Positions 1 through 64,000 of a stretch of DNA of 64,000 nt are shown here, piece after piece. How positions within the stretch are numbered: the stretch's first letter is position 1; the number at the start of each line of letters is the position of its first letter. A model generated the notes under the pieces. It was given only the letters and a program-made list of their open reading frames with translations, was not told the origin of the DNA and made no database searches. A program made the position numbers and the translations under genes. Origin of the DNA: Phytophthora sp. 'mugwort' (Eukaryota > Oomycota > Peronosporomycetes > Peronosporales > Peronosporaceae); assembly GCA_033558025.1 (NCBI GenBank), contig JAUCEF010000005.1, positions 7,626,001 through 7,690,000 on the forward strand, given 5' to 3'.

Positions 1-246
1 TCTCAGCGGCGTGAGCCTATCAGCGTCGACGACGACACGCTTGCTCTTCTTGGGCACAATCGTCTTCGGCAGAGCGACGTCTCGCCCCGAAGCGGCCAGG
101 AGGACGACAGCGGCTGTGACACCGCACAGCGCGGTGGCCACAAGTACGGCCATGCGCTTGCCCAGACGACGACGCGTCCCCAGCGTCTCGGGGGACGCCT
201 CGTCCTCCGGCACCAGCGTGTACTTGGCTCCTTGATCGTGCGGCAT
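1..246 (-). CDS. N-terminus of a single-pass membrane protein (partial)
   Basis: The frame is open from an ATG at 246 to the left edge, 82 codons, so the C-terminal part is missing. The visible part has a short polar, acidic N-terminus, a basic stretch (GTRRRLGKRM, about residues 28-37) and then one hydrophobic segment (about residues 38-57, rich in Ala, Val and Leu), followed by a Lys/Arg-rich stretch. That order suggests a type II membrane protein or an uncleaved signal anchor; the catalytic or luminal part would lie outside the window. It is divergent to EMC3, whose ATG is 170 bp away, so the two may share a promoter. No family is recognisable from this fragment. The plus-strand reading frame over the same bases has no support. 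Confidence 0.5.
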   Translation of the reverse strand, partial: MPHDQGAKYTLVPEDEASPETLGTRRRLGKRMAVLVATALCGVTAAVVLLAASGRDVALPKTIVPKKSKRVVVDADRLTPLR

Positions 247-415
247 ATTGGCCAATGCGGACAGCAGAAACTTCAACTCAGGGCCTCTGCAAGTTGCACG
301 AAGAATATGTTGCGCGAAGGAGATTGGATACAGTTTTAGCCAATGAGAACTCGACCACGTGCTGGAGCTCACCAGGTGACGCCATACACCAAGGAGGGGG
401 ACAATCTGGACGAGC

Positions 416-1720
416 ATGGTGGAGATCATCCTGGACCCGAGTATCCGCGATTGGGTGGTGCTTCCCATGGTTATTATCTTTGGATGCTCGGCTATGGTGC
501 GCCACTACGTGACGCTGCTGCTTAAGAATGAGAAGATGGCGAGTGTCGAGCAGCTCCTGCCAATGTACGTCATTGGTTGGTTTATCCGAGGGGGGGGGGG
601 GGGGGGTTCGATAAAGAGGGTCATACCGCCCTACCTTGATGCAGGAGAACCAGAAGACCTGAAAGTTATTTGCTTCTGCCTTGTTGACGACAGGAACACG
701 GTGAAGCGAGCGCAGGTCACGCGTATCAACTCCAAGTTCATCACACCGAACGCGTTCGCCATGCGCCGGGTGAGATCGGAAATGCTGCATGAGGGGTCAA
801 TGTGGAAACTGACGAGGGTTAACTGACTTGTCGTATGATTGTTGCGGTGGCTGGGCAGCATTACTTCACGGCGTCCCAGAAGAAGGACGGCATGAAGGGC
901 GCGCTGCGTGAGAAGGTGAAGAGCGAGGCTATGAACCAAATGATGAACCCCAACTCCATGCTCGAGATGATGAAGGGCAACATGACCTTCATGGTGTCCA
1001 ACTTCGTCATGATGGGACTCATGAGCTACTTTTTCGGTGGCTTCGTGCTCGGTGCGTGGACTGCTGCAGTAGTTTTGTATTTGCTTGCTGTTCTCGGTTC
1101 AAACCTGACTCATCCTGATGCTGGGGATTTCTCGCTTACAGCTAAGGTGCCATTCTCACTGACCCAGAAGTTTAAGATGATGCTGCAGCGCGGTATTGAG
1201 CTCAAGTAAGCTAGTCTGGTTGTGATCATTACGCTGCCAATTGCTCACCGTATCTCTCGCTGCTGTTATAGCACGCTGGATGTGTCGTACGTGTCTTCGG
1301 TGTCCTGGTACTTCCTTGTGAGCTTCGGCATGCGTGGTTTCCTCTCGCTCATCCTCGGCGAGAAGAGCGGTAAGTCTTGTCGCGAAGTCAAAGGCGAGGA
1401 TCCGACAGATCTGACCACGGTATATCTTGTGTGTGCCGCCTCTTGCAGCTAGTGACGATGCCAAGGCCATGCAGATGCAGATGGGCATGGGCGCCGGCCC
1501 TAACATGGCCTTCGATGCGCCCAAGGTGTACAAGCAGGAGCGCGTGAGCCTCCGCCTGCACAACCACGACTGGGCGCTGGAGTTTGCCGAGAAAAAGCTG
1601 TTGGGCGAGCCCATTCAGGAGAAGCCCAAGCAATCAGCCGCGCCATCGTCCTACAGCTCAACGACAACCACCACGGAGAAGCGGGCGTCCAAGTACACGA
1701 AGATCTCCAAGAGGAAGTAG
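416..1720 (+). CDS. EMC3: ER membrane protein complex subunit 3
   Basis: Six exons join in phase: 416-564, 694-769, 859-1051, 1142-1205, 1272-1369 and 1449-1720, giving 208 residues. EMC3 is a YidC/Oxa1-superfamily subunit of the ER membrane protein complex, which inserts membrane proteins into the ER. The joined protein follows the animal and fungal family in order: an N-terminal membrane helix ending in IRHY-like residues (AMVRHYVTLLL), the basic cytosolic loop, MLEMMKGN, the second membrane segment, KVPFSLT with the GIEL motif, and LDVSYVSSVSWYF before the last membrane helix and LILG. The C-terminal tail is Ser/Thr/Lys rich. It is shorter than human EMC3 (about 261 residues), mostly in the N-terminal loop. 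All five introns are GT-AG. Exon boundaries were set by phase and conservation; the second junction (donor at 770) is the least distinctive. Confidence 0.9.
590..606 (+). repeat. 17-bp poly-G tract in EMC3 intron 1
   Basis: Seventeen consecutive G residues lie inside the first EMC3 intron (565-693). The tract is intronic in the model, so length changes would not shift the reading frame. It could be polymorphic or a sequencing error. Confidence 0.9.
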
Positions 1721-1912
1721 CTCATCCTGCTTCAACCTCTGCTTCGTCAGCCGGGTTGATTCGATTGGTCAAAACGAGTGTTAATTTTGACGAATCGGTT
1801 GATTGATGATTGGATTGGTACATAATCATTGTAAATTTTGTGATTGGCTGCAAATCCATTCTGGTGGTTCTGCACTTTTCTGCTACATTGCATACCCCCC
1901 AGCTAAGATCCG

Positions 1913-1923
1913 CGTCATTCCTC
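1913..1923 (+). promoter_or_regulatory. Candidate oomycete initiator upstream of the CDGSH gene
   Basis: The sequence GCGTCATTCCT followed by C matches the TCATTYYNC core of the oomycete initiator element. It sits about 45 bp upstream of the ATG at 1960. The match is to the core only, so this is suggestive. Confidence 0.4.
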
Positions 1924-1959
1924 GACTCGCTCCGCTCTCGCTTCGCCTGCCCCGCTGCT

Positions 1960-2364
1960 ATGGACGTCATCCGCAAGTATCTTAAGACGGACTTGCCGCG
2001 CTACCTGAAGGGTCTACCCCTGCCGCGCACATTCTCGGGCTTCCTGAAGCTCAAGCAGGATGAGTGGCTGTACCTGGCGCCACTGCTTATCACCATCTTC
2101 GTGCTGGGTCTGACGCTATTCGGCGGCAAGAACAGCGCCAAGCCCGGCCGCGTGAACCGCAAGGTGCAACTGGAGAAGGAGAAGGTCGTGGACTTTGTTT
2201 CGGTGCCCGACGTGGAGGACATGATCAAGGAGAAGGGCAAGTGCACGGTCTGTCGCTGCTGGAAGTCCAAGAAGTTCCCCTTCTGCGATGGCTCCCACAT
2301 GAAGCACAACAAGGAGACGGGCGACAACATCGGTCCGCTCGTGCTCACTGCTAAGAAGGCCTAA
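1960..2364 (+). CDS. CDGSH iron-sulfur domain protein (mitoNEET/CISD type)
   Basis: A single exon encodes 134 residues. CISD proteins carry a redox-active, pH-labile [2Fe-2S] cluster and are anchored by an N-terminal helix in the outer mitochondrial or ER membrane. A hydrophobic segment lies at about residues 37-54. The signature C-x-C-x2-S-x3-P-x-C-D-G-S-H is complete: the ligands would be Cys98, Cys100, Cys109 and His113. The length and the position of the single cluster match animal CISD1/CISD2, and not the two-cluster CISD3. The start at 1960 is chosen because it gives the usual short N-terminus; the frame is also open upstream to 1810, but that extension lies over the putative initiator. 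It follows EMC3 on the same strand after 239 bp. Confidence 0.9.
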   Translation: MDVIRKYLKTDLPRYLKGLPLPRTFSGFLKLKQDEWLYLAPLLITIFVLGLTLFGGKNSAKPGRVNRKVQLEKEKVVDFVSVPDVEDMIKEKGKCTVCRCWKSKKFPFCDGSHMKHNKETGDNIGPLVLTAKKA

Positions 2365-3731
2365 AGCGTGGGGCTACTCTTAGGTGACTTAAGTGTGTTG
2401 CTTGCTATGTTATGACTGATGGCTGCTTGCTTCGGATTAAGCAAACACGGTCCGTTCACATTGATCTCATGTTGGGTTTGTCTTGCGCAGTTGGGTTTGC
2501 TTTTCTCTTGGCTTCGTGCTGTTATTGTTGCGCTGTACACCACCACACGGGAAGCTCTTGTTCAGTACACGTAGATCTCCCGCCTCAGGTACCATCCTTT
2601 CCTTATACGTATGCAGAGGGGGAATCGACAAGCCTTCTTGCAAGTGAAACTGTGGGTGAAGGTGACGTGATATGGTAACCCATTGCGAGGTCGATCGTAT
2701 GCGACTCGCGTATTCCACATCGGTTCGATCGCAACCTTGCTACCTACTTCTTGTGCTGTGCAGATGAGCGAGCTGAGGCTTTCGATCTGTCGATAGCCAA
2801 TGATCCAGTTGGATACACTTCGAGTTATGACTCTGTTCTTCTTTGTCTTGGCGCGAACAACACCGCTTGGAATTAGAGAAGGATCCCTCGTTGAGTCGCT
2901 CTCGGTCTCGTCCGCGCAGATCTTTCAATTGCTTGCAACGTGCGACTAGCTTCCACCAACGGCTGTCACCTTCCAGCTTTTGACGGTCGCGCTTCAGTGA
3001 TCGTTAACGGTCCTTCCTCGCTACCTCAGACGGACAGCAAGCGCCGTCAAGTGCTTCCAGCTCGCACCAACCTTGTCCGGCTTTGGCTGTCACATCATCG
3101 CATGGACCTCCAGCCAAGACGAGACGAGCTCACCTCCAGCCATTCCTCGCCAACATGGGGTGGGTGCTGTGTCCCTGCTCTCTCGACATCTCGAGCGTGA
3201 TTTTAGCAACTCCGACCCACGGCAACGAAAGCGAACAAGCCCCTCGACGCCCCTATGAATGCCTCATGCTCACTGGTCAACAGTGGAGGATAAAGGTGCC
3301 ACTTTGCCGACCAACCGACGTCATGGCGGTCTCGACAGGTGTCTGTGTGTCTTCACTGTGAAGTCTCTTCACTGGACATGCAGCCACGTACGAGGCGCCC
3401 GTTTGTGGCCTGTATGAGCGTGGAATCGACGCGCACGTGCGCTGCAAAGCTGGGGCCGAGCGTCGCGTTGAAACTCGCCACATCGGGCAAGCCTCGCTCT
3501 GGTCGACACTTCCTCCGCGTTGCTCCGTGCACAGCCTGGACCGCCAGACGCGGCGGTCCCCGTCGGCACCGAGCAGAGCGCATCCATTCGAGAGCAGCCA
3601 CGCACACACTTCATCATCTCTCTTCGCATTTTCCCGCTCGCCGTCGGGCAGTCCGAAGGCTGCTTGGTGTCCGTCGCCGCCAAGCTTCTAGCACAGCTGG
3701 TGCACCAACCCACCGGGTGGTTGACAGAGCA
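2365..3731. other. Intergenic stretch, no gene seen
   Basis: About 1.37 kb between the CDGSH gene and the first START-FYVE gene. Short frames are present on both strands, but none shows a recognisable motif, splice-consistent extension or biased composition. From 3339 the frame is open into the downstream gene, so a longer N-terminus of that gene is possible. Confidence 0.6.
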
Positions 3732-6344
3732 ATGGAGATCCAGCAACGCAAGCGGGTGGCCATCACGTCGTCCTTCTTCCCCGTAGACGAGAGTCTGTTA
3801 CCCCAATTAAACATCTCGCTGGCGCAGCACGAGGAGCTCCGTCGATATGCACTTGAAGCGGCTCTGGACACGGTTCGCGACGGACCGACGTGGGGACGTT
3901 CCAACATTGAACACGCCGTGTCCAGTGGCTGGAAGGTGCTCTCAGCACGACCAACCGCTTGCTTCATGACCAAACGAGAGATTAAAAAGAAGAAGAAGAG
4001 AAAAGGAAGCAAACGGGCGACACAAGAGCAGCCAAGTGAAACACAAGAAGAAGACGACAAACGGACAGCTCCACCGACTCCACGCGTCACGATCCCGGGC
4101 GTCACGAGTCTTGGCAGCTTCCACGGCACTGCCATTATTCGAAGTCAAATGGGCTTCCAACCGTTCGCTCCCGTGCCTCTGGAAGCCACAAGTGGACAGC
4201 ATTTTATGGCTCATGCAGTGCTGCCCAACTCACTAGAGGACGTCATGAACACCCTGTATTGTGAACATACACGCGAGATGCGAGCACTGAAGCGGAAAGT
4301 ATACGGCGAGACGGCCTTGGACTGCTGCGTCTTGCAGACTCTTGAAGGGGCGACGCTGGAGGATCCGTTCTGGTACATTGGACTCAAGTGGCTGGCACTG
4401 CGGTCTCCAATGCAGGCGCTGATGGCCAGTCGCGAGTTTGTCTACCTCGAACATCTCGGAACGCACGTGGATCCGGACACTGGCCGTCGGATGCTGTATC
4501 GAGTGACTCAATCGGTGCACATTCGAGGTTATGGCGGCCAAGACTCGTACTTTGGTCTCACACGGGGCCATATTGAAGCTGCTTTTGTGTACTGGATGGA
4601 CGATGAAAATGAAGTGAGGAACCCGTTGCTGCACGTGTGCGCCAAGGGAAGAATGCACCTTAAGGGCAACATGCCAGACAGTCTCATGTATAGATATCTC
4701 AAGTCGTTCTGGCGTTCCGAGCGTTCGCTCTTCCCTGCGAACAGATCTTCGGGCTCCTCGATTGGTATCACGATTAATGACGACAATGACAGTGAACCAC
4801 CACCGAGGAAAGCGTTAAAGAAGAAGAAGAAGAAGAAATTGAGACGTCGTAAGGTTCCAAGCGGTCCACCACTTGAAATGGCGCACGAATGGGTCGCTGA
4901 TGAACGCCGTCCACGTTGTGCCGTATGCAACAAGAAGTTCCGTCTCGTGCGACGCTTTAAACATCATTGCCGCGCCTGTGGCGAAGTGATTTGCAGGGAA
5001 TGCACGTTCCAGCATCGCGTTAATGTTCGCGCTACTCAGAGTTTCCGTGGCTTACGAGGAACTGTAGCAGCATCTGTGGACCTGATCGCAGACACGAAGG
5101 CAGTCAAGAAGGAGTCTACACCTACAGACTTGGACGAGACGATGACGTTAAGCTTTGACAATCAAGTGGTGGAGGAGGAGAGCAATACTGGCGAGTTTGA
5201 CGCGAGTCTGAGCTTGGTGAACGCTCGGAAGGCAGTCAATGGTCCACTTGAGACAGCCGTCCTTGGTGGCGACTCGGTGGTATGTGTAGTGATGGCCAAG
5301 GTTTGTCTGCGTTGTCTACACAGCGTCCCATTGGTGAACAGGTCAAAGAGCAAGTCAACACAACGACGAAGACACAGCGAGATGGCACTCAGCGGAGAGT
5401 TCCCTGTAGTCATCACTGAGGGCGACGGAGACATTGAGTTGGAGACGGAGTACCCGCTACGTCCACAAACCTGGACACCAGACGACAGAGAAATCGAAGA
5501 GCTTGACGGTCTTGCTGATGAACTTGGTCTAACTACTGGAGGTGAACAAGACCTGCCGATGCTGGTAGTACACGACGACGATGCTGAGAGTGTTGATGGT
5601 CTTGCAGAGGTGAAGAGAAGACCGGGCTCATCAATGTATGTTCGACCTGGTTCGTACGCCCAGGAGTGGAATGGATACGAAGACGGCGCACTGGATAGTC
5701 ATGCCAATCATGAGCGCGTGATGATCCTCTCGCCACATGCATTATCGACGTCGTCTTCTGTCACGTCGGCACAGATGAAAGAGTTCATGGAAAAGGATGA
5801 AAGCAGCTACGATAGCAGCGGGCATTCGGAACATTATCCGAGCCAGTCGAGCGTTATCTTGAACGATATTGACCAGGATGACAACAAGTCGATTGAGTTC
5901 TACCCGACGCTGACCAACCGCGTTGCAGATGACGAGTCCAAGCTCCCGGCACAAGACAGTCAAGGACGTATGAGCAGCTCTGCTGCTGGTTTTGACCCGA
6001 CCAGCCTTTTCGAGCTTAAGGATGACGGGAATGAACTCGCTGCTAGTGCTGCAGCAGCCACGGCCGCCGTGAGTGCGACGGAGCGAGTGTTGCGCCGGAT
6101 GCGCGACCTACAGGATGAAGCTCTGTACCAAACCCGACAAGTCCCGTCACCGTCGTCGTCCACGACTTCGTTGTACAGTGAAGACGCGTGCAGTGTGCCC
6201 GACGAGTCCATGCAAGACCTTCGTCAAGCACTCGCACAGGTCGAGAGTTCGCTAGCAGATCAAGCTCGTCTTCTCTTCACTATGGAACAGGAACGCAAAC
6301 ACGAGTCTGGAGCAGCATCTACAGCTACGTCCGAGGCCTTGTAG
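3732..6344 (+). CDS. START-like and FYVE zinc finger protein (copy 1)
   Basis: An uninterrupted frame encodes 870 residues from the chosen ATG at 3732 (it is open upstream to 3339). It belongs to the large oomycete group that joins a START-like lipid-binding region with a FYVE finger, which typically binds phosphatidylinositol 3-phosphate on endosomes. The START-like region spans about residues 35-335. FYVE begins near Trp387 (EWVADERRPRCAVC), with the basic patch KHHCRACG and then CRECTF. The last Cys pair (KVCLRC, about residue 523) is separated from this by roughly 90 acidic and Ser/Thr-rich residues, so the finger is split by an insert. Two Lys/Arg-rich runs (near residues 80 and 360) resemble nuclear localisation signals. 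A short coiled coil lies at the extreme C-terminus. It is convergent with its paralog, with stops 113 bp apart. Confidence 0.85.
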   Translation: MEIQQRKRVAITSSFFPVDESLLPQLNISLAQHEELRRYALEAALDTVRDGPTWGRSNIEHAVSSGWKVLSARPTACFMTKREIKKKKKRKGSKRATQEQPSETQEEDDKRTAPPTPRVTIPGVTSLGSFHGTAIIRSQMGFQPFAPVPLEATSGQHFMAHAVLPNSLEDVMNTLYCEHTREMRALKRKVYGETALDCCVLQTLEGATLEDPFWYIGLKWLALRSPMQALMASREFVYLEHLGTHVDPDTGRRMLYRVTQSVHIRGYGGQDSYFGLTRGHIEAAFVYWMDDENEVRNPLLHVCAKGRMHLKGNMPDSLMYRYLKSFWRSERSLFPANRSSGSSIGITINDDNDSEPPPRKALKKKKKKKLRRRKVPSGPPLEMAHEWVADERRPRCAVCNKKFRLVRRFKHHCRACGEVICRECTFQHRVNVRATQSFRGLRGTVAASVDLIADTKAVKKESTPTDLDETMTLSFDNQVVEEESNTGEFDASLSLVNARKAVNGPLETAVLGGDSVVCVVMAKVCLRCLHSVPLVNRSKSKSTQRRRHSEMALSGEFPVVITEGDGDIELETEYPLRPQTWTPDDREIEELDGLADELGLTTGGEQDLPMLVVHDDDAESVDGLAEVKRRPGSSMYVRPGSYAQEWNGYEDGALDSHANHERVMILSPHALSTSSSVTSAQMKEFMEKDESSYDSSGHSEHYPSQSSVILNDIDQDDNKSIEFYPTLTNRVADDESKLPAQDSQGRMSSSAAGFDPTSLFELKDDGNELAASAAAATAAVSATERVLRRMRDLQDEALYQTRQVPSPSSSTTSLYSEDACSVPDESMQDLRQALAQVESSLADQARLLFTMEQERKHESGAASTATSEAL

Positions 6345-6457
6345 AACGAGTTAGACGGAGAAAAACATTGTTATTGGGACTGGATGTGTGCTGTACACTG
6401 TCGACTGGTGCTACCAAATGTTGTGCTGTATGCTACAGGACTCCCACGTTGCTCTGT

Positions 6458-8968
6458 CTAAGAAGAGCGCATGGAGAGCGGGGTGAAGAGCGTGTCGGCT
6501 CTTGGAGTCGGCGCAGTTTGAGTCGAACCGGGGCAAAGCAGAGAAGACCGCGCCTCGGACGACACTTCACCGGCCGTCGTGGCTGCTGTCGTCTTGGCGA
6601 CCGTGTCATCTTCCGGAGACCGATTCAACTTACTGCGTTGTTCCGCAATGGACCGGATCAGCGCTTCTTGCTGTGCGATCGATCGCTCGACTTGCTCCAG
6701 TTGGTCTGGAATCGACAGTGTTCGAAGCTTTGAACTGTTCTCGGACTGGCGAGCAGCAGTGGACGGCCGACGGGGCACCGAAGGAGGGATCGCGTCGCTC
6801 TGGTTAGTCGAGCTTAATACCCGTCCACGACTGCTAAGCCGGGCCGTGTCTTGCTCGTCGTCTCGCTTGGGCGTCGGTAGCAAGAAATCGTCGAAATTGA
6901 ACGTGCTATCACCTCCGTGAAAGAGGTGGCTTGGCCTCGCAGGTGGAGACTCGTCTCCGTTATTCAGGTCGTCTTCATCATAGAGTAGAATACTGCGTCG
7001 TAGATTCTTCTTCTTCTCACGGGCCATGTGCATCTGCCTCATGCGTTCTACACGAGCTGAGTATTGTTCATCCGTCTCATGGATATCGTCTTCTTCCTCG
7101 TCCCGTCCCTGAGCGTTGTTCAATAACTCGTCGTCCGCGGCATATCGGCCACCAGGGAAGAAGCCGCGCATCGGACCAGGACGTAACCCGACGGTATCAG
7201 CCAAGGAACCCTGCAGAACCAGAGGAAACTGCTTGATCATGGTGGGCGCCGCGTAAAAGTTGGTGGCTCCTCTCATGGTTCCTTTGCGTTCCTGACGGAT
7301 ATTAAACATGCATTTCTTGCACAGTTTGACGTTGTTGACGGCCGGGTATCCGTTCGGACGCGTCTCCTCCAGACTCTTTTTGGCTGGCTGCTTTAGCAAT
7401 ACACTCATTGGTCGGCCTTCCAGTTGCTGAGCAGGTCGATGAGACCGACGAATTCCGTCTCCAGTTGTGCCCTGAATATCGTCCTCATCTCCACCAGGAC
7501 ATGGTGCTGAAGACGGCGGCGCAACAAGCGGCAGTGTGATCATACAGCGAGAACACATGACCTCACCGCACATACGACAGTGATGACGATGACGTCGTAC
7601 GATCCCGAAACTCTTGAAGCATACGAAGCACACCTTCCGCTGGTGGTCTGGTACCCAACTTGGCTGCGGATTAATTGACATGCGTCCCATTTCCGGCGTT
7701 CGCGTCATTTCAAACGACTGGAAGCCGTGATGTGAGGACGAAAAGGGCATTGCAGCAGGCCCATGTGCTGTCACTTCAGAGCCGCTCATGGTGCTTTGAC
7801 TCTTATCAAGACTTTGACCAGATTGGGAACGACTTAATGCGACCGGAGGGTGCGGGAAGACCATGCCGTGCTTCATGATGTACTTGATATCGGCGCAGTA
7901 TTCGATACGTACGACGGTCGGCGCGAATTGCGAAAGAAAGGCACTTCCCAGCCACGTCCCGGCACGACCGCCCGGGTCCAATGAGCCTTCTGCAAAGACT
8001 TTAACGGCGTCAGTCGCCTCGTCAAATTTGTACATTGAGATCATTGAGATGTGACCACGGACAAAGCGCAGCTTTAACGGTTCCACACTGTCGCTTGACT
8101 CAACGAGTTGAGGTAGTGGAGGCAGTACATCGTCTCCCACAGACTGCATGACCTTGACGAGCACTTTATGACCTTCTTCAGTCGTCACAGTCTTGGCGTA
8201 CTCGTAATAGGCGTGATCTCTTGGCGAAAAGAACTTCCCACTAGGAGACGCAAATGCCATCCATTTGATACCGAAAAAGCGGAACGGATCGTCCTCTGTC
8301 TGTGTCTCGAGTACTTGAAGCACTGCAGCGTCCAAGAAATAGTCCCGGTATAAGTAGGCACTAATGGAGCGTTCGTCCAGCGTCGTGTCACTGTATTTGC
8401 CGTACTCGACGTCCTGCAACGTAAGCCCCGGGATGCGTCCTGAGGCTACAAACTCATGTGCGTTACCGCGGTGTAAGTCCTTCCGCTTGTAGACTGCGAG
8501 ATGGGGCTTAGCACTGTGGAGTTTCCACTGCTTGGGGTCGTCGAAGATCTGCTTGGTACCGTCCCACGCCGCCTTAGACTTGAGCAAGCAGCTGGCGATG
8601 AGTCCTTCAGCTTGCTCACACATTGCAGTCTGCTGTGTGTCCGTGATCTCGACGCGTGGGATCACTTCGTCCATACGTGGCAGCTTAGCGACCTGCTTGT
8701 GCTTGGAGCGGCCAGGTAGCTTGAGTTTACGTCGCATGGTCGGCCGTGGCCGGCACGGCGACGACACGTGGCCGGGATTCCAAGGAGACGCTGTGCGCTT
8801 GGATGGTCGTTGAATCTGTGACCGAGAGAGCGGCCCATCAGAGAGATTCGAGTGCTCACTCTCTGCCAGGACGGGCTCGGACGCCCGATAATCGAGTAGG
8901 ACCCTGCCACTACTGCGATCCATGACACTGCTGCTGTTTAAAGTGCCAATGCTCACTCGTTTCTCCAT
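6458..8968 (-). CDS. START-like and FYVE zinc finger protein (copy 2)
   Basis: Single exon, 836 residues from the ATG at 8968 (MEKRVSIG); an in-frame ATG at 9025 would add 19 residues. Architecture matches the convergent neighbour: a START-like region at about residues 100-380 (shared pieces include a DAAVLQ.LE...DPF...GIKWMA block and a RGHI motif), then FYVE from Trp438 (SWVPDHQRKVCFVC), basic patch RHRHHCRMCG, and a final Cys pair KLCKKC after an insert of roughly 75 residues. Such proteins are expected to act on endosomal phosphoinositides or lipids. An acidic stretch follows, then a short Gln/Glu coiled coil (LEQVERSIAQQEALIRSI). The two copies are clearly paralogs but strongly diverged outside the domains. 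Confidence 0.85.
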   Translation of the reverse strand: MEKRVSIGTLNSSSVMDRSSGRVLLDYRASEPVLAESEHSNLSDGPLSRSQIQRPSKRTASPWNPGHVSSPCRPRPTMRRKLKLPGRSKHKQVAKLPRMDEVIPRVEITDTQQTAMCEQAEGLIASCLLKSKAAWDGTKQIFDDPKQWKLHSAKPHLAVYKRKDLHRGNAHEFVASGRIPGLTLQDVEYGKYSDTTLDERSISAYLYRDYFLDAAVLQVLETQTEDDPFRFFGIKWMAFASPSGKFFSPRDHAYYEYAKTVTTEEGHKVLVKVMQSVGDDVLPPLPQLVESSDSVEPLKLRFVRGHISMISMYKFDEATDAVKVFAEGSLDPGGRAGTWLGSAFLSQFAPTVVRIEYCADIKYIMKHGMVFPHPPVALSRSQSGQSLDKSQSTMSGSEVTAHGPAAMPFSSSHHGFQSFEMTRTPEMGRMSINPQPSWVPDHQRKVCFVCFKSFGIVRRHRHHCRMCGEVMCSRCMITLPLVAPPSSAPCPGGDEDDIQGTTGDGIRRSHRPAQQLEGRPMSVLLKQPAKKSLEETRPNGYPAVNNVKLCKKCMFNIRQERKGTMRGATNFYAAPTMIKQFPLVLQGSLADTVGLRPGPMRGFFPGGRYAADDELLNNAQGRDEEEDDIHETDEQYSARVERMRQMHMAREKKKNLRRSILLYDEDDLNNGDESPPARPSHLFHGGDSTFNFDDFLLPTPKRDDEQDTARLSSRGRVLSSTNQSDAIPPSVPRRPSTAARQSENSSKLRTLSIPDQLEQVERSIAQQEALIRSIAEQRSKLNRSPEDDTVAKTTAATTAGEVSSEARSSLLCPGSTQTAPTPRADTLFTPLSMRSS

Positions 8969-9917
8969 AGAGCAACGTACTCTCTCTCTTCTCTTGGACG
9001 CTGACAACTGGTGTGTGCAGACCACGCGTCGAGTACTTCAAGCCCGCTTGTGACACAGTGTGGACTCGGCTGTGGCAAATAAACGTGGTGCAATGAGACT
9101 ATAATGTATTTATTTGATATATTTTGAAGCCGTACCGATCGGAGACTTTGTTCCACGCTGCGTCGATTGCGAAGTGTGACGATAGACCTGGGGGGGACCG
9201 ACGATCGATGTCGCGACGCGGTGAACGACAAAAAGATGGCCTACTCTCAACGTCCGGCTCGCACAGTCCTTTTTGCAGAGACCCAAAAAAGGTAAGTATT
9301 CAGTTCATGACTTAAGGGTTTGTATGGGACCAAATTTTACTACTTGTAGCTGCTCGAAAGTGCCCAGTTTGTTTTGACAGTGTGCCGATCGTCAGCGCGC
9401 ACCGTGCGCGAAGGCTTCCTCGACTGTCAGCTATAGTGGGCGGAACTTGCCGCTACACAGAAGAAGGCGTTCAGTGCGGCAATTGCAGCTGCAGAGCAGA
9501 CCGGGCGTACCTTTGTGTGGCCCAAGCCTCGACGTGGACGTTAGCTCCAGTTCGAGGCAGCAGCGAGACGGTCTCACTGCTGGATTCCACAGTACTAACT
9601 ACATACATGAACCTCGGTGCAACGTTGCTCTTAGTCCAGTTTCTTATGTTACAGTATGGATGAAGTCTCACATGGCATCTCTGCTGGTGCTTATCTGTAA
9701 GACACGAAAAGCAACGGGAGGTTGTGAGCGAGCTGACGAACCTGGCTATCCAACGCCCTGTCAGCGAAATCCAAGGACCCTTTTGACAAGATTTTGACGT
9801 TAAAACGCTAAAACGTCAATCGGACTTAGGTATAGTGATGTACCCCACCATGTATACATAAGTGCCATGTCACTATTGAGTGACATGATTCTTTCAGTGC
9901 TCAATTAGATCAGCTCG
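8969..9917. other. Intergenic stretch, shared divergent upstream region
   Basis: About 950 bp between the start of START-FYVE copy 2 (minus) and the LCMT gene (plus). No coding frame with support was found. It should contain the upstream regions of both genes. No oomycete initiator of good quality was seen. Confidence 0.6.
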
Positions 9918-10985
9918 ATGGAGTCAAGGATGATGCAGGACGAGCATGACGGCGCCGTACGTGAGACGGCGTCGGACGCGTCACTGTGCAAGCTGTCGGC
10001 CAGCCAGCTGGGCTACTTCGCGGACCCGTTCGTGCAGTTCTTCGTCAAGGCGCCGTCGCGCCGCATGCCTCTCATTAACCGCGGTTACTACGCGCGCGTG
10101 GCAGCCATCGAGTCGCTCGTGCGTAGGTTTCTAGGCTCCGACCAGCAGAAGAGGCAGGTAGTTATCTTGGGCGCGGGCTTGGACACCATGTTCTTCCGCT
10201 TGAAGAGCAGCGAAGTGCTCACTAACTGCGAGTACTTTGAGCTGGATTTCCCGGACGTGACCATGCAGAAGGTAAGTACCATCAAGCGCCGCAAGCTGCT
10301 CAACGGGCTGCTAGGACTCGGTGCGACCGAGGACTTCACAGCCGCAGTGTCCTCAGGCTACACAGAGCTGAATGTGCCCGGCTATCACTTGCTTCCCTGT
10401 GATCTGAGAGACTTGGACGCGACGACGGCCAAGATGAAGGCCGCGGGCATTAATTCCAACATCCCGACGCTCTTTGTGTCTGAGTGTGTGCTGATCTACA
10501 TGGAGGCCAAGTTCTCCACGCAGCTCGTCGCCTGGGCAGCGTCATACTTTGACGACGTGAGCTTCACGCTCTATGAGCAGATTCTACCCGACGACGCGTT
10601 CGGAAAAGTGATGATGGCGAACATCAAGGCGCGTGGATGTGACTTGCTGAGCATCCACGACTTCCCGACAGTCGAAGAGCAGATCACGCGGTTTACAGAG
10701 CACAACTACGAGGTGGCCCAGTGCTGGGACATGAACAAGATTTACTATCACTACTTGGATCCGACCGAACGCGTCAAGTACGAGCAGAGTTTAAGATGTT
10801 GTGGCTTATTGGGAGATATTGACTTGTGTTTTATGTTTTATTCTATCAGACGTGAGAGACTTGAGATCTTCGACGAGCTGGAGGAATTTCATTTGTTACA
10901 AGCACACTATTGTGTTGTTGTTGCTAGTAAAAAGGCCTCGACGCCCACTGCACACGCGTTGGCGCTTGATGAAGCTAAAGCGTAA
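9918..10985 (+). CDS. LCMT1: Leucine carboxyl methyltransferase (PP2A methyltransferase)
   Basis: A single exon encodes 355 residues. LCMT1 transfers a methyl group from S-adenosylmethionine to the C-terminal leucine of the protein phosphatase 2A catalytic subunit, which controls assembly with B-type regulatory subunits. The family order is visible: an N-terminal DASLCKLSASQLGYFADPF block, an INRGYY motif, the SAM-binding loop VILGAGLDTMFFRLK (about residues 82-96) and YFELDFP. LLPCDLRDL and the active-site segment LFVSECVLIYME follow. Length is close to the human enzyme (334). There are no introns. It is convergent with the eIF3L gene. A short hydrophilic tail follows the core. Assignment to LCMT1 over the related TYW4 fits the length, since TYW4 carries a C-terminal Kelch-like part that is absent here. 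Confidence 0.9.
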   Translation: MESRMMQDEHDGAVRETASDASLCKLSASQLGYFADPFVQFFVKAPSRRMPLINRGYYARVAAIESLVRRFLGSDQQKRQVVILGAGLDTMFFRLKSSEVLTNCEYFELDFPDVTMQKVSTIKRRKLLNGLLGLGATEDFTAAVSSGYTELNVPGYHLLPCDLRDLDATTAKMKAAGINSNIPTLFVSECVLIYMEAKFSTQLVAWAASYFDDVSFTLYEQILPDDAFGKVMMANIKARGCDLLSIHDFPTVEEQITRFTEHNYEVAQCWDMNKIYYHYLDPTERVKYEQSLRCCGLLGDIDLCFMFYSIRRERLEIFDELEEFHLLQAHYCVVVASKKASTPTAHALALDEAKA

Positions 10986-11364
10986 ACCTGACAGATAATC
11001 AACTGCAGCTCCAGTACCTGAAGACTATCTAATGCAAACGTCAGACCAACTCGAAAGAAAAAAAAAAACTAAACAAATAAACGGATGAAAGCAAATAGAA
11101 TTGCTGGCTGGCTGGGCTAACCTATCTACCTACACTCCTACGACTCAACGCGTACGCACTATTGAGATCCACTTGCCTTTCGCACTTTTCCGCCTTGCTC
11201 TCATCCTGTTACATCTTGTCCTCCGTCTCTTCCAGTCATTCCGCCTGGTTCTCCTTCTACCCCTGGTATCATCTGAGTACATCCGTTGCGCTGAAACGAT
11301 CATTTCAACGCGTTGTCACCTTCAGCACTAGGAAAACAAATCCTCGTGAGGTTTAGCGTCGATC
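10986..11364. other. Convergent intergenic stretch, no gene seen
   Basis: 379 bp between the convergent LCMT and eIF3L genes. It contains an A-rich run near 11058-11090 and pyrimidine-rich sequence after it. It probably holds both 3' UTRs; no coding feature is supported. Confidence 0.6.
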
Positions 11365-12837
11365 TTACTGGTTGACGGCGCATTCGTCCACAATGCGCGC
11401 GAATTTGTGAATGTGGTTGATAAAGAACTCGCCCGTGCGCTGGTTGCTGGCCTCTTCGTCGATCAAGACCAGATTATTGTTCAAAAAGAAGTGCACGTCC
11501 GACTTAAGACGCAGGCCGCTGACCTTCAGAGCCATCAGCTCAGCGCGAGCAAGCTCAATGTCCACGCCGCGGAAAGCAGCCAGTTTCTCCAGGTCAATTG
11601 AACGGTACAACTTAATGTACGAGCGTACAGCTGGGATGTGCTGCTGGCGAGCGACCATGTCGTTAAATGCCTTCTGCTGTCGCTGCGAAGCTTCGGCGCT
11701 ACGGTTGACGACAGCTTCGCCCTCCACAGCCACCTCAGGCAGGATGAACTTGGGGCACGAGAAGCCAAACAGCTCACTTAAAGCCGACATGTCGCCCTTT
11801 TGCAGCTTGCTCTGCTTGTCGCCGTACTTCTCGCGAATGAGCGCGTGGATCTGGTCGCTCACGCGCTGACCGGGACATAGGAAGAGCGTGATTGCGAGTA
11901 GAGCCATAGCCTTCTCCGTAAGCTTGTGCAGCTGCTCGTAGTCGGCAAAACGCGAGTAGTAGTTGCGGTTGCGGTTCACCTGCAGGATAATGGTCGAGAA
12001 CGAGCGGATGGCGGCGGCAAAGTCCTCGAGCATGAGCTGAGCGAAGCCCATGTGGTAGAACACGGAGACGTGGCAGCCAGGGGACTTCTCGTGGATCTGG
12101 GCCGTGGTCTTGGCTTCCCCACGCGAGCTTTTGTTGAATAAATCAATGGGCTCGAGCAGCTTGAGCGACGTGTAGTAATCACCGAAGAGCACGTGGGTGC
12201 GTGCGAGTGTGACAAGACTGAAGTATCCGAGCTCTTTAACGACTTCAGACGGCGCATGGGCGCCCTCCTCTTCTCTGAGGATCTCCACAATCTTGGAGTG
12301 ACGCACCAGAGCGTGCAGATAGCCAAGCACCTTGCTCGTGTCCCAGATGAAGAGGTTCTCGCTGTACGAAGCTACCTCCTGCTCGCCTTTCGTAGCCACT
12401 TTGGCGCGGTATTGACAGTACGTCTGGTATTGGTAGACGAACTCTCCAACGATATCAAAGACCCACTGGGAGGGCAACGCCTCCAGTTCAAGTGAGCCGT
12501 CCAATACGCCGTCAAAGATGGCCACATACGTGTTCCAGGACGCCACCTTCATGTCCATACCCGGCTGAAGACGTGAAAAGAGGTGGCGGAAGTAAATCTG
12601 CTTGTATAACAGCAAGAAGGTCGGGTCCGCGTCCACCAGCGACTCGACAGCGCTGGGTTCAGGCCATGACGCCTGCTTGAAGTAGTTACTAGTCAAGCTG
12701 TGGAACTCGCGGTCGTACAGACGCGCCATCTCCACCACGTTGCCCGAGATCAGGTGCGTGTACATGTGCGAGAACCAGCTCTTGACCGTCTCGGGCAGCA
12801 AAAAGTCCGCGGGCTTCTCATCGCGACGGTCCGCCAT
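11365..12837 (-). CDS. EIF3L: Translation initiation factor eIF3 subunit L
   Basis: A single exon encodes 490 residues starting ADRRDEKPADFLLPETV after the initiator Met. eIF3L is a PCI-domain subunit of the eIF3 scaffold, which binds the 40S ribosomal subunit in translation initiation. Family blocks are continuous: the helical N-terminal TPR-like part (FLLLYKQIYFRHL, NTYVAIFDGVLDG, QWVFDIVGEFVYQYQ), the MGFAQLMLEDFAAAIRSF segment, and a C-terminal PCI region with a winged-helix end (VHFFLNNNLVLIDE, residues about 250-475). The human protein is longer (564), mainly at its N-terminus. The ATG at 12837 is the only sensible start. It is divergent from the Sfi1-like gene with 279 bp between ATGs, so the two may share a promoter region. 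Confidence 0.93.
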   Translation of the reverse strand: MADRRDEKPADFLLPETVKSWFSHMYTHLISGNVVEMARLYDREFHSLTSNYFKQASWPEPSAVESLVDADPTFLLLYKQIYFRHLFSRLQPGMDMKVASWNTYVAIFDGVLDGSLELEALPSQWVFDIVGEFVYQYQTYCQYRAKVATKGEQEVASYSENLFIWDTSKVLGYLHALVRHSKIVEILREEEGAHAPSEVVKELGYFSLVTLARTHVLFGDYYTSLKLLEPIDLFNKSSRGEAKTTAQIHEKSPGCHVSVFYHMGFAQLMLEDFAAAIRSFSTIILQVNRNRNYYSRFADYEQLHKLTEKAMALLAITLFLCPGQRVSDQIHALIREKYGDKQSKLQKGDMSALSELFGFSCPKFILPEVAVEGEAVVNRSAEASQRQQKAFNDMVARQQHIPAVRSYIKLYRSIDLEKLAAFRGVDIELARAELMALKVSGLRLKSDVHFFLNNNLVLIDEEASNQRTGEFFINHIHKFARIVDECAVNQ

Positions 12838-13116
12838 CCTTTGTTGCTACTCTTGGTACCGACCTGTTGACGGGGGGCGCTGGGCAAGCTGAAATGACTG
12901 GTTTTGGCTCGGACTAGCGCGCACGACCAGTGATTTGTAGAGGTGACCCCACGTCTTGAATACGTTGAGAATGTATGTCGTAGAGACAAGGTAGCGATGA
13001 TAAGGAGCTAGGTTAAGAAGCTCGTTGGGTACGAATGCCGAATCTTGGAATTTGTATGGGGTACGCTTTGTGTGCGCCACATCTACTACAAACGTAGCCC
13101 GACGAGTCACTTCAAC

Positions 13117-16100
13117 ATGGCCGATGCGCCGGAAGAGGAGGCGGCGGAGTTCGCGTCCAGCGCGCAACCCCCTGCAGCCGACAGTGCGCCTCCGCGCACC
13201 ATCTTGTACCCGCGGAAGGGTGTAGACTTGGTGCAGAGCCGCGTGGGACGTCGCGCGTTGGCTGTGCCCAACTGGTTCGATCTGCCGCTGCTGCTCTCCG
13301 AGTCGCACCCCGTGGCCGCGCGTATCCAGCGCAATGTGGCAAGTCGTGCACCACGAGATAGTGTAGTGAAGAGTAGAGACGACGGCGGATACAGCGTAAC
13401 GCCCAAAGTGTCGCGACTCGGCTCGAGGGAGGAAGAAGAAGCGTGCAAAGCGAAAAAGATGGAGGCGGTAGTGCGCAAGAGCGTCATAAGACGGCGACAG
13501 AGCTCGAGAGTGAGGAAACTCGAAGGTTTGGACCACCGAGACAGGAAGAACTGGCTGAGACAGAAGCTTTGGAAGGATATGAACAGGTTTGGACTCTGGC
13601 CGATGACAGGACCTCGGGACGGCGACGACCAGCAGTCAGTGGAGAACACGGTGGACTCCATTTGGACCCAGTGGCAGGACAATACACAGAGAGAGTCGTC
13701 GTGTGACGCGACTAAAGGCAGCAGTAATGAACGCGAGGGTGACAGTGAAGACGGCGTTATTGCGGACGTGGAAGATGACGCGAGTGCGGTCTTTTTGACG
13801 GGCGTCCCGTCGGTCTCGAGCTTAGCGTCGACATTTACGACGGCAGCGACGGATCCAGAGACGTCATCAAGTCGGAGACGATCGTCAGTTGTTAAGGATA
13901 TCAGTATGGGGATTGATACACCTGAAGACGAAGACACTAGCGACCAAGACGAAGGATTCTCATCAAGTTTTGGTGTTTCTGCAGCTGATCAACTACAAGC
14001 CACAGTTCCGACTCCAGGCTTGAAGCGACGTAAACGATTGACAGATTTACATCACTTTGTGAGCACTCAACTGCAGAAACGACTGCTTAAGTCGTGGGAG
14101 ACGATTGAAATTGCGTTTTCAGGCAGTGGCGACATGACGGTCTCTCAGATTGTCAAATTTCTGCAGCATTCAGACGTCGAGTTAGGCGAGAGAGATGCAG
14201 TGAAGGTCCAGAAGATACTTGAAGGTCATATGACGGCAATGCAAGCAGCACAAGGAGCAAGTGAAGAGGAGAATCACAGTAACCAAAGACGGACGAAACG
14301 CAAAGCAGTATTTTCATATGAAGGATTTCGTCAAATTTTTCAGCCTCGTGACCCTCAAGAAGCTTCGAGATGGAAACGTGAGTTCGATCGAGAGAAATTC
14401 CGTCAGAGACAGGAACAAGACATTTATTCCAAGGAACTAGCGGTACTGGAAGAGAAAGGTACGAACAAGTCTCGTAAAGTGTGTTAACATTTATTTACGA
14501 TTGAATTTGTTGTGTCTGTAACAGTTCGACAGCGCCTAGCAACCTCAGCCAAGCACATGATTGACATTCTGCAGCAGTTTCAGTGCGATCCCAGTGCGAT
14601 CCCGTGGACGAGCGAGTATCAACGATTGCAGCTCCGATCCCAATTTTTAGAGATAATATTCCGTAAACCACAGCGCAGACGGATCCCGCCACTTGATAAC
14701 AGTCTGCCGCATGCAGACGGAAGCGAAGCTATAGGAGCACATTGTATTCCGGATCAACTCAGTATCAAGCTCATCTTGTCGACACTTCTTCAAAAGTATT
14801 CTCGAAATGGTCATTTCGAGAGTCTTGAGGTTCCAGTAGCGGCGTATTTGTATCACGATTTCGCAGTGGACATTATCAAGCAAAGTATCCGGCGGTACTG
14901 TGCGAGATTGCAAGTCGATCAATGGCCTGAGCGTCAAGTGATTTTTCGCTTTCGCAAGAAGAAACAAGTCTTTAATGACTGGCGCATCGTTGCTGAGCGT
15001 GCGAGGATGTTACGTAAATACGTTTTACGCAAGTTTATTGCGTGGAAGTATCTGACTCGCAAGCTGCATGAACATTACGCCTTCTACCGTACAAGTTTCT
15101 GGCCATTTTACATTTGGAAGCGCCATCTCCAGCAAATGATCATCGCTCGTGGAAAGACCATTTTTCTGAGGAATGTGTTGCGTACATATCTTCAACTCCG
15201 ACACTTTCGTGCATTAAAGCAGCGATACGAGAGAAAACAATGGAATATCAAGCAGATTGCACGTGTGCGAGAGAAAAAGACACGACAAATGTGCTTTATT
15301 TGTTGGGAAATTTGGGAAACTCGCGTTCAACGCTCACGCTTGGTACGGCAGATCTGGAGAACCCACGGACAAATGCTTCAGCGACTCCACAAGTTTTATA
15401 TGGTGCGAGTGACGTTTTCTATCCTGCGTTACTATTCGATTCTGAAAAAGGACATGAAACGGAGGAAGTTCAAGAGCTTTTTGAGTCAATTTTCGGTGGG
15501 AGCGAGAGCTAAAGCTGTAGCACAACACCAACGCCAGCATCGTGGAGTGAATATTCCTAGTCGGAGTGTTCAACAGCGCTATCCATCTGACAATAATACG
15601 TCATTAACCCGTCGTAGTCTGCCAGTATCGCCATATGAAGTACCGCAGTTTGAGAGAAGAAACACACGAGGCTCCATTCGAGGGAGTGCGTTGCTGCCAG
15701 CGGATGAGGAACCCAAAGAAGCTTCTCGACGCACTTCGCGTCACGAAGATCCTTACGTGGAATCTGATGATGGAACTGTTGCAACTTCTTTGAGGAGGAT
15801 TATGGAGACCGAGCTAGGGAAGAAGATGAAGCGCAAAAGTCGGCTCTACGATATGTGTCTCAGTTTGTATCTCAAGTACCGCGAACGGGATCGTATCAAT
15901 ATGATCGGGAATGTGATTATTTATCGACGTCTTGGACGTATTTTCATTAAATATTTGCAGACAAAGGTACATCAAGCCAAGATCCATCGCTTTGCGACCG
16001 ATCTGGGCGCGTTTCGAGTACTGAGCTCTCGTTTCCGTCAGTGGATGATTGGCACAGTATACAAAGTTCCCCTATCTGTACAAGACGAAGTGGAGACTGT

Positions 16101-18429
16101 GAGGAGGGATAATATCGAGGAGGAGAATGGAGAGGGGAAAGTGGTTCTGCACTGGCGTCAAGATCGAGATTGGCGTCTTCAAGGGATTGTCAATAGTCCG
16201 ATTCAAGCACAGCAGCTTCGTCACGATCTTCTCTCGATTATGGAGAATGATTCGGTGCGCAAGGAGACGATACGAGGCCGTGAGCTATTGCTGAACCAAA
16301 AACAAGTGAATGAAGATGTCTTTCTGCGTAAAGAAACCGGCGTAACGTTGAAAATAAAGGCAGTTCAGATGCAGCAAGTCCAGCAGATTCTACGACGACG
16401 AGCTCACCGTCTTCATGATGCAATGGATAATGTTTACGACGTCTTGTTGCAGCAACAAGCACAGCAGCAATTGAAGTCGAGCTTTCGTAGTCTTCGTATC
16501 GTCGTGATGATCAAGTACACGAGTCTGCTTTGTCATCGTGCACAGTTCCGTAACTGGCTTCGTCTTTGCCACCGCTTTCTGTATTGGGAACGACATATGA
16601 GCGACTTTTACAAGCTCAAACTCAAGTTTCGTGCTTTCCAGACTTTACTTAAGCATGTGGTTTGGAAGTGGAAGTTCCAGTCGTCAGGGTTATCGCAAAA
16701 GCTGCATGGTTCACAGCAGCTTTTGTGGAAATACGAGCACTTTATGCAAGAACAAGGGATGTTTGATGGTACTTTGGACGCTTTACAACTCGCAGCAACA
16801 AAGTTGTCGCCTGCGAACTCGTTTCGAGGTATTTTTCTGCGCTGGGTGCAATTTACACAGTGTTCAAGAGCACGAAAAGCGGTTGTTCGACTGGTACGTC
16901 GGAAACAAGAGGTTTGGACGATGTACACAGTGTTTTATGCTCTTAAAACGCGAGTCAAGACCAAGTACACGTACGCAGATCGTTGTGTACGTCTGCCGTA
17001 CTTATGGAGACAGAGTATGGTTGACTTGGATTCGTATCATTGCAAGATCATTGCGCTCGAGCAGCGATTACCCACGACACGTTTAAAAGCAGAGCTGCTT
17101 CATTCTCGCAAGTTAAGGCAGGAAACAGCGATCAACTCCCCGACATTGAAGAAACTCTTCCAAGACCATGAAAAGGAAGTCCGTCTTCGGTTGCAATTGG
17201 AGAAACGGTTAATGCTCGTGGCATACAACGATCGAGCAGTGCACAAGTATATCGAGCGCTCGTCCAGTCTGTTTGGTACCACAGCAGGAAGACCGTTCAT
17301 ACACGATAAAGTACCTCCGTTTGGTAGTATCAGTGAAGTCGCTGTTATTTGTGGTAAGAAAGTGGACGGGATCTCTGTCGTGATCAAGGCAAACGGACAC
17401 GTGAGCACTGAGAGTTCTCTTCATGGCAATCCGTTCGGAACTCGCGAGGTTTTTTCACTACTGAGAGGTGAGAAGCTTGTTAGTGTCGAGGGATTCGCTT
17501 CTCAATCCATCTATGGACTGCGATTTGGTACGAGTGCTGGGCGATATTCCAAGTGGTTTGGGCACTGTGAGAAAGGCTCGCGATTTGAGGTTCACAGCGA
17601 TTATTGCAACACTCGTGAGGAGATTATAGGGTTCTTTGGTCATGCTGACAGCGCTTCGATCAATTCATTGGGGGTTGTGATGCGATACACGACCGTGAAA
17701 AACCCATTTGAGGGGCTTTGGATGCAAAAGGATCATCATGTACAGCAAAAAATGCTGCAGCAGTCTCAAAATCGAAGTTTTGGAGACGATTTGCCTCTAT
17801 GTGACCGACAATTTGCATATTTTCTTCAAGTTCGAGCATGTGAAGTGTTGCTGGTGATGGAGAGAGCGCATTTGTTTGCTATCCGAGCGTACAAGATGGA
17901 AGAGATGCTGCCGTCTGGTGTCGGAAATATTCGGACCATTATGGCGATTACTCGGTGGATGCTCAACGCGTTCTCGCATGGGTTAGTACAACGTACGGAT
18001 CGGGAGGAGGAAGGAAAAATGATTTTACTAAGCGGTCAAGAGAAATATGCAACCGGAAACAAGTTGGTTGCTGACGGGGTTAATACGATGCAGATTGTCG
18101 ACGGGTTTCGTGATTCGGTGGGGCAATTGGACGCAGCGACACTGGGGATTAAAAAGATTGTGGAGTTGCGAGAGATGGTGACCGAGGCTCAGCAGCAAAT
18201 AGCACAAGGAGAACGACTAAAGGAGGAAGGACAGCTCGAGATCATGCAAAGCCAGCGAATTCTACCTCATCTCCCAAGTACCAAGCGAATGATCTCAGCT
18301 ATCCGTAAGATGCACAAGGTCGTGCAAACTAAGGACGAGATCGACCAGATGACGCCGGAAGTACGCTCTATCCTGTTACTCAAGAAGAATGGGGGATTTA
18401 CTATTGAAGGACCATTGGCTTTGCAGTGA
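13117..18429 (+). CDS. Very large Sfi1-like helical repeat protein with a jacalin-like domain
   Basis: Two exons, 13117-14458 and 14525-18429, join in phase (intron 66 bp) to give about 1748 residues. The first exon is low complexity and acidic, with an EF-hand-like helix pair near residues 320-372 (SGSGDMTVSQIVKFL). Roughly residues 550-1340 are a long basic helical region with recurring aromatic motifs (WRIVAERARMLRKY, FIAWKYLTRK, FWPFYIWKRHLQQM, FRNWLRLCHRFLYW), which resemble the centrin-binding repeats of Sfi1 and related centrosome or basal-body proteins. Residues about 1381-1503 have the pattern of a jacalin-like beta-prism: GSISEVAVICG, IYGLRFGTSAG, a FGHCEKGSRFEV strand and EEIIGFFGHADSASINSLGV. 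A coiled coil closes the protein. I do not recognise a named family. An in-frame ATG at 13045 is an alternative start. Confidence 0.75.
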
Positions 18430-18584
18430 ATTATTGTACCAAATCCATCAAGGAAACGACAAACCACTTCCCCAGAAATAGTGGTTCTTCTCGAAGTGGA
18501 TGACCATTTTTTTATTTTATTTTTACGCTCCTGCGCTCAGTCTGGAACAAGGTTGTGCGTAGTGGGAAGCATTTTGTTGTCGAC

Positions 18585-20215
18585 ATGGTGCACACGATAG
18601 CGACGAATGAGGCGACGCTCCTTGATGGCATGGTAAGTGGGGCTCTTATACCGTTTTAAATGATAATATGACGCTCATGAATGGATTTTGTAGGCCAAGT
18701 TTGTGGCAGAGGACTTGAATATTGTGGATGCAGAGTCAAATTGGTGGCATCGGCGAGTACGGCTAGTCGAGCACTGGTTGCGTGATGAAACAAGTCGAGT
18801 TATCATACCTGACGACGGCACGGAAGAGGTACCGCCTCTATAAGTTATTTTTCCTTACTTTATCTAACAGTTTTGTTGGCAAATTTGATTTTTTGTAGAT
18901 GATTCGACGGCATATTCAGCGTGGAGACTCGTATCCACGAGCTCAAAGCAAGTGCTGGAAACATATCGTGATGGAGCTTCGAGATCTCCCGTGTTTTACG
19001 GCAGTTGTGGCCCAGACGAAAGCTCAGGAGCTCACGTCTCGAGTCCACGCGAGTCCTAGTCGTGGCAAACTACGACCTGGCAAGGATCTGATCGTTCTTT
19101 CAGATGAGAAGAGCAGTAAAAGCAGCAACGCCAGTAACCATGGCGATGATAACGATAGCAACAACGCCTCGTCGTGGTCTCTCGAACCGTTGAACCCCGA
19201 AACAGAGCCACCTCTGGCGACAAAGAGACCACGACCACTCTCCAGTTCGACTTATTTATCCCGACGAGAACTCGCGATGGACACAGTTACAGTATCATCT
19301 ATCGGGAAAAGTTTTGCGGGTATGTCGATGCTGGAGCGACAGATGGAGTGGCTACGTAAAAAACACGAGAAAATGGAGGCCGAGCGTCTTCGTCAGACGG
19401 AGGAAAGTGAGCGAGAACTCACGTTCCAACCCAAGCTTATTCGTCGCATCACATACTCTGGCGACAGATATTTCAGAGACCTTCCAGTTGCTTCAGTCAG
19501 TAACAGATCCTTCCCACGCAGTGAGAGCAGTCGACATGTTGGAGACACTGAGAGAGCACTCGTGAAGGAACGAATATTGCCCAAAGTACCACGACTTTCT
19601 CATCATCGACGCTCAAAGAAGAAAACTCTTCTGCAAAGTGCATCAATCTCCGAACCTGTAGGTGTTTCGTGTAAGCTGTTGGACAACATGAAGTCGGAGC
19701 TTCAGATCTCGCTAGCTACAACTCGAAAGGTTGATAGTGAAGTCCAGTCAGAACAAGATCCTGGTCATCTTCACGTTGACGATACGGGGAATAGCGACTT
19801 GAGTGGAGAGGAAGAGCACGTGTCAGAGAAAGTAGAAGAAAAGCTGCTGAAAAATGCCCCTGCATGGAGTACGAGGCCGACAATTGGCGGGAGACGCGCA
19901 GATTTCGACTCGAGCGATACGAAAGTTCGATTGAGTCTACAGGACGCGTCCAAGTTTGAATTAAGCACGATGTACCGTAAGACGGATCGTAGAGCTGGCC
20001 GAGATGGTGTCGCATTGCTCGTGGGTCGGAGAGAAGACACACTGGAGGAACAAGTGATCGCTGTGCTCTTCGACCGAGAAAAGGTGACGGAACAAGAGGC
20101 TGAGCGATGGTGGATGAACCATCAGCACCGCTTTGTCGCCTTCATCGAGCCGCAACAATTGAGGGAGGAGGAAACAGTAGCAGCATTTGTATTACCACCA
20201 AGAGCAGCGACGTGA
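18585..20215 (+). CDS. Coiled-coil protein of unknown function
   Basis: Three exons join in phase: 18585-18632, 18694-18828 and 18899-20215, giving 499 residues. Introns are 61 and 70 bp with clear GTAAG/TAG and GTACC/TAG borders. The second exon encodes a Trp-rich helix (SNWWHRRVRLVEHWL). A basic coiled coil, MEWLRKKHEKMEAERLRQ, is followed by an LTFQPKLI motif of the kind frequent in flagellar coiled-coil proteins; the rest is Ser/Arg-rich and probably disordered, ending with an Arg/Glu-rich segment. No domain family is recognised. It sits 155 bp after the Sfi1-like gene and 313 bp before the CEP95-like gene, on the same strand. This suggests, without proof, a shared role at the basal body or flagellum. 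The first exon is only 16 codons and is the weakest part of the model. Confidence 0.6.
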
Positions 20216-20528
20216 GGGATGTTGGAGTACCATAAACCACTTTAACTTGAAGCTGTCAATGTTGTTCGTACTTAGTACGTGCTGCATAGTACTCTTTGGT
20301 TTCGAAACGACCTACTGCCACCGATTATCGTTGTCGTACTTGTAACTGCAGCATCGCATTTCGAATCATTACTTAACTCAAATCAAATAATCGGTAGCTA
20401 TATCCACTGTACCGTCCCGCTTTCTATAGTTCGCAGTCCCATTTTCAAATTCAAACCACGAAGAGCTCACTTTGCGATTGGCACTTTCTTGAGTGCGTTC
20501 GTACTCCGCGTGTAGCCCCCGCAGCGCC
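20216..20528. other. Intergenic stretch, probable promoter of the CEP95-like gene
   Basis: 313 bp without coding signal. It contains GCTCACTTTGCGATTGG at about 20465-20481, a weak resemblance to the oomycete initiator, about 50 bp upstream of the ATG. Confidence 0.35.
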
Positions 20529-22661
20529 ATGACAGCACCACCATTAGATGCACACGCGTCTCCGCTACAAAACGCACAAATTTCTGCGCTAAACGAACCC
20601 GTACAAGCCGAGAAATCGACGGCGGATCAGCTCGTCGTGGACACCAATGCACTGCTATCGAAAATGGGCTTTGGAGACCGCGCGTTCGCCAGTGCCGCCG
20701 ACCTCGTGGCCAGCGTCTCGTCCATGAGCGTGGCGCTGTACGAGAAGCTCTTCCAGTTCCGACTACGCGACGTGGAGCGGGTGCCTCGCACTCGACAGGA
20801 CTACGAGCATAATGCGCAGCTGGTTGTGGACGCTCTACAGGGCGCGCTCTTGGAGCAGGACAATGATAGAGACGCGGTGGATGAGCTTACAGGGCAGCGA
20901 CTGTGTGCTGGGGACTTGGTCAGCATCCGGCGGCTACTGACGATGCTGGAACTGGTGTACACGTTGCTGTTCGAGGCAAGTCAAGAGGTCGGCGAGAGAC
21001 TGCGAGATGTGAGTCTTGCGAGTCTAAGGATGGAGGCCACGACAGACGTGTCAATAGGGACGAAGCGGAGAGTGCCGCCGAAGTTCGCTAAGAAACAGAA
21101 GAAGGAGAGTCGACAGACGGACAGTGCACGGAAGAGCGACGAGAAACGGAGGAACGAGGACGTCAAAACGACGAGGAGGAGCGTGTGTCAGTCGCGAGCG
21201 AGTGGGAAACAGGAAGGTGGGCTTATACGTGCTGTACAGGACACACGGAGGAGAAGGACGTCGTCCGACAGGACGGACAGGTCGCGGCTGGATCTTTCGC
21301 TCAAGAGAGCGGATGCGATCGCAAACAACAACAAGAAGCGGTCTCGACTGCTGGAACAGTCGTTCAAAGCGTGTAGCAGAGCGGAGATCGCAGCTAAAGA
21401 GGCAGCAAGTAAGAGTCGAGTCGCAGTGAAGACAGAGGATGTTCAGAGCCAGCAAAAGGACCCAGAACTGGTGACGACAACGCCGTATGGACGCTTTGTT
21501 CCTGCTGCAGATAGTGCTAGCTCAGACGATAAGAAGGACAAGAAGGAGAAGCGCGACGTGTTCTTCGAAGGCGTTTCTTCAGTGCACCACAATAGCGACG
21601 AGAGTATGCACTTTATGGAGGATGATGGTGTTTTTGCGCAAAACTTTTCATCAATTAGCATTGAAGACGTCGATCCGCAGCAGAAACAAGACGACACTAC
21701 TATCGAACCAACCGAAGAGGCTGAAAATGCTCGACCAAACGTGCACAAGGACGCGGAGAAGCTCCAGAAGCTCCAAAAGAGTATGAACCACCAAGAAGCT
21801 CAAGAGGATCCAGTGACGTTGAGTCCTGCTAAGAAGAAAGTGCGCGAGGAGCCTCATGCTCCCGAGCGGATACCCGTGACACGGCGTGACAAGTCCCAGT
21901 CTCTCTACCCTCTTGTGTCCAAGACGAAGCAAAAGGCGTCCAAAGCTCAAGCTCAATACTTGCGGTACAAATTGTCACTTAAGAACCACCTGCAAGAGCT
22001 ACGTCAACGAGAAGCTGCTCAGCGTCAGCACTTGGAACGTGCGTTTAAAGCGGGTGAACACGTGGCAAACGTCGACAAAATCCGGTCTCGTCGATTCGAA
22101 CAAGACGTGCGTTTGCACCGCATCGCCATCGGTCTGGAAGCCAAGAACGAAGAAGAGAAACAGCTACGTCAGGCCATGAACCAGTTGCTGGATCTCGAGA
22201 AGGACAAGCTGCGTGAGGAACATCGCTTGACGACGTCCGTGCTCAAGCAGATCCAGAAGGAACACGCCGAGCGCGAACAAGCCATGGAGAACTTCTACTC
22301 GAACCAGATTCAGCTGGTCAAGGAGCAGACACGTCGTGAAGCTAAGGAGCGGGAGCTCGTGGAGAAGGCGCAACGCTCAGCCTCGGCGAAAATGATGCGG
22401 GAGCTCCGTCATGAGCGTGAAAGCCAGCTCACAGCGCTACTCCAGGAGAAACAGCACTTGGAAGAGACTCGGAAGTTCCGTCATGCGTCCCAACTAGCGC
22501 AGCTCTTGGAAAAGACGGACGAGCGTTCAGCTAGAAGAACGGACGCCTTTTACACTGCAGCGATGAAGGCGCGAGAACGTCAGAAAGTGAACAAGAAGCC
22601 ACGACGAAGCAGTCTTGACACGTACCGAACTGGTCGGGTATCTAGTACCCTGCGATCATAA
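20529..22661 (+). CDS. CEP95-like centrosomal protein with N-terminal CH-like domain
   Basis: Single exon, 710 residues from the ATG at 20529. The N-terminal part (about residues 25-165) matches the calponin-homology-like domain of CEP95: helix TNALLSKMGF, SMSVALYEKLFQFRL, the DYEHNAQLVVDAL block and ELTGQRLCAGDLVSIRRLLTML. The middle is basic and Ser/Arg-rich. From about residue 470 to the end there is a long coiled coil dense in Gln, Glu and Arg (for example LLDLEKDKLREEHRLTTS), as expected for a centrosome or basal-body scaffold. Human CEP95 is of similar size (821 residues) and layout. The preceding frame is open by 12 codons, but 20529 gives the usual start. It is convergent with the CLC gene, with stops 60 bp apart. 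Confidence 0.75.
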   Translation: MTAPPLDAHASPLQNAQISALNEPVQAEKSTADQLVVDTNALLSKMGFGDRAFASAADLVASVSSMSVALYEKLFQFRLRDVERVPRTRQDYEHNAQLVVDALQGALLEQDNDRDAVDELTGQRLCAGDLVSIRRLLTMLELVYTLLFEASQEVGERLRDVSLASLRMEATTDVSIGTKRRVPPKFAKKQKKESRQTDSARKSDEKRRNEDVKTTRRSVCQSRASGKQEGGLIRAVQDTRRRRTSSDRTDRSRLDLSLKRADAIANNNKKRSRLLEQSFKACSRAEIAAKEAASKSRVAVKTEDVQSQQKDPELVTTTPYGRFVPAADSASSDDKKDKKEKRDVFFEGVSSVHHNSDESMHFMEDDGVFAQNFSSISIEDVDPQQKQDDTTIEPTEEAENARPNVHKDAEKLQKLQKSMNHQEAQEDPVTLSPAKKKVREEPHAPERIPVTRRDKSQSLYPLVSKTKQKASKAQAQYLRYKLSLKNHLQELRQREAAQRQHLERAFKAGEHVANVDKIRSRRFEQDVRLHRIAIGLEAKNEEEKQLRQAMNQLLDLEKDKLREEHRLTTSVLKQIQKEHAEREQAMENFYSNQIQLVKEQTRREAKERELVEKAQRSASAKMMRELRHERESQLTALLQEKQHLEETRKFRHASQLAQLLEKTDERSARRTDAFYTAAMKARERQKVNKKPRRSSLDTYRTGRVSSTLRS

Positions 22662-22721
22662 GTTGTTGTTCTAAGTTAAAAACCCGTCCCGGTTGATGAA
22701 AACACTTACAAGTAGAACGAT

Positions 22722-25181
22722 TTACAACATGTCTTTGCGTGAGCGAGCGAGCAGGTCCGCGGCATGGACAACGCCCTGCAATTTGCCACGAGATGTGACG
22801 AATAATTGCGGACATTTGTGCACCGAAATGAGGAGAATCACTTGACTAGCGGACGTGTCGTGAGGCACGTGGAAATGCTCGTCGTCCAGGCTCAAGAGTT
22901 CGAAATGCACCAAGTCGACGACGTCCGACGTCACACTAGCGGGATTCGACAGCACAAGCGCTTGGTCCGGTTTAATACCCGCTACTGAGACCCGTCCGTC
23001 TGCCAGTTCCTTGCTACCTCGAAGACTGAGCTCCCAGAGCACAACCAGAGACTCGAGTTCGTCCCGTGTGGCAACTCCAAGCAAAACCATCGTCTTAACG
23101 TCATCCACGACTGGAAACAAACGACCAATCCTGTCTTGCTTAACGCGACTGGTTACGTGCAGCAAATGCTTGAGAGAAGCCAATGTTTGACGTCGAACGA
23201 GGTAGAAAGGAGGCACTTGACGCATCAAATCTCGAGCTGTGAGCGAGTAGGAAATCTGCTTCGTGAGGTCCGGCCACTGTGGCAAGTTCTTGTGACGAGC
23301 CATCGTCTCATACATGTCAAGAGACAAGAAGCGTGTGACTGCACGCCCCACAATCACACACAAGAGGACGGGAATCATGTAACTCAGCTGACCCGTGAGC
23401 TCAAACACGATGACGGCAATGCTGATGGTGCCCGTCACGCCGGCCGTGAAGCTGGCGGCACCAACGACAGCATAACCGCCAATAGACAGCTCACCTTCAC
23501 TGAGAATAACGACCAGCTCTCCAAACAGACGTCCCAGCGCCGCACCGATCGCGAAGACGGGCGTGACAATCCCACTGGGTACAAACACCGTCGCGCTGAT
23601 GGCCAAGGCGCCGAAGCGCACACCCACGTACGCAAACAAGTTCAAGAGCAGCGACGGAGACGACCAGGAACTGCCAAAGTCGATCGACAAGTGTGTCGCT
23701 GTTGACACGTCATGAGCTGTTAGTGTCTTAGTGGAAAACATGTCGTCGATAGTTTGACGTTGAGTGAGCTGCATGAAGCTGCCAACGGGATATTCCACAA
23801 GAGAGAAGAGGAACGCGACGAGCGCAGCGTAGATGAACGGCGAGAGGCCGGGGAATCTACCACACCAACGCAGCAAATACTGGTCTTCAAACGTCTTCTT
23901 CCAGCTGAGAATCAAGCGATATAACCGTACCAAGAGCGCTGCGAGAAGGCCACAAATGACTGCCAAGAGCAAGAAGAAGGCGATCTCGAACGTCTCGTAC
24001 GGCAACGCGTCGAAATTCGTCGTAAAGAGGGATCCGTACGACCCGGCGAGAAGACTGTTGAGTGCTCGGAAGACGACGACACCCACGACGGACGAGAAGA
24101 AGGCACGCCAGTAGTTGGACGTCACGTAGTACGACGTGGTGACTTCAATACTAAATAAGACGCCACCAACGGGAGCTCCGAACGTCGCCGTGACACCAAC
24201 AGCACAAGCTGCAGCCAGCACGTGGTGCGTCAGGTCTTTGGACTTTCGGATCTGTTCGAACAGCGGCAACCGCAGCAACTGGCGAGCGATGATCGAGCTC
24301 AAGTGGACAAACGGCCCTTCTTTGCCGATCGTGAGTCCACTTCCAAGCGCCAGCACTAAACCAAAACACTTGGCGATCAGTGCACGTCCTGTGAGGTAGT
24401 TGGGGAACGGGAATCCTCCCAAGATGCTCCTCATCTCGGGGATACCGGAGCCGGCGGCTTCGGGACAGATCAACACTGTACAGCCCACGCCCAGCAACAG
24501 GATGGAAACCCGGAACAGAATGTAGAACAAATAGCCTAGTGACCAGCCGTCTCCGAGCTCTATGAAGCTTGTGTGGAGCTTTGTGACGAGCAACACGCCA
24601 GCATCCACGCTCCAAGCTGTCACGGACGTCAGCGTGCCCAGTAGTAACAGGAAAACCCAGGAACTCGACAGGAAGGACGATAGACGCTCGCGTTCCAGCA
24701 GCGAGCGAGCCAATGGGATGGAGGCGGCTTCCATGGAGGAGGAGTTCGGGTCGCCGCGGGCTTCGCCCCGCCACTCGTCGTCACTCTCCTCGTCGTCCAG
24801 CAGCTGCAGCGGCCGGTATCGGACGTTGAGCGGGTTGTGAATGGGTCCTGACTGCTTCATGGCTGTCTTGGCCTGGTCCAGAGCGGCGGATGGAGACCAG
24901 CTGTTGGTCCACAAATTGCCCGGATTGAAGCCGGCCCGACCGACGGCGCGCATGGGCTGGACGGACGGGACGGCGGACGCGGCGTTCTGGACGCTCTCGC
25001 TGGACGCGACGACCTGCACTGACACAGACGTAGACGCGGGAGACGCAGGCGCGGACGATGAGCCGTCAACGGTTGCGTGGGGGGACGCGGGGGACGCGCT
25101 AGACAAGGGCGACGACATGCTTGAAGCACAGTTGCCGAAGAGTCTGTGACTGACAGCCGGTCGATATTGAACTACTGTCAT
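22722..25181 (-). CDS. CLC-type chloride channel or H+/Cl- exchanger
   Basis: A single exon encodes 819 residues. CLC proteins are homodimeric anion channels or proton-coupled exchangers. An unusually long Ser/Ala-rich N-terminus (about 165 residues) precedes the membrane domain. Signature motifs are intact: GSGIPEMRS (244-252), GKEGPFVH (286-293, with the gating glutamate at residue 288) and a GxFxP-type VFVPSGIVTPVFAIGA late in the membrane domain. The C-terminus carries two CBS domains (starting SLTARDLMRQVPPFY, and near DEHFHVPHDTSASQV, respectively), ending RSRKDML. I cannot decide between channel and exchanger or name the compartment. The stop codon of the TIR-NACHT-SH2 gene is 115 bp upstream of this start, on the same strand. 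Confidence 0.92.
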   Translation of the reverse strand: MTVVQYRPAVSHRLFGNCASSMSSPLSSASPASPHATVDGSSSAPASPASTSVSVQVVASSESVQNAASAVPSVQPMRAVGRAGFNPGNLWTNSWSPSAALDQAKTAMKQSGPIHNPLNVRYRPLQLLDDEESDDEWRGEARGDPNSSSMEAASIPLARSLLERERLSSFLSSSWVFLLLLGTLTSVTAWSVDAGVLLVTKLHTSFIELGDGWSLGYLFYILFRVSILLLGVGCTVLICPEAAGSGIPEMRSILGGFPFPNYLTGRALIAKCFGLVLALGSGLTIGKEGPFVHLSSIIARQLLRLPLFEQIRKSKDLTHHVLAAACAVGVTATFGAPVGGVLFSIEVTTSYYVTSNYWRAFFSSVVGVVVFRALNSLLAGSYGSLFTTNFDALPYETFEIAFFLLLAVICGLLAALLVRLYRLILSWKKTFEDQYLLRWCGRFPGLSPFIYAALVAFLFSLVEYPVGSFMQLTQRQTIDDMFSTKTLTAHDVSTATHLSIDFGSSWSSPSLLLNLFAYVGVRFGALAISATVFVPSGIVTPVFAIGAALGRLFGELVVILSEGELSIGGYAVVGAASFTAGVTGTISIAVIVFELTGQLSYMIPVLLCVIVGRAVTRFLSLDMYETMARHKNLPQWPDLTKQISYSLTARDLMRQVPPFYLVRRQTLASLKHLLHVTSRVKQDRIGRLFPVVDDVKTMVLLGVATRDELESLVVLWELSLRGSKELADGRVSVAGIKPDQALVLSNPASVTSDVVDLVHFELLSLDDEHFHVPHDTSASQVILLISVHKCPQLFVTSRGKLQGVVHAADLLARSRKDML

Positions 25182-25296
25182 TTAGTATGACGTTAGTGAT
25201 GCCACATCATAGCGTTTGCATATCATATCGTATGTTCCTGATTTACCTCACGTCACAGATTTCTCCTGTGCGGGGCCATGATAAAGGTAACATGCT

Positions 25297-28200
25297 TCAT
25301 TGCTCTGGCTTCTTGTCTGCGCTGCTGGAAATCTCACGGTTTAAGGGGACGTCACGTGCGACTGGAGCAGTGAGGACTCCTTTGCGCTGGTACTGCTCCA
25401 CGAAGCTGATGAGATCGGGATACAGACTTGTCTTCTCCGTCACTTCCGCTGGCGGAACCGTAGAATACGATCCATTTTCCAAGTGGTGTATCAAATTGTG
25501 GCGGAACTTTGGCGTCCCAGTCAGCTCATCCAGCGCCGCCACAAATGATGCGCAGTACGTTCGTTGTCGAGACGTGTAGCGGATCAGAAAACTACCCACT
25601 CGATGCGGTTGGCGGCGTGCCAAAAGCTCTTGTGCTTTCTCACGTGAGATGTCACCGTGGAAAAAGCTCTGCAAGCCTTCAGCACGAACGTGGAGAAGTC
25701 GCCGCGCTAGCTGGAATTTCTCATCTGCTGCAAACGCAGCTACGAGTTGCATGCACCCATCTCCAGTAGCTTGCTACAGCATTTGAACAAGCCACCAACA
25801 GCGTTAGTACGTCGATGTTGAACGCTTAAAACACTACCCAAAAGAAGGCACATTGCCTACCATTAAGTGATTGCAGGCGTTCCGCACAATATAAATCTTC
25901 GCCTTAAGTTTGTCGTCTCCCGTAGCTTCTAGTTCATAACTGCAGATAAACATACAAAACCCAGTTAGCAAACAGAATTAACAACATATTTTGGTACAAA
26001 TGTATCGTACTTGAGGTTGACGAACTCGAAAGCATTGCTGCGTGTGAGCAGTTGGTACTCCCGTGCCGCCCAACGACCTAGATGCTCATGACCGGACGCG
26101 ACGTCGACAAAGAAGACGCCAGAGCTGCTACTGTCCTGGACCCAATCAAGCACGGACGAGTGAAATGGTCGCAATAGCTGCGTTTCTGGGTCATTTCCAG
26201 CTTCAATCGCAAAAAGAGATCCCAAAAAAGTGCCTGCATCCCGCTGCTCATAAACGTCCCATTCCAATACATGGGCAAGAGTGGCGACGGGAAGTGGTTC
26301 GTACGCAGCACAACATACCTCCAGCACAGGACGTACACGTTGCTTGTACATGTCGTAATCGGAGAAATGACTCGCGAAAAACTGCTGCAGATAAGCTCCC
26401 ATTCCCACCGGTAACTCTGTCAATTCGTCGAGATGTAAACGACCCTCGCGTATTGCCTGGACAACGTTGACTGCATACAGGAAGAGTCCTTCGGAGCGGC
26501 GAGCGATCAGCTCGACGACTTGCTTTATGCCAAACTCCTGACTGCTGTTTGAATCCGTGCCAACGTTTAGTACTGAAGCTTTTTCAAAATCAACGTCGCT
26601 CAAGTGCAGCTTTGAGAGGGACTGGTGGACATATCGACGGATATCTTGGTCGTTTTCATGCTGAAATTGTTCAATTGTCACATCAGGAGGTTGAAAAGCA
26701 TGCAGTTTCGAGAGCACGGCTGGGTCTTCTCGACTGAGCAAGACGAAACGCACCCATTCTGGCAAGCGTGACATGAGCGCTGGCAACATCAATACAAGGC
26801 ATTCATCGTCCTTGTTTTCTCTCCACGAGCCTCCACTTAAACTTGGTATCGACAATGACGAAGATGAAGCAGGAATCAACCACTCGACGCCATCAACCAG
26901 TAAAACCAGTGACTTATACTTCGCTGGCCGTGCAATCGCATTGAGCGGGTCTATCAGCAGGTACGTCACGAGTTCAACGAAAGAAGCCACGGGGACCATC
27001 TCTTCCAATGGTTCATGAGACTGCAAATAGTGCGCGTACTCTGGTAACTGGGTCGTAAGTTGATACGCGAGCGAGAGCACACATCGTCTAGTGTTGTGTG
27101 TCTGCTCGTCTTCTTGTCGAGCGAAGTGGAATGCAGCAATTTCAGGACACGACTGTACCATGCACGCTGCCACGGACGTTTTCCCCGAGCCAATTTGGCC
27201 TACCACCCAAAACACGCGCTGGTTGTTGAGCTCACGCGTTGATGATGATGACACACAAGCCGAGGAGCCTTGAAGCCACCGCTGGAAGTGCTCGAAAAGC
27301 CATTCTCTCCCCATGAAGCGCTCTGTTAGCTGGCTGACTTGTCGTTGGAAGTTAAATGGAGCCAATAACGAGAACAATCTTGCCTGTTGGCCCTCGTGGT
27401 CCAGAGTGCCTTCCAATGCCGATATGAGCTGGTCCTTGCGACTCTCATATCTGACGCAATTCAAGCTTGCCCTCGTGCCATTGACAAAACCATCACTATT
27501 ATAGATAAGACAGTCCGTCATATCGAGCCACTGGATACGACAAATGGAGAGTGGTATTTCACACGTACGCACAAAAAGAGGCACAAACCCCAGACCTGCA
27601 CTCATCGCTGCTGACACATCATTCAGACTGACACCATGCGGACGACCCACGCTCTCTGCTGTCAGCAAGAGGATTAACTTGCCGTCTTTCTCGGCGGATG
27701 CCCACTGGAGAGCATCTTCGCGAGACGTATACGCGCTATTTGAACTGTCTTCAACTTGTGTAGTAGCTACAATGTCACCTGGGGTTGACACTGGGAAAAC
27801 GGAAAATCCCGCTACTGTCAGATCGTGGCAAATCGCTTGGGCGAGTACATAGCAGCTTTCGTCATAGCTTAGCACATAACGCGTTTTGCGACACGATACT
27901 GCATTACTTTGTTCCACTTCAATGACAGCTGACGGCACTTCCGTAGTATCTTGACCAGGTACGAACGGAGAAGCTAAAGGAGAACTTCGAGCCAATTTTG
28001 CTGCTTCATCGACCTGCATTGGAGAACATGAAGCGGTGAGAGTCCGATTAGCCAACGTTGCGTCTTTGCTTAGCTTTTCCGCCGGTATGTCTAGAATGGC
28101 GGACCGTCCGCGCGTTGGAGAGCCAGATAATAAGCGTCGTACGCTACTACTCCGCGGTGTATCCAAGTGAGCTCCATCAAAGCCAGGAAAAAGGCTCAAA

Positions 28201-29114
28201 TTGGCCAGCCCAGCAACAGCAGGTACACCGTAGCTTGTGATGGAATCGAACTACAATAAACAAAGTCAGTCCTAAGTCCTTAAGTCAATTCAAGTCAGTA
28301 TCGTACCAGTTCCAGTATCGTATACAATCGCTCTGCCTTGTCCAAGAAAATCGCCGTCTCCAAGCAGCTCTTCATGAGATCTCGCCACTCCTGACTATCC
28401 TTTGCGTGCGTCTGTTGCTCTACATCTCGTGGCACGCAGTCGCGCATATCAAAGAACGGGAGCATGGCAATACTTGGCGGGGGTGCACTCTCTGCTACCA
28501 TGACTGGGAAGATATTGAGCCTCAGCGACGCAGCTCGCGCGACTTCATTGAGACAGTAGCCGTCAGGCCGTCGCAGGGCATGAGGCGTCATGACAAGCAG
28601 CACTCGGCCGTCTGAACCAGCATCCCTGGCCCAGGACAAACCCCCCGCAATGCCATCTTCCCAGTCAATACCCGCCGAGAGCCTCTCAATATCCAGCCAC
28701 ACTACGTGCCCTCGTCGTTGCACTAACAGCAGTTTTAGAGTCTAAATTGCTGTATCTTACTAATTGATACTAGCATTTCGTACATGCTGCCTTCAAATGG
28801 AAGGCTAGAGCTTGGAACCTGTCGTGACCGTCTGATACGAATATATGACGACAAATAACAGGATAAATTTGAGTTCGTTTGAGTCTCTAGAACCTGCTAC
28901 AATACAGGAAATGTATGTTGTAGCAAATATGTCGGCGATCTTTTACTGCTTGACGCGCTCTGTCGACGTCAAGAATGCGCTTACACGAGAGAAAAACCTT
29001 TAGACGAGCGCTTGGAGTGTATTGAAGGGTGCGGGAAGCGGCAGTCGCGAGCGGATAGCCGCTGTGGTCTCCTACATCGCCGTCAAGCCGAGTCGGCGCG
29101 CCGCCACCGTGCAT
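25297..29114 (-). CDS. Tandem TIR - NACHT ATPase - SH2 protein (NLR-like)
   Basis: Six exons join in phase on the minus strand: 29114-28947, 28886-28784, 28722-28307, 28250-26011, 25939-25861 and 25773-25297, giving 1160 residues; introns are 56-87 bp. TIR-like domain 1 (about 70-190): HIFVSDGHDRFQALAFHL, RGHVVWLDIERLSAGIDW, RVLLVMTPHAL, and GYCLNE with a Glu at 150 where TIR NADases have their catalytic residue. TIR-like domain 2 (about 353-480) is homologous, but the matching position is Asp440. NACHT/STAND region (about 540-990): FMGREWLF, Walker A VGQIGSGKTS (580-588), Walker B LVLLVDGVEW, RFVLLSRED, and a helical end YIVRNACNHL. SH2 (about 1040-1131): FFHGDISREKAQELL, GSFLIRY with the phosphotyrosine-binding Arg at 1067, and HHLENGSY. 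The expected role is an intracellular signalling or immune-like switch that senses phosphotyrosine; this is inference. The first exon is the least certain. Confidence 0.8.
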
Positions 29115-29496
29115 CGTATAGCCTTAAGTTAAATGCTGCAATCTCATTGGTGGGGAAAGCTTCACCATGTGGAGGGTTCAATTTCCTTCGAAACCCGATG
29201 ATGATTATGTTGCTGCATCTGGCCAAGGATACACATTTACAGAGTAAAAGAATTTCATCTCACTTTATATAGTATGAAATTAATACAATCGAAGCGTAAA
29301 TTGCACTAAATAATATAAGAAATTGTCGAACCACAGAAACGCTGTTTACTTCCGCAAGGTTGTGTATACATTGTGCGAATGCACATCCTGGTGGAGCCAC
29401 GGTGCACCCAATTGCTTCATTCGCCTTTGTTCTCTACGTGACAACCACACCAAATGTCCACTTAGTCAGACTTGACTTGACTTCATTCGTTCCGCG
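29115..29496. other. Divergent intergenic stretch
   Basis: 382 bp between the TIR-NACHT-SH2 start (minus) and the kinase pseudogene start (plus). AT-rich in its middle. TTCATTCG-type sequences near 29415 and 29483 resemble initiator cores for the plus-strand gene. No coding signal. Confidence 0.4.
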
Positions 29497-31002
29497 ATGG
29501 CCTTGGCGGGGGTTTCCGCCTCGCTCCTGCTCCTGTTCCTGGCGTCAGTAGTCGTCTCGCGCTCCACTTGGGTCGCACAGGAGTTTTTCGACGCCGACAA
29601 TTGCACGGGGACGCCCGTTGTCGTGTGTCTCGCAACGGTTCCCATTACGTGCTCATCGAGCCAGTGTTCATCCATTGAAAGTCAACAACGCGAGTCAATT
29701 CGTCAACCTCGAATGCAACGTCACTAACCGATTCGCTTACGCTGAAGAGGTCTTTGAAGAGTTTAACTATATTGTCGTCGAAGAGTACGCCACTGCCGGG
29801 TGTGAGAACTTACGATTGACAACGGTACTACCAGCCTCGGGGAACTGTGCAGAATCGACGTTGTACGGGAGCTACTCGATCGTGTCGGTGTTATTTGCGA
29901 ACGGATCGGCGCTCATTGCGTTGTATACGGATCGAGCTTGCGATGGAGACCCGTTCATGGATTTCGCGTTGGATAGTGGCAACATTTCTAGTGGAGATTG
30001 TGACGAAAAGTACTACAAATTCTACACAAGCGCCAGCGGAAACATGGTGGGCTTTAGTAGCGGGTCACTTGACGCAGGACAGTCGAACTCACACTCGAGT
30101 TTAAGTGGGTTGGGCACATTACTCGTCGTCCTTGCTGCCGGTGCCGTCGGCTTCATGGCTGCTGTCTTCTTCTGGAACGACGGGCACCTAGCGACGCGCA
30201 GAGGACCGCGGATTCTGACTGTATGTCGCCGCGAAACAGACCCAAGAGCACGGACTTCAGCACAGGGGCCAAGAGCTCGTACTCCAAGCAAGATCGCGGC
30301 ATCAGACTTCTGGGACGACGATGAGATCGCTGCAGCGCGCGTCAACCGCGACAAGATTGATTTCGAACGAGTGATCAGTCATGGCGGCTACGGACAGGTC
30401 ATGTCAGGCTGGTTCAATGGACAACACGTTGCAGTGAAGATGCTGCTGCCAGAGAACCGCAAGAGTATGAAGCACTTGGCCTCGTTCCTGAAGAGGTTAA
30501 GCTCATGTCTATGCTGGAACACCCTCGGATTGTGCAGTTTCTTGGCGTGGCTAGTTGAAGAATATTCTACTGAGCGCCACATTCGACGCGACGCTCTCGG
30601 ACTTCGGAGTCTCGCGTGAACACGTGGACCGGACGCTGACTGCAGGCGTCGGAACGTCGCGCTGGATGGCGCCGGAAGTTATGATGGGGAAGAGATATGA
30701 CGAAAAGGCCGACGTATTTTCTGTGGGTGTGGTGCTGTCCGAGTTGGATCTCCATGCTTTGCCGTACTCGCAAGTTATTGGAGGATACCAACCCAGTCGT
30801 AAGATCCCAAGCGCAGCGATTGTACAGTTGGTGGCGATGGGGAAACTACGAGTCGACTTTTCATGCGCTGGACCTATGACCGACTTGGGCCTCTCTTGCG
30901 TTGCTGTGAACCTTTGACGATCGTCCGACAGCAGCTCAAGCGCTTTACAAGCTTCATACCATTTTGACAACGGAGTATGACCAAGGAAGCTGGGAGGAAT
31001 AA
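29497..31002 (+). pseudogene. Decayed receptor-like TKL kinase
   Basis: This is a broken paralog of the intact kinase at 39317-41122. It has a signal peptide (MALAGVSASLLLLFLASVV), a Cys-containing ectodomain, a membrane segment (LLVVLAAGAVGFMAAVFFW) and the start of a kinase domain (SHGGYGQVMSG, HVAVKMLLPE). Disablements compared with the paralog: a frame change near 29670-29690 in the ectodomain; a frame change near 30490; and loss of roughly 85 codons from the kinase hinge to the catalytic loop, so that the HRDLKS segment is absent and the sequence resumes at KNILLSATFDATLSDFG. The activation segment RWMAPEVMMG follows. A last frame change near 30915 precedes the end DDRPTAAQALYKLH. No active kinase can be made from this locus. 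Confidence 0.85.
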
Positions 31003-31104
31003 CTGTCATTGTATCTTTCAATGATAAAGGAAGCTGGGAGGAATAACTGTCATTGTATCTTTCAATGATACAGTTATTCATTCCTCCAGCTTCCTTGGTC
31101 ATAC
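30975..31104. repeat. Tandem 44-bp repeat inside an inverted repeat
   Basis: A 44-bp unit beginning AAGGAAGCTGGGAGGAATAA occurs twice head to tail (30983-31026 and 31027-31070). The left arm from 30975 and the right arm 31073-31104 (ending CTTCCTTGGTCATAC) are inverted copies with small indels, so the stretch can fold into a hairpin. The left arm overlaps the last codons of the kinase pseudogene. Confidence 0.85.
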
Positions 31105-31141
31105 TATGAGACTACGTCAAACATAATATTGCTAATGAACC

Positions 31142-31739
31142 TAGGTACGAATCGGGATTTGAGCAGGTCGTTCGATAGAGGAGCGTCTCCTCTTTCGTAT
31201 GAGCCCTTATCCGGTCAAAATTCAGGCAGATGAAGACGAGAACGAGGCCGTCCAAAAAAATATCTCCATGTTCGACAACGATAAAAAAAAAACTCGGAAA
31301 TTTTTTTGGATGCCTAAGCGTAAAATCGAGCGAGGAATCTGAAAATGCCCTCCGTTTGAGCTAATTCGGGGTGTAACACAGTCAATTATATGATTTTGAG
31401 TGCTAGCTTCAAATCGGTGGGGGTATATTTTGAATTTTATTTTCAGATTTTAGACATTGAACGTAAGTAACATTTTTGATTCACCGTTGGACATAAGTAT
31501 CAAAATGAAGGCTGCAAGCTCCTAGTTTGCACCTGGCTTCTTGCTCTTCGCCTACTCAACACTGCTCTCGGAATCTGCAGTCTTCTGCTTCTTCGACTTC
31601 GAGGGCGTTTTCCTAGCTCCAGTCGTCCTCTTTTTCTGTCCAACGACCGATGAAACCTTGGGCCCATTTCCATCCTCCCGCGCCGATCTTGATTATTCTT
31701 TGCTGCCACAGCCATTGCCGCACGGTGGACACGGCGCGC
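31142..31739. other. Non-coding 3' part of the transposon
   Basis: About 600 bp, AT-rich in its first half, downstream of the transposase relic inside the 31.1-34.1 kb element. No supported gene. Short frames on both strands near 31500-31740 may be remnants of the element. Confidence 0.4.
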
Positions 31740-33857
31740 TTATTTGGTGGCCTTGGCAGCATCTCCGTCCTGGACACTGGGTTTTGCGTACAGCGGATCG
31801 TTTTGAAATTCAGCAGGCACGTATCGACGAATCGATTGATACATCTGGGCGATCTTCTCCGCATTCGGAGGCGGTGGTGGCAATTCCTCAACATGATCCG
31901 CCAGCATCCGTGCTACTTTTTCCTTCGCCGTGAGAATCCCGTCGAATTTTCGGCGCAGATCCTTCTCCTCTCCAACACAGTCAGGGACTTCCTGCACGTC
32001 ATAACACCTGGCTTGCAACTGTCCACTGAAAAAGCTGGAATTGCTGGTTGCCATCCAGCCTCTTGTATAATTCTGTCAGTACTTCCTTGTAGGCCTTAAA
32101 CAATCCGCTGCCCCGTGGTACATGGACCGTGATGGAGCTGGAGGCAGCTGCGTTGACAGGGTCCACGACGTGATCCATTGTTCAGCAATCCACAGAAGCA
32201 AAGTGCTTACGAATGTGGCCAAAGCCACGGTCGCACGAGTTTTTGTTGTGGCCCTTCACGAAGAACTTATAGTCCACACGGTCCAACACTCCGTATCTAC
32301 TTGCGCGAGTAGGAACTTGATGACACAGTTGTTTTTGTTCTGACCCGAACAATTGTCTGCGTAGACCATCAACCGTTTCTTGCCGTCGGAAACGATCTTA
32401 GTCCTGATGAAATGGTCCAACATGGAGTTGATCTGGTTGCTACCCTTGCCACTCGTCATCTCATCATACAGGTAGTTTGTTTGAACGCTTTTGTTCTCAA
32501 TATCCCGAAACAGCTCACGAAAATCAGCGAGCAAAAGTACCACTGAGACGGCGTATTCGCAACCTAGGAATAGTGAGATTTGCGAGAAGTCCATCATAAT
32601 AACGGCGTGGTCATCGGCAGCAGGCATCTGGTCCTTCTTGTACTCGCGGCTGCACTCGAACAAAATAATATCAACGTCCATCGTTAGATATCCACAACAA
32701 TTCAAAACGCTACTGTTACTACTCTCCGGATACAAACGTACCGCATACGTCGAGCAGATTCCGTGTGGCGACCCAGCGCCTCCGTCTTGTCCGTCATGAT
32801 ACCGTTTCGCATCCCAGAGTGATAGATAGCGCAAATATCGCAGACGTTGCTGCGAGGAGATCTGATGCGGATCGTGGGACAGTGAAGCGCAAGCAGCTTC
32901 CTCATGGTGGAGCGCGCCGGCTCGCGCACCCTCAGCCCAGCCTCGACGAACTCATCGTAGATGGAGCCCCATGTGAAGTGAGCCGGCAAGAGTGTGTATA
33001 GCTCGCTGCTGTAGTATTTTTGGACTGTGCCGTCGATCTTCTTCTGCATTCGCACTCTCACGGGCACCACTTCACCAACTTCTTCAGCAAACTCCTTAAA
33101 CCACTTAACCAGCCAGGCGACATCCACTTGCGCTGCGTGCTTGTTAAGCTTGTTGCCATGACTAGCGAGAGCAATGTTACCACCCCGAATACGCGTCTTG
33201 TGGCGTTGTATGGTCAACGGGACCACTCCGTAGCAGAGAGCGATAATAGGTCTGCACACACGGCCCACAAAAGGGAGGAAATAATGAAACTTCTCGCGCT
33301 GGCCTTGACCGCGTTTGCGCTGCACCGTGGGCGCCACCATAAGTACCGCCAACAGCATGTGCAGACTTATCATTCGCTCCGCTTTCGACATCTGCGACAA
33401 CGAACACAGCAAAGACTCCAGCTCTTTCGCCTTCCCTTCCACACACTGGTTCTCGCACTTGTCGGCTTGAATGGTTTCCGTGACACGAGCTCGTAATCAG
33501 AGTCCATCAGATAGATACTTATGTCCCCATCTTCATCTTCGTTTGCAACGCTCTCTGCAGAGAAGGCTCCTCGATACTCTCATCAGCATCAGACTCGGGC
33601 GAGAAGTCTTCATCACCACTGTCGTCGCACTCCTCACTGGAGTAGGACTCGCTAACGCGCGGCGCACGACGCCTATCCTCCCTGGTTTCGATGCTGCCTT
33701 TTTCGCTGTCCACGGTGGCGTCGCATACAGCGTCTGCATGCCCAGCATCGCTCCGCTGTGCTACCGCCAGAGGTGGAGGTGAGTTCGGCGCGGGTCTTTC
33801 AGGCGTAGAGGACTGGGGCCGCGAAGCGCTGGGATGCTCCGGCTCATCCTCCTGCAT
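31740..33857 (-). pseudogene. Broken transposase, DUF7869-like (DDE/RNase H-type)
   Basis: Read on the minus strand, a single ancestral protein can be followed across several frames: an acidic N-terminus (from 33857), a Cys-rich CENQC piece, a core from 33442 with SPRSNVCDICAIYHSGM, then DHAVIMMDFSQ, YLYDEMTSGKGSNQINSM and MVYADNCSGQNKNN. After a further frame change come VDYKFFVKGHNKN and CDRGFGHIRKH. The order Asp-Gln...DNC.GQNKN...GH.KN.CDRGFG is characteristic of transposase-like proteins that carry the DUF7869 domain in animals and oomycetes; I name this family from memory of the motif. At least three frame changes (about 33515, 32780 and 32265) show that the gene is dead. The 32054-31740 piece is its C-terminal end. 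Confidence 0.65.
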
Positions 33858-34055
33858 CGCTGGTGGGGTGATTTGCGAATGAGGCGATGTGGTCGTTCAT
33901 ATGGTCGATACACCTCGTTCAAATTTTTGAAAATGAAAACGGTGCTGTTTCTCCTTACTTCGTTTAAGTACGGAAAATGGTCAGTGATTTTTAAGGTCGA
34001 TTATCTCGAAAACTCTAAATGGTGTATTAGTAACATTCAGTATGACGTAGTCTCA

Positions 34056-34544
34056 GATTATGTAGGTAATAATATCGGTAACGTATATGAGTTGGAAGCG
34101 GTAGTAGAAACTGATTAGGCGGTAAAAATAATGTGTACATGTATATTATCTTTCTAACATTCGGTCCGCCGTGAAGGCGGGCATGCAGAGCAGGACCGGC
34201 GCGTGTTCTCGTTCTTGTCATCAAGAGCACACCCAGATCGGAAATATATGGGCGCAGGAAGAGTCGATTTCGCGGTCAAAAGCCCGGTGCCGAAGCGGTT
34301 CTTGGTCCGTACAAAACCGGAGTATGATATTATTGTGTTTTGGTCATTAAAACCGGAGTGTGACATTATTGTGGCCGCGCAGCGCCAACAACCAAGAGTA
34401 CCAGCCGCTAAAGAAGAGCAATTCCAAGAAGATCACGCACGATCAATGCAGAGTGAATACAAGGTGATAATTTAGTATATATTGATTCCGCTTGGAAGTG
34501 GTTTGTTCGATTATAAGGGTTCATCATCAAACGCACGCCCATCG
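34056..34544. other. Intergenic stretch with a short direct duplication
   Basis: About 490 bp of mixed composition. AAACCGGAGTATGATATTAT (from 34314) recurs as AAACCGGAGTGTGACATTAT (from 34349), a 35-bp-spaced direct repeat. A plus-strand frame at 34203-34475 spans it but has no recognisable motif. Confidence 0.5.
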
Positions 34545-35398
34545 CTACGCTAATTGCTGACGACTTCGAATCGAGAAACGAGCACGACTTACTGGTTTAC
34601 CTAAATTAGCCTCTCTACGAGCGGAAACAAGTTGATCACCCATATTGGCCTGAGTTAAGCCTGGGGGAATAGGAGCTTGCTCAACGAGGCCTAACAGATG
34701 GCGCGAATTGAAAGTCACCTCTGTCGGATTAACGATAGGAATCGGATCCATAGGCGGAAGCGGATTTGCTCGATTATCCACCGTGTAGAGCTTGTACTGA
34801 CAAACCCGCAGCGCTGGTGATATCAGATGCAGAGAATGTATTCGACGCCAGGGAATTGCCTCCATTTGATCCGCTTTCCGATTCGAATAGGGCCATCCTC
34901 GTGAGATGCCCACTTCCACCTTCAATCTGTGGTATTTGATCCACGTCATTCCACCGGGATGAATGGCACCAATACCAGGAGCAGGACCAAAACTGTAATC
35001 GGGCTCGATTTTTCGAAAGCTTTCCACGTAACTCGATTCACGCGACTGCAAGTGCTGATCACGCGTACCAGTCGCGCATCACACAAATTCCACCTTCAAA
35101 AACTCACAGAAGCCATCATGAACACCAGATGGGAGTTCGACAATGTAGATTCTACCATCTTCAAATGCCATTGCCCTCGACACCAGTGCTTGATTCTTTG
35201 TCTTGACATATCTCTCCCAGTCTTCTAACGAGGCATCGTAAACTTCAAATTTACGATCCGCATCATCGCGCTCAGTAGAGAGCAAAGTGGCTTCGACTTC
35301 CTTCCAATCCAGCTTCTTGATGATGCCATTTATCCGCTTGATCGCAATGTTCCGCGCAGATGAAGTAGCTGACGGCGCAAAGTATGAATCCCGTTCCT
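34545..35398 (-). pseudogene. Uma2-like endonuclease-fold protein, interrupted
   Basis: One frame on the minus strand runs from a splice-acceptor-like TTTCTTTAG at 35399 to 34545, broken by a single TGA near 35080. It contains LEDWERYVKTKNQ, IYIVELPSG, then after the stop KIEPDYSFGPAPGIGA, WIKYHRLKVEVGISRGW and PPMDPIPIV. This matches a family common in Phytophthora whose EPD...SFG...EVG pattern resembles PD-(D/E)XK (Uma2-type) nucleases. The TGA could instead lie in a 39-bp intron (GTGTGATG...TTGCAG) that keeps phase, but that would be unusually short. The start exon is missing; a hAT element begins 86 bp upstream of the acceptor. A relic is most likely. Confidence 0.5.
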
Positions 35399-35476
35399 AA
35401 AGAAAGCAACGTCTTCGTGATCTCGTCCCAAAATATTAGAACGCATGTAAGAGTATCGAAATGTTAATTTTGTCCG

Positions 35477-35484
35477 CTTATAGT
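35477..35484. repeat. Left 8-bp target-site duplication of the hAT element
   Basis: CTTATAGT directly precedes the left terminal repeat; CTCATAGT directly follows the right one (38663-38670). One mismatch in eight. Confidence 0.75.
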
Positions 35485-38400
35485 CAGGGGTTGATAGTAG
35501 TCTAAAGCATAGTATCGACAGTAGTAATAATATTACACTAGTAGTATTTTTAATATTGATATAGCACTGACGCTAAGCTGAATATTAATACTAATATGAC
35601 CAAAAAAAATGTGCATATCAGTGATAATATCACTACTAATCTCAGAAGCCAAACAGCCGCGCGCAATGGGTGGTTTTCCCGCCTTCCCGTACTTTCAACT
35701 GCCCCTCCTTCCTACTATTCCCTCATTCCTCGATTCTCCAAGCAAGAGCCACACCCTATGAAGTGCGCAAAGAGAGACTGCTGCTGGGGATGACGTGCAG
35801 GAGATGGCTCCTTGCACTATCTGTGGGCGTCTGTTGCATCATATGCGCAGTAACGAGCTGTGCACTGAGGCACCACTATCGAAAAGGTTCCGCTGTTCTC
35901 AAAAACGTGTATTGTATCCTTAGCTCTAACACTAATACGACGCTCCCCCAGATTTTGCAGTCGCGAGTGCGTTAACACCTTCCTGCATCCTGAGAACGAC
36001 TCCCGGGAGCTCACTCAAAGCAGTCTTTTGGGTATTTCGCGGTCGGGCCAGGTAACGGAGGTCGACTTAAGTCAAGACGAGTTGGCCAGAAGCCAGAACC
36101 TGTAAATTAGCATCCCAGCCGACATCACTCACGGCCCTCAAACCAACACGACTGATCCCGTTTGGAAGCTGATACAACAGCTCGGGACACCATTTCCGTA
36201 TAAAGGCAAGACACTAACTCACACTTGCCTCTTGTGTTTGAAGACAAAGACATGGTAGGAGTCCCTCTGTAAAACCAGCAACTGAAGCAACGCCAAGACG
36301 CACCTAATAGCCGCCCGCAAAGATCGTGAGATGGCCGCGAAGGAGCAACACCGCCGTCTGAACGGGCGGACCGCTACATCGTTGATGCGACCACGAAGGG
36401 GAGTTCGAAGCGCCATGACCCTCACGATTCGTGGCCAAAGGAAAAGCAGCCAGTCAAGCGCCAGAAAAGATGGTGGAACGCACAGGATCAAATCAAGAAC
36501 ACATTGCTCGTTGGCTTATTCGGGATGGTGCGTTTGATATTTTGTTGAAGACAACACCTGTTGAATGCTTATCGATTTCCAATGTGCTCCTATGCTTTTA
36601 GGGTTACCATACAACATGGTTACGACGACGACTTCGTGACCTTATTGCGCAGGGCTCACTGGTGACCCAGATGCCGGTATACCTGCATCCAGACGTACAA
36701 CGACGCCTGGACAAGCAGTATGAAACGTTTGAGAAGGACGCTGTGGCGCTGATGGTCGAGGAGTTTATGGAGCTTCATTACACTCTGTACATGAATGTGG
36801 AGCACGACATTTGGACTAATAGCGCGATGAACTGTATTGTGGGTGCGTCTTGTGGATTCATCGACAGACATTGGCAACCAAGACGCCTCGCCCTTCTAGC
36901 TGAAACCGAAAAAAAAATGACGGACACGACTCAGTGGAGGTAGCAGCGTTACTGGACGAGAGACTAAAGGCCCGATACGGCTTGGATGTGGAGAAAATGG
37001 CCCGATTACAATCTCATACACGGCCGCAGCGGCGAGGAAGGTTTCGAGGCAGTTTGATACCACGTTGCAAACGGACTGTACAATGTACGCCCTAAATCTG
37101 TACATCGGGTACGGTATTGGCGTAAAGGATAACGTGACGACCGACTACGTCAGAGACCCCAAGACAAATGCATTCGTCAAGAAGAAGATTGTTGTCATCG
37201 AAGGTGGAGCTTTTCCAGAAGGCGGTGCTGTCATTCGAAAGTTTTGAACTTTGAATAATTTCTTCGCTTCCAGCAAATCACCTGACCGCGTTGCCCGCTT
37301 CAGAGAGGATCAGAGTTTCCATAAACTTCCCAAACTTGCAGCACTGATAGACGTGGATGTTCGAGTTGTATCGACTCTTAAGCTTTTTCAACGCTCTACT
37401 ATCAACTACCCAGCATTCCAAGTGTTTTCCAGAATGCAGACGTCTCGAAGAACACAAATAAAGTGTTCAACTACGTCACCGATGCTGATTGGGAGTTAGT
37501 CGCCCAAATGGAGGCCATCATGCACCGGATAGCGGAACTTGCCCTAGTGGAGTCGCAATCTACAAGTATGATATCACCCACGATGTACGTTCTGTTAGGA
37601 GTGGCTTCAGCGCGTATGAACTCGTACAAATCTCGTCGTATTATCTGACGGGGCCACGATATACAGACACCAATGAGAAAATTTGCGCCTGTGGAATTGA
37701 CGTTGACCGATCTATCTACTCTGGCCCAACGCTGCATCAAACGTAGGTTGCATCAGACCGCGCAGCGGCTGCGAAAGGCTGGTGTGCCTATGGGAATGGC
37801 ATTACTTCTCGATCCACGCACGAAGACATCTGCCAAAAACTGTCTTTGTATCCCTGACACAGCAGATGCGGTGACGGACAGTATCGTAGAAGACGCGAAG
37901 GAGCTGCCGCGGATAGAACACCGTGCGATATATGAAGCTAAGGCTGCAAAGACGTATCTTGGTGATGGCTCAGCAGCGTCTGCTTCGAGTTCGCCTGGGG
38001 ACTGCAGTAGCGCATCTCATACGGAGCTAGATTTGTTATGCGTGGAAGAAATCTCCCAGCGTGCCAAATAGAGTACTGCAAGCGCCACGCTAAACGCTAA
38101 GGCCGATGCTGCGTTGGAGGAGTGGCTGAGCCATTGAGTGAGTGGGCGGAAGTGGCGAAGCAGCAATACGCAGACAGGTTTGAGTGCGAACAGCTAGTTG
38201 CAAACTTGACGATATGTAACAAACGAAAGCGCGAGTGTGGAACGTTGAGCAGCTTTGCCAACGCATTGATGTGCGCCGCTCGTTTGCTGAGATTGGCGAG
38301 GCCAAGTATCCGTCGATCGCGAAGCTAGCGCGCATCTGGACGGGGCTGTTCAACAGCGTTTCAAGGGCGCGTGTTTTCGACAGGTTCTTTCGTATTGAGT

Positions 38401-38662
38401 CCATTGCCCACAAGGGCCGCCAACGAGAGCGCAACGACAGCCGATCATCCGCCACAACCGTCATGAGATCCAGCGCATGAATGAGGAGAAGAGAAAGGCT
38501 CGAGAGGCTCTGTAGCCATTATAATAGCGATAATATTAGTCATATTATCATTATGCTGATATCGCCGTTTCGATTTATTAGTAATAATAATATGAATTTG
38601 CAGAGTTAGACGTCAATTTAATATGACTAGTATAGCAAAATTCCCACTACTATCAATCCCTG
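35485..38662 (+). mobile_element. hAT-family DNA transposon (dead)
   Basis: A 3178-bp element. The left end CAGGGGTTGATAGTAGT (35485-35501) and the inverted right end CAGGGATTGATAGTAGT (38646-38662, read on the minus strand) agree at 16 of 17 bases. It is flanked by an 8-bp duplication with one mismatch. Both the CAGGG-type ends and the 8-bp duplication are hallmarks of hAT elements. The sub-terminal parts are rich in TAATATTA motifs. It carries a degenerate hAT transposase on the plus strand. Confidence 0.85.
36121..38515 (+). pseudogene. Degenerate hAT transposase
   Basis: Remnants of one plus-strand protein lie in successive frames. A BED-type finger comes first (DPVWKLIQQLG followed by HTCLLCLKTKTW, near 36150-36250), then QIKNTLL and RWLIRDGLPYN-like pieces. 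An internal part follows (36662-36943, with PVYLHPDVQRRLDKQ), and a C-terminal hAT dimerisation segment (FAEIGEAKYPSIAKLARIW, near 38280-38340). Several stops and frame changes separate the pieces, so no functional protein is made. It lies entirely inside the TIR-bounded hAT element. Confidence 0.75.
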
Positions 38663-38670
38663 CTCATAGT

Positions 38671-38876
38671 CCGCTCAACCATCCCATGTATTATACAATA
38701 ATAAGAGCATCTATTTGTAGAGTACCCCTAATCACCCGTAGAAACATCGATGATGTACAATATAGTAGTATATAAATACTAGGTTATAATACTAAAGACA
38801 GCAATGATGTACTATATAAATAATATCGATATGTACTAATATGTATAGTAGTATATATATACTTATATAGTATATC
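38671..38876. other. AT-rich stretch between the hAT element and the foldback repeat
   Basis: About 200 bp dominated by TATA/TAGTA motifs. No gene. Confidence 0.6.
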
Positions 38877-39093
38877 ATCGCTGTGACTACCGGTAGGGGT
38901 GTAGTGACACAACGGGAAGCTCTACAATATAGTACTATATAGTACTATATAGTACGGGAAGCTTTACAATATAGTAGTATATAGTACTATATAATACGGG
39001 AAGCTCTACAATATAGTAGTATATAGTAGTATATAGTGTATATAGTAGAGCTTCCCGTTGTGTCACTACACCCCTACCGGTAGCCACAGCGAT
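38877..39093. repeat. AT-rich foldback element (MITE-like)
   Basis: Two 49-bp arms, 38877-38925 and 39045-39093, are inverted copies with a single mismatch (arm begins ATCGCTGTGACTACCGGTAG and ends AAGCTCTAC). The roughly 120-bp loop holds tandem copies of a unit of about 40 bp that starts CGGGAAGCTCTACAATATAG. A further arm fragment, AAGCTTCCCGTTGTG, lies at about 39118-39132. Confidence 0.9.
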
Positions 39094-39272
39094 TTAAGTT
39101 TATACTACTACATTGTAAGCTTCCCGTTGTGCCAGTGCTGGGCACTCTGGCTTTGATCTGGCGTCCGTGCCAAACAGCCACCGAGATTTCGGTCACGATG
39201 GGGAAGCCGTTGTCTTCCATCTGTCTCCCAATCACCGGGATCGCCGCAAGGGAGCATTACTTGTCGCTGAGC

Positions 39273-39288
39273 GCTCATTCCACAATCA
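39273..39288 (+). promoter_or_regulatory. Oomycete initiator element of the receptor-like kinase
   Basis: GCTCATTCCACAATCA agrees at 14 of 16 positions with the oomycete transcription-start consensus GCTCATTYYNCAWTTT. It lies 29 bp upstream of the ATG at 39317, a normal 5' leader length in oomycetes. Confidence 0.65.
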
Positions 39289-39316
39289 CCGTACTGTAAA
39301 CAAAGTCCCGTTCGCA

Positions 39317-41122
39317 ATGTCGCTCGGCCAATGGCTGTTCACGGCAGCGGCGGTGGTGGCACCGCTGCTGGCGATGCCCTCGTTCGCGTCGAATTGGTCG
39401 GTGAAGGAGCTTTACTCAGGAAGCCACTGCGCTGGGACGCCTAATGTACTCAAAATGATCGAAACACATACCTGTGACCCACAAGCCTGCACGCCACATG
39501 ATCTCGGAAGCTACACGTTTTTCGTGGCGGCGACGTGCAACGTCACAGATCGGTTCAAGTATACTGGAGAGCGTTTTCTCGGCTTCGACTACGTCATGAT
39601 GGAGGTATACAGCGGTGTCGGGTGCAAGGACTTGGTCCAGAGCACCGTATACCCCGCGTCGGGTACGTGCGAGAAATCCTCGGCCTTAGCCAACACGTCC
39701 GATATCGTCAGTCTTTACTCGAACGGTACAGCGCGTGTTGTCCTGTTCGATGACGGAGACTGCGGTACCAAACCGTCGCTGCAGTTTGAGCTCGACAGCG
39801 ACAAGATCTCGAACGGCGCATGTATCCAAGACCACTACAGATTCTACACAGGTGCGGCGTCTAGCAGTTCCGACTCCAGCCGTTCGGCTTATTCCTACGA
39901 AAACAACCAGCAGCTTGGCGAGATGAGCTCGGATAAAGGCTCCGATAGTCTCAGTTGGAGTGTCTTTACCGGCATCATAGTCGGGTCAGTTTTCTGCGCC
40001 GCGTTCCTGGCTTTTGTCACTTTCAAGTACGTTCGGCGTCGCGACGATGACAACCTTGGAAAAGACACAGGAATTGCAGCTCTTGCTGCAAGTTACGCTG
40101 GATACCCGACACCGGAAAGTGCGTTGAATGCCATCACACTGGGCTCGGAAGCTTCGTACTCACAGGGATGTATCGAGGAAGGGGAGAAACCACGGAGCCG
40201 ACGCAATCTAAGCGGTCTAAGTGGGTTGTGGGACGACGAGATCATCATCACTGCTCGCGTTCCCCGTGAAAAAGTAATAGTGAACGACCTCATCAGCCGA
40301 GGAGGCTACGGCGAGGTCTACGCGGGTATGTTCAATGATGAACAAGTGGCTGTGAAGATGCTGCTACCGGAAATGCGCAAGAGCATCAGTCACTTGAACG
40401 CCTTCCTGGCGGAGGTCAAACTTATGGCGTCATTGGATCATGAACGAATCGTGCAGTTCGTTGGAGTTGCTTGGGACTCGCTCACCGATCTCTGTGTCTT
40501 GTCGGAGTTCATGGAAGGTGGCGACCTCCGAACACTCCTAAAGAACTGCCAAGAGCACAAAACCCCTCTTGGGTTCGACCGAAGCAAAGCCACGATTGCT
40601 CTTCACGTCGCCCACGCACTCACATATCTTCACTCGCTGTCACCGCCCGTTCTCCATCGCGACCTCAAGTCCAAGAACATTTTGTTGACAGCTCAGCTGG
40701 ATGCCAAGGTCATGGACTTTGGGGTTTCTCGCGAGCGGTCCGACCACACCATGACGGGTGGAGTTGGTTCGTCGCGGTGGATGGCACCAGAGGTGATGAT
40801 GGGAGAACGATACGATGACAAGGCGGACATGTTCTCGTTCGGTGTGGTGCTGGCCGAGTTAGACCAGCATCTGCTTCCGTACGCCAACGCCAAAGAGAAT
40901 TGCGACTCGGGCCGGGCGATGCCCGACCTGGCAATCCTGCAGATGGTTGCCACCGGCAAACTTCGGATCGAGTTCTCGTCTGCAGCTCCCAAAGCTATTA
41001 AAGAACTCGGCATGGCCTGCGTGTCCATTGACCCCAAGGACCGACCCACAGCATCAGAAGCGCTGTACAAACTTCACACCATCTTAGCTCGCGGACCTTT
41101 AAGACACAACCCCGCCCGGTAA
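39317..41122 (+). CDS. Receptor-like TKL protein kinase
   Basis: A single exon encodes 601 residues from the ATG at 39317, just after a strong initiator. Order: signal peptide (about 1-25, cleavage near SFA-SN), a Cys-containing ectodomain with NxS/T sites (about 26-215), a membrane helix (216-239, starting VFTGIIVGSVF), a linker, and a kinase domain. Kinase motifs are complete: GGYGEV (329-334), VAVKML, the HRDLKSKN catalytic loop (His447-Arg448-Asp449), DFG (467-469) and RWMAPEVMMG, ending with DRPTASEALYKL. The HRDLKSKN loop and the overall look place it among tyrosine-kinase-like Ser/Thr kinases. It probably relays an extracellular signal; ligand and targets are unknown. A broken paralog lies 8 kb to the left. 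Confidence 0.88.
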   Translation: MSLGQWLFTAAAVVAPLLAMPSFASNWSVKELYSGSHCAGTPNVLKMIETHTCDPQACTPHDLGSYTFFVAATCNVTDRFKYTGERFLGFDYVMMEVYSGVGCKDLVQSTVYPASGTCEKSSALANTSDIVSLYSNGTARVVLFDDGDCGTKPSLQFELDSDKISNGACIQDHYRFYTGAASSSSDSSRSAYSYENNQQLGEMSSDKGSDSLSWSVFTGIIVGSVFCAAFLAFVTFKYVRRRDDDNLGKDTGIAALAASYAGYPTPESALNAITLGSEASYSQGCIEEGEKPRSRRNLSGLSGLWDDEIIITARVPREKVIVNDLISRGGYGEVYAGMFNDEQVAVKMLLPEMRKSISHLNAFLAEVKLMASLDHERIVQFVGVAWDSLTDLCVLSEFMEGGDLRTLLKNCQEHKTPLGFDRSKATIALHVAHALTYLHSLSPPVLHRDLKSKNILLTAQLDAKVMDFGVSRERSDHTMTGGVGSSRWMAPEVMMGERYDDKADMFSFGVVLAELDQHLLPYANAKENCDSGRAMPDLAILQMVATGKLRIEFSSAAPKAIKELGMACVSIDPKDRPTASEALYKLHTILARGPLRHNPAR

Positions 41123-41407
41123 AATATAAAGAGCGGCCCGCTCAAAATTTAGACGCACTATCCATTTGATAGCACGCGTATTCCATTACCGTTCTTTCTC
41201 GCACATTGCTGTCGCCCGTGCGCATTCGATTCTGGTCGATCGCAATGTAACCAGCAGCAACCGTTAGACATCGATCGAAATGATGGATTTTGATCAACGC
41301 CTAAGGAAATAGTGAGAGTTATAACCTCGGAAAATGTGGTACATGTTCGAACCCAAAACTTGTGTGCTCCTTCCTACCTTCTCGCAAAATCTCGCTCAGG
41401 GGGGGGC

Positions 41408-43710
41408 TCATTGTCGCGATGCATGTGCTATGCGGTCTCGAGTGGACTTGTCAATGAGCAGAGTGAGAGTCTTATCGCCAACCCAAACGGGAAGAGCAGT
41501 CGGAAGCTGGCAAGCCTTTGCCTCATCGCGCTCCGATTCCGGTAAAACCATCAGCATGGGACCAACACCCGAGTGCTCCCGTACAACTGCAGCCGACCCT
41601 TGTAGCAGCTCGCTAAACCGCTCAAGACCGAACGTAACTTGCTTGGTGTCGTTCCCCGGACGCGTCACAATGGCAATGAGGTCTTCAGTCGTTGCTGGTG
41701 CCTTCCTCTTACTGATGAAAGGAAGCATTTCTTCTAGACCCTCTTCGGTGAGTCGGAAGCATAAACGCTTGCCTGCACTTTGTACTCGAGCAAATACCCT
41801 CACACCAGTATCCAGGATCTAAATGAAAAACCGTCGTAGATGCATAAAGATCACGTCAGTGACAATAAAGGAATCGATGTACATAAAGAGCTTACGTGTG
41901 CGTGGTCCCCCGCGAGAAGCGCTTCACGAATGCTGGGGTTCACCAGACACACAGACGCCGTGCCTTCAGACCTAGAATATAGATTTTCCTGTAAAGTGAA
42001 CAGAATGTGAATACAGTACTGAAGCGACCTCCGATTGGTCTTACTTTACGAACGTACATGTGAGAAGCTGTCCGAAATGCCGTAGAACTCCTTGATATGC
42101 TCCCAGTGATCGGCTCGTAGCTTCGTGTACGTCTGCTTGACAGTTTTCACCGGATCCTCGTCGTCGTTATCTGCTTCCGGTACAGCAATATTCTGTTCAG
42201 CGAGCTTTCGAGCTTTGCGCGACGGCTTTCGTTCTCCACTTGCAGTGGCAGCTACCTCGTAGCTGCTGAGGCCTCTTTGGTATCGTCCAGGGAGTTTAGC
42301 ACCCCGCACCTTTCGAAGAACCGCCACGAAGAAGCCGCCGGTATTCTGGTCTGTCGGGAAGAGTCTCAAGCAGCGCGGAAGAACCTCACGGATATTTTCG
42401 TCTGCAGGCGGGAACATGGATCGGAGGATACGAGAGCCCTGCAGGAAGCCGGGCACACTCTCGTATTGATCAAACCACTGCAGCGGAGCTCGAGCCTCTC
42501 CCTTGGCGGTACGGGCTTGCCAAGCCACACCCCATGAAGTCACACCGGAGCGTGTGATGAGTCCAGGAAGCATCTCAGAGCAATACACAAGCTCGAGGGC
42601 GCCGTCTGCCCGTCGCAGCAACTCGGCAACGACTGCCTCGTTCTCAACCGGATTTAATGAACACGTCGAGTACGTCATGATCGAGTCGCTATTGTCGCGA
42701 AGTAGAGCAGCAGCTCGTAAGCCAAGATCAATTTGAACCGGATGCAATGTGAGAGCACTGCCTGAAGCCCAGCGACCCCACAGGTTACGGTTCTTGCGAA
42801 TTGTGCCATCACCACTGCAAGGGACATCACACAACACGCGATCGAAGACGTTTGTGCGTTGCAGCTCAAACTTGTGCTCAGAGTCGTACAGCCCCGGAAA
42901 CTTTTGGCCCTCGTGACAAGTCACGACGAAGTTATCGAGCCCTAGCCGTTGCAGCTGGTGAACAAGCAGGTATCCGCGCTTCTCGTTGGCGTCATTTGCC
43001 ACCACGAAGCCTTTGGACTCGGTGAGGGAGTTCTCGGAAATCAATGCCTCCATGATTTGCGCAGTCTTCGATCCAGGAGCAGCACACATGTCCAACACAC
43101 GAAAGTGGGGCTGGATATCGAGCAACAGCGCGGGGACCATACTCACAGCTTCTTGGCGACTGAGATTTCCTTCAGCAGTGTGATACAGCAGAAAGGCTCG
43201 GAAATCTTGAATGACGCTGTTCTCACGAGCACCTTTCGTGAGTGTTGTCTTACCGCAGTCGAGTTGCCACGCTCGACCATTCTTGGCGGAATACCACGGT
43301 AATTCCCTACACGAATGCCACAGCAAGCTTGTCAGCACCGCTATATTCCACCAGACTAGGGTCTATGCATTGCACTCACCTTGGTGGCGCTAGCGGTTGT
43401 CCTCCAAAGTCGGAAACGCTCGCAAACGCCTCTGGGAAGTCATTGTTGAGTCGGTCAATGATGCTAGGCGCCATCGATGACATTGGGTTAACGCGGAAGC
43501 AGGCAGGAAGAGGAGCCTCTAGCGTTGCTCGAGCCTGGCCAGCTTCCTCGGGGCGAATAATGCCTTGTCGCTGTCATCGAAATACATCAGTCAAACACGG
43601 GATCTCTCATCGAACACGAAAGCTGACGCATGTACCAGATAATACTGCATGATCAACGGCAGCTTTTCCGGCGCTGCATCTGCATCTAAATCTTGAGCTC
43701 CGCCGTTCAT
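41408..43710 (-). CDS. NSUN2: NSUN2-type RNA (cytosine-5) methyltransferase
   Basis: Five exons join in phase: 43710-43636, 43570-43380, 43306-42058, 41988-41896 and 41818-41408, giving 672 residues. The enzyme methylates C5 of cytosine in tRNAs and other RNAs, using S-adenosylmethionine. Family features in order: N-terminal QYYLRQGII...EEAGQ, PLPACFRVNP, ELPWY, the SAM-binding DMCAAPGSKTAQIME, VANDAN, the Cys-containing DVPCSGDGTIRKN motif and the catalytic TYSTCSLNPVENEAVV. Then come the QNTGGFFVAVL strand and the NSUN2-specific C-terminal domain (QSAGKRLCFRLTEEGL). Length is close to the human protein (767). The short first exon (25 codons) uses the ATG at 43710; the ATG at 43725 is an in-frame alternative. 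Confidence 0.9.
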
Positions 43711-43942
43711 ATTGCTCCAATGCCTGGACATAAAATGCTGAAACCTGCACCTCACAACCAGAGAAGCTGACGCCGACCGAGTCCGGTGCAGCATGCGCGT
43801 ACCCCTGGTACATATACAAATGAAATGATCCCGTCCACGCAAAATTCCAACCAATCACGAAACAATCACATGGTTTCTTGAACAGAATATGTTCTGACCT
43901 GCTTGCTCTGCTATCTCTGCTCTGGACTCCAGAGCCAGACGC

Positions 43943-44542
43943 TCACGCCGGAATGGCCTTGATGAAGTGAAGCGCGAAGCTGATGAGCGTCAGGATCTTG
44001 ACGAACTCGCATCCCACGTACAGGATGTGATAGATGCGGTGAGGGACATCTGACACCTGGACGGTGTGCCTCATCTCCCCGAACAGCATCTTCTGGTTGA
44101 AGGATAACTTGTCGTCGTCCAGTTCCTTGAGCTCTTCATACAGAGCAAACTCAGCCGTAAGCTGAAGCTTCGGGTAGAGCCACACGGCCTGCACGGCAAG
44201 CAGGAGCGTGGCCACGAGAAGGCGCCAGACGGCGTCGCTCGACTGGGACGACACGAGGAAGTGCAGCAGCCAGAGCCCCGCGCAGAGTCCGATCTCCACC
44301 GAGTTGAGCGCCGCGAACATGGTGCGGCCCAGATCCAGCGCCAGGTGGCGCGGCAGGAACGGCGCGCGGAATTTAACCCACGATTCCGTACACGAGATGG
44401 CGAGGACGAAGCCCAGCCACACGAGCGACAGGAACGAGGCGGCCGCGCCCTTGGAAATCCAGTCGAACTTAGCCGACGTAGCCAAGACCACGCCCAGGAC
44501 AGCGTACACGCCACTGAGAAGTCCGCGCTTCTTGGCGTCCAT
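43943..44542 (-). CDS. Small multi-pass membrane protein, unknown family
   Basis: A single exon encodes 199 residues. Hydrophobic segments lie near residues 7-25, 34-51, 78-99, 104-124 and 175-195, so four or five membrane passes are likely. A conserved-looking central stretch, CTESWVKFRAPFLPRHLALD followed by LGRTMFAALNSVEIGL, joins the second and third segments; a polar helix (ALYEELKELDDDKLSFNQKM) precedes the last one. I do not recognise the family; it is not obviously PEX11 or a TMEM205-like protein. The start at 44542 is preceded by a GC-poor leader. Its function cannot be inferred from its neighbours. Confidence 0.65.
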   Translation of the reverse strand: MDAKKRGLLSGVYAVLGVVLATSAKFDWISKGAAASFLSLVWLGFVLAISCTESWVKFRAPFLPRHLALDLGRTMFAALNSVEIGLCAGLWLLHFLVSSQSSDAVWRLLVATLLLAVQAVWLYPKLQLTAEFALYEELKELDDDKLSFNQKMLFGEMRHTVQVSDVPHRIYHILYVGCEFVKILTLISFALHFIKAIPA

Positions 44543-46215
44543 GGTTGGTAATACAGGCGAAGAACGGGAAGTGTTGACTGCGGCTGGGTAATTTGCGGAA
44601 TGATGAGATCTAAGCGGCGATTTTACGCCAATGAACAGGGAGAGACCATCACTGTGATAACAACTTCAAGGTTTCCTTTGAGCCAGGAAGGAGTCGATGA
44701 GGATCGTGATGCTGACGGCTCAGCGACAATAATCTGGGCAACGATGACAGTAGCTTGTCGCTGGACAGAGTGGAAAGCGTCAGCGCCCGTGTTACAGCTC
44801 ATGTTATGGGTCGAAGACAACGAATAGAATGCAGGCAGTGTTGGCGCCGAAGCTAGTGCCACTCACTACGTGTTCTTTTCACGTCTCAGCAACGCGATTG
44901 AAACCGAAGCCTTGGTGACGGTGCCCGTTGTTCCATAAGAACCAATTTTCAGCCACTGCCGCCGTTAGGAGGAGTATATGCCCGAGGACGATCGTAGAAC
45001 CAGCAATCGAAGCAGCGGCTCGTGGATGCCACCCTTCCATCGGCATTGCAATACTCACAGTCGATGTTGTCGTTGTACGAATCAGCATCTCCGACCATAT
45101 TTTGTGGGCTTAGTCCACAAATATATATTAAGGAATATGTCAGTACATGTACTCGGCGCCATCAGGATCCCGGGTGAAACTGATCTGAACGAAGTCATCT
45201 GTTGGTCATGCAATTCGGACGGACACCACTCCTGATGTACCTCCTGTCCAGTAATTTACCCATCGAGTCTCGAGTCGAGACCTGGTCAACTCGCGTAGGC
45301 TGCCGAGTCGATAGCAGTTCCTCGGGCCGTTAACTCGCCTATCCGACGCTTGAGTTGAGACCGTCGTTCCCACCGCATACGTCACTCGTAGTGTCAGTCG
45401 GACACCGACATTGTGTGGCGCTAGCCGCGACCGCCACATAATTCAGCCGATCCTGCCTCATTCCGGGACGCGCTGAAGTGTACTCAGCGGGGCACCCACA
45501 GGCTGTGGCACAGCTACATTACATAAGGGCCTTATTATAAGGCTAGCTCAACAGCTAAACTAACGCCGCCTGCAATGCCGACGCACCGGCGCGATCTTTC
45601 CACCAGCAATGGCCAACGTGACGACTGGCAGTCTGCAGTCGTCGCGCTCTGGCCTCATTCGGCTCTGTGTCGTGCGCTTCACGCTTACCGGATATTTTCC
45701 TCCAATTGAAATTTTCGCCTTGAAAATCAAGTGGTGAAACCTACAAACACCGATTTCCTCGTGTAAACACTTCATATCCGTTTACAGGGGTTCTTTTTGG
45801 AAATGAACCCATCAGTAGAGCCACCACGCTTGAAGCCAAGAAACTGTTGGGTTCATCCCGTCGCGCTCACCACCTTCCATCAGAAGTTCGATTTCTCTGA
45901 CATCATGCTCGAAGTGTGGTGAAGGGGTACACGCGTCCATGGCTGCTGCCGCTCGCGCGCCACAATTGCCAGTCGGAAACACCTGCCAAACACAATATTT
46001 TGCAAATTTTTGCTTTGGCCTTATCCGTCTTTTCTGCTTGCGTTTGCAGATGAAAGGGGTAGGTTTCGGAGCGCACTTAAGCGCGAAGCCCGCCAAACTC
46101 GCTCCCGCACTGTGCTGTCACAACGCAAAAGACTTGATCGAGCGAACGCCCCACTTTTTAGGGACAGTAGTTTCCGTTTCTTCAGCAATCGAATTCTCGC
46201 TTTGACCCAGAAAGA
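44543..46215. other. Intergenic stretch, possible repeat remnants
   Basis: About 1.67 kb between divergent genes. No frame on either strand shows a recognisable motif. The part 45240-45570 has a distinct composition, with CGAGTC-rich sequence and a CCTTATTATAAGG palindrome followed by CTAGCTCAACAGCTAAACTAAC; it resembles, loosely, ends of oomycete LTR elements, but no paired copy is visible here. Confidence 0.35.
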
Positions 46216-48567
46216 ATGAGGTGCATGCGCTTGATATTGCTCGCGGCGGTTGCTCTGGCCGTCGTGCAGGCCACGCCCGTGGAGGAGCGCGCGCTGATGG
46301 AGCTCGAGGAGACGCTCCTGGCTTCCGCGCAGATAAAGAACGGCCGGCGGCTTCTGAGCGTCGACCTGTTTGAGGAGCACGCGGCTCGCTACCTGGCGGC
46401 GGCCGCTGACACGGAGGAGGCCGCGGCGCTATTCAAGCTGTACAAGAAGCTGTACCCGATGCAGGTGGCCGCCTGGGGCTCCACGGAGGCCAAGCAGCTC
46501 GCGTACTTTGAGGAGAATGTGTTCCCCAGCATCGAGGCGAAGGCCAAGAAGCAGCTAGCTGAGGAGGGCTCGTCGTCGACGTCGGGAACAGGCACCAGCG
46601 GAACGAGCGTCGGTGACGAATCGGACACCGGCACCGGTACCGGTACCGACAACACTGACTCGACCACGTCGGGAAGCTCCAAGACAAGTACCGACGGCAC
46701 GACTACTGCCAACGGAGATAAGACGGGTACGTCCACCACCAGCGGAACTTCGACGAACAGTGGAACGTCTGGAACGTCCGGAACGTCTGGAACGTCTGGA
46801 ACGTCTGGAACGCCTGGAGCGTCAGGAACGTCGGAAACCTCTAGAACGTCTGGAGCGTCGGGAACGTCAGGAACGTCGGGAACGTCTGGAAAGCCTGGAA
46901 CGTCTGGAACGTCAGGAACGTCAGGAACGTCGGGAACGTCTGGAACGTCTGGAACGTCTGGAACGCCTGGAGCGTCAGGAACGTCGGAAACCTCTAGAAC
47001 GTCTGGAGCGTCGGGAACGTCAGGAACGTCGGGAACGTCTGGAAAGCCTGGAACGTCTGGAACGTCAGGAACGTCAGGAACGTCGGGAACGTCTGGAACG
47101 TCAGGAACATCAGGAACGTCGGGAACGTCGGGAACCACATCCAGCGGTACCACGTCCAGCGATACCACGTCCGGTGGTACTACTTCTAGCGGCACTACCT
47201 CTAGCGGAACGTCCACAAATGGTGGCACGTCTACTAGCAGCGGTACTTCTACCAACAGCGGTACCTCTACCAACAGCGGTACCTCTACTAACAGCGGCAC
47301 GTTGACAGCGACTTCGACGTCTTCGACTACGAGCAGAGCGTCCGGATCGTCCTTTTGGTCGACAACGTACAACGCAAAACTGTCGTCCAATGTGGATTCT
47401 CTGAATTCGCAGACGATGTCTTTTGGTCCGGTCGTGCAGACGGCTTCGCCCAGCAGTTCGTCGAGGTCCCCCGCTGCATCCCCGCACACGTCCCAGTACA
47501 CGTCCCCGACGGTGGTCGAAGGCTACACGAGCCCGAGCCGCCGTTTCCTGTCAAGTGGCAGCTCGGATACGTCGAACATCGATGTACTGTTCTGCGATAT
47601 TGAAGGCAATGCTATTTGGAAGTGGAGTGCCGAGGACGTCCCGGACGCTACCGTCACCAACTCTTCCAGCTCTGTGGCCGAGATTGACGTGGATGTGGAT
47701 GGTGTCTGCTCCGCTTCTACGACGCTTAGTGTTTCGGCGTACCAGACTGGTTGCTCGCTTCAGAACCACCCCGAGGGCTGCGACAACGTTTACTACAAGG
47801 GATGTGGTGGTATCACGGTCTCTCCTACCAGCGATCGTATCGTTATTGCTCGTACCGGTGGCCGTACTCTTGGCGTTCTCAACTACAAGACAGTCGACAA
47901 TGCTTGCCAGGGCCAGGTTGTGGATGCCATCTCGACGTACCGCGGCAAGAAGTTCAACAGCCCCACGTATGCCGAGTACGCTAGCAACGGTATCCTGTAC
48001 TTCACCGACAGCCCGTTCGGTCTGGCTACCAGCGACGCCGATTTTGATGGTGATACCCTGGACAAGTCCCCGCTGCGTGAGATCCCCTTCAACGGTGTCT
48101 ACATGCTGCGTAACGGCACAGGCCAGTCTGTGGAGCTTGTGGACTGTGACATGACGCGTCCCAACAAGATTGCATTCTCGCCGTCCAACGACATCATGTA
48201 CATCACGAACTCGCAGAAGGGCAACTCGTACATCAAGAGCTACGTCATGGCGGACGACGGCACGGTCAGCAACTCGAGCGTCTTCTTTAACTTTACGGAT
48301 CACCCGGAGCTCGAGACTAATGACGGCTATGCTAAGGGCATTAAGGTGGACGACAACGGCTACGTATACGTCGTGTGCTACAAGGGCGTGTACATTTTCT
48401 CTCCGGAGGCTGACCTGGCTGGCGCTATCATGAGTTTGGAGGAGCTAGACTCGGTGTCCATGGGCCTTGGCCGACTCTTCATATCTGGCAGTTTTGGTCT
48501 CGTGGCGCAGACGAGCGGCGTTCCTTCGCAGACGCTTCCGCGGGCCCAGGTCACGTGCAGTGCTTAG
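46216..48567 (+). CDS. Secreted Thr/Gly/Ser-repeat protein with an SMP-30-like propeller
   Basis: A single exon encodes 783 residues. A clear signal peptide (MRCMRLILLAAVALAVVQA, cleavage before TPVEE) is followed by a charged helical part (about residues 20-115), then a long low-complexity region of GTS triplets (about 115-380), then a globular C-terminus (about 450-783). The C-terminus has strands typical of SMP-30/gluconolactonase-like beta-propellers: VLFCDIEGNAIWKW, GGITVSPTSDRIV, GILYFTDSPFG, RPNKIAFSPSND and GIKVDDNGYVYVV. Several NxS/T sites fit a secreted glycoprotein. The Thr/Ser-rich linker is expected to be heavily O-glycosylated and may place the propeller on the cell wall or in the matrix; this is inference. 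No RxLR or LxLFLAK effector motif is present. Confidence 0.8.
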   Translation: MRCMRLILLAAVALAVVQATPVEERALMELEETLLASAQIKNGRRLLSVDLFEEHAARYLAAAADTEEAAALFKLYKKLYPMQVAAWGSTEAKQLAYFEENVFPSIEAKAKKQLAEEGSSSTSGTGTSGTSVGDESDTGTGTGTDNTDSTTSGSSKTSTDGTTTANGDKTGTSTTSGTSTNSGTSGTSGTSGTSGTSGTPGASGTSETSRTSGASGTSGTSGTSGKPGTSGTSGTSGTSGTSGTSGTSGTPGASGTSETSRTSGASGTSGTSGTSGKPGTSGTSGTSGTSGTSGTSGTSGTSGTSGTTSSGTTSSDTTSGGTTSSGTTSSGTSTNGGTSTSSGTSTNSGTSTNSGTSTNSGTLTATSTSSTTSRASGSSFWSTTYNAKLSSNVDSLNSQTMSFGPVVQTASPSSSSRSPAASPHTSQYTSPTVVEGYTSPSRRFLSSGSSDTSNIDVLFCDIEGNAIWKWSAEDVPDATVTNSSSSVAEIDVDVDGVCSASTTLSVSAYQTGCSLQNHPEGCDNVYYKGCGGITVSPTSDRIVIARTGGRTLGVLNYKTVDNACQGQVVDAISTYRGKKFNSPTYAEYASNGILYFTDSPFGLATSDADFDGDTLDKSPLREIPFNGVYMLRNGTGQSVELVDCDMTRPNKIAFSPSNDIMYITNSQKGNSYIKSYVMADDGTVSNSSVFFNFTDHPELETNDGYAKGIKVDDNGYVYVVCYKGVYIFSPEADLAGAIMSLEELDSVSMGLGRLFISGSFGLVAQTSGVPSQTLPRAQVTCSA
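46810..47115 (+). repeat. Two 153-bp tandem repeats coding for 51 residues each
   Basis: Within the Thr/Gly/Ser region, a 153-bp unit starting ACGCCTGGAGCGTCAGGAAC occurs at 46810-46962 and 46963-47115, nearly identical. Each unit is itself built of 9-bp GTS or GAS steps. The near identity implies recent duplication and probable length polymorphism. Confidence 0.9.
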
Positions 48568-48733
48568 TCACCCTATCAAGCATGCACGCTCCTCTCTTGA
48601 CTTCAAGAGACTCGAAGTATTCACATCGTTCTTTTTTCATCAACCTTTCCGCCTAATAGGACAGGTCTAAAACGTGTTCATTGCTTTTTCCATCCTTGAA
48701 CGTTGCGTTCGTCTCTTGAATCCCAGCATCAAT

Positions 48734-50134
48734 TTACTCGTAACTATCGTCACTAGGTCCGACAGCAGCAGCTCCAGTCTTACCTCCTTTCTTCCCTCCC
48801 TTCTTGCCATCTTTATCTGCTGCAGCACTGTCTGGAGGCGCCTGAGTAGACGACGCGATGGTCGTAGTAAACTTGATGATCAAGTTGTTGCTCGTAATGG
48901 GTTCGTCTTCAGCGCGTCTCCGGCCGTCCTCGCCTTCAGCATAGGCAAGGTTTGATCCCAGGAACTGCGAAACACGCAAGGCGAGCTCCTTGATCGTCGT
49001 GCCGCGCTTGACGATCACAGCGTCAGCAAAGATACCCTTGTTCGTTGCTCCCGGTGTCGTGTTGGTGGCAAAGCTTTTCAACGACTTTACCGGATACACG
49101 ACCACCACGTCGGCCAGCTCCACGGCAGCGTTAATAGCAGCGCGGACACCCGTACTTCCATAACGGAAGAGAACCATATCGGAAATACGCTCCAGACGTC
49201 TGTGAATCTTCTTCTCGATCGGTTTGAGTGGACCTAGTCCCTTCTCGGCATCACACTTGGCCTGTTTTTCATCGTCATCTTCCAACGTCGAGTAGAACAT
49301 CGAGCCCGGTTCGTAGCGAATGTAACGCTGTTTGTAGGCAGCTCGCAGGAAGCATTCCGCCGCAGCACTTGCCACAAAGCAACGATCACTGCCGTACTTC
49401 TCGACAACCTTCTCAATGTTGCGGTCGGCGTCGTCGCCTTGATCCGCCTTGTTTAGCACCAAGACTGTGGGGAAGCGAATAGCCAGGAAAACGTTCACCA
49501 AGTTGTGTACCTCCGCTTCTCCCCAAGTTGTAAGATTCAGAGGCTCCTTCAGGCCTAAGCGATCGAGCACTTTACTCACAAGCGATGGGGTCGCTCCGTA
49601 ACCCGACAATTGTCCAATCAAGGTGTTCTGGAGACTGCTCTTGGTCGCCTTGTGTCTCCTAGCAATGGACGTCCAGCGCCTCCATAGGTTATTAAACACC
49701 CACTGGTGAATCTCCGTGTCTAGCCAGTCGGCGTCGTTAATAGGATCGTAGCCAACCGTCTCCTCGCCCTTCTCGTTCGTGTGGCCCGACACGTCGATGA
49801 TGTGCATAAGCACCTGGGCGTGGCGTAGGTCATCCAGAAACTTATTGCCGAGCCCCGCGCCTTCGGAGGCACCAGGGATCAGTCCCGCCACGTCCAGCAG
49901 CTTTACGGGAATGTACCGTGTGCCCTGCTCGCATTTGCCGTAGCGCGGCGCGCACACCGACGTCTTGTTCTTGTCCAGACACGGACACGGCGTCATGTAA
50001 TATGTGATGCCCTCATTCGGCTCGATGGTCGTGAAGGGAAAATTGCCGACCTTTGCCTTGCCATCCGTCACGGCGTTGAAGAAGGTCGACTTGCCGGCGC
50101 TGGGCTTCCCCACGCACCCGATGACCAGCTCCAT
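48734..50134 (-). CDS. YchF/Obg-related GTPase, archaeal type (YGR210C-like)
   Basis: A single exon encodes 466 residues from the ATG at 50134 (MELVIGCVGKP); an ATG at 50152 would add six. GTP-binding motifs: G1 GKPSAGKST, G3 LLDVAGLIPGA and G4 NKAD, plus the GLGNKFLDDLRHA segment shared by Obg-family proteins. A Cys-containing loop, PCPCLDKNKTSVCAPRYGKC, between G1 and G3 marks the archaeal MJ1332 and yeast YGR210C branch and distinguishes it from OLA1. A TGS-like C-terminal domain follows (AVIVKRGTTIKELA), then a Lys/Gly-rich tail. The family is linked to ribosomes, but its role is poorly known. It is divergent from the HAD gene with 129 bp between ATGs. Confidence 0.85.
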   Translation of the reverse strand: MELVIGCVGKPSAGKSTFFNAVTDGKAKVGNFPFTTIEPNEGITYYMTPCPCLDKNKTSVCAPRYGKCEQGTRYIPVKLLDVAGLIPGASEGAGLGNKFLDDLRHAQVLMHIIDVSGHTNEKGEETVGYDPINDADWLDTEIHQWVFNNLWRRWTSIARRHKATKSSLQNTLIGQLSGYGATPSLVSKVLDRLGLKEPLNLTTWGEAEVHNLVNVFLAIRFPTVLVLNKADQGDDADRNIEKVVEKYGSDRCFVASAAAECFLRAAYKQRYIRYEPGSMFYSTLEDDDEKQAKCDAEKGLGPLKPIEKKIHRRLERISDMVLFRYGSTGVRAAINAAVELADVVVVYPVKSLKSFATNTTPGATNKGIFADAVIVKRGTTIKELALRVSQFLGSNLAYAEGEDGRRRAEDEPITSNNLIIKFTTTIASSTQAPPDSAAADKDGKKGGKKGGKTGAAAVGPSDDSYE

Positions 50135-50263
50135 CTGCGTCGAGTGTATCAATCAAGATGGGTGAATGGCGAGGAGCTACGAAGTCACAACTCCCTCGAT
50201 AGAGTGACAGTGATTGTGGTAATCATCGTCAGCCGAACGCCACAATAATTGTTCCGTCGTGGA

Positions 50264-51689
50264 ATGTGGCGCTCTCCGCTCGTGCGGTCGCTTTCCAGGC
50301 GCTCCAGCCGCCCGTTCTCCACCGCATCCAGAGCGTCGAATGCTCCGGCGGCTTATCCGTCGTTCGGTATCGCATTTGACATCGACGGCGTCCTGATCCG
50401 GTGAGATTTCTTTTCTTTGCAAAAGACGAACATTACTTTTAAACTTTACGTATCATTTCGTGCTATTGTACTTAGTGGCGGCCACAAGCTACCAAATGCA
50501 AAGCGCGTGCTCCAGAGTTTACGGGCGAACAATGTGCCGCACATTTTCCTGACCAATGGCGGCGGCTGCATGGAAGAGGAGAAGGCCAAGAAGCTCAGCA
50601 ACATCCTGAACCTACCCATTAACCCGGCACACATGATCCTCTCGCACACGCCCATGCGCGAGATCGTTAAGACTTTTGGAGACAAACGCGTGCTCATTAT
50701 GGGCTCGCACGATGTCTGGCATGTGGTACGCAACGAGTTGCTGATCGGGTAACGAACATTTTAATGTATTAACTGTTGATACATTTTTCTGCAGGCCAAG
50801 TGCTACGGGTTTAAGAAGGTTGTAAGCGTCGAGGACTTGCTGCACCACCATCCGACGCAGTATCCCTTCATCTACTATGAGCAAACGTACGTCACGAGGT
50901 TATCAATCGAGGCTGCAAATGTTTAACGTTTTATTATTGTGTTTTGATCGATTCTTTCAGATCGGCGCCGCATCATGAAGAGCCTATTGAGGCTATCATT
51001 GTGATGCACGACCCGATTGACTGGGCTCCTGAAATTCAGGTCGCAGTTGACGTGCTGATTGGAGGAGATCCGCTTGGCAGTGGACGCCCATCCGGCAAGC
51101 AGACGCCATTGTTCGTGAGCAATGACGACTTTATTTTCAGTGGTGCATATCCGTTCCCTCGCTTCGCTCAAGGTACTGCTTGTGATCGTTTCGATCATAT
51201 ATTTCACCTCTCTTAAATCCTCACACTTAACTTATTTTTCTTGCACATCGTAGGAGCGTTCACAAGATGCTTGAAACTACTCTACGAGGACCTCACGTGC
51301 CGCAAATTGGAGGTGACTAACTACGGCAAGCCTCACAAAGTCACCTACAGGTACGTGGTACAAATGCTGTGACTGGATTTCTGTGTTTTTATTGTCTACT
51401 TACGCCTTGCTCGTGTATCGACCATTACAGCTACGCCGAGCGCCTCCTCAACACAATCTCCGGACAGTCTGACCCGCTGAAGCACATGTATGGCATTGGG
51501 GACAACCCGTTGTCCGACATCCAGGGCGCTAACAACGCTGGCGACGAGTGGACTTCCGTGCTTGTTCGCACGGGAATTTACGATGGTTCGAAGGACCCCG
51601 AACACGAACCCGATGTGATCGTCGACGGCGTTTACGAAGCCATTAAGCACATCTACAAGCGTGAGGGCATCGACGACTCCACGCTGTAG
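50264..51689 (+). CDS. HAD-superfamily phosphatase, CECR5/HDHD5 type
   Basis: Six exons join in phase: 50264-50400, 50476-50725, 50795-50886, 50961-51172, 51254-51350 and 51431-51689, giving 348 residues. The N-terminus MWRSPLVRSLSRRSSRPFST is basic and Ser/Arg rich, as in a mitochondrial presequence. HAD subclass IIA motifs: FDIDGVLIRGGH (motif I, with the nucleophile and acid Asp), FLTNGGGC (motif II) and, at the end, MYGIGDNPLSDIQGANNAG (motif IV). The layout matches the human HDHD5 and yeast YKR070W group, whose substrate is not well defined. The exon 2 donor was placed at GTG|GTACGC, since that gives the conserved V-AKCYGFKKV join; read without splicing, exon 2 would end at a TAA ten codons later. 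Confidence 0.85.
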
Positions 51690-51826
51690 AATAGAGCTGA
51701 AAAGTCCTAAGTGAGACCTAGACTAGGGAACCAAGTCATTTTGAGAAATAGAACTGTGCTGATTACAGTGTTCTAGAGGTAGACCCATGTGTCCAGTTTG
51801 GCGTTCACTGTAGCTCGGTCTATTAA

Positions 51827-53607
51827 TTAGGACGAAGACACATCAGCTACCAGATTTCGAAGCCAGACGCTAAACTCTTGAAGCACAGCGCGCTCTTGCA
51901 AGCTACTAATACTCGGTGTCCCATTCTGTCGAATTGAGGGGTTGGAATCATGATCAACCGTCGTTAAATTACCCGTTCCGTTCTCATTCGACGGTTCGAG
52001 ACGGTTGTCATCAGCCTCACTGTACTCTTCTTCACAGAACAAACCTGCAGCAGTAGGAGAGAGTGCTTCACGATACTCACTGGACTCAGCACCATGCTGA
52101 GGTTTAAAAGCTCCTGGTTGCTGTTCAGTGTGTAGACGGTTCGCAGACTTGGTAGTCGCATCTTCTTTCTCTTCGTCTGCAAATTCCACAGCCATCGCAG
52201 TGTGGACGAGTGACCGACTGAGAATAGTAAGCTCTGGATCACCAATTCCCCCGGTGTTTCGTGCGTCATACACGTTGGTCACGGTATCTTCTACATTTGG
52301 TAGATCGACAAGAGGGACTGAAGCCTCTTGAATTCGCTCCATGAACGGCAATTTGTTCAAGCTTCGTCTTGTATAGTTTCTTTTGGCAAATGTTGAAGTA
52401 ACAACGCCCCCACCTGCTGAATGGAAGTGCTCCATGTGGCTGGATGGACGCTTCGTCGGTGTCGTCGGGGATATTCCATCCATAGCCGAATCCTTTCGCT
52501 GGTACAGCTTCGATCGTGCCACCGGTGCACTTCTTGACAATACTTCCAATGCCGAGGGCCTCTGTGTCGATGCATTGGTCGGCGTCTGCATTCCATTTGG
52601 CGTCTCAATGTGCTTCGTACTCGCGCGGGATGGCCGTTTAACAAGCTTGCGTTGTAATGGGATTGTGACATGCAGACTGCTGTCACCCGTACCGACGCCG
52701 GCAAATACGAGCATCTTCTTGGCGGACACGAAAGTCTCCGTGTTGCGGCACTGGTGACACGCACATCGCGACGTGCAGGCTACTCCAGCTTGGTGACACT
52801 CGCAATAGTTCTTCATGCAGCCACTCTTTCGGCAATTGCATCCTCGAAGATGCTGGCTTGATCCGCTCGCAACCTTGGGCTGAAATGCCAATGGATTCCT
52901 CTCTAAAATTGCAGCCACTGCTCGCTCTCGTTCCGCCAACGTCTCTGGTCTGTTCTTGCAGCCTTCACAATTGCACCGATGGTCACACATACGCTGCGCA
53001 GCTAGACACTCGCAGTACAGCTTTAAACAGTTGGACTTCTTACAGCTGCATCCTTTAGTCCTCTCCGGCTGGGGCGTCTGTACTTGACAGCCTTTGCATT
53101 GGCAGTGAAACGAGCAAGATCCGAACAAACTCAAGCATGGGCAGTCAGCGGTGCAGTTGCCGTCTAGACAGCAACATATTGGTCTCGGTGAGGTACCGGC
53201 CATTGCCATGGCAGCTTTCCTCTCTGCAGGTAACGTAGCGGGAGACCTACTGCTAGTCCTGGAGCTCGGAGGCAGATAACTCGCTGTAGACTCCGACTCA
53301 GAGGCCCTGGGGGTCGAGAGCGATGGGCGGAAGCTCCTCTGCGTGCGCTTCTCGATGGCGTGGATGGCCTGGGCGATCTCCGCCTCGTTGTGCTCCTGGT
53401 TCTTGCAGCCTACGCACTGGCAGCGCTCACTGCAGCGGCCACTGGCTGCAAAGCACTCGCAGTAGAGCTTGAGACAGCCGGACTTCTTGCAATTGCAGCC
53501 ACGTCGTCGACCACCGAGATCAGTACCCTTGGGCTGCAGAGAGAGAGATCAACACGTGAGACGGTCAACGGATAGAGAAGAGCAAGGCAGCGCAAACGTA
53601 CGTTCAT
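51827..53607 (-). CDS. CXC-domain (tesmin/TSO1/LIN54-like) protein with four Cys-rich modules
   Basis: Two exons, 53607-53602 (only ATG AAC) and 53533-51827, give 570 residues. An in-frame TAG lies a few codons upstream of the ATG, so the start is well fixed if the GTACGT donor is used. CXC proteins bind CHR-type promoter elements, as in LIN54 of the DREAM complex. Module 1 (15-49): CNCKKSGCLKLYCECF. Module 2 (122-151) is divergent: CCCLDGNCTADCPCL. Module 3 (164-194): CSCKKSNCLKLYCECL. The family linker RNPLAFQPK lies at 214-222. Module 4 (234-264): CNCRKSGCMKNYCECH. Modules 3 and 4 with the linker form a standard CRC domain; 1 and 2 are extra. The remaining 300 residues are Ser/Thr/Glu-rich and probably disordered. 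Confidence 0.85.
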
Positions 53608-53902
53608 CCGGGGGATGTGGGAGGCCTAATGGGACCTGGCCGCGAAACGTAAATATTCGATTTGAATTTGAATTTATCAGCTTCGAGAATTGCGCCAAAG
53701 TGCGATTCGACTGAGGATACGACTGAAGTGCTATTTTAGTGGCAATCAGACTGAAGATACTTACTTAGACTAAGCAAACAGAAAGAAGATTAAAGTAGAG
53801 TTTTCCAAATCCTCACTGAGTTTTGATTAGCAACGCTAAGCTTAAATGTGAGTGGCTCGATGCCATGCAGGCACTATATGTCTACATAACAACAGACGAC
53901 GC

Positions 53903-54859
53903 TTAGTAGTCCTCGTCGCCGCCAAACATGTCCATGCCGCCGCCCATGTCGATCTCCTCTTCCTCCTCAACAGCCTCCTCCTTCTTCTCCTCCGTGGAAG
54001 CAGCAGCGCCACCAGTAGGGGCTGCGACGGCGAAAGCCGACGGGTCGGCCAGGAAGGCCTTGAAAGGCTCGGCCTTCTCGAACGAGAACGTATCGCACTC
54101 CACGGCGATAGCAACCAGGTCCTTGAAGGCGTTGGCGATCGTGTGGGGGATCGAGGCAAGGGTGGGGAAGCCCAGCTCAAGCGACATGGCGGCGACGTTA
54201 CGGACACCAGCCACGAACTTGGCGCAGAGGTCAGCCTCCGTCAGGTCCAGGACGGCGGGGTCGAAGATCGAACCGTTGTCGTACACCTGCTCGATCACCA
54301 GACCGTACGAGAACGGCTTGATGTCCAGCTTCTGCAGCAGAGCAGCCTCGGAGTTGCCGACCTTCTCGCCCTTGCGGGTAAGCAGCACCTCCGTGACGAT
54401 CTCAATCTGACCCTTCTGAATCTTGGTGGCAATCTGCAGAGCCTGGAAGAACGAGGTTTGACCGGGGTCAGCGCCCGTAGGTCCGGGGGGCACAATGACG
54501 TCCACTGGGGCGATGGAGCCAACACGGGCCGGGGCGGGCACGCGGTTCGACTCAAGGACCTCACGGATCTCGCCCAGGTCCTCGTTCGTGAACACGAAGC
54601 CGACGTTGCCCTTAAGCAGCGGGATGAAGTTCTCGAGCGGGTGGCCCGGGTTCTTCTTCACGAAAGTGTGGAACACCTTGCGCATGAGCGTGTTCTTGCC
54701 CATAAGCACCTCGCCGCGGCCGCGCAGCACCAGACGGATCTGCTGCATCTGGGCCGAACCGACATTGTCCACGCCGACCAGGAAGATCTTGGTGTAGTTC
54801 TCGAGCAGCGACTCAAGCTTCTCGAAGTATTCGAGCTTACGTTCCTGAGAGAGACCCAT
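53903..54859 (-). CDS. RPLP0: Large ribosomal subunit protein P0 (uL10)
   Basis: A single exon encodes 318 residues. P0 forms the base of the ribosomal stalk on 28S rRNA and carries P1/P2 dimers. The family is plain from the N-terminus (KLEYFEKLESLLENYTKIFLVGVDNVGS), GKNTLMRKV, GNVGFVFTNEDL and the P0-specific insert ending in TKIQKGQIEIV. It ends with an Ala/Glu-rich hinge and an acidic tail, EEEEEIDMGGGMDMFGGDEDY. The usual eukaryotic ending GFGLFD is replaced by a Met/Phe/Gly-rich one. It is divergent from the cytidylyltransferase gene, with about 410 bp between ATGs. Confidence 0.95.
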   Translation of the reverse strand: MGLSQERKLEYFEKLESLLENYTKIFLVGVDNVGSAQMQQIRLVLRGRGEVLMGKNTLMRKVFHTFVKKNPGHPLENFIPLLKGNVGFVFTNEDLGEIREVLESNRVPAPARVGSIAPVDVIVPPGPTGADPGQTSFFQALQIATKIQKGQIEIVTEVLLTRKGEKVGNSEAALLQKLDIKPFSYGLVIEQVYDNGSIFDPAVLDLTEADLCAKFVAGVRNVAAMSLELGFPTLASIPHTIANAFKDLVAIAVECDTFSFEKAEPFKAFLADPSAFAVAAPTGGAAASTEEKKEEAVEEEEEIDMGGGMDMFGGDEDY

Positions 54860-55271
54860 GGTGAAGGAAAACGCAGTCGCTTTAACCAGTTAAGGAGACT
54901 TGCGCTTGGAAATTGGAAGTAAGCGGCGTCGCCATTGCGCGGTCGACTTGGCGCAAAGCCCTCGCTTCCACCAGTTTCCAATAACAGGATAATAGGACAG
55001 GAGCTACCCCTCGATGAAACCCCGCATGTTAAAATCTGTAAGAAACCGACACAACGAAGCGCTGATTGGTGCCTTTGAATTCGCGGATGCCTTACGGCGT
55101 ACCCCTGCGTGGGTACACGTAACCACGGATGCCCCCATATACTTAACTCGACGCGTCGCCAGATCTGGTGCGATATTATCGTCATCCGAGCGAGCAATAC
55201 GCCGGTCGGTCGCGCTAAAGCTGAGCCGCTCCCTCTTCTACGCATTCTCCTTTTGATCTCCCTCTGCAGCC
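54860..55271. other. Divergent promoter region of RPLP0 and PCYT2
   Basis: About 410 bp between the two ATGs, holding both upstream regions. No further gene is seen and no strong initiator match was recognised. Confidence 0.5.
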
Positions 55272-56681
55272 ATGTCGGAGTCACTCGCGAGCCGCGTGGT
55301 GCTGTACGTACACGAGCTGCTGCACTCGCCCACAGCTGACGAGATCATGGTGCACGCGCACAAGCTCTTTGCGCGCATGGGTTTCCCGGAGCCGTATCCG
55401 GACGCTGAGCGCCTGGCCATCGCGCTGCTCACCGGCATCTTCACGCTTCTGGCCTACTTTGTACTGTTCGGTAAGCGCCATCGTAGGCGGAGACAGGTGC
55501 TGCAAGAAGATCTCGACAAGGCCTACCAGAAAGTGCAGGAGCTGCAGGACCGCATGGCGCTGATGGAAGTGGAGGAGCGCGATGAACCCCCGAAGGAGCA
55601 GATCCGCATCTGGATGGACGGCGCCTTCGATATGATGCACTACGGACACATGAACGCGTTCCGCCAAGCCCGATCGCTCGGCACGTACCTCGTGGTGGGC
55701 GTCAACGATGACGAATCCATCACTGCCTGCAAGGGGGCGCCCCCCGTACTTAACAATGAAGAGCGTATCGCCTCTGTCGAGGGCTGCAAGTTCGTGGATG
55801 AGGTGGAGCCACACTGCCCGTACATCATGAACGAGGAGTACCTGCAGCGCATGATCAAGAAGCATCGCATCGACTACGTGGTGCACGGAGACGACCCCTG
55901 CATTGTGGACGGCAAGGATGTGTACGAATCGGCGCAGAAGCTTGGCAAGTACAGGACGATCCCACGTACAGAGGGTGTGTCGACCAGTGATATTCTCGGG
56001 CGTATGCTCGTGATGCACAAGACCCACCACACGCACGATCACTTTGCGATCAACGGCCAGTTGTCTTCACAAATGCTGCAGGACAAGAAGGCCAAGGAGC
56101 GACCATCCAAGTTCTTGACAACGAACCGCATGTTGCGTCTCTTCTCCGTGGGCAATCACGAGCCGCGGAAGACGGACAAGATCGTGTACATTGATGGAGC
56201 GTTCGACATGTTTCACGCGGGCCACGTCGAGATCCTGCGTCTCGCTAAGCAACAGGGCTCGTACCTGATTGTAGGTGTCCACAACGACACTGTGGTGAAC
56301 GGCCACCGGGGCCTCAACTACCCGATTATGAACTTACACGAGCGTGTGCTCAGCGTGTTGGGCTGCAAGTATGTGGACGATGTGCTGATTGATGCGCCAT
56401 GGCAGGTGACGCCCGAGATGATCGCGTCACTGAAACTGTCCGTTGTCGTGCATGGCACGCACCGCGACCAGCACCACCTGCCTGAGTTCTCGCTCGAAGA
56501 GCATTACGAACACGCACGCAAGGCCGGCATGTTCCAGTTGATCGAGAGTCCTATCAAGCTGGACGTGAACGACATTGTGGCGCGTATCAACGATAACCGC
56601 GAGCGCTTCGAGAAGAAATTTGTGAGCAAGATGAAGTCTGAGGAGGAATACTACGCGGACCGCTACGGCAAGAGCAAATAA
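55272..56681 (+). CDS. PCYT2: CTP:phosphoethanolamine cytidylyltransferase with N-terminal membrane anchor
   Basis: A single exon encodes 469 residues. The enzyme makes CDP-ethanolamine from CTP and phosphoethanolamine, the rate-limiting step of phosphatidylethanolamine synthesis by the Kennedy pathway. Two cytidylyltransferase domains follow each other. The first has WMDGAFDMMHYGHMNAF (HYGH), YLVVGVNDD and RTEGVSTSDILGRML; the second has YIDGAFDMFHAGHVEIL (HAGH) and YLIVGVHNDT. The second half lacks a clean RTEGVSTS motif, as usual in the family. Before the first domain there is a hydrophobic helix (about residues 53-68, ALLTGIFTLLAYFVLFG) followed by a basic patch and a short coiled coil. 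Plant PECT1 has a similar anchor at the mitochondrial surface; animal PCYT2 does not. Confidence 0.93.
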   Translation: MSESLASRVVLYVHELLHSPTADEIMVHAHKLFARMGFPEPYPDAERLAIALLTGIFTLLAYFVLFGKRHRRRRQVLQEDLDKAYQKVQELQDRMALMEVEERDEPPKEQIRIWMDGAFDMMHYGHMNAFRQARSLGTYLVVGVNDDESITACKGAPPVLNNEERIASVEGCKFVDEVEPHCPYIMNEEYLQRMIKKHRIDYVVHGDDPCIVDGKDVYESAQKLGKYRTIPRTEGVSTSDILGRMLVMHKTHHTHDHFAINGQLSSQMLQDKKAKERPSKFLTTNRMLRLFSVGNHEPRKTDKIVYIDGAFDMFHAGHVEILRLAKQQGSYLIVGVHNDTVVNGHRGLNYPIMNLHERVLSVLGCKYVDDVLIDAPWQVTPEMIASLKLSVVVHGTHRDQHHLPEFSLEEHYEHARKAGMFQLIESPIKLDVNDIVARINDNRERFEKKFVSKMKSEEEYYADRYGKSK

Positions 56682-56960
56682 GTAGGAAGGAAGAAAGGAA
56701 GGACCGTTCCAACTGGCGTCCGTCGGCTGATTGATAGCATAAAACACAAAAAAGGGTGATGAAGAAGAGCTCAGTCTGTGGACGAGATCTTGTAGCTGTG
56801 TTGCTCTATGCAATTGCATTATTTCAGCCTAAACATGCAGAACGTCAACCGTTACAGTATAAATGACTTGCCACGTCAGAATCTCCCTCTCGTCTCACGC
56901 CCATCCATACTCATAGGAGGGACGGAGTAAGATCGACACCTTGCCATTCTGGAACTCTTC

Positions 56961-58012
56961 ATGCTGCGACGTACGTGCCCTTGCCATTGTCGCTGCGCCT
57001 TCCTGCTGCTCTTGTTCATTGCCGCGTTGTGTCATTGTTACAGGTGTCGCACGTCTGCATCGGTCGGTCCGCGCGTTTCCTCGCCTGCAGCTCGCGTCGC
57101 TCCTTCGGAAGCAGAGCTGTCTGACCCGTGGTGCTCGTCTGCAGTCCGCCCCTCGAGCTACTGGCTCGCTAGCCTTGCTCTCGCTCTCCGCACTAGCTTT
57201 GACCTCAGCGTCCTGCGCACCCAAGCTGCCGATGGAGTCTGCCGACGCTGTGAAGGCGGAGGAGCTCTATAATGACAACGCCTTCGACCGCCGTGAGCTG
57301 CTCAATAAACTCAAGGAGCTGTACGCCGCTCACCCCGAAGATGTTGGCGTGATCTGGCGTCTCACTCGTGCAGCTTATGACGTATCCAACCTCAAGGCTA
57401 CTAGCGGTGACGAGAAGAAGGAGCTTACGTACTACGCGCGCGATATCATTCAGAAGGGCCTGGATCTTACTAAGGACGTGGCCGCAGTGCACAACTGGTG
57501 CGTACTACTCAAGTAGTCTATTTCGCTGCTGTTTATTGCTTCAGAGACTCACGAATATTTTTTGCTTGGGACGAAGGTGCGGCATCATTTTGTCAGCTAT
57601 TGGAGACTACGAAGGCTCCAAGGTCTCAATTGCCAACTCGTACGTGATCAAGAGTCACTGGGAAAAGGCAGTGATGCTCAACCCGTCCAATCCCACTACG
57701 TACTACCTCTTGGGTCGTTGGTGCATTGCTATCGCTGATCTGTCGTGGCTCGAGCGCAAGGCCGCGGCGGTTCTGTTTGGCACGCCGCCCGAGTCCTCGT
57801 ATGATGAAGCACTGAGCTTCCTGCTGAAGTCGGAGGAGCTTGCTCCGGACTCGTGGAAGAAGCGCTCGTTGCTCATCGCGCAAGTTTACCAGAAGAAGAA
57901 AGACTACGCAAGGGCTAAGGAGTGGGTGACCAAAGCACTAGCAATCCCGATTGGCGTTGAGGAGGACGAGATCGCTCACGAAGAGGCCGAAGCGCTGCTG
58001 AAGAAGCTCTAA
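56961..58012 (+). CDS. RMDN-type TPR protein, probably mitochondrial
   Basis: Three exons join in phase: 56961-56970, 57044-57497 and 57577-58012, giving 299 residues. The 10-bp first exon (ATGCTGCGAC, donor GTACGT) creates the start MLRRVARLHRSVRAFPRLQL, a typical basic mitochondrial presequence. Without it the first usable ATG would be at 57233. The family blocks of regulators of microtubule dynamics (RMDN1-3/FAM82) follow: VIWRLTRAAYDVS, KGLDLTKDVAAVHNWCG, GDYEGSKVSIANSY, KAVMLNPSNPTTYYLLGRW, FGTPPESSYDEALSFLLKSE and KKKDYARAKEWVTKAL, that is, a TPR-like helical fold. Family members bind microtubules or act at ER-mitochondria contacts. A diverged partial copy of the last exon lies 0.5 kb downstream. 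Confidence 0.82.
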
Positions 58013-58527
58013 TCTGCCAGCCACGACGTCGACGCGATCAAATGCGTGTATATCTCTCGAATTGATCACTACTATCACCAGGACGTTAACCTCATTAAAG
58101 TGATAATGCGACGAACTTTTGCCATCTGATTACCCACATCGGGCTAACATGCTCGTGACGTTGTTCCTGTATCATGAATACAAATGCTGTCGCTCACGCG
58201 TCGACAACTCGCTTGCAGTTCAAGTTTATCTCACGGTGTGGAGGGAGACCAAGCAGTCGTCTGAACTGTTGTTTCTTACGCACCGGAGTTCCAATAAAAA
58301 ATACTCCCTTACAGTGACACCATCTTCGAATCGAAGTTCGCTTGCCGCGAATAATTCGCTTCATTGCCCTGAGTCTCAATCGTACGGCGCGACATCATCC
58401 AGAACGACAACGCACTTACCAGTATACATGTATAACCGGTAAGACTAAAACTCCACGATTCTCTCCGTCGGGGTAGGAGTCGTACCCCAGCGGCCATCGC
58501 GAACTGTTGCGTGATAAAAAAACTGGG
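58013..58527. other. Intergenic stretch, no gene seen
   Basis: About 515 bp after the RMDN-type gene. No supported coding frame or repeat was found. Confidence 0.5.
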
Positions 58528-58783
58528 ATACGGCTATACAGCAGGATCCTTTCAATGTAGCCATATAATCGGCTTGGTCGCTGGCGCATCGCCATCAGCA
58601 ACCCGTGGCTGTTTCGTCAAGCCGCCCGAGTCCTCGTATAGTGAAGTTTCACGGGCAATCGTATCAAGAAAAGCGTACCCCGCGGCCAAAGCAAGCGTGG
58701 GTCCATAGCGCTCGCACTGCCGGTAAGTCTCGAGGAGGATGAATAATCCACGGGAAGACCCAGGCGCTGGTCAAAAAGCTGTA
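58528..58783 (+). pseudogene. Decayed partial copy of the RMDN-type gene (last exon)
   Basis: The stretch aligns by eye with 57665-58012 of the intact gene. ATAATCGGCTTGGTCGCTGG corresponds to the codons of LLGRW, GCCGCCCGAGTCCTCGTATA to those of PPESSY, CTCGAGGAGGATGA to those of VEEDE, and GCGCTGGTCAAAAAGCTGTAA to the final ALLKKL and stop. Indels and stops (for example TAG in the SSY segment) break the frame. No counterpart of the first two exons was seen. Confidence 0.75.
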
Positions 58784-59216
58784 AGCCTCTATGAAGATCG
58801 CTTTATCCCGTTACAAAGCGCCACGTTGCCTCCGTGGGAATCTTCTGGCGATCTTTCGCAATAGCTATTCAAGTTATAATTGGAGATAAAGCAAATCGTC
58901 CCACTGTACTTACAGCCAATCCACTGGAAGTACCTTAAAGCCGGTACTCCTCATTTTAGCCAATCTAGTGTGTGTATTCGAGGGGGAGCGGCGCTCGGGT
59001 GGTTATTAGCGGAAGCCAAGCCAAGCCAAGGCGCGAGACGTCCAACTCCACCCCAGCCGAATCTCTCTCCGCCCTGCCTCGCGGGGGCCGCATTGCCTGC
59101 TGCCACCGCCAGCTCATCTGCAGACGTGTCTGCACCCAAGAAATCTCCCCTGAGTCTCCACCGAGAGCTGCCCGCTGAGCGCGTCGAGCCGCCGCTCGGA
59201 ATCTTGCTCGATTGCC
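58784..59216. other. Upstream region of the TBL1-type gene
   Basis: About 430 bp. The last 180 bp are CG- and pyrimidine-rich and probably hold the promoter and 5' leader. No coding feature is supported. Confidence 0.5.
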
Positions 59217-61171
59217 ATGGCGATCACGTCGGACGAGGTGAATTTCCTCGTCTACCGGTACCTGCAGGAGTCGGGTTTCCTGCACTCGGCTTTCACATTT
59301 GCGTATGAGAGCCAGCTGGCCAAGTCCAGCGTCATTAACACGGAGCTACCGCCGGGTGCGCTCGTGTCTTTCATGCAGAAGGGGTTGCAGTATGTCGGCA
59401 TCGAGGCGCATATCAACGAGGTGCGAACACCATACTCGCTTGCTGATACGTAGGAGGAGAGAGAGAGAGGGAGCGCAAGAACTGACTGTTTGGTGCTTTG
59501 CTGGCTGCAGGACGGGACGGAGCGCGAGTGCGATGGTGACTTCTCCCTGCTGAGCCCACATATCTGCCGCGTGGCGCAATCCGCCTCTAGTAGTGCCAGG
59601 TCATTCAAGGCGTCCAACAAGCGGAAGCGGAAGGGAGACGGCTCGCCGGACGCCGTGGACGGTACGAAAGGTAGGGGCCAAACTTACTTACTAGCTGTTT
59701 CGTGGCCCGGAATGCTGATGCTCTTGTGTGTATTATTTACTACTCTTGGCAGAAATGAACGGGGTAGATAAACTAGACAAGGAGGCGCTCGTGCTGCTGA
59801 GCGGACACGAGAAGGAAGTGTATGCGTGCTCATGGAACCCGGTGAAGAACATGTTGGTCTCCGGATCGAGCGACTCAACGGCGCGGGTATGGTCATTGCC
59901 AAACAAAGTGGAAGACAGTAAGGCAGTGGTGCCCAAGGTGCTGAACCATGGCACAGGACCGCACAAGGACGTCACGACTCTCGAGTGGAATGTACGTACT
60001 TTGCTCTCTTTGTTCTGAGGACGACCAGATGGATGGATGCACTGGACTGACCAGGATGAATGCGTTCTATGGTCGATTCTTGCAGCACGATGGATCATTG
60101 TTGGCGTCAGGAACTTATAACGGCAAGACACGGATCTGGGATGCTGAAGGCGAGATGAAGCACATTTTTCAGTACCACAACGGACCGGTGTTTGCTACGC
60201 GGTGGAGCAAGACGAGCTTGTTCCTGCTCAGCGCTAGCTTCGACAAGACTGTGGTTGTATGGGATGCTACGACTGAAGCGAAAAAGCAACAACTCAAGCT
60301 GCACGATGACCCGATTCTGGACGCGTCGTGGAAAGATGACTCCACATTTGCGACGTGCTCGTCGGACATGAGCATCTGTGTTGTTCGTGTGGGAGAAACC
60401 AAAGCTGACGTCGTGCTGCGAGGACACAAGGACGCGATCAACTCGGTCAAGTGGGATCCGTCTGGCCGATATTTGGCGTCGTGCTCGGACGACTACACGG
60501 TGAAAATTTGGGACCCGTCTAAGGCTATTGCTAAAAAGGATCCAGCGGAGGGCGATGCTATGGAGGTTGACAGCAGCGAAAACGACAAGAAAGACGCAGA
60601 TTCTGATGCAGCAAGCTCTGCTGCGCTTGTATACACTCTTCAAGAACACAAGAAGGAAGTGTATACATTTCGTTGGAGCTGTAGTGGTCCTGGCACATCG
60701 TTGCCGGACCAGCCCTTGACGTTGGCTAGTGCGTCCTTTGATGGAACCGTCAAGCTCTGGGATGCTGAGTCAGGCTCGTGTAGGAGAACATTTGATCACC
60801 AGTACGTGACGTGCGGTGCGCAACTGGATGATCTTTCGCCTGGTACTAACGCTGCTATTGACGCCTTTGGTTGCTGCTACAGGTATCCTGTATATGGTGT
60901 TGCGTTTAGCCCGGATGGGGAGTACTTGGCTAGTGGAACAGTAGGGGGAATGATCAACGTTTGGTCACTCAAGGTACGTCAGATGCGAAGTATACGAGTC
61001 CTGCTACTGTATACTAACGCCGTGCGATATGCCATTTCGCAGGATGGGTCCTTGGTGAAGACGTATCAAGCTAATGGCGATATCTACGAGGTCAACTGGA
61101 ACAAGGAGGGCGATCAGATCGCCGCGTGCGTGTCCAGCGGTGACGTCGCAATTATCAATTTTCGATTGTAG
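59217..61171 (+). CDS. TBL1/TBLR1-type LisH and WD40 co-repressor subunit
   Basis: Six exons join in phase: 59217-59420, 59511-59670, 59753-59991, 60086-60801, 60883-60973 and 61043-61171, giving 512 residues, the size of human TBL1XR1 (514). TBL1 proteins are adaptors of NCoR/SMRT-HDAC3 co-repressor complexes and exchange them for co-activators. The N-terminal LisH motif is clear ([20 protein letters not shown]), followed by a Lys/Arg-rich, nuclear-localisation-like linker ([12 protein letters not shown]). Seven or eight WD repeats follow, with typical [42 protein letters not shown] and [13 protein letters not shown] units. An acidic insert (about residues 350-370) interrupts one repeat. The introns are 74-94 bp; those before exons 5 and 6 show TACTAAC-type branch points. 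Confidence 0.92.
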
Positions 61172-61810
61172 TATTTACCCAGGAACACGCAAGAGTCTCC
61201 ATGGACCACGAGGACCCCCGGTGAACTCCCCGGCCATTCCAGGAGGAAGCAGTCGCGACTTTGCAACGCCCGACGTCCGGCTCATAAGGACTAGAGCATA
61301 AACTCCCCTCGTTCACTCCGCCTTTCGCCTTCGTTGCCGCTGCGTTTGTACTGGCAGGTCGGCGTCGTCCGGCGTCAGGTCAAGCACACCCGCGCGATCG
61401 ACGCGCAGGACTATGTCGCTATTAGACGGAAGATACCATAGTAAACCGAGTCAAGTACACTGAAGCCCCGTAATACACCGCTATTACCCAAATACTACTA
61501 CAGATCCTCCTCGCCAATTCAGTAGCTGTGCAAGCTAATAATTTATCAAACCTAGTACGTCGAGTCATCCACCGACTTCGCTCCCTACGGTTTTGTATGC
61601 ACAGTCCCCGCTCTGATAGCTAATAAGCTGTTGTACATAATACGATTAGCTTCCACCGAAGGTATTAAATTGGCGAGGGGGATCTGTACTAGTATTTTGT
61701 GTTCTTTAGCACCACACACTATAGCACCATTTCATCCAATAACATACAATATCCTCTTTAAACCGATATTCGAAGTCGAGTCGGTTCCCAGCGTCGTAAA
61801 CACCTCACGC
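61172..61810. other. Intergenic stretch, no gene seen
   Basis: About 640 bp between two plus-strand genes, AT-rich after 61480. It probably holds the 3' end of the TBL1-type gene and the promoter of the next. No coding frame is supported. Confidence 0.5.
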
Positions 61811-64000
61811 ATGATCAGCTTTGACACCTTCTCGGGCCCTCGTGCGCGCGTGCGCGAGGCGGAGCTGGACTCAGAGGGGCTATTAGGACTAGCCGAGCAG
61901 CCCACTCCCTTACCGGAGTTATTCCCGCCGCCCACGGACACGCCGGAGGCCTCGGACGACAGCTCAGGCGAGTTCTACGAGAGTCAGGACGACGACAACG
62001 ACAGCTGCGACCTCTTCCACGAGCACGATGACGCTGTGGACGTGGAGGTGACAAAGGAGCAGGACACCAAGAAACAGGAACAGGAACAGGCCAGCGGTGG
62101 TCGCATCCGCCAGCTCGTGGAGCTGTTGACGCTGCAGAGTCACAACGTGGGCGACGCCCGCTCTGCGCTCGTGGACAAGCTTTTGGGCGTCGTCAAGGTG
62201 CACGAACTGCTGCTTACGAGGGCGACAGAGGAACAGATCGCTGATGCTGCCAATGACGCCATTACAGACGAGATCCTGGCGTCCGTGGACCAGGAGGAAC
62301 GACGCCGGAGCGAGCTGGCGCTTAAGGAGCAGCAGCTGGTGTCGCTGCAGCCGGTGGCAGCAGCTTCAACGTCGACGCTGTTTGACCCTGGACAACTGAG
62401 CCCGTTCCGCGTGCTGGAGCTCGTGGATGTGCTAGACTCTACGACTGGCGGAATGGTCAAGAGGGTGCTGACGAACGTGAGACGGAGAGCACCACTCAAT
62501 GCCCGAATGATGCGGGACAACAAGATGGAGAAAAACGTCGAGTTTTGCAAATTCTGCTCGGCATATGGAGACCACACTGCCGCCCAGCATCGGTGTCGAC
62601 TGTGTGGCGTGGCAGGACACCATCGCAGTCGGAGCTGCCCGAATCAAGGAACGACACGCGCGATTGTCGCCGATTCGACCACAACTTCACCCGCGAACTC
62701 TGTTACGAGTACTGTCGCAACTGTCGAGGATCAGAAGTTTTGCACGCTATGTAATTTATGGGGGATGCACGCTACTGAGCGACATCGTTGTCGGACATGT
62801 GGAGCTCATGGAGCTCATCGCAGTCAAAGGTGTCCGGCAGCTTCGTCGTCCTCTCTCGTGCCATGGATCGGATCACCGGCGGGTTTGCGGAAGGGGCGAA
62901 CGTATTGTTCACATTGCAATGACTGGCGACCGCATGCATCTGATGAGCATCGGTGTCGATTATGTGGAGAAATTGGAGAACATGGAAGCAAGAAATGCCC
63001 TCAACGAACTAATGGGTCGTCTTCTAGTCCTAGTAGAGGCAGCAGATATGCACTCCATGGCGACGATACGTCACCAGCCATGTCGCCAGGTAAAGCCACT
63101 GCCTTCTGCTCATTTTGTCGAAGAAAAGCAGCACATGCGACGAATCAGCACGTTTGCCGAGGTTGTCGAGCTGTGGGGTTGCACCGGTCCGATGGCTGTC
63201 CTCATCGCAGCAGTAGCAGTACCGTGTTGTCGTACTCAGTGGATGCAGCGTCTAAGGTTCGAGACCGCGTGCTGGAGAGAATTCCACAAGTGCTGCCGCC
63301 TCCAGCAGCAACGCTCATATGGCGTAGTCTCGATAAAGTAGGAGATGCTGATCTCATCTTGCGCAAGACACTACAGCGGATAGGCGTTTGGGGCGGCGGA
63401 TCCCAGACGCCTATCACGACACCATACGCGCCACCAAGTGTCAGCTTTAGTGGCGCAGAAGCGTCTTCTGATGGAGCTGCTAGCTATGACCGGTACCCCC
63501 TGGAGCTGGAGTCTTCACCGCGCGTCATGACTTCGACATCGTCTTCATCTAACAATGCTTCAGCCCCGTTACTTCTGAACGAAGGGCAGTCCAGTGGTGT
63601 GTACGTGCTTTCATATGCTGAAGGTCATTCTGTGGTTCCTGCCCGTATCCTGAAGTATATGCGGCTGCTCATGCATCATGAAGTCTCGACGAACGCTTTC
63701 TCCGTGGTGGTACGATTTGATCCGCGCCCTTCGCACTGGGAACTAATGAAGCCTGGCATGGTGTCTCCTCGCTCGCTGCCCTCAAGTCCAACTATGAGTC
63801 AACAATTGCAGAAACGAATGGCACATTACACACTGCAGACATTGCTAGGGGCACGAGATAAGCTTCGGGAACTCGACATTGCACGGCGCAAACTTGAGCA
63901 CCGACTGCGACAACAGGAACAGATTGAAACCCAGCTTCGAGTTCAGCAAAATCAAGATCAACTCGAGAAAGACGAGGAGAAAGACCATCAACAAGCAGGC
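61811..64000 (+). CDS. Protein with eight zinc-knuckle-like modules in four doublets (partial)
   Basis: The frame is open from an ATG at 61811 to the right edge without a stop, 730 codons; the C-terminus is missing. The first 240 residues are acidic, then helical. Residues 245-464 hold four copies of a unit of about 33 residues. Each has CX2CX5HX4H followed after one residue by CX2CX5HX4C and Pro (for example Cys246, Cys249, His255, His260, then Cys262, Cys265, His271, Cys276). So each unit is itself a doublet of one module, eight potential metal sites in all. The units are joined by Ser/Thr-rich linkers of 22-34 residues. Beyond residue 470 the protein is Ser-rich, then has a globular-looking piece (VYVLSYAEGHSVVPARILKY) and a coiled coil to the edge. 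Nucleic-acid binding is likely; no named family is recognised. Confidence 0.8.
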   Translation, partial: MISFDTFSGPRARVREAELDSEGLLGLAEQPTPLPELFPPPTDTPEASDDSSGEFYESQDDDNDSCDLFHEHDDAVDVEVTKEQDTKKQEQEQASGGRIRQLVELLTLQSHNVGDARSALVDKLLGVVKVHELLLTRATEEQIADAANDAITDEILASVDQEERRRSELALKEQQLVSLQPVAAASTSTLFDPGQLSPFRVLELVDVLDSTTGGMVKRVLTNVRRRAPLNARMMRDNKMEKNVEFCKFCSAYGDHTAAQHRCRLCGVAGHHRSRSCPNQGTTRAIVADSTTTSPANSVTSTVATVEDQKFCTLCNLWGMHATERHRCRTCGAHGAHRSQRCPAASSSSLVPWIGSPAGLRKGRTYCSHCNDWRPHASDEHRCRLCGEIGEHGSKKCPQRTNGSSSSPSRGSRYALHGDDTSPAMSPGKATAFCSFCRRKAAHATNQHVCRGCRAVGLHRSDGCPHRSSSSTVLSYSVDAASKVRDRVLERIPQVLPPPAATLIWRSLDKVGDADLILRKTLQRIGVWGGGSQTPITTPYAPPSVSFSGAEASSDGAASYDRYPLELESSPRVMTSTSSSSNNASAPLLLNEGQSSGVYVLSYAEGHSVVPARILKYMRLLMHHEVSTNAFSVVVRFDPRPSHWELMKPGMVSPRSLPSSPTMSQQLQKRMAHYTLQTLLGARDKLRELDIARRKLEHRLRQQEQIETQLRVQQNQDQLEKDEEKDHQQAG

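Follow-up and report, generated by a model that had tools for sequence, protein, structure and literature searches.

The window (C5:7626001-7690000, the whole 64,000-nucleotide stretch analysed) belongs to an 86.26 Mb Phytophthora sp. 'mugwort' assembly of 154 contigs. On its minus strand lies one gene of six exons (29114-25297) encoding 1129 residues in one frame. The choice of splice sites was guided by the DNA sequence together with the TIR pattern, giving GT..AG introns of 153, 61, 56, 71 and 87 nt, and the exon junctions are identical in independently annotated orthologs. The exons and predicted domains are as follows.

28985..29114, minus strand: exon 1, start codon, N-terminal tail and first TIR strand
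28784..28831, minus strand: exon 2, TIR1 YGHDRF and first helix (junction as in P0010 and P0017)
28307..28722, minus strand: exon 3, remainder of TIR1, up to residue 198
26011..28250, minus strand: exon 4, variable linker, TIR2, STAND NTPase and winged helix
25861..25939, minus strand: exon 5, pre-SH2 helices (IYIVRNACNHLM)
25297..25773, minus strand: exon 6, SH2 domain, C-terminal tail and stop
28439..28997, minus strand: TIR1, residues 40-154, across exons 1-3
28544-28546, minus strand: Glu119, the TIR1 catalytic position
27507..27893, minus strand: TIR2, degenerate, residues about 318-446
26886..27305, minus strand: STAND P-loop NTPase (NPHP3_N match), residues 514-653
27174-27200, minus strand: Walker A, within the STAND NTPase
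26019..26342, minus strand: TANC1-type winged helix, residues 835-942
25372..25677, minus strand: SH2 domain, residues about 1004-1105
25579-25581, minus strand: Arg1036 of the SH2 FLIR motif

A divergent kinase gene (29497 to about 31000, plus strand), by eye with a hydrophobic segment before its kinase domain, starts about 0.4 kb from the start of the TIR-STAND-SH2 gene, and the two possibly share a promoter region. Elsewhere in the window, a 1313-residue frame with one jacalin-like lectin domain runs from 14488 to 18429 (plus strand), and two FYVE zinc-finger frames (3294-6344, plus; 6458-9037, minus) face each other.

The best PDB sequence match of TIR1 was SARM1, with Glu119 aligned to a SARM1 helix Glu; the position is E in 25 of the 26 full-length rows aligned with the window protein and a gap in 1. 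TIR2 was missed by Pfam and was found with a profile built from prokaryotic relatives, and the structure agrees. Its catalytic position carries Asp in 23 of the 26 rows and Glu in 3, and the domain is probably catalytically dead. The earlier note had described two TIR domains; the first holds up, with its catalytic-position Glu, and the second proved degenerate. In the NTPase (NPHP3_N, Pfam, 4.4e-12), the Walker A Lys and Walker B Asp are each present in 26/26 full-length rows, as are the LSRE Arg and the winged-helix His. The oomycete protein lacks the Glu that ends Walker B in the prokaryotic family, so that ATP hydrolysis may be weak. What had been called a NACHT/STAND ATPase is of STAND type (Walker A and B), and the type is refined to NPHP3_N/TANC, common to prokaryotic TIR-STAND proteins.

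The SH2 domain was matched by Pfam at 9e-7 and to Src at 4.1e-7 by structure comparison, with a Src-like fold (exon 6 model, pLDDT 78.7). It shares with Src-family SH2 domains the FLVR Arg (FLIR here, 26/26 full-length rows), the alphaA Arg (26/26) and the betaD His (25/26), but is not joined to a kinase; with its pocket residues intact, it is apparently competent for phosphotyrosine binding. Residues needed for the STAND, TIR and SH2 functions are conserved, except the terminal Walker B Glu. The proposal of a STAND-type switch flanked by an effector-type TIR and an apparently competent SH2 domain, one at either end, is supported. Repeat domains (LRR, WD40, TPR, ankyrin) were absent from the window protein, in which six Pfam families matched at E<=1, none of them a repeat. 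The whole-protein model was modest (mean pLDDT 69.3, pTM 0.43), Foldseek whole-protein TM-scores were low (0.09-0.43, first match RPP1), and ORC/Cdc6 AAA+ proteins scored level with STAND proteins among the matches listed in the structure comparison.

All four Pfam domains were found in 25 of 67 homologs (42-83% identity), from a search that scored the 7990 candidates with most shared words and may have missed further eukaryotic members. Named homologs with the four domains come from Phytophthora, Pythium, Globisporangium, Saprolegnia, Aphanomyces, Achlya and Thraustotheca, the nearest being Phytophthora proteins (72-83% identity). In the databases they are mostly called 'hypothetical' or 'SH2 domain-containing protein'; other names are 'Ankyrin repeat domain-containing protein 50', 'TIR domain-containing protein' and 'Nephrocystin 3-like'. 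Seven homologs whose frames lack SH2 (P0019, P0020, P0024, P0025, P0035, P0037, P0038) stop at window-protein residue 945-947, and because these ends match the intron 4 site they look like unspliced frames. P0022, P0036, P0039-P0044, P0046 and P0047, likewise without SH2 in their frames, stop elsewhere, between residues 654 and 963; two of this second set are labelled 'partial' by their source, and P0046 and P0047 (Aphanomyces astaci) are annotated short proteins. The gene model was drawn from DNA alone and exons 1, 2 and 5 are short, which could raise the suspicion that adjacent genes were wrongly fused. This is scarcely credible in view of the domain order repeated in 25/67 homologs and the unspliced metagenome frames that terminate at the intron 4 site, and the artefact was rejected because the order is kept in homologs. 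The earlier note, which had claimed a single gene with the order TIR-TIR-NACHT-SH2 and would have given it up were that order missing from related genomes, is upheld: there is one six-exon gene, and its order occurs in the seven named genera.

Within Phytophthora (10 rows), identity to the window protein is 94% in TIR1, 93% in SH2 and 49% in the linker. For three other groups it is 76, 66 and 60% in TIR1, 65, 56 and 56% in the NTPase and 58, 54 and 57% in SH2, which between groups thus lies below TIR1 and close to the NTPase. These values bear on a reading in which the SH2 domain would dock the protein onto a phosphorylated complex, and its TIR and STAND parts would form a signalling platform without NAD+ cleavage. 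Such a role would suit tandem TIRs of which one is degenerate, and metazoan TIR adaptors are scaffolds; TIR1, on the other hand, is the best conserved part of the protein, and all 25 rows that extend to its catalytic position have Glu there, so that a pure scaffold is possible but unlikely.

In the genome, an exon-by-exon search gave at least two SH2 loci above the cut-off, and at least two NPHP3_N loci were found, one of the latter being the TIR-STAND-SH2 gene, which looks single-copy on these lower-bound counts. A 755-residue frame (L026, 2277-4541, minus strand) has an NPHP3_N NTPase and neither a TIR nor an SH2 match. Seven other TIR loci (L003-L012 and L014; contigs C1, C5, C7 and C11) appear by eye to be ankyrin-TIR frames with one or two TIRs (most two), hydrophobic N-terminal segments and a first TIR mostly with Glu in WCLKELALAK-like motifs. 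The tyrosine-kinase loop HRD[IL]AARN occurs at two loci (reversed control pattern, 0), both with strong PK_Tyr_Ser-Thr matches. These two genes and the second SH2 gene are as follows.

L028, 1569-3545, plus strand: tyrosine-kinase gene, HRDIAARN
L029, 2023-6000, minus strand: tyrosine-kinase gene, HRDLAARN
L027 (G000:C6:1060500-1068500), 4373-2319, minus strand: second SH2 gene, SH2 exon, then motifs and TPRs

Outside the kinase domain, L028 and L029 have in common, by eye, an N-terminal region SAF.P..V...F...VWA.L..QR..M. In L027, a 501-residue frame behind the SH2 exon holds eight Y[AGS][SNA]F motifs and TPRs, joined to that exon by an intron that was reasoned rather than built; the motif, defined after the sequence was seen, averaged 0.04 occurrences in 2000 shuffles, with a maximum of 1. 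The L027 product looks like a multivalent phosphotyrosine scaffold. SH2 domains usually favour a hydrophobic residue at +3, which YxxF fits, making this product a candidate ligand of the TIR-STAND-SH2 protein.

In the accessible parts of the published accounts, the P. infestans kinome has two tyrosine kinases, and the plausible SH2 proteins of that species number four (PMC3019232), compared with the two SH2 loci found here; P. sojae and P. infestans have three classical tyrosine phosphatases (PMC10925823), and tyrosine kinases are reported missing from H. arabidopsidis (PMC3019232, PMC10925823). A possible loss of the gene in obligate biotrophs was considered: no downy mildew or Albugo name was visible among the homologs, where many other oomycetes appear, although names were partly shown and some rows unnamed. 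The phosphatases would serve an inverse arrangement, in which the SH2 domain would hold a phosphotyrosine of its own chain, closed as in Src, and dephosphorylation would open the protein. The C-terminal position of SH2 next to the switch and its Src-like fold also agree with this; the C-terminal tail is poorly conserved in Saprolegniales (17-39%), and the arrangement is judged improbable.

The closest non-oomycete relatives found are 18 unnamed metagenome proteins (P0049-P0066; E 1.2e-88 to 8.0e-63, 27-34% identity) and 40 loci from bacteria and archaea of many phyla. The loci were found by patterns including GYCLNE and the linker, so the presence of the Glu motif in 58/58 relatives is partly by construction. 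These prokaryotic TIR-NPHP3_N-HTH_TANC1 proteins share with the window protein a TIR-linker-NTPase-winged-helix core, comprising a TIR with GYCLNE, the linker SI.RIQWLD, the NTPase and a winged helix with PFH.S. They differ in having a single TIR in the rows inspected, against two in the oomycete protein, and in their tails, which are TPR or WD40 in many and RyR in P0053 where the oomycete protein has SH2. A Pfam scan of 33 of the 40 loci (seven short or cut frames excluded; the 25 commonest of 123 families listed) gave NPHP3_N in 33, TIR_2 in 32, HTH_TANC1 in 22, TPR_12 in 18 and WD40 in 10; six metagenome proteins scanned had TPR in two, RyR in one and no recognised tail in three. With an SH2 profile built from the oomycete proteins, none of the 58 non-oomycete relatives scored above 1.0 bit (32 oomycete rows scored 48-190), a result that means little for 12 of the 40 locus frames, which are short or cut by the locus end.

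Of 50 prokaryotic rows whose TIR start was recognised, 22 have a zinc ribbon (C..C, then C..C/H) ahead of the TIR, as do four rows from Saprolegniales; in Pythiales, four rows retain one C..C, and the window protein has no ribbon, the position being occupied by the exon 1 tail. Shared by prokaryotic and Saprolegniales rows, the ribbon supports descent from a prokaryotic-type protein. The phrase SICRIQWLD ahead of the NTPase follows the TIR in prokaryotes and TIR2 in oomycetes, so TIR1 looks like an addition, and we infer that it is the added copy, which remained intact as TIR2 degenerated. A core tree of 78 rows was built by a quick method from 108 core matches, minus 8 for length and 22 all from P0001-P0048; it is unrooted and has several long branches. 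Its 23 oomycete rows form one clade (100*, long stem 0.94), and this unrooted tree, in which the clade nests in no phylum, gives no support for an origin from one bacterial phylum. Saprolegniales fall into two starred clades, with rows of both types from S. diclina, A. astaci and A. hypogyna (Achlya P0031 is outside the tree). The oomycete protein thus seems to descend from a TIR-STAND protein of prokaryote type that acquired a second TIR, and an SH2 domain at the sensor position.

The logic of TIR and STAND parts is common to plant NLRs and bacterial defence proteins, and relative P0053 matches the PADLOC Avs1b profile at 7.4e-6. An immune receptor whose SH2 domain would be a decoy for pathogen molecules, like the integrated domains of plant NLRs, could be imagined on this basis. 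Ortholog P0002 matched no PADLOC Avs profile at E<=0.001, and only the TIR parts of the SAVED_TIR and Aga models. Such a receptor is quite improbable given two NPHP3_N loci (one of them this gene) and two SH2 loci in the genome, and an SH2 domain 93% identical within Phytophthora, in which no rapid sensor evolution is seen. The apparent single copy and the conserved SH2 domain, among the best-kept parts within Phytophthora, favour an endogenous signal, and a conserved switch in danger or development, over a diversifying immune receptor; the case for an immune system is weaker than the earlier note implied.

Plant TIR-NLRs (RPP1, WRR4A) likewise combine a TIR effector with a STAND switch; their NTPase is NB-ARC and their sensor LRR, and the window protein has none of the repeats that plant and animal NLRs carry behind the NTPase. 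SARM1 has a TIR with Glu in the same helix as Glu119, together with SAM and ARM domains and without a STAND NTPase. Animal TANC1/2 and NPHP3 share the NTPase and winged-helix Pfam families, end in ankyrin or TPR tails and, to our knowledge, show no TIR-SH2 pairing of this sort. The nearest precedent found is in the sponge Amphimedon, where NCOA6-clade TRADD-N proteins have SH2 among their variable C-termini, as an exchangeable part of apoptosis- or immunity-type proteins; their constant unit consists of Death-like domains and TRADD-N, and the accessible part of the source names no TIR or STAND NTPase (PMC8195603). No description of a TIR-STAND-SH2 architecture was found in the literature searched, which lay mostly outside the subscription journals.

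STAND proteins oligomerise when activated, many TIR domains cleave NAD+ once brought together, and SH2 domains bind phosphotyrosine. From the domains and their conserved residues we infer phosphotyrosine binding, switch behaviour, NADase activity and a role in the cell, and to the preferred reading, a phosphotyrosine-gated STAND switch with TIR1 NADase output, we assign about an even chance (roughly 0.5). The protein would be cytosolic, its ATPase and winged helix keeping the resting state closed, and SH2, placed where many prokaryotic relatives have TPR or WD40 sensors, would bind a tyrosine-phosphorylated partner, possibly a multi-site one. Nucleotide exchange would then open the switch and protomers would assemble, so that the N-terminal TIR1 domains would meet and become active, most likely in NAD+ cleavage, with cell death, growth arrest or a second messenger as the output; TIR2, with Asp for Glu in most rows, would probably be a spacer or assembly surface. 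Against this gated NADase stand the small size of SH2, unlike the long repeat scaffold that usually locks STAND proteins, the missing Walker B Glu with its possibly weak hydrolysis, and the modest model with low TM-scores and ORC/Cdc6 AAA+ proteins as high as STAND; SH2 could also act in placement only. A wider circuit is doubtful as a whole: two tyrosine kinases would write, the L027 scaffold (SH2 and eight YxxF) would gather and the TIR-STAND-SH2 protein would read, clustering into a resistosome-like ring in which TIR1 would consume NAD+, the system having arisen by a new sensor on a prokaryotic-type TIR-STAND protein.

From bacteria to plants and animals, cells are defended by STAND switches that carry TIR effectors. 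A predicted TIR-STAND switch with SH2 at the sensor position, conserved across oomycetes, is confirmed at the level of sequence; its sensor slot holds a domain of a class that recognises a covalent mark on proteins, which brings two signalling worlds together in one chain. If the proposed mechanism is true, it would give a role to the very small oomycete phosphotyrosine system, the importance of which was left open in the accessible part of the P. infestans kinome paper (PMC3019232). It would also be an example of how exchange of the sensor can redirect a switch of prokaryotic type, and the few parts would make this a directly testable system.
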